From: Rickettsiales bacterium
GTDB taxonomy: Bacteria; Pseudomonadota; Alphaproteobacteria; Rickettsiales; UBA1997
Assembly (NCBI GenBank): GCA_005787525.1
Contig: SYAR01000033.1
Location: 1-45,402 of the forward strand
Direction: 5' to 3'
Length of the DNA stretch: 45,402 nt
This document shows, piece by piece, positions 1-45,402 of this stretch. The notes beneath the pieces were generated by a model, which was given only the letters and a program-made list of their open reading frames with translations, had not been told where the DNA came from and ran no database searches. Position 1 is the first letter of the stretch, and every line of letters begins with the position of its first letter. The position numbers and the translations under genes are program-made.

Positions 1-15
1 CATGCACAATGGACT

Positions 16-95
16 GTTTGCTCATTTTGGTCCACAAAGTCGGTCAAGGCCAAAATTTTGAAGGTCAAGGTCAAAGGTCGATATATAGAGCAAAC
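16..95 (+). promoter_or_regulatory. Possible structured leader with repeated GGTCAA
   Basis: An 8-bp inverted repeat, GTTTGCTC at 16-23 and GAGCAAAC at 88-95, encloses about 64 nt. Inside it, GGTCAA occurs at 42, 63 and 69, GGTC occurs again at 76, and CAAAATTTTG at 51-60 is a perfect palindrome. Another GGTCAAG lies at 112. The block sits upstream of the metal-uptake-like operon, so it could be a structured leader or an array of regulator sites. No known riboswitch class is recognised, and the left edge of the window hides its upstream context. Confidence 0.3.
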
Positions 96-152
96 GGAAG
101 ATTCCTGAGGTCAAGCGCTTATAACTTAATAATTTTTAAAACAAATCTTTTG

Positions 153-521
153 ATGAAACAATTATTTTTTACAACACATTATCGAAATTCTTTCATAAAA
201 TTTTTGGCAATTTTATTAATTTTTTGCCAAGGCTATGGTCTTTCGCACCAATATTTATATGATCTAGAACTCAATGATAATAAAATTCTTGAGCAAAATA
301 ATTATACAAAAATCCCGACAAAAAATAATTCCGAATCGCATCACCAAAATTGTTTTATTTGTCATTTTGTTGAAATTTTACAATTATCGATTGCCAATTT
401 GGCAATTTTATTTGCATTAAATTTATTATTTTTAGCAATATTTTTTAACAAAGATTTTTCGTTAAAAATATTTTTTGCTACTACTCACAAGCTTTCGCGT
501 GCTCCTCCTAAATTGGTATAA
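153..521 (+). CDS. DUF2946-like small membrane-associated protein
   Basis: This is a 122-residue protein if translation starts at the ATG at 153. An in-frame upstream ATG at 9 would add 48 residues of low-complexity sequence that look untranslated. A hydrophobic N-terminus (about residues 13-30) may be a signal or anchor. A metal-ligand-like cluster HHQNCFICH lies at residues 63-71, a membrane segment at about 75-98, and the protein ends near RAPP (116-119). The Cys-x-x-Cys-His motif with a C-terminal RAPP/RGPP is typical of DUF2946 proteins, often found beside copper-type TonB receptors. The TonB receptor starts 42 nt downstream, so they are probably co-transcribed. A role in handling copper or another soft metal is inference; the family match is by motif only. 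Confidence 0.6.
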   Translation: MKQLFFTTHYRNSFIKFLAILLIFCQGYGLSHQYLYDLELNDNKILEQNNYTKIPTKNNSESHHQNCFICHFVEILQLSIANLAILFALNLLFLAIFFNKDFSLKIFFATTHKLSRAPPKLV

Positions 522-563
522 CATTTTTAAAAAATCAGTTATTAACCAATTTAATTTACTTAC

Positions 564-2636
564 ATGAAAAAAATATTTACACTTATCGCAACCGCTTCAT
601 TGCTTACCTCTCAAGCTTTTGCCGATGAACTTAATTATGAAATCACTGCTAAAAAACTTGACAAATCACGCACCAATTTATCGCCAAAAACTTACGGAAC
701 TTCATATAATTTTCAACGTGAAAATATCGATAATTTGCCTCGGGGACAAGCTTCTTCGATTAATGAAATTTTATTGCGTGCACCGGGAGTTTCGCAAGAT
801 TCTTACGGTCAAATTCATGTCCGCAATGATCACAGCAATATTCAATATCGTATAAACGACGTCATAATTCCCGAAGGAATTACGGGCTTCGGGCAAGTTC
901 TCGACGCGCGTTTTATCGATTCCGCCGATTTGTTGACGGGTGCGATGCCAGCACAATATGGCTACCGAACCGCTGGCGTTGTTGAAATAAAAACCAAAGA
1001 TCACGTTTCTAAAGAAAATTTGGCAAGCGGAGCTTATGCGGAAGCGATTTACGGCTCCAACCGAACTGCGGGTTTGAATCAACAATTTAGTGGCTCCAAA
1101 AAAGGTTTAAATTATTTTTTAAGTGGCTCTTATTTGCAAAATTCCCGCGGTCTTGAAAGCCCAACAGGAGCTAGAAAATCAATTCATAACGACACTAAAC
1201 AAGATAAATTATTTGGCTATTTTTCTTATGTTCTTGATGCTAGTAAAAGGCTTAATGTAATTGTCGCCAACGCAACAAATCGCTATCAAATTCCCAATAT
1301 TGCCAATCAAGAAAAATCATATGAACTTGATAATTCTCCAAACATTAATTCGTCGCAACTTGATCAAAACCAAACCGAGTCAAATCGCTTCGCAATCGTA
1401 GCTTTGCAAGGAATTACCAAAAGCGAAATTGATTACCAAATTTCGGCTTTTGTGCGTCATAGTGATTTAAAATTTCGTGGCGATAATATTGGCGATTTAA
1501 TTTTTAACGGCACCTCTTCAAACATTGATAAATCTAGCTTAAACTCGGGTGTTCAAGCTGATTTTAGCAAGAAAATTAATGATAAAAATATATTACGAAC
1601 TGGCTTATATTTTAGCGACACAGCAATTCGTGATTCACAAAGAAATCTTTTATTTTCGGCGAATGAAGACGGGCAAACCTCAACTTCGCCCTTTAATATC
1701 AATGCTAAATCACGTAAAAACACTCAACTTTATAGTTTATATTTACAAAATGAATATAAGCCAATTGAGAAATTAACATTGAATGGCGGAGCTAGATTTG
1801 ATAAGGTTAACAGCCAAATTAATGCTCATCATTTTAGTCCAAGATTTAATGCGATTTATCAATTAAATGACAAAATTAAATTACATTCGGGCTATTCGCG
1901 ATATTTTACCGCACCAAAAGCTGAACTGCTCTCGAACCTTGATATTCAAAGGTTTGAAGGCACAACAAATCAACCCGAAACTTTTCGTAATGATAAAGTT
2001 AAGGCCGAAAAAACTGATTATTTTGATGTGGGTTTAAAATATCAAGCGACTAAAGAATTAAATTTTGGAGTCGATGGATATTACAAAAATATTCGTGATA
2101 TGCTCGATGAAGGACAATTCGGTCAAGCCTTGATTTACAAGCCTTTCAACTACGATCAAGCTAATGTTTATGGTTTAGAATTTTCGAGTGATTACAAAAT
2201 CAAAAACTTTACCGCCTTTGCCAATGTCGCTTATCAAAAGGCTCAAGCCAAAGGAATCAACTCTGGACAATATCTTCATGAAGTTGCCGAAGTTGATTAT
2301 TCGCAAAAAACTTCTTTAAATCCTGATCACGCGCAACGCGTAACTGCTTCAGCTGGTTTGGCTTATAAATTCACAAAAACCAAAACCAATTTAGGTTTTG
2401 ATGTGCTTTATGGCAATGGATTACGTCGCGGAGAAGCCAACACGCTCAAGATGCCGTCTTATAGTCAATTTAATATTTTTGCTACACAAAAAATTGAAAA
2501 ATTCAATTTGCGTTTGAGTATTAATAATATTTTGGACAAAAAATATGCATTGCGCGACGGCACGGGAATTGGCGCTCAAGCCTCACAATTTGCACCAAGA
2601 AGAAGTGCGTATTTAATTTTATCAAGGGAGTTCTAA
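564..2636 (+). CDS. TonB-dependent outer-membrane receptor
   Basis: A 690-residue outer-membrane receptor. Residues 1-20 form a clear signal peptide ending SQAFA before DE. A plug domain follows at about 45-150, with typical plug wording such as INEILLRAPGVSQD and a motif around YRINDVIIPEG. The rest is a long beta-barrel with many alternating aromatic strands. The protein ends in SREF, a terminal aromatic as expected for BAM-assembled barrels. ExbB follows 2 nt after the stop, then ExbD and TonB, so the receptor has a dedicated energising complex. The substrate cannot be read from the sequence. The upstream DUF2946-like gene suggests copper, but siderophore, haem or vitamin uptake remain possible. 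Confidence 0.92.
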   Translation: MKKIFTLIATASLLTSQAFADELNYEITAKKLDKSRTNLSPKTYGTSYNFQRENIDNLPRGQASSINEILLRAPGVSQDSYGQIHVRNDHSNIQYRINDVIIPEGITGFGQVLDARFIDSADLLTGAMPAQYGYRTAGVVEIKTKDHVSKENLASGAYAEAIYGSNRTAGLNQQFSGSKKGLNYFLSGSYLQNSRGLESPTGARKSIHNDTKQDKLFGYFSYVLDASKRLNVIVANATNRYQIPNIANQEKSYELDNSPNINSSQLDQNQTESNRFAIVALQGITKSEIDYQISAFVRHSDLKFRGDNIGDLIFNGTSSNIDKSSLNSGVQADFSKKINDKNILRTGLYFSDTAIRDSQRNLLFSANEDGQTSTSPFNINAKSRKNTQLYSLYLQNEYKPIEKLTLNGGARFDKVNSQINAHHFSPRFNAIYQLNDKIKLHSGYSRYFTAPKAELLSNLDIQRFEGTTNQPETFRNDKVKAEKTDYFDVGLKYQATKELNFGVDGYYKNIRDMLDEGQFGQALIYKPFNYDQANVYGLEFSSDYKIKNFTAFANVAYQKAQAKGINSGQYLHEVAEVDYSQKTSLNPDHAQRVTASAGLAYKFTKTKTNLGFDVLYGNGLRRGEANTLKMPSYSQFNIFATQKIEKFNLRLSINNILDKKYALRDGTGIGAQASQFAPRRSAYLILSREF

Positions 2637-2638
2637 AA

Positions 2639-3262
2639 ATGAATTTTACTATAATAACTGCGGGCGGTATCACCATGATACCGCTCTCAATCATTGCCAT
2701 TATTGCTTTGGCAATAATTTTTGATAAATTATTTTTCATCAAAAAATTTAGCAAATATCCCGAAAAATTGGCAGGAATTATTGAAACTTATAATTTCGAT
2801 TGGAAAATTTTTTCGCAAGAGTTAAAAAAAATTAATCACAAAAATTATTATTATAAATTTTTTAAAGTTCTCGATGAAAATAAGTCAAGACCTGCTTGGT
2901 GGCTTGAATCAAGGGCAGGGGATGAAGCTAAAATTATTGAAAAAAATCTCAATAATAATTTGTGGATTTTGGAAACGATTACCACCTCGGCACCTTTGCT
3001 TGGACTGCTTGGAACCATTTTTGGCATGATGTCTTCTTTTAAAATTATCGGTGCCAATGACATAATTAACCCAAATGGCGTCACGGCGGGAGTTGCTGAA
3101 AGTCTAATCGCCACGGCTTTTGGTTTAATCATCGCTTTGATTACATTATGTGCTTTTAATTATTTTTCGAAAATTCAAAATCAAATCATTGATGACCTTG
3201 AAAGACTTGGCACCAAAATCATCGAACATTTAAAAATCGATAACAAAATTCATGAAAATTAA
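2639..3262 (+). CDS. exbB: ExbB-type proton-channel subunit (MotA/TolQ/ExbB family)
   Basis: A 207-residue inner-membrane protein that with ExbD converts proton-motive force into movement of TonB. A first membrane helix lies at about residues 10-30. The conserved family segment TSAPLLGLLGTIFGM lies at 116-130, and a third helix at about 150-172. An AAGGGAG ribosome-binding site lies at the very end of the receptor gene, 8 nt before the ATG, giving tight translational coupling. The family also includes TolQ. ExbB is preferred over TolQ because the gene lies between a TonB receptor and exbD/tonB rather than with tolA, tolB or pal. Confidence 0.92.
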   Translation: MNFTIITAGGITMIPLSIIAIIALAIIFDKLFFIKKFSKYPEKLAGIIETYNFDWKIFSQELKKINHKNYYYKFFKVLDENKSRPAWWLESRAGDEAKIIEKNLNNNLWILETITTSAPLLGLLGTIFGMMSSFKIIGANDIINPNGVTAGVAESLIATAFGLIIALITLCAFNYFSKIQNQIIDDLERLGTKIIEHLKIDNKIHEN

Positions 3263-3653
3263 AAGATTAAATCCAAGCAAAAAAGGCAAAATTGAAATCA
3301 TTCCAATGATTGATGTGATGTTTTTTTTATTGGCAACTTTTATTTTAGCATCGATCGCCATGCAGAAATATCAAGGCGTCGCGGTTAATTTGAATAAGGG
3401 CAGTGCCGAAAATATTAGCGAACAACTGCAATCAATAACTATCAGCATAACTCATGATAATCTCATTTATATCAACAAAAATCAAGTTTTGCCAAGTGAA
3501 GTTGCGAATAATTTAGAAAAGTTAATTAATGATAAAAATAATAATATTTTAATTGCCAGCGATGAAAATTCCAAACAAGGTGTCGTCATGCAAGCGATGC
3601 TTGAAGCCAAAAAAGCTGGAGCAAAAAAATTCTCATTCATTGTGAAAAATTGA
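3252..3653 (+). CDS. exbD: ExbD/TolR-type biopolymer transport protein
   Basis: A 133-residue inner-membrane protein. A short basic cytoplasmic N-terminus is followed by one membrane helix containing IPMIDVMFFLLATF, where Asp21 is the conserved protonatable residue of the family. The remainder is a small periplasmic domain. The start overlaps the end of exbB by 11 nt, so the two are translationally coupled, as expected for subunits of one complex. Confidence 0.92.
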   Translation: MKIKRLNPSKKGKIEIIPMIDVMFFLLATFILASIAMQKYQGVAVNLNKGSAENISEQLQSITISITHDNLIYINKNQVLPSEVANNLEKLINDKNNNILIASDENSKQGVVMQAMLEAKKAGAKKFSFIVKN

Positions 3654-3655
3654 AT

Positions 3656-4210
3656 ATGATTTACCCGCTTCGAAGCTACGCAATCGCTATTTTATGCTAT
3701 TTATCAATAATTATTTTTATTGGTTTAAAAGAAAAAAATAACGAAAAAAATCCGTTAATTTCTTTGGAAATTGAAGCCGATTTCATTGGGCTCGTCAATC
3801 AACATCAAGAAAAATCAACAAGGCAAAAAGAAAAAAATATTAACAAAATTTTACTTCCGCAAATTTCCAAAAAAGAATTTAACGAAAAACAAGAAATTGA
3901 ACCGCACCAAGAAAATAAAGAGCTTGAGACCACTAATTCCAAAAATAATTTAAACGCAAAAAAAGTTGCTCCACTTTTTCAACCACTTCCTGAAATTCCT
4001 TTTGACATGCGAAGCGAGGCTTTTTCGACTAAAATTATTGCTAAATTTTATATTGAAAAAGATGGCAGTGTAAGCGATGTCGAATTACTTGAAATTTCAC
4101 ACAATCCGCGCTTAAATTTGTTGCTTTTAAAGTCTTTAAAAAAATGGCGCTTTGAGCCTTCGAATCAAGCTTTGACGCAGTTCATAAATGTTAAATTTGA
4201 AGTAAATTAA
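3656..4210 (+). CDS. tonB: TonB energy transducer
   Basis: A 184-residue protein with an N-terminal membrane anchor (about residues 5-22), a charged Lys/Glu/Asn-rich linker, and a TonB C-terminal domain (about 105-184). The C-terminal domain shows the typical pattern around FYIEKDGSVSDVELLEIS and LKKWRFEP. The linker lacks the long Pro-Glu/Pro-Lys repeats of classical TonB. The ATG at 3656 is preferred. A TTG at 3650, overlapping the exbD stop codon, is an alternative that would add two residues. It is the last gene of the receptor-exbB-exbD operon and should couple this complex to the receptor across the periplasm. Confidence 0.88.
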   Translation: MIYPLRSYAIAILCYLSIIIFIGLKEKNNEKNPLISLEIEADFIGLVNQHQEKSTRQKEKNINKILLPQISKKEFNEKQEIEPHQENKELETTNSKNNLNAKKVAPLFQPLPEIPFDMRSEAFSTKIIAKFYIEKDGSVSDVELLEISHNPRLNLLLLKSLKKWRFEPSNQALTQFINVKFEVN

Positions 4211-4214
4211 ATTT

Positions 4215-4491
4215 GCTTACGCAAATTTAGGGAGAATTTGAATCGCTACGTCGCGAATGAATCGCGACATTCGCGATGAATATTTGCTCTTTAGATTTTC
4301 CTCGTTGATAAACGCTTCATCTTTTTTTTCAAAAAAGATTCGCGACTGGGATTGCTTCGCTTCGCTCATGATCCCGTTATTCGCTAAAAATAGCCGTTTA
4401 GGCTATTTTTTTAACGCGAATAACCTTACGCAAATTTAGAAAGAAGTTGAATCGCTTCGGGCGAACTAAATTCGCCCATTCGCGATGAGAT
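4215..4491 (+). repeat. Structured hairpin repeat, locus 1 (one full unit plus partial second unit)
   Basis: This locus fills the junction between convergent tonB and dsbB. The unit at 4244-4425 carries four hairpins. They are GTCGCGA/TCGCGAC (4250-4268), ATCTTTTTT/AAAAAAGAT (4319-4339), GGGAT/ATCCC (4348-4375), and the nested GTTATTCGC/GCGAATAAC (4376-4424) around AAAAATAGCC/GGCTATTTTT (4386-4410). The beginning recurs as a partial direct copy at 4424-4491, with CTTACGCAAATTTAG at both starts and a new stem GGGCGAA/TTCGCCC (4459-4477). Close copies lie on the opposite strand at 18326-18714. The innermost stem followed by a T-run could end transcription. The short open frame across it (4257-4439) is judged not to be a gene. 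Confidence 0.9.
4386..4412. terminator. Probable bidirectional terminator inside repeat locus 1
   Basis: A perfect 10-bp stem AAAAATAGCC/GGCTATTTTT with a five-base loop GTTTA is followed on the plus strand by an unbroken T-run. On the minus strand it also ends in a T-run. It lies between the convergent tonB and dsbB genes, where a two-way terminator is expected. Confidence 0.6.
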
Positions 4492-4492
4492 T

Positions 4493-5032
4493 TTAGGTTT
4501 TTTTGGATTTATTTTTTGGTAAAAAAATTAAAAACAAACCCAAACCTAAACCTAAACAATAAATAAAATTCCAATTCGCCATGGTTAAATTGAGGAAATA
4601 AAATTGTGGTTCGTCGCATCGAATTGCCTTGGTCGCAAGCATTGCTATTCTAAGTTGTTCAACATCAATAATATTATCAAAATTTGATGAAGAGCAAGAA
4701 TCGGGTCCGGCGAAAATTTTTATTTCAACGCCCGAATGATAAAAAGCGATTCCGGCGTTAATTAAAAAAGTGAAAGCACATAAAATGGCGCCGATTTTTT
4801 GATAATTTTTTAATTTTTTGATTACTAAAAAAATTAATGAAATCGTAATAATTATAAAAAATGGTTTACGTTGGTGATAGCACAAAATACAAGGCTCGAA
4901 GCCAAAAATATATTGCGAAATATATGCCGAAATTAATGCTATAACAGAAGCAAAAAAAGCCAAAAATAAATAATTTTTGGATAAATCTTTTGTAAATTTT
5001 TCTAAAATAAATTTTAATTTTTTTGAAAACAT
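4493..5032 (-). CDS. dsbB: Disulfide bond formation protein DsbB
   Basis: A 179-residue inner-membrane protein with four predicted helices that reoxidises periplasmic DsbA and passes electrons to quinone. The first redox pair, Cys48-x-x-Cys51, lies in the motif PCILCYHQR just before a membrane helix. The second pair is Cys112 and Cys138 in the larger periplasmic loop, as in the family. A conserved Arg follows the CxxC. It lies 10 nt downstream of pgi on the same strand, probably in one transcript. No dsbA is seen in the window. Confidence 0.93.
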   Translation of the reverse strand: MFSKKLKFILEKFTKDLSKNYLFLAFFASVIALISAYISQYIFGFEPCILCYHQRKPFFIIITISLIFLVIKKLKNYQKIGAILCAFTFLINAGIAFYHSGVEIKIFAGPDSCSSSNFDNIIDVEQLRIAMLATKAIRCDEPQFYFLNLTMANWNFIYCLGLGLGLFLIFLPKNKSKKT

Positions 5033-5042
5033 TTTTTAAAAA

Positions 5043-6269
5043 TTATAATGATTTTAAAATCTTTTTTGCTAAATCTTTTCGTAATTCAACCGCGGGCTGA
5101 TCGAAAGGATTAATCCCTTTTGCATATGCTACAATTATGGTTTCCAAGAACATTTGCATCATTAATCCCGCAATCACTTTTTCATCAACATTATCAATTT
5201 CAAAAATGCGAATTGGTAATTTTTTTTGATTTAAAACCTCAATCGTAGTTTGATGTTCAACCTCAAGAATCTTAGAAAGCGTTTTACCGCCGAACAAAGT
5301 TTCGCAACCCGCTAAATCTTTAATTTTAAAATCATTTTTGTGATTTTTAGCGATGATAAAATTGAAAAATTTATCACGATTGCCTTCTAGATAAAGTTGT
5401 AATTGACTATGCTGATCAACCGTTCCCATTGAATTTATCGGCGTCGATCCAAACGAATTTTTGCCCAAAGATTCTGCCCATAATTGGCGATACCAATCGG
5501 TAAAATTTTTAAAATCATCAACATAAGGCATCACCACATTGTTGATAAAACCCTCTTCGTAAAGTTTAAGTTGCACCGCACAATAATTTATAATTTCATC
5601 ATCATTTAAAAAATTTTCAAGAACTTCTTTGGCACCGTCACGAACATTGGTAATATCAGCTCCCACAAGGATTGCGGGCAATAATCCAACAATTGAAAAA
5701 CATGAATAACGACCACCAATTTGCGTTGGATGATTGGCGATTTTAGCGTTAATTTTTGTAGCAATTTTGCCGATGGAATTTTTTGAAGATTCGGTCACAA
5801 AAATAAATTGTTCGGCAAAATTTTTAATTTTTTGTTTTTTAAATTCGTCGATGATTATCAGAGTTTGGCAAATGGTTTCGATGGTCTCGCCCGATTTACT
5901 AATTACAATAAAAAAACTATTGCGGAAATCAATTTTTTTAATTTGATTATTGATGGTTATTGGATCGATTGATTCAATAAATTCAACTTTTTCTTGAAAT
6001 TTTAACGAACATAAAGTTTTGCCTCCGAGACTAGATCCACCAACTCCTAAAATAATAATTTTTTTATAACCTTCGGCGAGTTTGGCGAGTTTTTTAAACT
6101 CATTTATATCTTTTTTTTGTTGAACAATATTTAACGCTAAAATTTCCGAATTTTTAATTTGTTTACGCAATTTATCCCCAGCTTCTAAGCATTTTTTAAA
6201 ATGCATTTTAACATCTTGTACATTTGGGATATTTTTAAAACTTTGAGAATAAATTTTATCTTTGGTCAT
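5043..6269 (-). CDS. pgi: Glucose-6-phosphate isomerase
   Basis: A 408-residue cytoplasmic enzyme interconverting glucose-6-phosphate and fructose-6-phosphate. The sugar-phosphate binding loop GVGGSSLGG lies at residues 75-83. The family signature around QHSQLQLYLEG lies at about 285, and a basic C-terminal helix ends the protein. It is clearly shorter than the roughly 550-residue enterobacterial form and nearer the compact bacterial forms. Its presence indicates a glycolytic or gluconeogenic route, which Rickettsia proper has largely lost. Confidence 0.93.
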   Translation of the reverse strand: MTKDKIYSQSFKNIPNVQDVKMHFKKCLEAGDKLRKQIKNSEILALNIVQQKKDINEFKKLAKLAEGYKKIIILGVGGSSLGGKTLCSLKFQEKVEFIESIDPITINNQIKKIDFRNSFFIVISKSGETIETICQTLIIIDEFKKQKIKNFAEQFIFVTESSKNSIGKIATKINAKIANHPTQIGGRYSCFSIVGLLPAILVGADITNVRDGAKEVLENFLNDDEIINYCAVQLKLYEEGFINNVVMPYVDDFKNFTDWYRQLWAESLGKNSFGSTPINSMGTVDQHSQLQLYLEGNRDKFFNFIIAKNHKNDFKIKDLAGCETLFGGKTLSKILEVEHQTTIEVLNQKKLPIRIFEIDNVDEKVIAGLMMQMFLETIIVAYAKGINPFDQPAVELRKDLAKKILKSL

Positions 6270-6327
6270 AATTTTTTGAAAAAAATTTTATTAGTTGCAA
6301 TAGTTCTAATTTAAATTTAATGTTATC

Positions 6328-6357
6328 TTGATTTTTATTTTATTTTTTTGTTAAAAT
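6328..6357 (+). promoter_or_regulatory. Likely sigma70 promoter for tRNA-Cys
   Basis: TTGATT at 6328-6333 and TAAAAT at 6352-6357 are separated by 18 nt. The -10 element ends 24 nt before the mature tRNA-Cys. Confidence 0.5.
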
Positions 6358-6381
6358 CTAAAAATTCAAATTATTTATCAC

Positions 6382-6456
6382 GGCTAGGTAGCAAAGTGGT
6401 AATGCAGAAGCCTGCAAAGCTTCTATGCGCCGGTTCGATTCCGGCCCTGGCCTCCA
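6382..6456 (+). tRNA. tRNA-Cys (GCA)
   Basis: The cloverleaf can be folded by eye. Acceptor GGCTAGG pairs with CCTGGCC (one G-U). The anticodon stem is GAAGC/GCTTC with loop CTGCAAA, giving anticodon GCA. The T-arm contains GGTTCGATTCC, the discriminator is T, and CCA is encoded. It reads divergently from pgi and convergently with tsaB. Confidence 0.96.
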
Positions 6457-6471
6457 CAATTTCCAATAAAA

Positions 6472-7113
6472 TTATTTTCTCTTAGTAATTTTTGGATCAC
6501 GTAAATAAAGTGGTAAAATATCTTGCGAATCTTTATTTTGCAAAAACTTTTTTTGCCCATAAATTGCAACATCATAAGCTAAAATCATATCATCTTGATT
6601 AGATTTTAACAAATGTTCCTTGAAAATTTTATTGGCAGAGCCACATAAAAATTCTTCGGTTTTAATTTCCAATAAAACATCACCAACACTACTAATCCTT
6701 GGACTAACAAGCTCTTCAAAATTATTATTTATGTTATATTTAGCGTAATAAACTTCATCGCCATTTGCTTGAATTATCACATTAATTTTGTTATAATTTT
6801 TTGAATATTTGTCCGCTATAACTTCGCAACAATTAACCGTAAAAACTGGTTTTTGCGTAGTAATTTTAATAATTTTTAACACTGCCAATGCAACCCTGAT
6901 GCCGGTATAACTGCCTGGACCATTGGTGGCAATAATTAAATCTAAATCATTAAAATTAATTTTGTTAGAATCGAGTAAATTTTTTATTTCTAATACTAAC
7001 ATTTCGGAGTGCTTAGCTTCTTGGATATAATTTTTTTCTCCTAGAATTTTAGAGCCATTAATTAATGCAATTGACATAGTTGAAGTTGAGCAATCAAAAG
7101 CTAAAGTAAGCAT
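6472..7113 (-). CDS. tsaB: tRNA threonylcarbamoyladenosine biosynthesis protein TsaB
   Basis: A 213-residue ASKHA-fold protein that partners TsaD and TsaE to make t6A37 on ANN-decoding tRNAs. The N-terminal motif LAFDCSTSTMSIAL and the signature NGPGSYTGIRVAL (residues 64-76) are typical of TsaB/YeaZ. It lacks the metal-binding His residues of catalytic TsaD, as expected for the inactive scaffold partner. The start overlaps the apaG stop by one base, so the genes are coupled. Confidence 0.93.
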   Translation of the reverse strand: MLTLAFDCSTSTMSIALINGSKILGEKNYIQEAKHSEMLVLEIKNLLDSNKINFNDLDLIIATNGPGSYTGIRVALAVLKIIKITTQKPVFTVNCCEVIADKYSKNYNKINVIIQANGDEVYYAKYNINNNFEELVSPRISSVGDVLLEIKTEEFLCGSANKIFKEHLLKSNQDDMILAYDVAIYGQKKFLQNKDSQDILPLYLRDPKITKRK

Positions 7114-7580
7114 TAATTTAAAACCGTTTTTGAGCTTGGAATATCTAGGGAAAAATTGGGAATTTTGATTTCAAAAATTTCTTTATTTGCAATTTTCTCC
7201 AGACGATATTTACCCGACATTATTCCTGATGGATATTTTAAATGCAAACCACTTGAATATTGATAGACCGCATTTGGAATAATTAAGGGCTTTTCTCCAA
7301 CAACACCCTCCCCTTCAACTTCTTGAACATTACCACATTCATCAACAATTCGCCAATAACGAGATAGTAATTTTATTTCTTCAAGGCTTTTATTTTTGAT
7401 GCGAATGTGATATGCCCAAATAAATAAATCACCTAATTGACTTGCTTTTCTGTCGATAAATTCAGGCCAAACGCTAACTTCAATATTGTTGGTAATTGCC
7501 ACATAAGGCTTTTGCTGAAGAAGTTCATTTGGAATTAAAAATTCATTGGCGGATTTAAAAATTTGAGAAAAACTTTTCAT
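7113..7580 (-). CDS. apaG: ApaG domain protein
   Basis: A 155-residue protein with an ApaG domain (about residues 30-140). It shows the family pattern VSVWPEF, FIWAYHIRIKN, LLSRYWRI and the glycine-rich EGEGVVGEKP. The core is a fibronectin-like beta-sandwich. About 25 extra N-terminal residues precede the domain compared with the usual 125-residue protein. The molecular role is not firmly known; links to Co2+/Mg2+ sensitivity come from enteric bacteria. Confidence 0.92.
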   Translation of the reverse strand: MKSFSQIFKSANEFLIPNELLQQKPYVAITNNIEVSVWPEFIDRKASQLGDLFIWAYHIRIKNKSLEEIKLLSRYWRIVDECGNVQEVEGEGVVGEKPLIIPNAVYQYSSGLHLKYPSGIMSGKYRLEKIANKEIFEIKIPNFSLDIPSSKTVLN

Positions 7581-7636
7581 TTTTAAGAATGTATTTGTGG
7601 ATTCAAAATAAATAAATTATTAAATTAATTTAACAA

Positions 7637-9382
7637 TTACATTCTTTCTGTCAAGTCAACAACTCTAATCAACTCTTTTAAATCAATTATTCCAGTCACA
7701 ACTTTTTCTAAACCATCTTCAACCATTGGAATAAAACCATTGCTAAGGGCGTATTTAAGCATGTCTTTGCGAGTTTGTCCTTGCACAACCATTTCATCCA
7801 GTTCACGATCAAATGGCAATATTTCAGAAATCGCAGTTCGTCCTTTATAGCCTGAACCCGAGCATTTATCGCATCCGACCGCTTTATAAAGTTTATTCAC
7901 AACAGCGTAACGACTTCCAAGTAATTTTTTTTCGTGATCTTCGATTGGCAATTCTTTTTTACAGTGATTGCATAATTTTCTGGCAAGTCTTTGAGCGATA
8001 ATTCCAATCAAAGAACCCGACATTAAATAATTCGGAACGCCAATATTCATCAAGCGTGGAATGGCACTTAAAGCGTCATTGGTGTGAAGAGAGCTATAAA
8101 CTTGGTGACCCGTCATGGCGGCTTGGATGGCAGTGATTGCCGTTTCTTTATCGCGAATCTCACCGACTAAAATGACATCGGGATCTTGACGTAAAATCGC
8201 TTTAATTCCGGTCGCGAAATCCATGCCAATATCACTTTTAATATTCGATTGACGAATCAATGGAATGTGATATTCAACCGGATCTTCGAGTGTCATTATA
8301 TTTTTATCGATCGAATTGATGTAGTTTAAAACAGTATAAAGAGTGGTAGTTTTACCTGAACCCGTAGGACCAGTAAGGATTATAACTCCCTCTGGACGTT
8401 TAACGATTTTCTTTAAAATATCAATGCAATGATTAGAAAAGCCTAATTTATCGAGAGTCATCACCGATTGTTTTTCATCGAGAATACGCATAACGATATT
8501 TTCGCCATTTATAGTTGGCTGAGTCGACACACGAAAATCGATTTTTCTTCCCAAAATTTCGGCTTCGATACGACCATCCTGAGGCTTTCTGGTTTCGGCG
8601 ATATTCATTCCCGCCATAATTTTAATACGCACTGCAATAGCTGACCAGTAGTCTTTGTGAACGCTTCGAATTTGTACCATTTTACCGTCGATACGATAGC
8701 GAACTCGCAGAAATTTTTCTTCAGGCTCAAAGTGTAAATCCGATGCGCCGTGGTGAACGGCGTCATTTAAAACAGCATCAACTAAACGCACCATCGGACT
8801 TTTATAATCGCCACGCAGCTGTGTTTCATCATTCATTTTGGCGGCACCACCACTTTCAATTTCTTTTAAAATACCTTCGATCGACATCTCATAATCATAA
8901 TATTGATCGATAGACTGCATTATTTCAGCTTCAGAAACGAAAACTGGATCGATTCTAAAATTTGGTGGGAAAAATCGACGCATTTGATCAATGGCAATAA
9001 TGTCAAAAACATCGACCATCGCTACTAAAATCGAATCTGCCGTGTATGAAATTGGAATTAGTTTATTATGAACCGCAAAATCTTTTGGAATTTTTTTTAC
9101 TAATTTGGAATCAACAATTGAGGCTCTTAAATCGAACTTTTTCATGCCCGATGATTCGTTTAAAATTTCGCCCAAAGCCCCTTCTGAGACGAAACCCATA
9201 TCGACCAAAATAACGCCTAAACTTCGAGTATTTCCAACTCTTTCACGTTCTTTTAAAGCGATATTTAATTGATCTTCAGAAATGACTTTTTTGTCCAACA
9301 ATTTACTGCCAATATCTGCACCAGAAGAGATTGGAGCTAGTGGAATATTTTGTATAGTTTTGTTATCAATATTTGATTTCAT
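7637..9382 (-). CDS. pilB: PilB/GspE-family assembly ATPase
   Basis: A 581-residue cytoplasmic hexameric ATPase that powers pilus or pseudopilus assembly. An N-terminal GspE-like domain (about 20-170) contains two-helix motifs such as LGEILNESSGMKKF. The Walker A loop GPTGSGKTTT lies at about 337-346, followed by the Asp box (LEDPVEYHI), Walker B (ILVGEIRDKETA) and His box (TGHQVYSSLHTND). A zinc tetracysteine follows: CNHC at about 468 and CDKC at about 505. PilB and GspE share all of these. PilB is favoured because a prepilin-like gene lies at 14114 and no other type II secretion genes are visible, but GspE is not excluded. Confidence 0.85.
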   Translation of the reverse strand: MKSNIDNKTIQNIPLAPISSGADIGSKLLDKKVISEDQLNIALKERERVGNTRSLGVILVDMGFVSEGALGEILNESSGMKKFDLRASIVDSKLVKKIPKDFAVHNKLIPISYTADSILVAMVDVFDIIAIDQMRRFFPPNFRIDPVFVSEAEIMQSIDQYYDYEMSIEGILKEIESGGAAKMNDETQLRGDYKSPMVRLVDAVLNDAVHHGASDLHFEPEEKFLRVRYRIDGKMVQIRSVHKDYWSAIAVRIKIMAGMNIAETRKPQDGRIEAEILGRKIDFRVSTQPTINGENIVMRILDEKQSVMTLDKLGFSNHCIDILKKIVKRPEGVIILTGPTGSGKTTTLYTVLNYINSIDKNIMTLEDPVEYHIPLIRQSNIKSDIGMDFATGIKAILRQDPDVILVGEIRDKETAITAIQAAMTGHQVYSSLHTNDALSAIPRLMNIGVPNYLMSGSLIGIIAQRLARKLCNHCKKELPIEDHEKKLLGSRYAVVNKLYKAVGCDKCSGSGYKGRTAISEILPFDRELDEMVVQGQTRKDMLKYALSNGFIPMVEDGLEKVVTGIIDLKELIRVVDLTERM

Positions 9383-9526
9383 TATCGCATAAAAAATTGG
9401 TTTTTTTAAATTTGATATTGTTAGAATCCAAAGTCAATAATTTAAAATTTTTTATATCATATTTTTTTATTTTAATTAATTTTATTACAATTTTTCTAAA
9501 TTTTATTACTTCAATTTTTTAAATTC

Positions 9527-10909
9527 ATGTCTGTAGTTGTTAGATTCGCACCATCGCCAACTGGCTATCTTCATATCGGCGGAGCACGCACCGCTTTATT
9601 CAATTATTTATTTGCTAAAAATAATTCTGGAAAATTTTTATTGCGAATTGAAGATACCGACAAAGAACGTTCGACTACTCAAGCTATCGATGCAATTTTG
9701 CAAGGGCTTGACTGGCTTGGCTTAAAGCATGATGGCAATTATATTTTACAATCAAAAAATATTGCTCGACATGCTGAAATTGCCAATCAACTTCTTGAAA
9801 AAAATCAAGCTTATTTATGCTATACTTCCGCCGAAGAGCTCGAAGAAATGCGTCAAAATGCCGAAAAAAACGGACAAGTTTTTCGTTTTAAAAGTCCGTG
9901 GCGGAATAAAACATTGTCGCAGTCTTCAAGCGTTAAACCTGTAATTCGCCTTAAAGCTCCACTCGAAGGCTCGACAATTATTGAAGATTTAGTTCAAGGC
10001 AAAACCGAAGTTAAAAATAATGAATTAGATGATTTAGTTTTACTCAGAAGCGATGGCTCGCCAACCTACATGCTAGCGGTTGTCGTTGATGATCATGATA
10101 TGGAAATTTCTCACATTATTCGAGGCGACGATCATTTTACCAACGGCTTTCGTCAAAAAATTATTTACCAAGCAATGGGTTGGAATATTCCGCAATTTGC
10201 GCATATTCCTTTGATTCACGGTGCCGACGGCGCTAAAATGTCGAAGCGTCACGGTGCCACTTCGGTAATTGAATATAAAAATCTTGGCTATGTCCCCGAA
10301 GCCCTTCGCAATTATCTTTTGAGACTTGGTTGGTCGCATGGTAATGATGAAATTATTTCTGACGAACAAGCCATCGCTTTATTCAATTTAACTAGCATTG
10401 GCAAGTCGCCATCGCGTTTTGATTTTGCTAAATTAAATCATCTTAACAAACATTATATAAAAAATAAAAGTAATGATGATTTGATAGTTTTAGTGAATGA
10501 TTATCTAAAACAAAAAACTTCTAGTGAAAATCATCAAAAATTCTCAAAAATAATTAATTTTTCCAAAGAAAAAGTTGAGTTAATTCCACAATTGGCAAAA
10601 ATTTGCGAAATTTATCAAGAAAATTTTCGTGAAAAAATTAATGAAATTGATCAAAAAATTATTGATGAGAAAAAAATATTATTACAAAATTTAAAAGATT
10701 TATTCTTACAGATTAGTGATTGGAGCCATGATTCAATTAAAAATAATTTTGACGATTTTTGTCAAAAAAATACTTTAAAAATTAAAGATTTTGGACCCGC
10801 TTTAAGAATCGCTTTAACTTTTTCATCGGCATCGGCGGGTGGAATTTTTGATGTCGTCGAACTTTTGGGAAAAAATGAAGTAATTTCAAGAATAAATCTT
10901 GTTATTTAA
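9527..10909 (+). CDS. gltX: Glutamyl-tRNA synthetase
   Basis: A 460-residue class I aminoacyl-tRNA synthetase. The HIGH-type motif HIGG lies at residues 16-19 and the KMSKS-type motif KMSKRHG at about 237-243. The C-terminal anticodon-binding region is Lys/Ile/Asn-rich. Alphaproteobacteria commonly carry two GltX proteins, with one charging tRNA-Gln for later amidation; which this is cannot be decided here. It is divergent from the PilB-like gene, with a 144-nt AT-rich gap that should hold both promoters. Confidence 0.95.
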   Translation: MSVVVRFAPSPTGYLHIGGARTALFNYLFAKNNSGKFLLRIEDTDKERSTTQAIDAILQGLDWLGLKHDGNYILQSKNIARHAEIANQLLEKNQAYLCYTSAEELEEMRQNAEKNGQVFRFKSPWRNKTLSQSSSVKPVIRLKAPLEGSTIIEDLVQGKTEVKNNELDDLVLLRSDGSPTYMLAVVVDDHDMEISHIIRGDDHFTNGFRQKIIYQAMGWNIPQFAHIPLIHGADGAKMSKRHGATSVIEYKNLGYVPEALRNYLLRLGWSHGNDEIISDEQAIALFNLTSIGKSPSRFDFAKLNHLNKHYIKNKSNDDLIVLVNDYLKQKTSSENHQKFSKIINFSKEKVELIPQLAKICEIYQENFREKINEIDQKIIDEKKILLQNLKDLFLQISDWSHDSIKNNFDDFCQKNTLKIKDFGPALRIALTFSSASAGGIFDVVELLGKNEVISRINLVI

Positions 10910-10960
10910 TTTTAACAAAGTAAAACTTTTTGAAAAATTAATTAATTTTAAAAATAAATT

Positions 10961-11572
10961 ATGAAAAAAATTTTCGCCTTACTCAGTGTTTTTTTAATTA
11001 CAATTTCTTCTGCAAACGCTGGGATTCTAAGTCCATTCGCCAGCACTTTCGCAACAATAGAATTAGGAAAATCGGTTATGTCAAATCAATCGATTAATTC
11101 TAAATTTGAAAATAGTAATGATTTTTTTGAAAATTTACGTCAATTTGAAGACATCGCATTGGGTGCTCATATTCGCTTCGGACTTCTCGGCGTTAATCTT
11201 AATTGGTCACAAACTACATTAAAAAATACTCGACTTAATGGTTATAATTCCTTAGAAAATTCGGCAAAATATAAATCCGACCAAATTAATGCTACCGCTT
11301 TATTTTTCTTACCAATCATTCCAACTCGAGCTGAGTTATTTCTAGAAGCTGGAGCTGTTGACATTGGAAGTAAGCTTCATTATACTCCAACTGGCGGAAC
11401 AAAAGTTCAACGCAAATCTCATGAAACCGTTGGTCTTTATGGAATTGGCGCTCAAATTTCGCCGTTCGGTGGCGATTTTATTCGCTTATCAGCTCAAAGA
11501 TATATTGGAAAAATTGGATTACTCGATACTGAATACACAACATTTCGTCTCGGTTACCTAAAATCATTCTAA
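10961..11572 (+). CDS. Putative outer-membrane beta-barrel protein
   Basis: A 203-residue protein with a clear signal peptide at 1-20 ([20 protein letters not shown]). About 180 residues of alternating hydrophobic/polar strands separated by Asn/Ser/Gly turns follow, ending in RLGYLKSF with a terminal Phe. This is the pattern of a small 8- to 10-strand outer-membrane barrel. No specific family is recognised. It lies between gltX and metK on the same strand with short gaps. Confidence 0.65.
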
Positions 11573-11624
11573 ATATCTTTTAAATTTTTTGGAAAGCCTT
11601 CCTGAATTTTATCTCAACTTTACA

Positions 11625-12782
11625 ATGCCTAATAATTTCTTGTTCACTTCGGAATCAGTTTCTGAGGGTCATCCCGACAAGGTTTGCGATCAAATTTCCG
11701 ATAGTTTGGTCGATGCCTATTTAACAAAAGATAATCAATCCAGACTTGCGATTGAAACCTTTGCTACCACTAATCGCGTAATTATTGGAGGCGAAATTCG
11801 CGCTCCCGAAATTGCTAAAAATGATGTGGAAAATATTATTCGCCAAACCGTTAAAGAAATTGGTTATGAGCAAAGTGGTTTTAATTGGAAAAATCTCGAA
11901 ATAACTAATTTAATTCATGGTCAATCGCCCGACATTGCGATGGGAGTTGATGCCAACGCCGATAAAGATGAAGGTGCAGGGGATCAAGGAATTATGTTTG
12001 GTTTTGCTTGCAACGAAACTTTAGAATTAATGCCGGCGCCGATTTTTTATGCTCATCGCATTTTGCATAACATCATGGACGCAGTTCGCTCTAAACAAAT
12101 TCCCAATCTCGGACCCGACGCCAAAAGTCAAGTGACGCTAAAATATGAAAATGGTAAACCGGTTGGAGCGGAAACAATTTTAGTTTCGATTCAACATCCC
12201 GAAGGTTTTACGCAACAAAATGTTCGCGACATAATTCAGCCAATTGTTGAGAAATCAATTCCTGAGGGTTGGATGTGCGAATATAAAAAATTTCTCGTTA
12301 ATCCAACCGGAAAATTTGTAATCGGTGGACCTGACGGCGATGCGGGTTTAACGGGTCGTAAAATTATTGTCGATACCTACGGCGGAGCCTCTCCACATGG
12401 TGGCGGAGCTTTTTCGGGAAAAGATCCAACTAAAGTCGATCGTTCGGCGGCCTACATGGCGAGATATTTGGCAAAAAATATTGTTTTCGCTGGATTGGCA
12501 GAAAAATGCACCATTCAAATCTCTTACGCAATCGGTGTTTCCAAGCCTTTATCGCTCTATATCGACACTTATCAAAATGATAAAATTGAAGAAAAGCTTG
12601 TTAAAATAATTAATGAATTGGTTGATTTATCGCCTCGTGGCATTAGAAATCATTTGCAATTAAATCGTCCAATTTACAAAAGAACTGCGAGCTACGGACA
12701 TTTCGGACGCAAGCCCGAAAGTGACGGCGGATTTTCTTGGGAAAAAACTGATTTAGCCGAAAAATTAAAAACATTTTTTTAA
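11625..12782 (+). CDS. metK: S-adenosylmethionine synthetase
   Basis: A 385-residue enzyme making S-adenosylmethionine from methionine and ATP. It begins [19 protein letters not shown], the conserved ATP-binding N-terminus. Later come the motif [12 protein letters not shown] and the phosphate loop [16 protein letters not shown]. The ATG at 11625 fits the family N-terminus exactly. A TTG at 11589 would add 12 unrelated residues. The stop overlaps the crcB start in TAATG. Confidence 0.96.
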
Positions 12783-13186
12783 TGATTTACAATATTTTAT
12801 TAGTCGGTTTTGGTGGCGCAATTGGTTCAATTTTGCGCTACCTTTCCACCGAATTTTTAACCAAATCTTGTAAAATTTTAACAACTTCAATTGGCAAATT
12901 TCCAATCGGAACATTTACCGTCAACATAATTGGCTCTTTGATTGCTGGCATTTTATATTTTTTTATTATAAAAAATTTTGAAGATTTTTCTCCGCAATTA
13001 AAAAATTTTTTATTAGTTGGGATGCTTGGCGGTTTCACAACTTTTTCAGCTTTCTCTCTCGATTTTTTTCGCCTCTTTACCTCGGGCAATTATATTCAAG
13101 CCTTGATTTATGCGACTTCATCTGTAATATTAGCAATATTTGCACTTTTTTTCGGCTTTTATTCAACCAAATTTATTTTTGCTTAA
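12782..13186 (+). CDS. crcB: Fluoride ion channel CrcB/Fluc
   Basis: A 134-residue protein with four membrane helices; the family forms dual-topology dimers that export fluoride. Characteristic segments are GFGGAIGSILRY near the N-terminus, GTFTVNIIGS, and GMLGGFTTFSAFSLDFF at about 79-95, holding the Phe-box and Na+-site motifs. It overlaps metK and the downstream pseudouridine synthase by one base each, so the three are probably one transcript. No fluoride riboswitch can precede it because there is no gap. Confidence 0.93.
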   Translation: MIYNILLVGFGGAIGSILRYLSTEFLTKSCKILTTSIGKFPIGTFTVNIIGSLIAGILYFFIIKNFEDFSPQLKNFLLVGMLGGFTTFSAFSLDFFRLFTSGNYIQALIYATSSVILAIFALFFGFYSTKFIFA

Positions 13187-14070
13187 TGCAATCTATCCTA
13201 GTAAATCAAGACTTAGCGTCACTTCGTATCGACAAATTATTGTGTAAAAAATTTGATATTTCTTTTTCGCTGGCGCAAAAATTAGTGCGTGAAAAAAAAA
13301 TTAAAGTTAACGATAAAAAAGCCGATACCAACTACAAAGCTCAAATCGGCGACACGATTTTAATTTTCGTAAATTTACCTCCGCGAATTGAAAATAATTA
13401 TTCCAAACCCACAATTTCTAAACAAAAACAACAAAAATTTTGGGATACAAAAATTTTTGAAGATGAAAATATTGTAGTTATCAACAAGCCTTCGGGTCTT
13501 GCTTCTCAAGGTGGAAGTGGCATTGATATTTCGGTCGATGATTTTATAAATTTGAAAAATTATCAATTAGTTCATCGCCTCGACAAAGACACTAGCGGAC
13601 TTTTATTAATCGCCAAAAATAATTTAAGCGCCGAATTTTTAACCAATTGTTTTAAAAATAAAACCATTAACAAAACCTACATAGCGTTGGTTTACGGAAA
13701 TGTTAAAAAAGAATCAGGAACCATCGATATTCCTTTGGCAAAAAAAAGAATTGGCATAAGTGAAAAAGTCCAAGCCGATATTGAATTTGGCAAACCCGCC
13801 ATCACTAAATATAAAGTTTTAAAACATTTTACTGATTTTACCGAGCTTGAATTATCGCCAATCACAGGGCGGACACATCAACTCCGCGTTCATTGCAAAG
13901 AAATTGGTCATCCGATTTTAAATGATATGAAATATGGCGGGAAAAAAGTTTTACGCAAAGAAAAATTTCCAAGATTATGTCTTCACGCCTACAAAATAAA
14001 CATTGAAAATTATTTTGGGAAAAATTTAAATTTACAAACTCCGCGTCCAAATTTTACTTTAAAAATATAA
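13186..14070 (+). CDS. RluC/RluD-family 23S rRNA pseudouridine synthase
   Basis: A 294-residue enzyme with an N-terminal S4 RNA-binding domain (about 1-60: LRIDKLLCKKF, VREKKIKVNDKKAD) and a catalytic domain. The domain carries the RluA-family motif VHRLDKDTSG at 128-137, whose Asp is the nucleophile, and later ITGRTHQLRVH. RluC (23S rRNA 955/2504/2580) is the most likely assignment, but RluD is similar. Confidence 0.88.
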   Translation: MQSILVNQDLASLRIDKLLCKKFDISFSLAQKLVREKKIKVNDKKADTNYKAQIGDTILIFVNLPPRIENNYSKPTISKQKQQKFWDTKIFEDENIVVINKPSGLASQGGSGIDISVDDFINLKNYQLVHRLDKDTSGLLLIAKNNLSAEFLTNCFKNKTINKTYIALVYGNVKKESGTIDIPLAKKRIGISEKVQADIEFGKPAITKYKVLKHFTDFTELELSPITGRTHQLRVHCKEIGHPILNDMKYGGKKVLRKEKFPRLCLHAYKINIENYFGKNLNLQTPRPNFTLKI

Positions 14071-14113
14071 TTTTATCATTTAGATTTTTCTAGTTATAGA
14101 TAAAAATTATTTT

Positions 14114-14986
14114 ATGAAAAAACATCCGCATAAAGCATTTTCATTGATTGAGATTTCAGTAGTTATTTTAATTATCGGCATATTAATTGCGGGCATTTCA
14201 ACTGGCGTTGATCTTTTTTACGATTCCAGATTGGCGACCGCTCAATCCTTAACTAAAAACGCTCCCGTCCCAAGAATTGAAGGTTTGTTTACGTGGATTG
14301 AAACCACTTCGCCCGAAAGTTTTTCATCCGCCCCCAAAGATGGTGCTTCAATAGGATTAATAAAAGATCTTAGTTTTAAAATGGATAAAGTTAATTTTGT
14401 TCAAACGGGTGACGATGGCTTAAAACCAATTTACAAACGACAAAATCTAAATAACCTTCCCGCTCTTTATTTTGATGGCTCTAATGATTTTCTTGCATCG
14501 GAAAAATCTTACACTTCTAGCATTTTTTCAAATAGTCAAGTTACAATTTTTGCAGTTATTAAATATGTTGGAGCTAATAATGTTACTGCAGTTTTTTTGA
14601 AACATGAATTAACTAGTTATAGAACTGGCTTGGAAATTAATGGTGGAATTACTCGATTTGATTTTCCCAACCCCAGTATGAAGGCAATGGGTTCTAGTCC
14701 TTCAACTCCTTCCATAATTAATAAAAATATAATTGTTACAGCTATTGCCAACAAATCAAGGCAAAAATTATACGTTAATTCGATTCTTGAAGCAGACATT
14801 TTTAATACAAATAATGTAAATATTTCTAACTCCTCTGATGCTATATATCTTGGAAGAAATAATACAGGTGAATATCCAACCAAATTCAACTTTGGCGAAT
14901 TAATTATTTATGATCGAGCTTTAACCGCCAAAGAATTAGATTCGGTTACCAAATATTTGTCAAAAAAATGGGCAATAAAAATATAA
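14114..14986 (+). CDS. Prepilin-type protein with LamG/concanavalin-like domain
   Basis: A 290-residue protein. Residues 1-8 are a short basic leader. AFSLIEISVVILIIGILIAG then gives a class III prepilin signal with Ala at -1 and Glu at +5 of the mature protein, plus the hydrophobic assembly helix. From about residue 115 to 285 a LamG/concanavalin-like lectin domain is seen: LPALYFDGSNDFLAS, a repeated beta-strand pattern, then FGELIIYDRALTAKELD, the typical last strand. It would be cleaved by a PilD-type peptidase and displayed as a minor pilin or pseudopilin with a possible sugar-binding head. It lies apart from other pilus genes. Confidence 0.8.
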   Translation: MKKHPHKAFSLIEISVVILIIGILIAGISTGVDLFYDSRLATAQSLTKNAPVPRIEGLFTWIETTSPESFSSAPKDGASIGLIKDLSFKMDKVNFVQTGDDGLKPIYKRQNLNNLPALYFDGSNDFLASEKSYTSSIFSNSQVTIFAVIKYVGANNVTAVFLKHELTSYRTGLEINGGITRFDFPNPSMKAMGSSPSTPSIINKNIIVTAIANKSRQKLYVNSILEADIFNTNNVNISNSSDAIYLGRNNTGEYPTKFNFGELIIYDRALTAKELDSVTKYLSKKWAIKI

Positions 14987-15050
14987 TTCATATTTAAAAA
15001 TTAAAATATTATAATCATTTCATAAATATTTAATTTTATAAAATGTCTTA

Positions 15051-16043
15051 ATGACCAACGAAAATCCAAACCTCAATCCTAATAAATTAGATGATGAAAA
15101 CTTTGAGCCAACTTTAAGACCAAGCTTTCTTGGCGATTTTATCGGACAACAAAAACTCAAAGAAAATTTGGAAATTTTTTTAAATTCCGCCAAAAGTCGC
15201 AATGATTCTCTCGATCACACTTTGTTTTACGGGCCACCTGGACTTGGCAAAACAACTTTGGCACAAATTATCGCTCATGAAATGGGCGTTGGTTTTAAAA
15301 GCACTTCGGGACCAGTAATTTCTAAGTCGGGCGACTTGGCGGCGATTTTAACAAATTTGCAAGCGGGCGATATTTTATTCATCGACGAAATTCATCGTTT
15401 GAATAAAAATGTTGAAGAAGTTTTATATTCGGCGATGGAAGATTTTAAACTCGATATCATTATCGGCGAAGGTCCGTCGGCTCGTGCCATAAAAATTGAT
15501 TTGCCAAAATTTACTTTAGTTGGTGCCACCACGAGGCTTGGAGCCATCGCCAATCCGCTTAAAGACCGCTTTAGCATTCCTTTGCGTATTAATTTTTATA
15601 ACGTCAAAGAGCTTGAACAAATCATCGAAAGAGACGCTAAAATTTTAAATATTGGCATCGAAAATTTAGCCGGCAAAGAAATCGCCAAACGTTCGCGCGG
15701 AACGCCTCGAATTGCCATTCGTTTGTTAAAAAGAGTGCGAGATTTTGCCATCAACGCCAATCAAATAATTATTACGCAAAAAATTGCCGATTACGCTTTA
15801 ACGCAACTCGAAATTGATAATTACGGGCTCGACGCTTCCGATCATCGTTATTTACGTTTTATCGCCGAAAATTATCGAGGCGGACCCGTCGGCATCGAGA
15901 CAATTGCCTCGGCAATTAGCGAAGAAAAAGACACCGTCGAAGATTCAATCGAGCCTTATTTAATTCAACAAGGCTTTATTGAAAAAACTCCGCGCGGTCG
16001 CGTAATCACCGAAAAAACTTGGAATATTTTTAAAAATTTATGA
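15051..16043 (+). CDS. ruvB: Holliday junction branch-migration ATPase RuvB
   Basis: A 330-residue AAA+ motor of the RuvABC complex. Walker [10 protein letters not shown] lies at residues 61-69, Walker [10 protein letters not shown] at about 105, and sensor [10 protein letters not shown] and the arginine finger follow. The C-terminal winged-helix domain includes [11 protein letters not shown]. The stop overlaps the coaBC start by four bases. ruvA and ruvC are not next to it. Confidence 0.96.
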
Positions 16044-17236
16044 CTCCAAAAAAAATTTTATTAATCATCACGGGAAGTATCGCTTGTTACAAATCGATCG
16101 AATTAATTCGCTTACTCAAAAAAAAATCTTTTGAAGTAAATTGCGTTTTAACCAACGGCGCCAAGGAGTTTATCACTCCACTTTTAGTTTCGGCAATTTC
16201 TGGCACCAAAACTTTCGATCAATTATTTTCCGTCGATGATGAAATTTCGATGGGCCATATTAATTTATCACGGCAACATGATTTAATTGTAATTGCGCCG
16301 GCGAGTGCTGATTTTATTGCCAAAATCGCCAATGGTTATGGTGATGATTTGGCGAGTGCGACAATTTTGGCGAGCGATAAAAAAACTATTTTTGCGCCGG
16401 CAATGAATGAAAAAATGTGGCTCAACGATATTACGCAAAAAAATATTTCAAAAATTTTGCAAAATAATTTTGCGATGGTCGAGCCTGAAAAAGATGTTTT
16501 AGCTTGTGGCGAAGAGGGTTATGGCAAAATGGCGTCGCCTGAAAAAATTGTGGTTGAAATTGAAAATTTTTTCAAAAATCAAAATATTTTGGCGGGAAAA
16601 AATATTTTAATTACCGCCGGCTCGACCATTGAACCAATTGACCCCATTCGTTTTATCGGCAATAAATCTTCGGGCAAACAAGCTTTGGCAATCGCCAAAA
16701 TTTTAAGCGAAATGGGGGCGAATGTTAAAATAATTGCCAGCAATTTAACCCAAGAAATTAAAACTTCTGTAAAATCAACAATTTTTGTCAATACTGCACA
16801 AGAAATGTTTGAAGCGGTGAAAAGTTCATTAGATTCAATAGATGTTTTTGTTGGCTGTTCCGCCGTTGCGGATTATCGTGTTAAAAATTATTCATCACAA
16901 AAAATTAAAAAATCTAATTTTCAAAATTTAACTTTGGAACTTGAAAAAAATCCAGATATTTTAGAATTTGTGGGAACGGCTTCAAACCGTCCCGCTCTAG
17001 TGATCGGTTTTTGTGCCGAAAGTGAAAATTTACTTGAAAATGCTAAGCAAAAATTAATCAATAAAAATTGCGATTTAATTGTGGCGAATGATATTGAAAA
17101 TGGCAAAATTTTTGGGAGTGATTTTACCTCAGCTTTTTTTGTTGAAAAAAATCAACATAGTGATTTATTCAACGGCACCAAGGCTCAATTGGCACAAAAT
17201 CTGGCTGATATAATTGGAAAAAAAACAAATAAATAG
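16040..17236 (+). CDS. coaBC: Bifunctional phosphopantothenoylcysteine decarboxylase/synthetase
   Basis: A 398-residue fusion for two steps of coenzyme A synthesis. The N-terminal flavoprotein CoaC domain (about 1-180) shows [10 protein letters not shown], the PAMNEKMW motif near 120 and [11 protein letters not shown] near 155, which holds the active-site Cys. The CoaB domain (about 185-398) starts [17 protein letters not shown] and contains the NKSSGKQAL and SAVADYR segments. It overlaps ruvB by four bases. Together with panD at 28575 it shows that CoA is made from aspartate-derived precursors. Confidence 0.95.
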
Positions 17237-17252
17237 TTTTTTAAATCATTTA

Positions 17253-17363
17253 TTTGTTTTTCAAACAAAATATGTTTCATTTAGAAATAAATCATATTTA
17301 TTTCTTGTTTGAAATAAAAAACTTTTCTAAGTTTCTATAAATTATAACTTTAATTTATAGAAA
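17253..17363 (+). promoter_or_regulatory. Cluster of three perfect inverted repeats upstream of unknown gene pair
   Basis: Three perfect inverted repeats lie in 111 bp. They are TTTGTTT/AAACAAA with loop TTC (17253-17269), GAAATAAAT/ATTTATTTC with loop CAT (17284-17304), and TTTCTATAAATTA/TAATTTATAGAAA with loop TAACTT (17332-17363). The last ends five bases before the ATG at 17369, so it would hide the ribosome-binding region if it formed in RNA. The first may terminate coaBC transcription. They could also be operators. Confidence 0.6.
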
Positions 17364-17368
17364 CATTT

Positions 17369-17839
17369 ATGATAAATAACTACAATAATCTTTCCGCTTG
17401 GCTCCCTCCATCTGAAGATTCTCCAAGCACTTCAGAATTGAAAGATTTGAAAGATCTGGATAATGCTTCGAGTTGGCTTGAAGTGGGAAGTGGTAATCCA
17501 GTGATTAAAAAACTTCCGATAAGCGCTAAAATTGGAACATCATCAAATTTTCACGAAACCATTTTTCGAGTTTTTGGTGGTGAACCCAAAAGAGTTGTTC
17601 CTCCAATTCAAAGTCAAAAAAATGGTCAAAGTATGTTGGATTTTTTGATAGGAGGTTTAGCAATTCAAGGACCCGCTAATAATAGTCAACCATTGACATC
17701 CCGTCACCGAAAACTCCCAGTCAATCAGAGAAGTTTATTGGATTTTGTGACAAATCCCTTTGCTTCTCCGTCATCAACTATTGTTGCTCCTAGGATTGAC
17801 AATTCAAGTGATCATAAAGCAACAATAATATATTGTTAA
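17369..17839 (+). CDS. Unknown small protein A with LDFL-type motifs
   Basis: A 156-residue protein of unrecognised family, without signal peptide or membrane segment. It is rich in Ser, Pro and Asn and looks largely disordered. Two short motifs, QSMLDFL (87-93) and RSLLDFV (121-127), lie 34 residues apart. The next gene has a matching pair, KSIAEFI and NPILDFL, 37 residues apart. This suggests the two genes arose by duplication or share a binding motif. It sits in the only accessory-looking island of the window, behind the inverted-repeat cluster. A secreted substrate of the type IV system is possible, but no evidence beyond size and composition supports this. Confidence 0.6.
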   Translation: MINNYNNLSAWLPPSEDSPSTSELKDLKDLDNASSWLEVGSGNPVIKKLPISAKIGTSSNFHETIFRVFGGEPKRVVPPIQSQKNGQSMLDFLIGGLAIQGPANNSQPLTSRHRKLPVNQRSLLDFVTNPFASPSSTIVAPRIDNSSDHKATIIYC

Positions 17840-17844
17840 AAATT

Positions 17845-18315
17845 ATGACCTCAGAATCACGCGAATCAATTCCAGCAATCCCACCCGAAAAAATTCACGA
17901 AATTGAAGGTTTTAAACCTCCAAAAGCTTATAATTCGATTCAAAAACTTTTGGAAGAAGTTAGGGAAAAATTGAATAAAGAAATTGATAAAGATGGGCAA
18001 ATTAAACATGAAAAAATCGAAGATAAAAAATCTAACCAAATTGAATTTTACCAAGAAAAAAGTATTGCTGAATTTATAGTGAATGGATTGGGTGCTTATC
18101 CACCGGATTCAAGGCGAAATTTGGGACCTCTAATACATCCAATAAATGATAACCCAAAAAATATCAATATATTTAGAGAAGATGCCAAAAATAATAGAAA
18201 TCCCATTCTTGATTTTCTTGGAAAATGCCTCCCGCGACAAACACAAAAACCCTCTACGCATCCGACGCAACCTTCAATTGAAAGGCGACGCCCCGCCCAA
18301 TTTGTTAGAGAATAA
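17845..18315 (+). CDS. Unknown small protein B, motif-sharing neighbour of A
   Basis: A 156-residue protein from the ATG at 17845; a TTG at 17833 overlapping the end of gene A would add four residues. No family is recognised. A Lys/Glu-rich helical segment (about 31-70) is likely an amphipathic helix or short coiled coil. KSIAEFI (72-78) and NPILDFL (109-115) follow, then a Pro/Arg-rich tail with ERRRPAQF. The spacing of the two motifs resembles that in protein A. The 5-nt gap to gene A indicates one transcript. The structured repeat begins within about 10 nt of the stop. Confidence 0.6.
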   Translation: MTSESRESIPAIPPEKIHEIEGFKPPKAYNSIQKLLEEVREKLNKEIDKDGQIKHEKIEDKKSNQIEFYQEKSIAEFIVNGLGAYPPDSRRNLGPLIHPINDNPKNINIFREDAKNNRNPILDFLGKCLPRQTQKPSTHPTQPSIERRRPAQFVRE

Positions 18316-18325
18316 ATTTAACATT

Positions 18326-18531
18326 CGAAGAAAAAGATGAAGCGTTTATCAACAAGGAAAATCTAAAAACCCAAATCTTATCGCGAATACGGCGATTTAC
18401 TCGCCACGAAGGTTATTTGCGTTAAAAAAATAGCCTAAACGGCTATTTTTAGCAAATAACGGGACAAGGAGCGAATGCGACGCGGTCCCAGTCGCTGAAG
18501 TCGTCTTCGAAATCAAAATGAAATTTTGATT
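18326..18531 (-). repeat. Structured hairpin repeat, locus 2, divergent copy C
   Basis: A diverged copy of the repeat at 4244-4425, in opposite orientation and head-to-tail with the next copy. Its stems keep pairing while the bases differ: GGCGA/TCGCC (18391-18405), GTTATTTGC/GCAAATAAC around the invariant AAAAATAGCC/GGCTATTTTT stem, GGGAC/GTCCC, and a different hairpin AATCAAAAT/ATTTTGATT (18511-18531) where other copies have ATCTTTTTC/GAAAAAGAT. The edge beside gene B cuts one hairpin in half. Confidence 0.85.
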
Positions 18532-18714
18532 GGTTATTCGCGTTTAAAAAATAGCCTAAACGGCTATTTTTAGCGAATAACGGGATCATGAGCGAAGCGA
18601 AGCAATCCCCGTCGTGAATCTTTTTCGAAGAAAAAGATGAAACGTTTATCCACAAAGAAAATCTAAAAACTTAAAAATTCATCGCGAATGTCGCGATTCA
18701 TTCGCGACGAAGCG
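18532..18714 (-). repeat. Structured hairpin repeat, locus 2, copy B
   Basis: Read on the minus strand this copy is nearly identical, about nine bases in ten by eye, to 4244-4425. It includes GTCGCGA/TCGCGAC (18690-18708), ATCTTTTTC/GAAAAAGAT, GGGAT/ATCCC, and GTTATTCGC/GCGAATAAC around AAAAATAGCC/GGCTATTTTT. It lies between convergent gene B and the permease. The open frame across it (18449-18655) resembles the one in locus 1 only because the DNA is repeated; it is not called as a gene. Confidence 0.9.
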
Positions 18715-18721
18715 TTGCGAT

Positions 18722-18868
18722 AAATTCGGTCGCATCATTTAAGAAGCACACAAAATAACGCTTCCAATCTTAAATCAGGCGATTGAATTTGAAGGCGAGT
18801 CTGCGTAAGCCTAGTAAATCTAGGCGCGCAAAGACGAGACCTGAAAAATTCGGTCGCATCATTTAAGA
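18722..18868. repeat. Second repeat element: 23-bp direct repeats flanking a hairpin
   Basis: A 23-bp sequence starting AAATTCGGTCGCATC occurs identically at 18722-18744 and 18846-18868. Between them is a long hairpin at 18799-18835: GTCT, GCG and GCCTAG pair with CTAGGC, CGC and AGAC around the loop TAAAT. Further pairing of TCAGG (18775-18779) with CCTGA (18840-18844) is possible. It is unlike the first repeat family. It could be a small mobile palindromic element with a duplicated end, or a structured RNA. Its minus strand is open for about 43 codons. Confidence 0.6.
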
Positions 18869-18878
18869 GTGGAAGTAT

Positions 18879-20846
18879 TTATATTTTCATTGGCAATATA
18901 ACCATATTCAGCCCCTTAACATGCAACCTTCTCTGCATAATATAAGGAACGTGGTTGAAAAGTATTTGCGTAAAAATATTTTCATTATCAAAAATAAATT
19001 TGGTGCCGAAGAAAATCACATTTTCATAATCTTTGGCGACGCGATCGGTGAGTTGCGATAATTTTTCAACTATGTCGGTGTCGTAGCCGATATAGGCTTT
19101 AGCAAAGCGACCATTGGCGTTACAATAATTTTTATATTTACTCAAAACCGATTTTGTTTTACGACGCATATCGCGCCATTTTCTTTCTTCGCGAAGTGTG
19201 TTTGAATCAACTTCGCCGACTGTCACAAAAATAAAATTTTTAAAAATTCCAGGGAAAAGTTTTTTGATTTGCAATAAGCAATTCATGCCACTGCCAAAAG
19301 TTTGATCAACGATAATTGCGGCGGTTGGAGCCCTCTTATCTATGGTTTCAAGAATTGATGATGGACTTTGGCATTGTTCGTGAAAATCTTCAAATTGCGA
19401 TTCGGTAAGAGCTAAATTATGACGAAATCTTTCATAGATTTTTTTGATTGACCAGCCAACTAAAACAAAAACCGATGTGATTAGAATTGTAATCCAACCG
19501 CCTTCGTAAAATTTTTCAAAAATTGTTACCATTAAAATGCTAAAGCAAACTATAAAGCCCGCCAAGGCGACTAACATTTTGCTCAACCAATTTCTTTGTC
19601 TCTTGCGATGACGAAGCCAATAAATTGTAAGACCCAAAAGTGATAAAGAAAATGTAATAAATACGTTGATGGAATATAAAACTACTAAAATATGCACCGA
19701 TCCGTTGGTTATTATCAAGGTTGCGATCGCACATATCGCCATAAATAAAATTCCATTTTTTTGCACTAATCTACTTGAAAGTGAGCTAAAAGATTTTGGC
19801 ATCCACTCGTCGGAGGCCATGCTAGCGACCACATTCGGGCCCGCTAAAAATCCGGCATTGGCGGCGACGATTAATAATCCAGCTTCTAAAATTAAAACTA
19901 TCGGAACCACAAATTTGCCAAGTTGAATGCCGTTGAAATACCAACTTTCGGTGATGGCATAAAAAGTTGTGGCATTTAAAGTTTGTCCCGGAACTTTGTT
20001 CACGCCCCACAAGAGATATAATAAGATTATTCCCGCGGCCATGAATGCCAAAGAAATTGCTACTAAAAACATAGTGATTTTAGCTGTTCTAACTCTAGGC
20101 TCGGAAAGGGTATTAACATTATTTGAAACCGCTTCTAATCCAGTGTAAGTTCCGCCTCCCATCGAAAATGCTTTAAGAAAAATTGATAAAACGAAAACCC
20201 AACCCATTGAGCTTTTCATCTCCGAAACTTCTGCGGTGGCTTGGGGAATTAAGACTTGGATGCCATAACCGTGAGCTATAATTCCGTGAATAATTAAAAA
20301 GAAATGTGTAAAAATAAATCCTAAAAAAATTGGTAATAAAAATTTAATCGATTCTTTCATTCCGCGTAAATTTAAAATCGCGAGAAATCCAACGGAAACA
20401 ATCGCCATAATTAGTTTTGCTCCTTGAAAATCTTTGGGTAAAAAACTAAAAATTGCGTCAATGCCACTTGCAATTGAAATTGATATTGTGAGGACGTAAT
20501 CGACGATTAAAGCTGAACCTGAAACCAATCCGGCATATCTGCCGAGAAGCCTTGTGGCAACGCGATAACCGCCACCGCCATTGGGAAATAATTCAATTAC
20601 TTGAGTATAAGCATATGAAATTATAAAGACGGTAAGAGCGGTGGCAATTGCCAAATAAATTGCTAATTCGGTGTGAGTACCAAGTGCTACGAAAGCTTCT
20701 TCTGGACCATAACAAGATGATGAAATTCCGTCGGCTCCAAGTCCAACCCAAGCTAAAAAAGCTACCAAGGAAATGCTTCGACGAGTTTCTTTGTCAAAAA
20801 AATCACGAGGATTTCCGAATAAAAAATTTCTTAATTTAATAAACAT
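18879..20846 (-). CDS. APC-superfamily permease with C-terminal soluble domain
   Basis: A 655-residue inner-membrane transporter. About twelve membrane helices fill residues 25-475. The first carries the pattern GADGISSSCYGPEEAF, followed by PNGGGGYRVATRLLG and VDYVLTISISIASGIDAI, which resemble the KimA/YdaO-like branch of APC permeases (potassium or amino-acid import). The last 170 residues are soluble, with alternating strands and helices (AAIIVDQTFGSGMNCLLQIK), perhaps a regulatory domain. The substrate cannot be fixed from sequence; potassium or amino acids are both plausible. The gene is followed by the repeat locus. Confidence 0.8.
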   Translation of the reverse strand: MFIKLRNFLFGNPRDFFDKETRRSISLVAFLAWVGLGADGISSSCYGPEEAFVALGTHTELAIYLAIATALTVFIISYAYTQVIELFPNGGGGYRVATRLLGRYAGLVSGSALIVDYVLTISISIASGIDAIFSFLPKDFQGAKLIMAIVSVGFLAILNLRGMKESIKFLLPIFLGFIFTHFFLIIHGIIAHGYGIQVLIPQATAEVSEMKSSMGWVFVLSIFLKAFSMGGGTYTGLEAVSNNVNTLSEPRVRTAKITMFLVAISLAFMAAGIILLYLLWGVNKVPGQTLNATTFYAITESWYFNGIQLGKFVVPIVLILEAGLLIVAANAGFLAGPNVVASMASDEWMPKSFSSLSSRLVQKNGILFMAICAIATLIITNGSVHILVVLYSINVFITFSLSLLGLTIYWLRHRKRQRNWLSKMLVALAGFIVCFSILMVTIFEKFYEGGWITILITSVFVLVGWSIKKIYERFRHNLALTESQFEDFHEQCQSPSSILETIDKRAPTAAIIVDQTFGSGMNCLLQIKKLFPGIFKNFIFVTVGEVDSNTLREERKWRDMRRKTKSVLSKYKNYCNANGRFAKAYIGYDTDIVEKLSQLTDRVAKDYENVIFFGTKFIFDNENIFTQILFNHVPYIMQRRLHVKGLNMVILPMKI

Positions 20847-20864
20847 AAATTTTTTTTAACTTTT

Positions 20865-21494
20865 TTAATTTTTAGAGTTGTGAATTTTAATTTTTTGCAA
20901 TATTTCAATAATTAATTTTGATGATTTTATTCCGCGATTTTCTTCGATTCCAGAAGAAATATCGATAAAGTCTGGATTGGCTATTTTAATTGCCTCGTCG
21001 ATATTATTAATATTTATTCCGCCCGATAAAAAATAGGGTTTTGTAGGATTAAAATCTTGTAAAATATTCCAATCAAAAACTTCGCCACTTCCTGGATTTT
21101 TATTATCAAGTAAGAAATAATCAATGTGATTTTCAAAATTTTTGATTTTAGTTAAATCATTTTTTGTAAAAATAGAAAACGCTTTAATCAGAGAGATTTT
21201 TGGAAATATTTTTTTTAAATTTTCGATATATTTAATATTTTCATCGCCATGAAGTTGAAAAAAATTGGGCTGAAAATTTTGATTTATTTTTTGAAGGTTT
21301 TCAAAGGTTTCATCAACTACGACAGCTACTCTTCCAACCGAATAAGGAATTGTTTTAGAGAGAATTTTTGCAGAATTTGGATCAACATATCGAATTGAAT
21401 TTTTGGCAAAAACAACTCCAATAAAATTACATCCATAATCAATTGCGGTTTCAATAGTTTTAACTTCGGTAAAACCGCAAAGTTTAATTTTCAT
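20865..21494 (-). CDS. trpF: Phosphoribosylanthranilate isomerase
   Basis: A 209-residue TIM-barrel enzyme of tryptophan synthesis (Amadori rearrangement of PRA to CdRP). The N-terminus MKIKLCGFTEV contains the catalytic Cys6. FIGVVFAKNSIRYV, PYFLSGGININN and FIDISSGIEENRGIKS carry the phosphate-binding and catalytic positions. No other trp genes are adjacent. It lies 3 nt after ybaB in the minus-strand run, so it is probably transcribed with the wall genes upstream. Confidence 0.94.
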   Translation of the reverse strand: MKIKLCGFTEVKTIETAIDYGCNFIGVVFAKNSIRYVDPNSAKILSKTIPYSVGRVAVVVDETFENLQKINQNFQPNFFQLHGDENIKYIENLKKIFPKISLIKAFSIFTKNDLTKIKNFENHIDYFLLDNKNPGSGEVFDWNILQDFNPTKPYFLSGGININNIDEAIKIANPDFIDISSGIEENRGIKSSKLIIEILQKIKIHNSKN

Positions 21495-21497
21495 ATT

Positions 21498-21812
21498 TTA
21501 GAATTTGAATCCCGGTGGTAAAGGTATTCCTGCTGTGGCACCGCGAATTGCTTCGCCTGAACTATCATCCGATTTTTTCTTAGCATCGTTAAAAGAGGCG
21601 ATAATTAAATCTTCAAGAATATCAATTTCATCTTTAGAAATTAAAGAATGATCGATTGTAATTTTTTTTGCTATTCCGCTTCCATTGATAATAACCTTGA
21701 CTAGTCCGCCACCCGAAGCTCCTTCATATTCTTTATTGGCAAGTTCCTCTTCAACTTTTTTCATCTTCTCTTGCACTTGTTGAGCCTGACGCATTAACGA
21801 TTTTATGTCCAT
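21498..21812 (-). CDS. YbaB/EbfC nucleoid-associated protein
   Basis: A 104-residue DNA-binding protein of the YbaB/EbfC family. MRQAQQVQEKMKKVEEELA is the typical N-terminal helix, GGGLVKVIINGSG the central strand, and GIPLPPGFKF the conserved C-terminus. The family forms dimers that bind curved DNA. It lies 12 nt after dacC and just before trpF on the same strand. Confidence 0.93.
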   Translation of the reverse strand: MDIKSLMRQAQQVQEKMKKVEEELANKEYEGASGGGLVKVIINGSGIAKKITIDHSLISKDEIDILEDLIIASFNDAKKKSDDSSGEAIRGATAGIPLPPGFKF

Positions 21813-21824
21813 ATCAAAAAATTT

Positions 21825-22985
21825 TTAATTTAAGAAATTTTTAATTTTATATTCTAAGATTCTTTTAATTTTTCTTATATATCCAACCTTGTCAACATTT
21901 TCTTTTGCATAAAGATCATATTTTATAGTTTTTAAACCTTTAATTTCGACCGAAAGAACCCCGATTTTTGAATTCTTTTTAATCGGAGCATTAAGTGGGC
22001 TTTTAAATTCTGTTTGCACTTTTATATCGTCTATAGATTTATTGCGAGGTATATTAAAATCGACTTGTTCTTTTATTATTGCTTCAACATTTTTTTGATT
22101 TCCAAGCCAAACATTTATTTTGGTAACCACGTCATCTTTTTCAAAAAAATTAATTTTTTTGAAATTCTCAAAGCCGTAATCAAATAGTTCGGTAACAATA
22201 TTTTCACGAAGCTTAGGATTTGGAGCCTTATTTACAACGGCAACTAATCGTCTATTTTCTCTTTTTACCACCGCAACAATGCCATAACCACCCTGATTGG
22301 TGTGGCCAGTTTTTCCGCCCAAAGTTCCATCATAATTTTTTTTAAGTAAAGGATTGCGATTTTTTTGAGTTATATTGCGATAAGTAAATTCGGGAATGCT
22401 AAGAAATTTAGAATATTCCGGGAAATCTTCATAAAGCCTTGTAGCTAGAGTTGCGAGGTCGCGCAATGTCATGTAATGACCATCTTCATGTAGGCCGTGA
22501 GGATTCATAAAATGTGAATTTTTCATGTTTAGTTCTTGAGCTTTTGTGTTCATTAAGTCAATAAAACTGGAGTAATTTGAAGATGTTGTTTGTGCGAGAG
22601 CAATTGCCGCATCATTAGCGGAAACTGCAAGTAAACCTTTAAGTAAATCTTCAATCGAGACCACATCGCCATAATTTAAAAACATTGATGATCCAGTTTT
22701 GCGCCAAGCATCTTTGCCGATCATGCAACGATTATCAAGCTTTACGATTCCTTTTTTGATTTGATCAAAAACTACGTAAGCCGTCATTAATTTTGTCATC
22801 GAAGAGGGCGCGATTCTTTCATCGGAATTTTTTGAAAGTAATATTTCTTTATTATCGATATCCATCAAAAAATAATATTGACCACGATGAAGATTTTGAT
22901 AAATCTCATTGGCAAATGATACTTCTGAAGTAAAAAAAATCAGGGCGGATATGATTAAAATTTTAAATTTATTGTTCACAAGCAT
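21825..22985 (-). CDS. dacC: D-alanyl-D-alanine carboxypeptidase (PBP5/6 type)
   Basis: A 386-residue periplasmic enzyme that trims pentapeptides of peptidoglycan. A signal peptide covers about residues 1-25. The serine-protease-like triad motifs are Ser62-x-x-Lys65 (SMTK), Ser122-Ala-Asn124 (SAN) and Lys225-Thr-Gly227 (KTG). A C-terminal beta domain (about 275-370) ends in a Lys/Ile-rich helix suited to membrane attachment. Upstream by 5 nt is an unknown lipoprotein, then a SPOR lipoprotein, forming a wall-related set. The choice among dacA/dacC/dacD names is arbitrary. Confidence 0.94.
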   Translation of the reverse strand: MLVNNKFKILIISALIFFTSEVSFANEIYQNLHRGQYYFLMDIDNKEILLSKNSDERIAPSSMTKLMTAYVVFDQIKKGIVKLDNRCMIGKDAWRKTGSSMFLNYGDVVSIEDLLKGLLAVSANDAAIALAQTTSSNYSSFIDLMNTKAQELNMKNSHFMNPHGLHEDGHYMTLRDLATLATRLYEDFPEYSKFLSIPEFTYRNITQKNRNPLLKKNYDGTLGGKTGHTNQGGYGIVAVVKRENRRLVAVVNKAPNPKLRENIVTELFDYGFENFKKINFFEKDDVVTKINVWLGNQKNVEAIIKEQVDFNIPRNKSIDDIKVQTEFKSPLNAPIKKNSKIGVLSVEIKGLKTIKYDLYAKENVDKVGYIRKIKRILEYKIKNFLN

Positions 22986-22990
22986 TGTAA

Positions 22991-23734
22991 TTAATTCTTA
23001 ATAGTTTTGTCTGATGATTGTAAATATGGTTTAGAGTTTTTTGTTTCTTGGGTGGCTAAATTAAATTTGCTAGACTCTTTTTCAAAAAATTTGACGTAGG
23101 AATTATTTTCTTCATAGCGTAACATATTTTTTTTGCGAAGCAAAGATTTCTTATCAACAATAAGTCTTTTAGAAAATTCTATATCTTCTTCTGTTCGTGT
23201 TTGATTAATTATTTTTACCGCTTCTTGAAGGCTTTGAATCGGAATGAGGGTATAATTTTTATCGCGGGAAGATGATTTTACGCCAAAAGAATCCGATTCG
23301 GGAATCTCAATAAAATCAAACTCAACGCCATTTTTACTAAAGGGTTGATTCAAATATGTATTATAGCCAATTTCAAAAATTTTGGGTGAAAAAGCGTTGG
23401 CGGGATTAGAAAATTTGCCATTTTCGTAAGTTTCGTAATTTGGAAAAATTTTTTCTTGTTTTTTAGATCCGATGTAAGAAATGTCGACATAATCAAACGA
23501 ATTTGTTACATCGGAGATTCTTTGATCTTGCGATGATGGGATCATAAGAGTTTGAAGGGCTTCAGAGTCTAGTTTTTTTTCATTATATTCTCTTTCGCGA
23601 TTAATTCTCTCCACATCTTTGCTATAAATTTTTTTAAATCTTTCGTTGTTGTAGGATTGATCAAGCTTGTTTTGGCAGGAGTTTAAGCTTAGAGCGATTA
23701 GAAAAAAATATATTTTGGAATATATTTTTTTCAT
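22991..23734 (-). CDS. Putative lipoprotein of unknown function
   Basis: A 247-residue protein. The N-terminus MKKIYSKIYFFLIALSLNSC ends in a lipobox-like LNSC with Cys20 as the predicted acylated residue. The mature part is polar, with Tyr/Asn-rich strands around YVDISYIGSKK and FDFIEIPESDSFGV and a basic C-terminal third. No domain is recognised. It lies 2 nt after the SPOR lipoprotein gene and 5 nt before dacC. A role in wall remodelling or envelope integrity is suggested by position only. Confidence 0.6.
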   Translation of the reverse strand: MKKIYSKIYFFLIALSLNSCQNKLDQSYNNERFKKIYSKDVERINREREYNEKKLDSEALQTLMIPSSQDQRISDVTNSFDYVDISYIGSKKQEKIFPNYETYENGKFSNPANAFSPKIFEIGYNTYLNQPFSKNGVEFDFIEIPESDSFGVKSSSRDKNYTLIPIQSLQEAVKIINQTRTEEDIEFSKRLIVDKKSLLRKKNMLRYEENNSYVKFFEKESSKFNLATQETKNSKPYLQSSDKTIKN

Positions 23735-23736
23735 TA

Positions 23737-24774
23737 TTATTTACCTCTGATAATAATGGCTTCATTACCAGAATCAATTACTTTATCTTTAAATTTTATT
23801 GCAGAATTTTTAGATTTAAATGGTCCGTAAACTGAACGATAAATTCTTTTATTATTTTTATTATAAGCTACCAAAACCCGACCTTTGCCAAATTCTTTTG
23901 TGAGAACCAATCTTTCTTTTGCGCCCCTTGAAGTGAAGAACGAACCGACTTGAACGTAGATTTTGCCAGAGCCCCCTCCTTGATAAATTCTTTGAGTTGA
24001 TTCTTCGTTATTTTGCGATTGATCTACGTTTTCTTCAGATGCAACGATTACGTTAGATTTGGCGACTTTTTTATTAACTTTTTTATTATTTTTATTTGAG
24101 TAAGTTATGACTTTATTTTTTTGGTTGAGTAATTTTTTATTTGAAGAATTAATGGTTGTCGAAGAAGATTCGGCAAATTGATCATCTTCAACAAATTCTT
24201 CTTCATTTGAATTTATAGATCGAGACTTCTTGGAAGTGGTTGAAGTTGATTCTGCAGATTCAGAATCTAAATTTTTACCAAAATCTTTTTGTGAATAATT
24301 ATTTTTACTGATATTTTTATTATTTTTTCCATCATCTTCTGATAAATCATATTCAACAACTGGATTGTTGGCACTTTCTATTGTTGAATCTTGACTAGAT
24401 GAATTTTCTGTTGTGCTTACATTATCTTTTGGTGAAGTAATTGGAATGGTTTTTTTAAAATTATCCGCATCGCTAAATTTCGGAGTGTTAAGATTTTTTT
24501 GATTAATTAAATTTTTGTCATAATAATTCGGAGCTTCAACAAAACTTTTTTTATTAGCTGAATATTCATTATTTATTTCAGATGAATTTTGTGATTGTCC
24601 CGACATTATTCTAGCATTGGCTTCGGGAACCCTAGTTTTAATTGCTTTTGCATTTCCTTGTAAATCAACAAATCTAATTTCGCGGGTTTGCTCTTCCTTG
24701 TTAGATGAACAGCCAGAAGCGAATGCTAAGGAAATAATAATAAAAATTTTTAAATGATTTATTTTCATTTTCAT
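23737..24774 (-). CDS. SPOR-domain lipoprotein
   Basis: A 345-residue protein with lipobox FASGC (Cys22) after a short hydrophobic segment. A long Ser/Asn/Lys-rich disordered spacer (about 25-265) follows, then a C-terminal SPOR domain (about 268-345: KIYVQVGSFFTSRGAKERL to SAIKFKDKV). SPOR domains bind denuded glycan strands at division sites. RlpA has a double-psi-barrel before SPOR, but none is visible here, so this is not a standard RlpA. It is the first gene of the lipoprotein-dacC-ybaB-trpF run. Confidence 0.85.
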   Translation of the reverse strand: MKMKINHLKIFIIISLAFASGCSSNKEEQTREIRFVDLQGNAKAIKTRVPEANARIMSGQSQNSSEINNEYSANKKSFVEAPNYYDKNLINQKNLNTPKFSDADNFKKTIPITSPKDNVSTTENSSSQDSTIESANNPVVEYDLSEDDGKNNKNISKNNYSQKDFGKNLDSESAESTSTTSKKSRSINSNEEEFVEDDQFAESSSTTINSSNKKLLNQKNKVITYSNKNNKKVNKKVAKSNVIVASEENVDQSQNNEESTQRIYQGGGSGKIYVQVGSFFTSRGAKERLVLTKEFGKGRVLVAYNKNNKRIYRSVYGPFKSKNSAIKFKDKVIDSGNEAIIIRGK

Positions 24775-24844
24775 TTTTTTTAAGTTAAAGACCCTCTAAA
24801 ACTAAATGTAAAAACTTCAAAAACAATTAAAATTTACAATAATT

Positions 24845-24994
24845 TTATTTTTTTATTTCATCCTCGAATAAAATTCTTTTTGCCGATCCTTCTAAATCAT
24901 CATATTGTTTATTTTTTACTGTCCATAAAAATGCCAAAAGCCCACAAACTCCAAGAGCTAAAGTAATCGGAATCAAAAAAAGTAAAATATTCAT
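24845..24994 (-). CDS. ccoS: cbb3-type cytochrome oxidase assembly protein CcoS
   Basis: A short gene of 49 residues, found by reading the gap between ccoI and the SPOR gene. One membrane helix (about 4-24) is followed by LWTVKNKQYDDLEGSAKRIL. This matches the CcoS family pattern LW-x-x-(K/R)-x-x-QYDDL-(E/D)-G-x-A-x-RIL. The ATG lies 4 nt after the ccoI stop. CcoS is needed with CcoI to bring cofactors into the CcoN subunit of cbb3 oxidase. Confidence 0.92.
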   Translation of the reverse strand: MNILLFLIPITLALGVCGLLAFLWTVKNKQYDDLEGSAKRILFEDEIKK

Positions 24995-24998
24995 GAAT

Positions 24999-27398
24999 TT
25001 ATAATTTTTTAGAATTTAAACGAAGCGAATTAATTACAACAAGCAAAGAAGAAGATGACATTGCGATGGCAGCAATTAATGGCACAACGTATCCAGCCAT
25101 GGCGAAGGGTAAGGCGAAAATGTTATAAATCAATGCCAAAATTAAATTTTGTTTCATGATTTTTAAAGTGCTTTTTGAATATAAAAAAATTGAAATAAGC
25201 GGATTAAGTTTTGAAGAATTTATGATAATATCGGCAATATTTTGTGAAATATCGATAGCCTTAGAAAACGATACGGAAACCGTTGATAAGGCTAATGAGG
25301 GAGCGTCGTTCAAGCCGTCACCAATCATCATAAATTTAATATTTTTAGCGTTTAATTCTTGTAAAATTTGGGCTTTTTCAAGTGGATTTTTTTGCCAATA
25401 AAATTTTTCAATTCCGGTTATTTTGGCGATTCTTCGCACTTCATTTTCATTGTCTCCCGAAAGTAAAATTATTTTTTTGTTAATTTTCTTTAAAAAATCA
25501 ACAACGATCTTGGCATCGCTTTTTAATTCATCGTCAAAAGTAAAAATTATTTTTTTATTATTAAAATTCATATAACATTTAAGATTGGCGGAAAATTCAG
25601 ATTGCGGATTTTGTAAAATTATTTGCGAATTTTCGTTATAAATTTTACAAAAATCTGCACTTCCCAAGAGCGCTTTTTTTTCTCCAAAATAAGCCTCTAA
25701 ACCATTGCCACTATATTCTTTAACCTCAACATTATCCAGCTCTCCATCAAAAGAATTGCAAAGCGATTGAGAAATTGGATGTTTGCTAAATTTTGCCATC
25801 GAGACGGCTATTTTTAAATAAAATTTTTCATCTTCGGAATTTAATTTTTTAATATTTTCATCTTCAATTTCGTAAATATTTTTAAGAATCGGTTTGCCAA
25901 TTGTAATGCTTCCGGTTTTGTCAAAAATAATATATTCAATGTTATTAATTTTTTCTAAAGACTCGCCATTTTTCATAATAATTCCGCGTTTTAAAAAATT
26001 GCTAATAGCAATGGTTTGGGCGATTGGAATGGCTAATGCCAAAGCACAAGGGCAGGTTATGATTAAAACCGCAGTAGCATTCATCAAGGCAATTTCCCAA
26101 TTGGATTTAAAATAAAAATACCAAAATATAAAAGTGATTAACGCTAAAATATGAATTATGGGAGTGTAATATTTAGAAAATTTATCGGCGATTCTTACAT
26201 AAATATTTTTTTTATTTTCGATGTTGCTGATTAAATTAATTATTTGCGACAAAACTCCATTTTGTGAATTTTTGGTAATTTTTATTTGAAGCGGAGAGCT
26301 TAGATTGATTGATCCGCCGTAAACCAAAGAATTTTTTTGAACTTTTTCGGGAATTGATTCTCCCGAAATTAATGAATTATCAATATGGCTTTGACCTTGA
26401 ATTACGATGCCATCGCAAGCAATTTTTTCTCCAACCGCAACGATTAAAATCATATTTTCACAAAGTTCTTTTATCGGCAAAACGCGAATTTTTTTGTCAA
26501 TTTCGACTCTGCCAAATCCAGCCTGAAGCATTGAAAATTCTGATGCGATATTAAAAGCTTTTTTACGCGCTTTAAAATCCAAATATCTGCCAATTAATAA
26601 AAAAAATACTAACATTACCGCCGAATCAAAATAAACATTTTGACCACCGCGAAAAGTTTGAATAATGCTTACAATTGATGCTAAAAAAATTGCAATTGAG
26701 ATTGGTAAATCCATATTTGGAAGCCTTAGACGCAATGATTTAAATGCCGAAATAAAAAAAATTCTTCCCGAGTAAATCAAAACCGGCAAAGCAATTATTG
26801 AAGATAACAAATGTAATAATTTGCGAGTGGCACCATTGATTTCAAAATTAGAATCGAACCATAATGGCAAAGAAAAAAGCATAATATTTCCCGCTCCAAA
26901 ACCAGCAACTGCTAACGATTTAAAAAGTTTATTATCGAATTTTTCTTCAATTTTATCTAAAATTTCTTGATCGGCGGGAAATAATTTATAGCCAATTTTG
27001 CTAATTAATTTTACTAAATCATTGCCATATTTTTTATCGCCAATCCATTTAATTCGTAAAGTTTTTTGTGTAAGATTTATTCTCGCATCAATCACGTTAC
27101 TTTGTTTTTTTAAAAGATTTTCAATGAGCCAAATGCAAGCTCCGCAATGAAGTCCCTGAACCATCAAATCAACTTGGCATTCATTATTTTGGGTAATCGA
27201 AATAAATTCCAAAATATCTAATTCATTTTCTAAATCTGGTTTTAAACTAAATTCTTTAGGGCTAATTATTCTGGAAATGTAATAATTTTCACAATTATTT
27301 TCTTGAATTATTTGGTAAGCAGATTGACAGCCATTGCAACAAAAATCTTTTTGATCCGCTTCAAGATTTTTTTCGCAATGGAGGCAATTATTGTTCAT
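24999..27398 (-). CDS. ccoI: cbb3 oxidase copper-delivery P-type ATPase CcoI/FixI
   Basis: A 799-residue P1B copper ATPase from the ATG at 27398; an earlier in-frame ATG at 27440 lies inside ccoH and is less likely. The N-terminal cysteine cluster holds Cys5, Cys8, Cys20, Cys21 and Cys24 (CLHC, CCNGC). An HMA-like domain carries GLHCGAC (Cys85, Cys88). The CPC copper site ITCPCALA lies at about 443-445, the phosphorylation motif DKTGS at about 492 and GDGLNDAP at about 691. The usual Thr after DKTG is Ser here. It overlaps ccoH by 11 nt and supplies copper to CcoN. The structural ccoNOQP genes are not in the window. Confidence 0.94.
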   Translation of the reverse strand: MNNNCLHCEKNLEADQKDFCCNGCQSAYQIIQENNCENYYISRIISPKEFSLKPDLENELDILEFISITQNNECQVDLMVQGLHCGACIWLIENLLKKQSNVIDARINLTQKTLRIKWIGDKKYGNDLVKLISKIGYKLFPADQEILDKIEEKFDNKLFKSLAVAGFGAGNIMLFSLPLWFDSNFEINGATRKLLHLLSSIIALPVLIYSGRIFFISAFKSLRLRLPNMDLPISIAIFLASIVSIIQTFRGGQNVYFDSAVMLVFFLLIGRYLDFKARKKAFNIASEFSMLQAGFGRVEIDKKIRVLPIKELCENMILIVAVGEKIACDGIVIQGQSHIDNSLISGESIPEKVQKNSLVYGGSINLSSPLQIKITKNSQNGVLSQIINLISNIENKKNIYVRIADKFSKYYTPIIHILALITFIFWYFYFKSNWEIALMNATAVLIITCPCALALAIPIAQTIAISNFLKRGIIMKNGESLEKINNIEYIIFDKTGSITIGKPILKNIYEIEDENIKKLNSEDEKFYLKIAVSMAKFSKHPISQSLCNSFDGELDNVEVKEYSGNGLEAYFGEKKALLGSADFCKIYNENSQIILQNPQSEFSANLKCYMNFNNKKIIFTFDDELKSDAKIVVDFLKKINKKIILLSGDNENEVRRIAKITGIEKFYWQKNPLEKAQILQELNAKNIKFMMIGDGLNDAPSLALSTVSVSFSKAIDISQNIADIIINSSKLNPLISIFLYSKSTLKIMKQNLILALIYNIFALPFAMAGYVVPLIAAIAMSSSSLLVVINSLRLNSKKL

Positions 27399-27939
27399 TT
27401 TTTTGAGGGTTTTCTTCGTTACTTTTATTTGAGGAGACATTTACAAATCTAACGTCTTGAGCAACAAATTCTTCATTTGAAACCGCAGTTTCAATTTCCC
27501 AATCACCATTTTTGCTAAGATTAATGCTCGCTCGGCGAAAAATTCTATCACTATTTTGGGCATTAATGCTAAAATCATATTTAGGATCAGGCTTGTATCT
27601 TAAAGTATAAATTACCTTTAAATCTGCAATAAAATTATCATTTTTATCTTTAATAAAAGTTTCAATATCAAAGCTATTGCCAACCCCAGATCTTGTTATA
27701 GTTGAAATCTCAATTCCAAGTTTTTTTTGTTCCTCAACTTTTTTTAAAATTTTATTATAATCGAGACCTTTTTTATAAGAATTTTCAGTAAAAAGACCGC
27801 GCCAAGTTTTGTTGGCAACAACTACATAAGTAATGTTAACAGCTAGAACAATAAGGAACGCGCCAAAAATAAAATATGGCCAATAAATTTTAAAACCAAA
27901 ATTAAATTTACTAAATTTATTAAATTTCATAAAAATCAA
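27388..27939 (-). CDS. ccoH: cbb3 oxidase maturation protein CcoH/FixH
   Basis: A 183-residue protein with one N-terminal membrane helix (WPYFIFGAFLIVLAVNITYVVVA, about 20-42). A periplasmic FixH domain follows, including the family-typical run after the helix around GLDYNKILKKVEEQK. CcoH stabilises cbb3 assembly. A second Met at residue 4 is an alternative start. It overlaps ccoI by 11 nt, giving the order ccoH-ccoI-ccoS. Confidence 0.9.
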   Translation of the reverse strand: MIFMKFNKFSKFNFGFKIYWPYFIFGAFLIVLAVNITYVVVANKTWRGLFTENSYKKGLDYNKILKKVEEQKKLGIEISTITRSGVGNSFDIETFIKDKNDNFIADLKVIYTLRYKPDPKYDFSINAQNSDRIFRRASINLSKNGDWEIETAVSNEEFVAQDVRFVNVSSNKSNEENPQKNEQ

Positions 27940-27951
27940 AATTCAAGTTTA

Positions 27952-28323
27952 TTAAATTCTTTTAAAGCAGAATTTTAAATCATTATAAATTTTTTTATAA
28001 TCAACTTCAACTATTTGTTTTTTAGCGATTATAACATAGTCATGATGATTTTTGGCGATTTCAGAAGCGATTGATTTTGTTGCTTCGCGAATTCTTCTTT
28101 TAATCAGATTTCTTTCGCATGAAGATTTGCTTACAACCTTTGAAACCGTAGTACCAACTCGGCAAAAATCTTGAAGATTTTTGCCAGATTTATTATCGAA
28201 TAAATGTTTTGGTGAAGTTTTGGATTCGGTTAAAATTAGACTATTGCTATGATATTTTTTGCAATAGTTTTTGATGTTTTTGAATTCCGCTGATTTTTTG
28301 ATTGTCAAAATTTTAAGAGTCAT
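27952..28323 (-). CDS. rnpA: Ribonuclease P protein component
   Basis: A 123-residue basic protein that assists the RNase P RNA in removing tRNA leaders. The signature CERNLIKRRIREA (about 65-77) is the conserved RNxxKRxxR helix. It lies directly after rpmH, the usual bacterial order. The RNase P RNA gene is not seen in the window. Downstream comes ccoH instead of the usual yidD/yidC. Confidence 0.94.
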   Translation of the reverse strand: MTLKILTIKKSAEFKNIKNYCKKYHSNSLILTESKTSPKHLFDNKSGKNLQDFCRVGTTVSKVVSKSSCERNLIKRRIREATKSIASEIAKNHHDYVIIAKKQIVEVDYKKIYNDLKFCFKRI

Positions 28324-28354
28324 ATTTTTAAATCTTGACCTTTGAATCTAAAAT

Positions 28355-28498
28355 TTAACTATCGGAAACTGTTAAGCATGAGCGACCTTTGGCACGACGA
28401 CGAGCCAAAACTCTTCTACCACCAACTGTTGCCATTCTTGATCTAAAACCATGTCTTCTTTTGCGAACAATTTTGCTTGGTTGCCAAGTTCTTTTCAT
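28355..28498 (-). CDS. rpmH: 50S ribosomal protein L34
   Basis: A short 47-residue gene read directly from the sequence. It starts [18 protein letters not shown] and continues [19 protein letters not shown], the highly conserved L34 pattern. It ends about 30 nt before rnpA. The C-terminal extension SCLTVSDS is slightly longer than in many species. Confidence 0.97.
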
Positions 28499-28534
28499 AA
28501 AAAATTAAGTAATTGAAATTATTAACGAAAAATT

Positions 28535-28563
28535 ATTTTATACAAAGCTCTTTTTAAAAGCAA
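28535..28563 (-). promoter_or_regulatory. Likely sigma70 promoter of rpmH-rnpA
   Basis: On the minus strand TTGCTT and TAAAAT are separated by 17 nt, with the -10 about 37 nt before the rpmH ATG. Confidence 0.5.
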
Positions 28564-28574
28564 TAGTCTAAAAA

Positions 28575-28925
28575 TTATTTTATGGCAATGTTTTTGGTGT
28601 CAACCAAAATAATTCTGGGTTGAAAATTTTTTGCCTCCTCAATTGACATGATTCCGTAAGCAATAATGATTACCGGATCATTGATTTGAACTTTTCTCGC
28701 CGCCGCACCATTAATTTTAATTTCACCAGAATCTTTTGGTGCTTTGATTGCGTAGGTTGTAAATCTTTCGCCGTTATTTATATTTAAAACATCGACCATT
28801 TCATTCTCCAAAATTCCCGACATTTTAAGTAAAGTTTCGTCAATTGAGATTGAGCCCTCGTAATTTAAATCGGCTTGAGTGACATAAGCCCGATGAATTT
28901 TGGCTCGCATTAAAGTAATTTGCAT
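28575..28925 (-). CDS. panD: Aspartate 1-decarboxylase
   Basis: A 116-residue pyruvoyl enzyme making beta-alanine for pantothenate. The self-cleavage site is Gly24-Ser25 in NYEGSISID. Lys9, the NGERF segment and NGAAARKV are conserved. It is made as a proenzyme that splits into alpha and beta chains. It complements coaBC at 16040 in coenzyme A supply. Confidence 0.96.
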
Positions 28926-28962
28926 AAATTTATTATTTATTTTTATAAGATAAAATTTTTAA

Positions 28963-29418
28963 TTAATGATGAGTTTTATAAAGACTCAAGGCTCTATTTT
29001 CAAAGGCTTTCATCATTTTTTGAGTCGCCAAAGAAAAAATAGTACCAAGCATTTTTCCAAGTAAAATCGAATTAAATTCAAATTCCAAAAAAAATTCTAC
29101 TTGAGTTTTTTTGTGCTCAATTTCGGTAATTTTCCATTGATTTATTAAGCTTTTAAATGGACCTTTAATGGCTTTAGCTTCAACAAAATATTCGCTTGGA
29201 GACTTTTGTAAAAAAACTACATCGGAAGTATATTTTTCAAAAATATTTTTAAAATTTATTAACAATTCAGCTTGAATATTTGAGACGGAAATATGTTTTG
29301 ATATTTGAGCATTTTTGCACCAAGGTAAAAATTGCGGATAGCTTTCAACATCAACGACTAAATCGTAAATTTCTTTAGCGGAAAAATTCATAATTTTAGT
29401 TTCTACAATTTTTGGCAT
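28963..29418 (-). CDS. START-domain protein of the RatA/Coq10 family
   Basis: A 151-residue polyketide-cyclase/START-like protein. The opening FSAKEIYDLVVDVESYPQFLPWCKNA is the family signature. The rest forms the helix-grip fold, including GPFKSLINQWKI. In alphaproteobacteria and mitochondria the family binds coenzyme Q precursors and supports respiration (Coq10). The E. coli homologue RatA was described as a toxin. A quinone role is more likely here. It lies 2 nt after ffh. Confidence 0.88.
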   Translation of the reverse strand: MPKIVETKIMNFSAKEIYDLVVDVESYPQFLPWCKNAQISKHISVSNIQAELLINFKNIFEKYTSDVVFLQKSPSEYFVEAKAIKGPFKSLINQWKITEIEHKKTQVEFFLEFEFNSILLGKMLGTIFSLATQKMMKAFENRALSLYKTHH

Positions 29419-29420
29419 AA

Positions 29421-30767
29421 TTATTCGAATTGTTTATTTTTCATCATTTCTTCCATTTTTCTTGGATCGATTTTTCCAAATTTCCCCATCATTTTTTGCA
29501 TCATTTTATATTTTTTCATCAAGCGATTAACCTCTTGAATATTTGATCCCGCCCCATTGGCAATTCTATGTTTACGCGATGAATTTAAAATTTCAGGATT
29601 TTGCCTTTCTTTTTTTGTCATCGCCAAAATAAGTGCCTCTTGAATTTTGATTTCTTTTTCAATATGCGTCATATTTTTAAGCTGTTCCTTCAAGGCTCCC
29701 GCCCCTGGAAGTAAATTTAAAATTGAACTCATTCCGCCCATTTTACGCATATTTTTTATTTGACTTAAAATGTCGTTAAAATCAACTTTGCCTTGTTTAA
29801 ATTTCTTGGCAGTTTTTTCCATTTCATTGTTGTCAAAAATTTCTTGAGCCTTCTCCACCAAAGATACTACGTCGCCCATTCCAACGATTCTTGAAGCGAT
29901 TCTAGTTGGATTAAATTCTTCGAGATCTTCTAGTTTCTCGCCGACGCCAATAAATTTGATTGGACAATTAGTCGAGGCTTTCATGGTGAGTGCGGAACCG
30001 CCACGAGCGTCGCCATCAAGCCTTGTTAAAATTACGCCCGTAAGGGGCAAAGTTTCTTTAAAATTTTGGGCAACATTGACGGCATCTTGACCAATCATGG
30101 CGTCGACCACTAATAAAATTTCTTTGGCATCAACTTTTTTGTTAATTTCGATTAACTCATTCATCATTTCGGCATTGATCGAGGTGCGTCCCGCACTATC
30201 CAGAATTAATACGTCATAACCACCTTCGATGGCTTTTTTCTTGGCATTTTGCGCTAAAATTTCCGGTTTTAAATTGGCGTCAAAATTGGCAAAATCAACG
30301 TTAATTTTTTGCGATAAAATTTTAAGTTGATCGGCCGCGGCGGGGCGATATGTGTCGAGCGATGCCAATAAAACTTTTTTATGATTTTTATTTTTTAAAC
30401 GCAAAGCCAATTTACCCGAAGTGGTAGTTTTACCGGCACCTTGTAATCCAACCATCAATAAAATTACCGGCGGATTTGAAGCAAAATCAATTTCGGCTTT
30501 TTCGCTTCCTAATAATTTTATTAATTCATCATTAACAATTTTTATAATCATCTGACCAGCGGAAACACTTGAAACAACTTGTTTGCCGATCGCTTCATTT
30601 TTAACTTGTTCGATAAAATTTTTGGCAACCGGAAGCGAAACATCCGCCTCCAAAAGAGCGATGCGAATTTCACGTAAAGTCGATGTTAAATCATCTTCGG
30701 AGATAAATTTTTTTCCAGAAATTTGGCTAAAAATTTTAGTAATTTTTTGTGAAAAATTGTCAAACAT
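29421..30767 (-). CDS. ffh: Signal recognition particle protein Ffh
   Basis: A 448-residue SRP54 GTPase. The N domain (about 1-85) precedes the G domain, with G1 GLQGAGKTT at about 107-115, DTYRPAAADQL, DSAGR and TRLDGDARGG. The methionine-rich M domain (about 320-448) includes MMQKMMGKFG and binds signal peptides and 4.5S RNA. It overlaps the ybgC gene by eight bases. The SRP RNA gene is not seen in the window. Confidence 0.96.
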   Translation of the reverse strand: MFDNFSQKITKIFSQISGKKFISEDDLTSTLREIRIALLEADVSLPVAKNFIEQVKNEAIGKQVVSSVSAGQMIIKIVNDELIKLLGSEKAEIDFASNPPVILLMVGLQGAGKTTTSGKLALRLKNKNHKKVLLASLDTYRPAAADQLKILSQKINVDFANFDANLKPEILAQNAKKKAIEGGYDVLILDSAGRTSINAEMMNELIEINKKVDAKEILLVVDAMIGQDAVNVAQNFKETLPLTGVILTRLDGDARGGSALTMKASTNCPIKFIGVGEKLEDLEEFNPTRIASRIVGMGDVVSLVEKAQEIFDNNEMEKTAKKFKQGKVDFNDILSQIKNMRKMGGMSSILNLLPGAGALKEQLKNMTHIEKEIKIQEALILAMTKKERQNPEILNSSRKHRIANGAGSNIQEVNRLMKKYKMMQKMMGKFGKIDPRKMEEMMKNKQFE

Positions 30768-31152
30768 TGAGTAAATCTTTTAAGTTTTGTGAAATTTTAT
30801 TAGGCTTTAATTTTTCCAAATTAATGCAAGCCAAATCTACATTTAATGTTGATAAGATTTTCTTATCAATTTTAATTTCTTGATAAATTTTAATTATAGT
30901 GAAAGAAAATTCTTTTATCTCAACACTCACTTCAATTTCATTGTCTAAAATTGCTGGCGAAATATATTCAATTTCGCAACGGCGAACCACAAATCCAACT
31001 TTTTCTTCCTTGGCTAATTTTTGTTGCGAAATGCCTTTGGCTCTAAGAAAATCGGTGCGAGCTCTTTCGTAAAATTTAAGATAATTCGCATAATAAACAA
31101 TGCCACCCGCATCGGTATCTTCAAAATAAATTCGATATTTAAAATTATTCAT
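30760..31152 (-). CDS. ybgC: Acyl-CoA thioesterase YbgC (Tol-Pal associated)
   Basis: A 130-residue hot-dog-fold thioesterase. Near the N-terminus IYFEDTDAGGIVYYANYLKF carries the catalytic Asp14 and the 4HBT signature; FYERARTDFL follows. The ATG at 31152, overlapping the queD stop, gives the normal family length. An upstream frame reaching 31206 would lie inside queD. In many bacteria the gene precedes tolQ, but here it sits between queD and ffh. Confidence 0.9.
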   Translation of the reverse strand: MNNFKYRIYFEDTDAGGIVYYANYLKFYERARTDFLRAKGISQQKLAKEEKVGFVVRRCEIEYISPAILDNEIEVSVEIKEFSFTIIKIYQEIKIDKKILSTLNVDLACINLEKLKPNKISQNLKDLLNV

Positions 31153-31576
31153 GAGATTCGTTAATTTGTGCCGAACAATTTGGCGTTTCGTGAACTTTAA
31201 TGCCAACGCATTTTATCGGATAATTTGCAAAAAGTTGTGGGCAAATATCTTTAAGTAAATGTTTGGCGATGTTTTCAGCTGTAGGATTTTCAGCCATATA
31301 ATAAATTTTTTGACCAGTAATTTTAGAAATATTTTCGCCTAAATTTTTATCTTTTTCATTTAAAATTGTGGTGTGATCGAAATTGTCATCGATCCATTTT
31401 CCCAGAACTTCACGAATCACTCCAAAATCAATAACGCGACCGATTTTATCAAGTTCATTCGCCCCAAAACTAGCTTCCACCACATAGCGATGACCATGTA
31501 ACATTTTGCATTTACTTTCATGCTCCATAACGCGATGAGCACTGTCAAATTCAAGTCTACGAGTACAAATTATCAT
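31145..31576 (-). CDS. queD: 6-carboxy-5,6,7,8-tetrahydropterin synthase QueD
   Basis: A 143-residue enzyme of the 6-pyruvoyltetrahydropterin synthase family, for queuosine and 7-deazaguanine synthesis. The zinc ligands are His14 (SAHRV), His27 and His29 (LHGHRY). Cys23 fits the catalytic C-x3-HGH pattern. The charge-relay residues lie in FDHTT and HETPN. It is the first gene of the queD-ybgC-ffh overlap chain. Other queuosine genes are not in the window. Confidence 0.9.
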   Translation of the reverse strand: MIICTRRLEFDSAHRVMEHESKCKMLHGHRYVVEASFGANELDKIGRVIDFGVIREVLGKWIDDNFDHTTILNEKDKNLGENISKITGQKIYYMAENPTAENIAKHLLKDICPQLFANYPIKCVGIKVHETPNCSAQINESHE

Positions 31577-31652
31577 TAAATAAATATTTGTTTTGAAATT
31601 TTTTTTGTTAATAATAATATGTTAAATCAACAATTTCAACCTTTTAGAATTT

Positions 31653-31979
31653 ATGCAAGAAATTATCGATAAACTTAAATTTAATGAAGCGGGACTTATC
31701 CCAGCGGTTGCTCAAGATGTAAATAGTAAAGAAGTTTTAATGTTGGCGTGGATGAATCTCGAAAGTATTCAAGCAACAATCTCTAGTGGTTATGCTACAT
31801 ATTATTCACGTTCACGCAAAAATTTATGGAAAAAAGGCGACATTTCGGGGCATTTGCAAAAAATTATTAATATCACCGCTGATTGCGATTTTGATTGTAT
31901 TTTATTGGAAGTTGAACAAACGGGAAATGCTTGTCATACAGGTGCCAAGACCTGTTTTTTTAATAAAATAATTTCATAA
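31653..31979 (+). CDS. hisI: Phosphoribosyl-AMP cyclohydrolase
   Basis: A 108-residue metalloenzyme of histidine synthesis (opens the adenine ring of PR-AMP). It shows LMLAWMNLES, YYSRSRKNLWKKG, the magnesium site ADCDFDCI and the zinc Cys motif GNACHTGAKTCFF. It is monofunctional, without the HisE pyrophosphohydrolase part. It stands alone, with no other his genes near. Confidence 0.96.
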   Translation: MQEIIDKLKFNEAGLIPAVAQDVNSKEVLMLAWMNLESIQATISSGYATYYSRSRKNLWKKGDISGHLQKIINITADCDFDCILLEVEQTGNACHTGAKTCFFNKIIS

Positions 31980-32025
31980 TAATTTTTTTGTTTGAATTTA
32001 TTATCAAATTATTAATTAAAATTTT

Positions 32026-32733
32026 TTAAAATAAATTTAGATTTTTTAACTTTTCAATCAAAATATTATTGAACAATTCTTTATCACTAAGATGAGGGGC
32101 GTGACCGCAATTATTAAAAATATGTAATTCAAAATTTTTAATTCTTTCGGCAAAATATTTTGATTGTGAATTATGAACCACCATGTCGCCAGCACCAATA
32201 TAGAAAAGGGTTTGGGGTATATTGGTAAAATCAAAATCAAAGAATGAAAAATCTTTTAATTCTTGAAGCCAAGTTAGTAATTTTTGATTATTTTCATCGC
32301 TGATTTCAAGATTTTTAATAATTTGTGATTTATTTTTATCATTCATTATCGACAAAATCGAAAATTTTTTTAAAGTGGCGTCGGGGGCTTGAGAAAAATT
32401 ATTGAAAAAATCGTGATATGTTTTTAGCGACATGCCAGCGCAAATCCTGTCATCTTTTACCATTTGGAAAGGTGAGGCTATTAAAACCAATAATTTAGGA
32501 TTAAAAATTTTATTTTGAGTCAGGCGAAGAGCGATTTGACCCCCCAGACTCCAGCCCACAATAACATCAGGATTTGGCGGGAATTGACAAAAATCTTTCA
32601 AATTTGAGAATCCTGCGAATGAAGAATAATTTAAAGAAGAGATCTCAAACTTTTCTAAAATATTTTCAGAAAAGTTTGATTCAAGAGATTTAAAATTTTG
32701 ACCCCAACCTGACAAACAAAGGATTGAACTCAC
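32026..32733 (-). CDS. Alpha/beta-hydrolase, BioH-like
   Basis: A 235-residue serine hydrolase. The opening ILCLSGWGQNFKSLES resembles the oxyanion region of BioH. The nucleophile elbow GWSLGG places Ser62. An acidic residue near GAGDMVVH (about 184) and a His in NNCGHAPHL (about 211) complete the triad. BioH releases pimeloyl-ACP for biotin synthesis, and the spacing and length fit that family. Without other bio genes nearby the substrate remains inference. Confidence 0.75.
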   Translation of the reverse strand: MSSILCLSGWGQNFKSLESNFSENILEKFEISSLNYSSFAGFSNLKDFCQFPPNPDVIVGWSLGGQIALRLTQNKIFNPKLLVLIASPFQMVKDDRICAGMSLKTYHDFFNNFSQAPDATLKKFSILSIMNDKNKSQIIKNLEISDENNQKLLTWLQELKDFSFFDFDFTNIPQTLFYIGAGDMVVHNSQSKYFAERIKNFELHIFNNCGHAPHLSDKELFNNILIEKLKNLNLF

Positions 32734-32748
32734 TTTGATTATTTGTTT

Positions 32749-33027
32749 TTATTCTTGAGTTTTTTTGGTTTCGGTGTCGAAATCAAAATCAAATTTACTT
32801 TTAAATTTATTAACTCTTTCGTTGTTGGCGTTGATGAATCCTTGATTTTTATTATCTTGCCACGCTGGATGATTTTTTGGATCGACATCGAGAGTTAAAG
32901 TGCTTTCTTCCTTTCCCCAAGAAGTAAGAACTTGGAACTTTGTTCCATCGGTCATTACAACATTTATCAAATGTTGTTTTGGATTTAAGCCCTCTAAAGG
33001 AGCTTTTTGTGTTTTAGCTACTGACAT
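32749..33027 (-). CDS. rpmE: 50S ribosomal protein L31
   Basis: A 92-residue L31 homologue. It shows HLINVVMTDGTKFQVLTSW and LTLDVDPKNHPAW, which match the L31 core. An N-terminal extension of about 15 residues precedes it and the C-terminus is acidic. The zinc-binding CxxC of some L31 proteins is absent, as in many alphaproteobacteria. It lies 15 nt before the BioH-like gene. Confidence 0.9.
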   Translation of the reverse strand: MSVAKTQKAPLEGLNPKQHLINVVMTDGTKFQVLTSWGKEESTLTLDVDPKNHPAWQDNKNQGFINANNERVNKFKSKFDFDFDTETKKTQE

Positions 33028-33327
33028 TGATTTGTAAATAATTGATTATCTAATTTTCACCATATTAGAAATTTTGAAAAATTTTGTCAATAACATTGAT
33101 TTGTTAAAATTAATTTTTTCTCATAGAGATTAGTTTTATAAACCAAAAATATAATTTGATTAAATAATATTGACATTTTTCCCAACATATAATATTGTTA
33201 GTTTATTACCTATAAAAATAATAAAATTAGGGAGCGAGAAAACAAAAGCTTGCGAGAAATTGATGTAAAATATATAACTAACTTTTAATTTCTGTGGTTT
33301 TATAAATCACAATAAACAAAAATTTTA
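33028..33327. other. AT-rich intergenic region between divergent rpmE and M23 peptidase genes
   Basis: This is 300 bp without a credible gene. It should contain promoters for both divergent genes. TTGACA at 33170-33175 followed after 17 nt by TATTGT at 33193-33198 is the best candidate for the peptidase gene. A better-looking TATAAT at 33188 is only 12 nt from TTGACA, too close to pair with it. No RNA gene is recognised. Confidence 0.5.
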
Positions 33328-34569
33328 ATGAAAAAATTCATACTAAGAAGGAAGCTCAGAATTTTTATTGAACCCTTGCTAACAATCTATGCAAGGCTAT
33401 TCATTCGCTTATTTAAACTAATATTTACTAAAAGAACAATTCTTTTTGTTACTAATCAAAAAATTCGTAGCATAACCTTCGGTCCATTTTCTCAAGCTTT
33501 TTGTTATATATTTTTCGCTTGGGTTATTAACCTTTTTATGCAATCTTTAAATTATGATAGAATTATCAATTCGAAAGCTGAAGAGATCAATAAATTAAAG
33601 GTTGCGAATTCTTATTTTGCCGATGAATTTGATATCGTAAATGAAAAACTTAAAAAAGTTAACAAATATATTATAACTATATCGGGTCAAGCTCAAAATG
33701 TTAATGCGCGTCAAGAACAATTCATAAAGCCGAAAGATTTGGACGAAGAAAATTTAACAAAAAAAGATAAGCATACTTTGAATGAAATAAAAAATTCACA
33801 TAATCATTTGAGTATGTTTTCCGAAACGGCTTCGCAAAGAATTAAGAAAATCGAGAAAGCGATATTAAAAACTGGTCTAAATATTAAGAAGCCAAATATT
33901 GATATTGAAAAAATTAGAAACGCCAAAGTTGCGGAATATTCTTTAAATGAAAAATCACAAATTGAAAATTTACCACAGGGTGGTCCCGAACAAGATTTTG
34001 ATGATGATTTAGAAAGAGCTTTGTCAGAAAAAAAACTTTCGGATCCTGAATTTATAGAAAGAAAAATCGAACAAGCTAAATTTAATAATGAAATCGAATA
34101 TCTGATAGTTTTGGAAAAGCTTACTAAAGCCTTGCCTTTATCGGAGCCGATGAAAAATTATTATATTTCTAGCGGTTTTGGACATAGAATTGATCCAATA
34201 ACTAATCGACACACCCCGCATCGCGGACTTGATTTTGTTGGCTCAACTCGTGAAAAAGTAATTAGTCCTTCGGCGGGAAGAGTTGTTCTTGCGAGATGGT
34301 TTAGTGATTATGGCAATGCAGTTGTAATTGATCATGGCTATGGAGTTACAACTCGTTACGGGCATCTTTCTAAAATAAAAGTTTCCGAAGGCGAAAGGGT
34401 AAAAGAGGGCAGGGTTATTGGATTGCAAGGAAGCACAGGAAGAAGCACGGGAGATCATTTGCATTATGAAGTGCGCTATAGAAATGTTCCACTTAATCCA
34501 AAAAGATTTTTGGAAGCTGGAGAATTATTAATCAACAATGATAACGGAATTAAACATGTCGATATCTAA
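33328..34569 (+). CDS. M23-family metallopeptidase, membrane-anchored
   Basis: A 413-residue envelope protein. It has a basic N-terminus, a membrane helix at about 50-72, a coiled-coil region (about 85-200) and a C-terminal LytM/M23 domain (about 275-400). The zinc ligands are all present: His298 and Asp302 in HRGLDF, and the HLH of GDHLHYE near 377-379. This makes an active endopeptidase of peptidoglycan cross-links likely. The start codon of the downstream bactofilin lies inside the end of this gene. The M23-bactofilin pair recurs across proteobacteria and helps set cell shape. Confidence 0.9.
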   Translation: MKKFILRRKLRIFIEPLLTIYARLFIRLFKLIFTKRTILFVTNQKIRSITFGPFSQAFCYIFFAWVINLFMQSLNYDRIINSKAEEINKLKVANSYFADEFDIVNEKLKKVNKYIITISGQAQNVNARQEQFIKPKDLDEENLTKKDKHTLNEIKNSHNHLSMFSETASQRIKKIEKAILKTGLNIKKPNIDIEKIRNAKVAEYSLNEKSQIENLPQGGPEQDFDDDLERALSEKKLSDPEFIERKIEQAKFNNEIEYLIVLEKLTKALPLSEPMKNYYISSGFGHRIDPITNRHTPHRGLDFVGSTREKVISPSAGRVVLARWFSDYGNAVVIDHGYGVTTRYGHLSKIKVSEGERVKEGRVIGLQGSTGRSTGDHLHYEVRYRNVPLNPKRFLEAGELLINNDNGIKHVDI

Positions 34570-34969
34570 TATTCGCGCAAAAATCAATCAATCAATAATT
34601 GGTGATTCATCAAATGGTGGTGAAATTTTATCAAAAAAACTTGATGCTTTAACAAATTTTAAATCAACTCCAACAATCATATCGCGTGATTTAAAAATCC
34701 AAGGTGAAATTTTTAGTGCTGGCGTAATTGAAATTGAAGGGAATATTAATGGCACAATAAATGGTAATTCTGTAATTTTACGCGAAGAAGGCTCTATTAA
34801 TGGGACGGTTTTTGCTGAAAATTTTAGTATTCGTGGCAAATTTGAAGGAACCATTAAAGCTAAAAATATTAGCATTGCCAGCAAGGCTCGAGTCAATGGT
34901 GAGATAGAATATGACATTCTTTCGGTTGAAGATGGTGCTTGTATCGACGGACATTTTAAGAAAAAATAA
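34556..34969 (+). CDS. Bactofilin
   Basis: A 137-residue cytoskeletal protein from the ATG at 34556; an in-frame ATG at 34538 is an alternative. The DUF583 core (about 45-130) shows repeated short strands such as IEGNINGTINGN, EGSINGTVFAENF and GKFEGTIKAKNI, the right-handed beta-helix of bactofilins. It overlaps the M23 peptidase gene by 14 bp. It likely scaffolds local wall synthesis with that enzyme. Confidence 0.92.
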   Translation: MSISNIRAKINQSIIGDSSNGGEILSKKLDALTNFKSTPTIISRDLKIQGEIFSAGVIEIEGNINGTINGNSVILREEGSINGTVFAENFSIRGKFEGTIKAKNISIASKARVNGEIEYDILSVEDGACIDGHFKKK

Positions 34970-34988
34970 TTTATAATTATTTTTTCTT
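34958..34988. terminator. Perfect palindrome at convergent bactofilin/lpd junction
   Basis: A perfect 14-bp inverted repeat AAGAAAAAATAATT/AATTATTTTTTCTT with loop TAT overlaps the bactofilin stop codon. T-runs on both strands fit a bidirectional terminator, though the stem is almost all A-T. Confidence 0.55.
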
Positions 34989-35007
34989 AATCGTAAATCA
35001 TTATAAA

Positions 35008-36414
35008 TTATGAATGAATTTGTCTTTTATCAACCGCAAGACAAGCTTCTTTAACCGCTTCATTGTAAGTTGGATGAGCATGACAAGTACGAGCAATATC
35101 TTCGGCACTGCCACCAAATTCCATCGCAACCACAATTTCATGAATAGTGTTTCCTGCCTCGCGAGCAATAATATGAGCACCTAAAATTTTATCTTTTTTG
35201 GTGCAAGATAAGATTTTAACAAAACCTTGTTCGTCAAAGGTAGCGCGAGCACGCGAATTTGCCATCATTGAAAATTTTCCAACTTTATAATCAATATTTT
35301 GAGCCTTTAACTCTTCTTCGGTTTTGCCCACTGAAGCAACTTCTGGGTAAGTATAAATTACGTTTGGAATCGTATTATAATTAACATGTCCAGCTTGACC
35401 AGCAATGATTTCAGCGACCGCCACACCTTCATCTTCAGCTTTATGAGCAAGCATTGGACCAGTAGTTACATCGCCAATTGCATAAATATTATCAACATTA
35501 GTGCGCAAATGATGATTTTCGATAAAGCCACGATTATTGGTTTTTACGCCAACAATTTCTAAGCCCAAATTGTTAGTGTTTGGTTTGCGACCAATTGCCA
35601 CCAAAACTACATCGGCACTCAGAGTTTCTTTATTGCCTCCTTGAGATGGCTCAACTTCAACAATTGCACCTTTTTTATCTTTTTTAACTGACAAAACTTT
35701 AGTCGATAAACGAAATTTAAAGCCCTGTTTTTCAAGAATTCTTTGGAAATTTTTAGAAATTTCATTATCCATAGTCGGAGTAATTTTATCGAGATATTCA
35801 ACGACTTCAACTTCAGCTCCAAATCTACTCCAAACTGATCCAAGTTCTAAGCCGATAACTCCAGCGCCAATTATGATCATTTTTTGTGGAACCGCTTCAA
35901 GATTAAGCGCTCCCGTTGAAGAGATGATAATTTTTTCATCAATTTCAACATTAGGTAATTGAGCAACTTCAGAACCGGTGGCGATTACAAAATTTTTAGC
36001 TTTAAGAATTTGCTTTGAACCGTCTTCTTTAATTATTTCAATAGAATTTTTGTCGATAAATTTGGCGACGCCGTGAATATGTTCAACTTTATTTTTTTTG
36101 AACAATCCAGCTATTCCCGAGGTAAGACCCGAGACAATATCATTTTTATTTTGAACTAATTTTTTAACGTCAATTTTTGGTTTGGAAATATTGATTCCGA
36201 GTTTTTCAAATTGATGATTGGCATCGTGAAATTTATGTGAAATTTCTAACATGGCTTTTGATGGAATGCAACCAACATTTAAGCAAGTTCCTCCTAAATT
36301 TTTATGCTTCTCAACACAAGCAACTTTTAAGCCTAATTGAGCAGATCTGATTGCAGAAACATAGCCACCAGGACCGCCACCAATAATAATTACATCAAAA
36401 ATATTTTCAGACAT
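35008..36414 (-). CDS. lpdA: Dihydrolipoamide dehydrogenase (E3)
   Basis: A 468-residue flavoprotein of the pyruvate and 2-oxoglutarate dehydrogenase complexes. The FAD Rossmann motif GGGPGGYVSA is near the N-terminus. The redox disulfide is Cys44/Cys49 in GGTCLNVGCIPSK. NAD binding shows IIGAGVIGLELGSVW, then AIGDVTTGPMLAHKAEDEG. The active-site His447 and Glu452 lie in HPTYNEA. It is not next to E1 or E2 genes, so the complex it serves is open. A strong terminator precedes it. Confidence 0.96.
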   Translation of the reverse strand: MSENIFDVIIIGGGPGGYVSAIRSAQLGLKVACVEKHKNLGGTCLNVGCIPSKAMLEISHKFHDANHQFEKLGINISKPKIDVKKLVQNKNDIVSGLTSGIAGLFKKNKVEHIHGVAKFIDKNSIEIIKEDGSKQILKAKNFVIATGSEVAQLPNVEIDEKIIISSTGALNLEAVPQKMIIIGAGVIGLELGSVWSRFGAEVEVVEYLDKITPTMDNEISKNFQRILEKQGFKFRLSTKVLSVKKDKKGAIVEVEPSQGGNKETLSADVVLVAIGRKPNTNNLGLEIVGVKTNNRGFIENHHLRTNVDNIYAIGDVTTGPMLAHKAEDEGVAVAEIIAGQAGHVNYNTIPNVIYTYPEVASVGKTEEELKAQNIDYKVGKFSMMANSRARATFDEQGFVKILSCTKKDKILGAHIIAREAGNTIHEIVVAMEFGGSAEDIARTCHAHPTYNEAVKEACLAVDKRQIHS

Positions 36415-36494
36415 TTGGGAAAAAATTTAGTTAAAAAAGATTATTTTTAGATTCTACGTTTTAATGATTATTTTTTCAATCTTATTTTTTCAAA

Positions 36495-36525
36495 TAAAAA
36501 AGGAGCCTAAATTTCTTTAGACTCC
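36495..36525 (-). terminator. Intrinsic terminator downstream of the YccA-like gene
   Basis: On the minus strand the stem GGAGTCTAAA/TTTAGGCTCC (one T-G pair) with loop GAAA is followed directly by TTTTTT. It separates the YccA-like gene from lpdA. Confidence 0.88.
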
Positions 36526-36553
36526 TGAAATATTTTTGATTAATTTTTTTAAA

Positions 36554-37288
36554 TTAACTTCTTCTTTCGCCAAAAAAACGAAGAAGCATAATGAATAGAT
36601 TAATGAAATCCATGTAAAGATTTAAAGCTCCCATAACTGCCATTTTGTTGACAGCTTCATCATTTCCAGCGAAGTGATAATAAGTTTGTTTAATTCTTTG
36701 AGTATCATAAGCGGTTAAGCCGATAAAGATGAAAACTCCAAGAAAGGAAATTGCAAAATCAAGGCCAGAACTTTTTAAAAAAATGTTAACCAAAGATGCA
36801 ATCATAATACCGATTAAACCCATGATTAAAAATGAACCGAAATTGGTTAAATCTTTTTTAGTTGAGTAGCCATATAAACTCATGGCACCGAATGTTGAAG
36901 CGGTGATGAGAAATACTCGTGTAATGCTGGCTCCAGTGTAAACTGCAAAAATTGAAGCTAAAGAAAGGCCCATTAAACCCGAATAAATCCATAAATAAGA
37001 TTTAGCTTTTTCAGCGGAAATTGAATTTAATTTTACACCAAAAAATATTACGAAACCAAGTGGCGCAAGCATAACTACAAAAGCAAGTGGAGTTCCAAAA
37101 ATCGCTTGCATTAAGGCTGGAGAGCTAGAAACCGCGAAGGCGACCAAGCCAGAAATTGCCAATGCAATTGACATATATTGATAAACCTTAACCATGTAGT
37201 CGCGAAGAGCGGAATCAAAAGTTGAAGTTCTTGATGCGGAAGAGGCAAAAGATGTTTTGCTGTTATATTCAATCATATTATTCCTCAA
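36554..37288 (-). CDS. Bax inhibitor-1/YccA family membrane protein
   Basis: A 244-residue integral membrane protein with seven predicted helices. It contains the family signatures VMLAPLGFVIFFGVKLNSIS, AVYTGASITRVFLITAS and LTAYDTQRIKQ, the last near the conserved Asp of the calcium-leak and pH-sensing motif. It ends in FINLFIMLLRFFGERRS. Members modulate FtsH proteolysis or calcium leak. It is monocistronic, with its own terminator. Confidence 0.92.
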   Translation of the reverse strand: MRNNMIEYNSKTSFASSASRTSTFDSALRDYMVKVYQYMSIALAISGLVAFAVSSSPALMQAIFGTPLAFVVMLAPLGFVIFFGVKLNSISAEKAKSYLWIYSGLMGLSLASIFAVYTGASITRVFLITASTFGAMSLYGYSTKKDLTNFGSFLIMGLIGIMIASLVNIFLKSSGLDFAISFLGVFIFIGLTAYDTQRIKQTYYHFAGNDEAVNKMAVMGALNLYMDFINLFIMLLRFFGERRS

Positions 37289-37377
37289 ATTTATTTTAGT
37301 TTTTAAAAATTAAAAATTTTGGTTGATGAACCTATTTCTTAATCTATAATTTTAAAAAAATTTTTTCAAGATAAAAA

Positions 37378-37905
37378 ATGTCCAAAAAGAAAATAATTAC
37401 AATTGTTGGTTTAATGGGAGCTGGAAAAACAACCATTGGATCACGTTTAGCACAAATTTTAAAATTTTATTTCATTGATAGTGATCAAGAAATTGAAGAT
37501 AGTGAACATCGTTCAATTGCCGATATTTTTGCCCAAAATGGTGAGAAATATTTTCGTGAAATCGAAGCCAAAACTATCCAAGAAATTATTAATCGTGACG
37601 AAGAAATTGTTCTCTCTCTAGGGGGAGGAGCTTTTATAAATCCAGAAACTCGTAAAATTCTAAAACAAAAAACATTAATAATATGGCTTCACGCCTCGAT
37701 TGAGGAAACTTTAAAAAGAATTAGCTCTAAAGCAAATCGTCCGCTTTTAAATCAAAAAAATAAACGACAAGTTTTAGAAGAATTGGCAAAAATTCGTTAT
37801 CCAATTTATCAAGAAGCGGATTTTGATTTTGACACTACGCACTTAACTCACGAAGATATTATCGAAAAAATTATTAATAAAGTAAACAATTCTAAAAATG
37901 TTTAA
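37378..37905 (+). CDS. aroK: Shikimate kinase
   Basis: A 175-residue P-loop kinase phosphorylating shikimate. Walker A GLMGAGKTTIG lies at 11-21, FIDSDQEIED carries the Mg/shikimate Asp, FREIEAKTI the substrate Arg, and SLGGGAF the central loop. The lid region has RPLL. It overlaps aroB by eight bases; this order is common in proteobacteria. Confidence 0.95.
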   Translation: MSKKKIITIVGLMGAGKTTIGSRLAQILKFYFIDSDQEIEDSEHRSIADIFAQNGEKYFREIEAKTIQEIINRDEEIVLSLGGGAFINPETRKILKQKTLIIWLHASIEETLKRISSKANRPLLNQKNKRQVLEELAKIRYPIYQEADFDFDTTHLTHEDIIEKIINKVNNSKNV

Positions 37906-38986
37906 TAAAATAACTCTGAATTTACAAGAAAAATCTTACGAAATAATTGTAGGAAGCAATATTTTAGAGCAGTTAAAGGCTTTTTTGCAAACAAAAAATT
38001 ATAATAAAATTATTGCGATTAGCGATAAAAATGTAATTAAATTTCACCGCCAAAAATTAAAAAATATCGTTGAAAACATTGATTTTGTTGAGGTTGAAGC
38101 CGGAGAGTCTTCAAAATCATTCGCCATTTTTGAAAAAGTTTGTGAAGAAATTTTACAAAAAAATATTGATCGCCATACTTTGTTGATAGCTTTTGGTGGT
38201 GGTGTTGTCGGAGATTTAACGGGTTTTTGTGCTTCGGTTTTATTGCGTGGCATTGATTTTATTCAAATTCCAACGACACTTTTGGCGATGGTCGACAGTT
38301 CGGTCGGAGGCAAAACCGCCATTAATTCAAATGTTGGAAAAAATTTAATCGGCAGTTTTTATCAACCAAAATTAGTGTTGTGCGATATTGATTTTCTTGA
38401 AACTTTACCACTTCGCGAATTCCGCTCAGGTTATGCCGAAATTGTAAAATATGGCTTTATTTATGACAAAAATTTCTTCGATTTTCTCGATGAAAATTTA
38501 ATGGAAATTTTTGCCAAAAATTTACCAATTTTACAAAAAATTATTACGCGTTCTTGCGAAATAAAAGCACAAATTGTTGGACGTGATGAAAAAGAAAATG
38601 GCGAAAGAGCTTTGTTGAATTTTGGACATACTTTTGGGCATATTTTTGAAACTGAGACCAATTATTCCACTGAAATTTTGCATGGCGAAGCCGTTGCTAT
38701 TGGCATGTTGATGGCGAGTCAAATGTCGGTTGATTTTGGATTTATTGATAATTTTGAATATCAAAAAATTTATAATCATCTTCAAAAAAGTGGCTTTGAA
38801 TTAAGTCTAAAAAATATTCGACAAAATTGGCATCAAGAAAATTTAATTAAGCATTTATTTAAAGATAAAAAAACCGAAAATAATCAATTAACTTTTATTT
38901 TGCTTAATAAAATTGGCGAAGCAAAAATTCATAAAAAAATTTCGTTAGAAAATTTTTTAAAAGTTTTTAAAAAATTTCTTGATTAG
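37898..38986 (+). CDS. aroB: 3-dehydroquinate synthase
   Basis: A 362-residue enzyme of the shikimate pathway using NAD and a divalent metal. Visible motifs are EAGESSKS, GGGVVGDLTGFCAS (NAD loop), PTTLLAMVDSSVGGKTAIN, NFGHTFGH and LHGEAVAIGM; the last two carry His metal ligands. It is followed by tRNA-Leu. With aroK and trpF it shows active aromatic amino-acid or chorismate synthesis. Confidence 0.96.
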   Translation: MFNKITLNLQEKSYEIIVGSNILEQLKAFLQTKNYNKIIAISDKNVIKFHRQKLKNIVENIDFVEVEAGESSKSFAIFEKVCEEILQKNIDRHTLLIAFGGGVVGDLTGFCASVLLRGIDFIQIPTTLLAMVDSSVGGKTAINSNVGKNLIGSFYQPKLVLCDIDFLETLPLREFRSGYAEIVKYGFIYDKNFFDFLDENLMEIFAKNLPILQKIITRSCEIKAQIVGRDEKENGERALLNFGHTFGHIFETETNYSTEILHGEAVAIGMLMASQMSVDFGFIDNFEYQKIYNHLQKSGFELSLKNIRQNWHQENLIKHLFKDKKTENNQLTFILLNKIGEAKIHKKISLENFLKVFKKFLD

Positions 38987-39022
38987 TTGATTAATAAATC
39001 TATTATTTATTCAAATAAGTTT

Positions 39023-39110
39023 GCCTGCGTGATGGAATGGTAGACATAACGGACTTAAAATCCGTGGGGCTTCAACGCCCTTGCCGGTTCAAGTCCGGCC
39101 GCAGGTACCA
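39023..39110 (+). tRNA. tRNA-Leu (TAA)
   Basis: Acceptor GCCTGCG pairs with CGCAGGT (first pair G-U). The anticodon stem ACGGA/TCCGT holds loop CTTAAAA, anticodon TAA. The long variable arm around GGGGCTTCAACGCCC is typical of class II tRNA-Leu. The discriminator is A and CCA is encoded. Confidence 0.96.
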
Positions 39111-39178
39111 AATCTTTTATTTTCAAATTTTTTATCTTAAAAAATTTGTTTTCCCGTTGTTGAACTGATAAATTTACA

Positions 39179-42100
39179 ATGCTCTTTGCTAAAAAAATAA
39201 AACACATTTTGTTATTAGTTTTTTTAGTAAGCTTTCTCGGTTCCTGTGATAGAGGATGTTATGAAGCTGATGAATTTTATTCCAAAGTTTTTACCGTTAC
39301 AGCCAATCCAAAAAAAGAAAATGTCCCTGCCGAAAAACCTGGAACTCAAATTGCCACAAACATGTCATCCACGCAAAATGTTTTTGGAACTTATGATCAA
39401 CATACTGGCGGTCAAATGTCGGAATGGATGGATACGGGTCTTATTTCAAATGGTGATTATTTTTTAATTTCAATCTCGGGCGGTTGGACGGATAAAGGAG
39501 GGGCTCGCAATGATAGTCAAATCTCAGCTCTTGATTCTTGCAGATATTGCATAAAGTCAACTGCACAAGGCGCTTCACCAAGCCAGGATAATTGTTTATG
39601 CGGTCCAATTTTAGATGATGCAGAAATGCAAAATGCAGGTGCTTTACATTGGGATACTCCCCAATTTGAAGATTACAAAGTTGATGATACTAAAACGTCA
39701 TCAAGTGACAAATGTTATGCTTCTGAAGAGAATGTCGCAGATTATAAAATAATACCGGTCCCACCAACTTTTGAATTATCTCGTGGCTCCCTTCCTTCAG
39801 GGGCAAAAGCTGACGATCCCAATTTTTGCACATGCAAAAATCCAACCTCTTCTCAAAAAGCAGAAATTTTTCAAAATAATGGAAATGGTTATTACATATT
39901 CCCTCTGGGTACTCTTAAAAAAACAACTACACCTTCAAATATATTAAAAAATGATGTAATAGATAATAAAGAAGAAGATTGTGCTCATAAAATGGGTTTC
40001 GGAGCTTATATATCTTTGGATGGGCTGGCAGCGAATTATCGAAATTATGTGCACGCCTACCATTTAGTTTCTCCAAATAGAGTGCTTTGTCCTATAAGAT
40101 TAAATGCTGAAGGTAAATGCAAAGATGCTTCCGGTATTGATAGAACTAAATTTATTTATACAAGTCCAAATAAACGCATATTTGCTCAAAGTTATGATAA
40201 TAGTGGAAATCCATCACGTTACCACGGGCTCGGAGATAAAGTAAGATTAATCATTTATGATCGATATTTTAATGATAATTCGGGCTCTTATAAAGTTGAA
40301 TTTTTGCGAGGCGTAATATCAACTAAAGATGGTGGCTTAATAGCTGATATCGTTAGAACTATCGATGGTTATATCTTTGGATCGAGTGTTTATAATAAGG
40401 AAACATTCACTTACACTAAGCAGAATGTTGGTGTGGTTGAGTTCATGTATAAAGCGATTATGAATGATAAGCTTGTAAAAGCGGTTATTTCGATTTCATT
40501 GGTAATGTATGTTTGTTTTTATGGCTTAGCTTTCTTTATGGGTTTGGTTGATTATGGTAAAAAAGAAGTGGCGATGCGATTATTAAAAATAGCTTTAGTT
40601 ATATTATTTACCAATGAAAAATCTTGGGTTTTTTATAATGATTTTGTGATAGGTTTTTTCAAAGATGGCATGGATACACTTGTTGCTACGATAACAAATA
40701 TTTTTGAATCCAATATGGATAAAACTTTAAATGCCGTTTTAGTAAGCGAGGAAGCTTTATCTATACAAAATGATGTTGGTAGAAAATTCATGTATGTTGA
40801 TAATATGATATTAAATTTTACTTCCAATGCAGTTATTTCTAAGGTTATAGGATTAATCTTCATTCCCGGAAAGGGAATATTTGGCATACTTTATGCCATT
40901 ATAATTTTTGCACTTATTTTTTATTTCATTTATGCAATGATTGACATAGCTTTGAAATATTTGATGAATATTTTAAAGCTCTGCATTGGATTTGCTCTTG
41001 GACCAGTATTTATTTTATTTAGTCTTTTTGAAAAAACTAAAGACATGTTTAAAAATTGGTTGGCATTCATTGGGGCAAGATCATTTGAGATCGTAATTTT
41101 ATTTACCATGCTCCATCCTTTTTTATTAATAATAGATCAAAGTTTTACAGAGATGTTAACTTTCAGCGTTTGTTCCGAAGATAAAAATAATGGAGTCATG
41201 ACTTATACCATTTATAAATCTCAAGATTTAAATAGAGGAATTTATCAATGGGTCGAATTTTTTATACGAATAGGTGCGTTACTTTTTATTACCAAATCAA
41301 TTGCCGACAAAGCTGGATATATTTCTGGTCAATTAATCACAATAGGTGGAGTAGCTAATGCCGATGCAGTAACTAATGTTGGAAGAAGTGAAAGTGGATT
41401 TAAAATTGCTTCTTCAATTGCCAAAGGAATGATGAGCACAGCAAAAAGTGTAGCTACTTCAAAATATGTTGGTGGTGTTGCGGCGATTGCTGGAAGAGGG
41501 TTGGCGAGGGGTGCGACTGCTGGATTAAGAGCCAATATCGGTTCCTCGGGATCCATCAATGATATGGTCAATAATGCCTTTAAATTTGTTGGAATAAGAA
41601 ATAGGGGGATCAGATCTTATATGCGCGATAGGCAAGTTGATAATGCTCTATCGCTTGCAGGACAAAGGGCCAAAGATCTTGGTCTCGAAGGTGCGGAAAA
41701 AGATAACTTTGTTAGACAAGAAGCGATGACATCATTAAATCAATTTATAAGTGAAAATCCAAATAAGGCTATGGCTCTAGGTCTGGATAATCATAATATC
41801 ATGAAAAGATTTGATCAGAAATTGATAAAAGAGCCGATGAAAGATTTTGTTAAAGAAAAAGCTGCAGAATTAAAAGAGCAAGGAATTTTTGGTAAAGAAG
41901 CACGAGATAAAATAGAGGCTTCCGTTCAAGAATGGGCAAAACAAAATCTTCCCGACCATATTCCAGATAGAAAAATATCTGAATTTATGAAAAAACCATC
42001 AGTTAAAAATGCTTTAAAAACTCAAACTGAAATGGGAGCATCGGAAGCTAAAAATTATGCGGTAAATTTAGTTAAAGAAGGTAGGGTTGAGGAGGCTAAA

Positions 42101-43711
42101 CAATTTGTTGATAAATATAGAGAAAATGCGGTTTCAAGGGAGTTAGAAAAAAATAAAAAATACGAAGCTAGCAAAATTGAAGGCGGTAAAATTGTTAAAG
42201 GTTTTGTCGGCGGAGTAAATATTGCTAGTAAAGTTTTACGTCCAGTTCTTTTTGATTTACCATATTTAGCCAAGAAAATTTATAATTCGAGAGTTTCTCC
42301 AAATATAACTGGCAGATTATTTGGATGGGGCGAAGGCAAGGGTTTGAGAGCTCCAGGAGGAACTTATAGAGAATTTAAAAAAGCCTACAGACTCAACGCT
42401 AGTAAAGTTGCTATTACCAATAAAATAACTAACAAAAAAATTAGGAATTTTTTCGGAAAAGTCGATAATGTTGTTGGGGGTGCGAAAGATCATTTGATGG
42501 GATTGAAGATTCCGTTAATTAATCCGAACGGATCCCCATCGAGAAATCCAAGAAAAAATTTAAGAAAATTTGACCGCAAAATCGAAAGAGAATTAGCCGG
42601 TTTATTTGAGCAAAAAGAAAAATATGAGAAAAAATTAGCAAATACAGAAATTTATGGTTTAAGTGAGGACAGAAAAGCAGAAATTGAAAAAAAGAAAGAA
42701 AAATTAGATGAAGTTATAAATAAATTAGATTTAAAAAAAATCGATAAAATCGAAAAAAAACCAACTATTTTAACAGATATGGGTTTAAGAATTGATAAAG
42801 ATGATTCATTGCCTAAAAAAATTGTAAAAGGTCTTGTTAGAATACCATTGACACCTTTAGTGACGATACTTGACCCAATATACAAAAGATTGAGGAAAAC
42901 AGAACAAAGCGCGGCACTTAAAGAGCGTCACAAAGAAAGCAAAAAGCAAGCATTAGAAAATGTAGCAAAGAAAAAAATAGATTTGTTGAGTGAAAATATT
43001 AAAAATAAATTCCAAGAAAGATTGGTGCAAGAGGGTGGAGGTAAGCGAGAGGTGGTTGATAATGATAGAGATAAAATCATTGAAAATCGCAGAAATAAAG
43101 ATACAGATGACATTGCTATTGCGTTAAGAGAAATAGAAAAACGCACAAAAAAAGAATTAAAAAAGAAAGAAGAAGAATATGTTAAAAAAAACATAACTTC
43201 TAGGATGGATTCCATGGCACCAACTCGTGAAAATCTTAACGACACTACCGAAAAACTAAAACAAGAATTTAAGCAATCGATTAAAGCTGTCAACCCAAAT
43301 GATACCGTTCTTGAAAGACTTATTAAGGATGAATATGCCGAAGGTGAGAAAGATTTTGCTTTAAAATATGCTCAAGAATTAGCTAAAAATGGCGACGGAA
43401 TTGATATGAAAAAAGCTTTGTTTGGAAATGCAAAAGAGGTATTTGAGGAGAGGGCAGGTCATGGCAATGTATTTAAAGATGCATTCAAGAAGGATGTTAT
43501 TGTTTCATCCGTCACAGATGATCCCAAATCAAATTTTGATAAAAATCGAAAAATCGCGACGATAATTCATGATTCAATCGTTCATGCAGAATTTGATAAT
43601 TTAAACAAGCCACAATTCCATATTCCACTTGAAGATCCGAATCCCAATAATTCAACAAAAGGAAATAAATTGGGATCTATTAAAGAAGGCTATGAGAGCG
43701 ACGAAGAATAA
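39179..43711 (+). CDS. virB6: VirB6/TrbL-like type IV secretion protein with lipobox and long tail
   Basis: A 1,510-residue protein. Residues 1-22 are a hydrophobic signal ending LGS before Cys23, a lipobox. A Cys-rich extracytoplasmic domain (about 24-400) has pairs such as CRYC (121-124), CLC (139-141) and CTC (217-219). The TrbL/VirB6 membrane core (about 415-740) has at least six helices, including VKAVISISLVMYVCFYGLAF and LCIGFALGPVFILFSLFEK. The last 770 residues are soluble, strongly charged and helical, with coiled-coil-like runs (EKKKEKLDEVINKLD). The plan matches the expanded VirB6 paralogues (rvhB6 type) of Rickettsiales. No other vir genes are visible, so it is a detached paralogue or the edge of a cluster. 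Confidence 0.88.
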   Translation: MLFAKKIKHILLLVFLVSFLGSCDRGCYEADEFYSKVFTVTANPKKENVPAEKPGTQIATNMSSTQNVFGTYDQHTGGQMSEWMDTGLISNGDYFLISISGGWTDKGGARNDSQISALDSCRYCIKSTAQGASPSQDNCLCGPILDDAEMQNAGALHWDTPQFEDYKVDDTKTSSSDKCYASEENVADYKIIPVPPTFELSRGSLPSGAKADDPNFCTCKNPTSSQKAEIFQNNGNGYYIFPLGTLKKTTTPSNILKNDVIDNKEEDCAHKMGFGAYISLDGLAANYRNYVHAYHLVSPNRVLCPIRLNAEGKCKDASGIDRTKFIYTSPNKRIFAQSYDNSGNPSRYHGLGDKVRLIIYDRYFNDNSGSYKVEFLRGVISTKDGGLIADIVRTIDGYIFGSSVYNKETFTYTKQNVGVVEFMYKAIMNDKLVKAVISISLVMYVCFYGLAFFMGLVDYGKKEVAMRLLKIALVILFTNEKSWVFYNDFVIGFFKDGMDTLVATITNIFESNMDKTLNAVLVSEEALSIQNDVGRKFMYVDNMILNFTSNAVISKVIGLIFIPGKGIFGILYAIIIFALIFYFIYAMIDIALKYLMNILKLCIGFALGPVFILFSLFEKTKDMFKNWLAFIGARSFEIVILFTMLHPFLLIIDQSFTEMLTFSVCSEDKNNGVMTYTIYKSQDLNRGIYQWVEFFIRIGALLFITKSIADKAGYISGQLITIGGVANADAVTNVGRSESGFKIASSIAKGMMSTAKSVATSKYVGGVAAIAGRGLARGATAGLRANIGSSGSINDMVNNAFKFVGIRNRGIRSYMRDRQVDNALSLAGQRAKDLGLEGAEKDNFVRQEAMTSLNQFISENPNKAMALGLDNHNIMKRFDQKLIKEPMKDFVKEKAAELKEQGIFGKEARDKIEASVQEWAKQNLPDHIPDRKISEFMKKPSVKNALKTQTEMGASEAKNYAVNLVKEGRVEEAKQFVDKYRENAVSRELEKNKKYEASKIEGGKIVKGFVGGVNIASKVLRPVLFDLPYLAKKIYNSRVSPNITGRLFGWGEGKGLRAPGGTYREFKKAYRLNASKVAITNKITNKKIRNFFGKVDNVVGGAKDHLMGLKIPLINPNGSPSRNPRKNLRKFDRKIERELAGLFEQKEKYEKKLANTEIYGLSEDRKAEIEKKKEKLDEVINKLDLKKIDKIEKKPTILTDMGLRIDKDDSLPKKIVKGLVRIPLTPLVTILDPIYKRLRKTEQSAALKERHKESKKQALENVAKKKIDLLSENIKNKFQERLVQEGGGKREVVDNDRDKIIENRRNKDTDDIAIALREIEKRTKKELKKKEEEYVKKNITSRMDSMAPTRENLNDTTEKLKQEFKQSIKAVNPNDTVLERLIKDEYAEGEKDFALKYAQELAKNGDGIDMKKALFGNAKEVFEERAGHGNVFKDAFKKDVIVSSVTDDPKSNFDKNRKIATIIHDSIVHAEFDNLNKPQFHIPLEDPNPNNSTKGNKLGSIKEGYESDEE

Positions 43712-43774
43712 GGCAAAAAATAATAATTATTTCTAGTCTAATTTAATTTCGCTCCCCGAGTAAATTTAGGTTTC

Positions 43775-43803
43775 TTGACAAACTATTTGATTGTTTTTAC
43801 AAT
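43775..43803 (+). promoter_or_regulatory. Strong sigma70 promoter before tRNA-His
   Basis: Perfect TTGACA at 43775-43780 and TACAAT at 43798-43803 are separated by exactly 17 nt, the best promoter match in the window. It likely drives tRNA-His and perhaps the Tim44-like gene and acnA beyond. Confidence 0.75.
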
Positions 43804-43918
43804 TCTTAAAGAACAACAATTTTATATTTTAAAATTTTCGAAATTCAAATTTCTATAATTTTGGCTTTTAAATTTATTGTTTTTGTAGAAATAAACTTTA
43901 TCATTTATTTCAAATTAT

Positions 43919-43996
43919 GGCAGACGTAGCTCAGTTGGTTAGAGCACCAGGTTGTGGTTCTGGGGGTCGCGGGTTCGAAACCCGTCGTCTGCCCCA
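43919..43996 (+). tRNA. tRNA-His (GTG)
   Basis: An eight-base-pair acceptor with the extra G at -1 opposite C73 (GGCAGACG/CGTCTGCC) is the His identity mark. The anticodon loop TTGTGGT gives anticodon GTG. The T-arm is GGGTTCGAAACCC and CCA is encoded. Confidence 0.96.
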
Positions 43997-44023
43997 CTTT
44001 TTTAAAAATCATTTTATTTTTTC

Positions 44024-44710
44024 ATGGATTTAGTTATTCTTGCAATTATTACCGCTTACATCTTTTATCGCCTGAGCAAAAATCTTGGAAAAATCGACGA
44101 AGAGGAAAAGCATGAAATTCATAAAAAACTTCTCGAAAGAAAAAAGCAAATTGAAGAAATTCTCAATCGAGTTCAACAAAATTCTCCAGCCCAATCTCGC
44201 AATCAAGAAGAAAAAATTATCGGCGCGAGCTCTACAATGCAAAAAGAATTTGGCGATTTAAATCAAGCAACTCAAGAAAATTTAACCAAAATATTTGAAG
44301 TTTGTAATATCAGTTACGAATTTTTTATTAATGGTGCCAAAATGGCGTTCGAAATGATCATAAATGCTTTTTCTAAAGATGATATTGAGACTTTGAAAAT
44401 TTTGCTTTCCGAGAAAATTTTTCAAGGTTTTAATTCGGCGATTGAAGATCGTAAAACCAAAGAACACAAGCTCACAACCAATTTAATTTCGATTGATAAA
44501 GTTGAAATTCTATCGGCAATGTTGATTGAAAATCAAGCTTCGATTGTGGTCAAAATAATTTCCAAACAAATCAATTATATTTCTGACAAAGAACAAAAAA
44601 TTATCGAAGGAAAAAAAGAAGAAATTGCTGAAATAACCGACATTTGGACCTTTAAAAAAGATATTAAATCTCCCAATCCAAATTGGTTAATTTCGGCAAC
44701 TTCAAGTTAA
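44024..44710 (+). CDS. Tim44-like (TimA) inner-membrane protein
   Basis: A 228-residue protein with an N-terminal membrane helix (MDLVILAIITAYIFYRL), a charged helical linker (about 20-60) and a C-terminal Tim44-like domain (about 95-228). That domain shows FFINGAKMAFEMIINAFSKD, LKILLSEKIFQGFNSAIEDR and ITDIWTFKKD. Alphaproteobacterial TimA is the relative of mitochondrial Tim44; its bacterial role is not settled. It lies 27 nt after tRNA-His and 18 nt before acnA. Confidence 0.85.
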   Translation: MDLVILAIITAYIFYRLSKNLGKIDEEEKHEIHKKLLERKKQIEEILNRVQQNSPAQSRNQEEKIIGASSTMQKEFGDLNQATQENLTKIFEVCNISYEFFINGAKMAFEMIINAFSKDDIETLKILLSEKIFQGFNSAIEDRKTKEHKLTTNLISIDKVEILSAMLIENQASIVVKIISKQINYISDKEQKIIEGKKEEIAEITDIWTFKKDIKSPNPNWLISATSS

Positions 44711-44728
44711 TAAAATTATATTTAATTT

Positions 44729-45402
44729 ATGGCATCAGCAATTGAAAAATCACCTTTAAAAGTTGGTAATAAAACTTATCAATATTTCTCATTACCTAAT
44801 ATCGCTAAAGAATTTAACATAAATATTAATAATTTACCTTTTAGTTTAAGAATTCTCTTAGAAAATTTAGTTCGTACTTATTCCGATAAAAAAATATTAA
44901 AAGAACATGTTTTGGCGATTGTTGAATCGGTCAAAGATTCTTCGAAAAGAATTGAAATTGCTTTTTCGCCAGCAAGAGTTTTGATGCAAGATTTTACCGG
45001 AGTCCCCGCTGTTGTTGATTTGGCAACTATGCGCGATGCGGTAAAAAAAATGAATGGCGATCCGAAAAAAATTAATCCACTCGTGCCGGTAGATTTAGTT
45101 ATTGATCACTCAGTCCAAGTTGATTTTAATGGCGATAAAAATGCTTTTGAAAAAAATGTTGAGATTGAATATGAAAGAAATAAAGAGCGTTATGAATTTT
45201 TAAAATGGGCGCAAAAATCTTTTAATAATTTTCGCGTTGTTCCGCCGGGAACGGGCATTTGTCATCAAGTAAATCTTGAAAATTTGGCAAAAGTTGTGTG
45301 GACAAAATCTGAAAATAATCAAGAAATTGCTTATTTTGATACCGTAGTTGGAACTGATAGCCACACCACGATGATTAACGGTTTGGCGGTTTTGGGCTGG
45401 GG
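44729..45402 (+). CDS. acnA: Aconitate hydratase A, 5' part (runs off the window)
   Basis: The frame is open from the ATG at 44729 to the end, giving 224 residues of a protein of about 890. It shows FSLRILLENLVRTY, RVLMQDFTGVPAVVDLATMR, VIDHSVQVD, RVVPPGTGICHQVNLE and VGTDSHTTMINGLAVLGWG. These are hallmark stretches of the AcnA/IRP branch that isomerises citrate to isocitrate in the TCA cycle. The iron-sulfur Cys ligands lie beyond the window. Confidence 0.95.
   Translation, partial: MASAIEKSPLKVGNKTYQYFSLPNIAKEFNININNLPFSLRILLENLVRTYSDKKILKEHVLAIVESVKDSSKRIEIAFSPARVLMQDFTGVPAVVDLATMRDAVKKMNGDPKKINPLVPVDLVIDHSVQVDFNGDKNAFEKNVEIEYERNKERYEFLKWAQKSFNNFRVVPPGTGICHQVNLENLAKVVWTKSENNQEIAYFDTVVGTDSHTTMINGLAVLGW

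Follow-up and report, generated by a model that had tools for sequence, protein, structure and literature searches.

The hairpin repeats of the 45,402-nt window (the whole stretch of DNA that was analysed, contig 25 of a 1.46-Mb draft genome of 92 contigs, 84.8% complete) belong to a modular family whose stems covary in more than one genus. Copies in the window's genus lie on the 3' side of genes, some of those in a related genus (g13) are inserted in frame in protein genes, and at one orthologous site the modules were found exchanged. The feature is genuine and has good support; its kind is known, its form new. The repeats are probably a non-autonomous selfish palindromic element of the kind of the Rickettsia palindromic elements (RPE), here grown into a non-coding mosaic. 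What is new is that one bacterial family holds both a coding and a non-coding branch, that the hairpin modules are interchangeable, and that stems covary with no wobble bias in the hairpins sampled best. No paper on this repeat family was found in the literature searched.

Hairpin modules, their copies and their turnover

The repeat is a chain of freely combining hairpin modules, labelled here U, H1, L, H2, H3 and H4 (Table 1). The four stem pairs named in an earlier note were all present in the sequence, its coordinates were correct to within a few bases, and the copies that it placed at 18.3-18.7 kb were real and lie on the minus strand. The TAA stop (4208-4210) of ORF 3650-4210, TonB-like by eye, sits in the left arm of the U hairpin, and the window's U apical stem stands upstream of H1 in 62 of the 77 own-genus H1 copies. 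The usual 3' edge of the unit (AACC) was placed at 4425 by edge counts. This edge was sharp, with 122 of 225 match ends on the last two positions, and the 5' edge was diffuse, with 64 of 214 match starts on the first two positions and the rest scattered; module variants also shorten the matches in these counts. Modules of the mosaic at 18719-18868 were also found beside H4 at other loci.

Table 1. Repeat modules in the 45,402-nt window.
Feature	Coordinates	Strand	Sequence or type	Basis
U hairpin	4207-4229	+	(T)TAAATTTGC / TTAC / GCAAATTTA	Sequence and ORF ends
H1 hairpin	4238-4280	+	Outer ATCGC/GCGAT, inner GTCGCGA/TCGCGAC	H1 covariance-model match, covariation
L linker	4281-4318	+	TTTAGATTTTCC..TTGATAAACGCTTC	Module recurrence
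H2 hairpin	4319-4339	+	ATCTTTTTT/AAAAAAGAT	Sequence
H3 hairpin	4348-4375	+	GGGAT/ATCCC	Sequence, regex matches
H4 hairpin	4376-4424	+	Outer stem GTTATTCGC/GCGAATAAC, core AAAAATAGCC-GTTTA-GGCTATTTTT	H4 covariance-model match 4373-4425, covariation
Second, partial unit: start	4425-4446	+	Begins at U hairpin loop, U left arm absent	Direct repeat, spacing 209 bp
H1 of second unit	4447-4489	+	Inner GGGCGAA/TTCGCCC	H1 covariance-model match
Truncated H2, partial third unit	18324-18344	-		Sequence
H1-type hairpin of partial third unit	18380-18410	-	Near ACGGCGA type	By eye
H4	18411-18463	-	Outer stem GTTATTTGC/GCAAATAAC	H4 covariance-model match
H3 and alternative H2b hairpin	18461-18531	-	H3 GGGAC/GTCCC; H2b ATCAAAATTTCATTTTGAT	Sequence
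H4	18532-18584	-	Outer stem GTTATTCGC/GCGAATAAC	H4 covariance-model match
H3 (18582-18609), H2 (18618-18638), L + H1 (18678-18709)	18582-18709	-	Same unit as H4 at 18532-18584	
Further mosaic modules	18719-18868	-	Two GATAAATTCGGTCGCATCATTTAAGA copies (18719-18744, 18843-18868) flanking TTCAATC..GATTGAA hairpin	

Further copies were recovered with the 277-base unit, which gave 72 matches in its own genome (40 of 94 candidates scored). Ten of the 52 genomes searched matched the unit, the own genome included, and eight of those ten belong to the window's genus. Covariance models, the check that had been proposed, were built from 57 H1 and 99 H4 copies. The H1 model matched 19 of 61 family genomes (3 of 14 genera) and the H4 model 28 of 61 (6 of 14 genera), in both cases including the own genome; these counts are lower bounds, obtained with stricter filters. 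H1 and H4 counts were uncoupled (58 H1 and 2 H4 in G077, 0 H1 and 9 H4 in G068), so that the modules seem to spread separately.

In the GTDB contig collection the exact H4 core occurred in 61 stretches, which come from five metagenome assemblies; no viral contig had it, and a phage origin was therefore rejected. Two of the five assemblies bear the title 'uncultured Alphaproteobacteria', the other three 'Rickettsia typhi' (CAMDCJ, CAMCSJ and CAMDMO; e.g. L123, L126, L139, L158). The species label of these three looks wrong, and the sample names, taken alone, suggest a lake origin of the assemblies with the exact core. A number of contigs end inside a copy (e.g. G000:C4:1-319, G000:C29:1-120 and G000:C48:14333-14449); copy numbers are therefore lower bounds, and the repeats probably break assemblies. 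Despite these repeat-ended contigs an assembly artefact was rejected, because copies are also found away from contig ends, those of the window among them, and in several different assemblies.

Comparison of sites between relatives showed module exchange at L022, where G000 and G005 have the junction GCAAATAACAGTTGAG in common and the modules preceding it (5') differ. In G005 the left arm GCTCTTCGC does not pair with the right arm GCAAATAAC; mismatched arms can therefore arise through exchange of halves. G009 retains only the last bases at this site, and G004, G006 and G001 are without the repeat. A MITE would show terminal inverted repeats and a target-site duplication; at the empty site in G004, the sole orthologous one, a duplication was not readable because the gene end differs there too, and no such duplication was readable from any of the empty sites compared. 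At L007, compared in G004, G005 and G009, the copy was present in G000 only (G006 gave a partial match). The TonB-DsbB order is apparently kept without the repeat in G003 and G008, as judged by eye in sequences too diverged for alignment. Behind the potassium transporter the relatives compared, one of which had 51 bases only and none of which was clearly syntenic, showed no repeat, and the L010 flank gave short matches only. A candidate uninterrupted parent was present for 29 of 43 right-flank classes of junctions, some of these parents being chance AT-rich matches, and the joint fell strictly within a helix in 6 of those 29, against a baseline of 46%.

Other arrangements were seen at single loci. 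About 90 bp (H1 and a TTTAAGATTGAAAGC module) are duplicated on either side of an L-H2-H3-H4 block at L007:1376-1780, resembling the U-H1 duplication at 4215-4491. A local expansion of the U module was observed at L041:1391-1579, where the 52-base unit AAATTTGCTTACGCAAATTTAGCTTTCAGTTGAATCGCTTCTGCTACGCATT stands in tandem and its later copies have diverged. Larger palindromes (CCCCCCACGGCT...AGCC...CTCAAGGGGGGAGC) with an H4 hairpin in the middle occur at L049:1450-2550, L046:1380-1860 and L021; they are apparently another repeat family that has acquired H4.

Covariation of the stems and the level of pairing

The paired substitutions that the earlier note had seen between a few copies exceeded chance in larger sets. 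In the gap-free alignment of 57 H1 copies (52 distinct; four false regex matches were removed from 61), 96.3% of the cells were paired, and 98 cells were changed on both sides vs 31.6 after shuffling, a value reached by 0 of 500 shuffles. Sliding by 1-3 columns as a control gave at most 19 double-changed cells. The 99 H4 copies (65 distinct; 6 of 105 matches omitted) had 60 double-changed cells vs 26.9 in shuffles (0 of 500). These shuffle tests are inflated by the relatedness of the copies, and two of the five covariation measures were not clearly above shuffles: the count of pairs that changed on both sides was reached in 105 (H1) and 100 (H4) of 500 shuffles, and the number of further pair types in 480 (H1) and 33 (H4) of 500.

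The outer stem of H1, ATCGC/GCGAT, was 99.6% paired and changed pairwise in four rows. Its inner stem, changed on both sides at six of seven pairs, occurs in whole types (ACGGCGA/TCGCCGT, GTCGCGA/TCGCGAC, GGGCGAA/TTCGCCC and rarer ones), and copies whose flanks are nearly identical differ by whole stem blocks. In a separate count of 131 copies, the outer stem of H4 was perfect in 61 vs a shuffled mean of 19.5 and maximum of 31 (2000 shuffles), perfectly matched arms being the most frequent single state. Pairing at the two variable positions of H3 was found in 78 of 95 regex matches (GGGAT/ATCCC in 55, GGGAC/GTCCC in 19).

The strongest covariation test is that on genera outside the building of the H1 model. 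Stems there also stayed paired while their letters changed, with 63 double changes vs 18.8 shuffled (0 of 500) in 44 H1 copies from 33 loci chosen as family-scan matches; this alignment leans towards the H1 model because it was fitted to it. Forty of the 44 model matches (four omitted) gave 37 distinct sequences, of which 23 had a perfect inner stem, in 14 distinct forms. For the apical stem of U, a perfect hairpin was present in 40 of 51 copies from other genera (13 types) and in 68 of 77 from the own genus (5 types). Over 89 distinct H1 sequences across genera, entropy was 0.55 in the loop, 0.49 in the linkers and 0.96 in the inner stem, and the outer stem was likewise less variable than the inner one, across genera too.

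The innermost AAAAATAGCC stem had been called invariant. This was nearly so within the genus, with the exact 25-mer in 111 of 132 copies, but in the related genus the stem was replaced as a pair, by AAAAACGACC/GGTCGTTTTT in L283 and AAAAATGACC/GGTCATTTT in L286. In these two H4 relatives of g13 the loop [GA]TTTA was kept and both stems were replaced.

Whether the pairing is kept in RNA or in a cruciform, and by selection or by copying, had been left as alternatives. The folding energy of 4244-4425 was -58.6 kcal/mol vs a shuffled mean of -38.3 (z -5.1, plus strand), with z of -4.1 for the minus strand and -5.6 with DNA parameters; values this comparable on both strands and with DNA parameters cannot choose between RNA and DNA. 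Selection on one RNA strand would be expected to tolerate G·U pairs and not A·C. In copies that had no more than two mispairs, these were GT 2, AC 4 and other 3 in H1 (4 of 61 matches being false) and GT 10, AC 8 and other 28 in H4. The 37 distinct H1 sequences of other genera had 242 Watson-Crick cells, GT 4, AC 6 and other 7, so that the sums are 16 GT vs 18 AC, from few cells. A looser count that includes chance regex matches gave GT/AC values of 3/19 for H1, 14/16 for H4, 2/9 for H2, 22/22 for U and 35/10 for H3. The H3 wobble excess was located at the sixth pair, a common T·G, and may be one inherited pair outside the five-pair stem. Since the clean H1 and H4 sets contain no wobble excess of G·T over A·C, we lean towards a DNA-level cause, in small numbers and with H3 going the opposite way. 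Pairing as such is preserved, and we think that arm correction and a requirement for the fold both act.

A scan of the window with Rfam 15 gave only three tRNAs at gathering score, and four repeat loci, scanned with E up to 1, gave only eight sub-threshold matches (best E 0.002). A known structured RNA family was rejected, as no repeat in the window or at these loci matched at gathering score. A sub-threshold match to whalefall-1 RNA on the minus strand of L021:1911-1966 (26.5 bits vs a gathering score of 37, E 0.002) is probably chance.

Placement relative to genes and in-frame copies

Genes were called with a simple script rather than a trained gene finder. None of the 140 repeat clusters, two of which came from other-genus loci, overlapped an ORF. 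The 60 clusters with both neighbours known lay in 23 convergent, 33 same-direction and 4 divergent gaps, vs 8, 39 and 22 of the 69 repeat-free control gaps of at least 100 bp from the window and 20 own-genome stretches; convergent gaps were thus enriched and divergent gaps depleted (Fisher P = 4 × 10−4 and 3.5 × 10−4, respectively). The other 80 clusters had at most one known neighbour, mostly at contig or locus ends, and 59 of 79 such neighbours presented their 3' end to the repeat. Within same-direction gaps the repeat ran with the genes in 23 cases, against them in 9, and was mixed in 1 (binomial P = 0.02). The 34 copies from other genera, in which the 3' placement bias was not seen, were in same-direction (17), divergent (5), convergent (4) or unknown (8) positions, 7 with and 10 against the genes, and 4 of the 34 touched ORFs.

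In g13 some U-H1 copies lie inside open frames with the common peptide NLPKKIKSIADAAIHSPRSNSKQTQIRQKSNLIKY. Its hosts include a type ISP restriction enzyme, a GHMP-family kinase (IspE-like by eye) and a class IV aminotransferase. With a 36-residue stretch of the peptide as query, 63 matches were obtained, confined to 5 of the 61 genomes and to a single genus; 24 lay in frames without a stop over at least 100 aa, which are not independent because G072 and G079 have some sites in common, and 39 were in shorter or interrupted frames. Thirty loci were examined, and in 17 the peptide was enclosed by a frame of 150 aa or more (two loci being repeats of the same place). The element lay more than 40 aa into the frame at 6 of these and within the first 25 aa at 11, where the true start may be downstream of the element; for TrpA a start after the element seems likely. 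Among ten proteins scanned, Pfam confirmed PrmC, OMP decarboxylase, a class II tRNA synthetase with GAD domain, TrpA and the type ISP enzyme.

Judged from the alignments, the firm in-frame cases are the internal ones, PyrF and PrmC. PyrF aligned to a solved structure (query 12-196 and 231-271 vs chain 2-185 and 188-228) with a 34-residue insert (about 102 bp) where the relative has two residues. PrmC likewise aligned to a solved structure on either side of an insert (36-181 and 267-351), and by eye the insert that interrupts it between 181 and 267 seems to consist of two elements side by side.

The homologous frame of the own genus reads IANVAIHSRRSDSNSP*, recognisable but stopped. A stop was present in 76 of 78 own-genus H1 copies, both stop-free ones being in G003, and the frame was open in 31 of 51 H1 copies of other genera. 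The 78 own-genus matches included one whose frame reached 150 aa or more, a false match (L201), and three in frames of 100-106 aa. The peptide had no match, at E up to 1, in a plasmid collection that cannot test RPE.

Origin of the repeats and likeness to known elements

According to the cited passages, RPE and WPE are palindromic repeats of about 100-150 bp that occur in many copies, between genes and fused in frame in conserved protein genes (PMC10969869, PMC2229807, PMC3767692), and such in-frame insertion is the mark of RPE (PMC2229807, PMC10969869, PMC3767692, PMC3733652). The earlier note had set the family apart from RPE on sequence, a separation that behaviour does not support, the homologous U-H1 of the related genus being translated in frame inside genes. 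By behaviour, with RPE taken from descriptions, these are the nearest known kind. Both are dispersed many-copy palindromes, the window's family by its 72 matches in its own genome, and g13 U-H1 shares the in-frame insertion, whereas window-genus copies do not. Compared with an RPE size of 105-146 bp, U-H1 in the window measures 74 bp, the whole chain about 220 bp and the PyrF insert about 102 bp. The family differs from RPE and WPE in its peptide (...SIADAAIHSPRSNSK...) and its two unlike hairpins, and own-genus copies are non-coding and chained with more modules. The window's copies lack the RPE hallmark, because no cluster overlaps an ORF and nearly all H1 copies are stopped, and the family is therefore filed as RPE-like by behaviour and not as RPE.

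In the reading that we prefer, the most widely shared part is the hairpin pair U + H1, present also in the related genus, where some copies are intergenic and others sit within genes, whose products can contain the translated element and stay intact. In the window's genus U-H1 carries in-frame stops and is joined to L, H2, H3 and H4, so that the element would survive only between genes, chiefly at 3' ends. Folding as DNA, single-stranded or cruciform, would be required for copying, joining or toleration, and each stem would thus stay paired with its letters free. New stem types would form when an arm is corrected against its partner, and also when copies swap halves at the shared H4 core, leaving mismatched arms until these are corrected. 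We infer that selection acts on DNA, that this correction takes place, that the change went from coding to non-coding, and that a mobilising machinery moves the element. A search limited to Y1_Tnp in ten genus genomes found no transposase. We put forward only tentatively, and with some doubt, a more specific version: a selfish element inherited as a fold and not as a sequence, its stems hypervariable yet paired as DNA, translated in one genus and rebuilt in another from interchangeable hairpin modules with joints at hairpin tips and stem ends, perhaps by an enzyme acting on folded single-stranded DNA.

A structured RNA at gene 3' ends, a terminator or mRNA stabiliser whose stems are kept paired by selection on the transcribed hairpins, would account for the enriched convergent and depleted divergent gaps, the same-direction repeats that run with the genes, the 3' ends presented by single known neighbours, the T run in which the H4 core terminates, the low entropy of H1 loop and linkers relative to the inner stem, and the H3 sixth pair (G·T in 35 copies, A·C in 10). 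We consider it unlikely, as the clean H1 and H4 sets are without wobble excess, terminator-like sites were barely above shuffles (1 vs 0.8; 2 vs 1.1) with H1 and not H4 flagged, the 34 other-genus copies are without 3' bias and in part touch ORFs, and tRNA alone reached the Rfam gathering score in the window. To a similar degree we doubt that neutral hairpin correction acts by itself. Template switching during replication, which copies arm onto arm, can yield compensatory changes without selection, as described in the cited part of PMC8794818, and it fits the occurrence of mismatched arms with balanced mispair types and the block-wise stem differences between near-identical flanks. On its own, however, it does not predict that loops, linkers and the H1 outer stem vary less than inner stems, across genera too, and the extended complementarity expected of it was found in only 1 of 123 H4 copies.

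REP-type palindromes mobilised by a RAYT (Y1) transposase resemble the repeats in being short, dispersed, intergenic and changed in pairs at the stems, but we hold this origin to be very improbable. PF01797 had no match in the ten genus genomes, drafts of 70-95% completeness that may lack the gene, vs 5 of 14 control genomes positive, and RAYT-driven REP was disfavoured on this absence; a GTAG or CGTC tag was not noticed at the ends in an unsystematic look. REP/BIME and CGTC-tagged repeats are dispersed palindromes as here, but REP/BIME is a single palindrome of 20-40 bp, and the present repeats are chains of different hairpins in genomes where the search found no Y1 transposase. Double-hairpin elements of fungal mitochondria are reportedly mobile hairpin pairs that differ by compensatory changes; they are organellar, whereas the window's repeats are bacterial. 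Integron attC-like sites were rejected, as by eye the arms do not fit the RYYYAAC/GTTRRRY pattern.

For the questions of how RPE move and why they remain palindromic, the present family provides RPE-like behaviour among uncultured relatives, many types of stem and one or more sites found mid-way through module exchange. It also shows that covariation alone is no proof of a functional RNA, because here the stems sampled best have no wobble bias and some copies lie within proteins. Two CGTC repeat families correspond to RPE-4 and RPE-6, with some copies in genes, in the part of PMC3733652 consulted. The BOX, RUP and SPRITE elements of Streptococcus pneumoniae are described as small hairpin modules that are bunched and inserted into one another (PMC10969869); the bunching is as in the window's family, likened by description, and the cited passage does not mention stem covariation.

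Elsewhere in the window, the 1510-aa ORF at 39179-43711 is by eye a VirB6/TrbL-like secretion protein, and tryptophan- and shikimate-pathway genes and TonB genes also seem, by eye, to be present.
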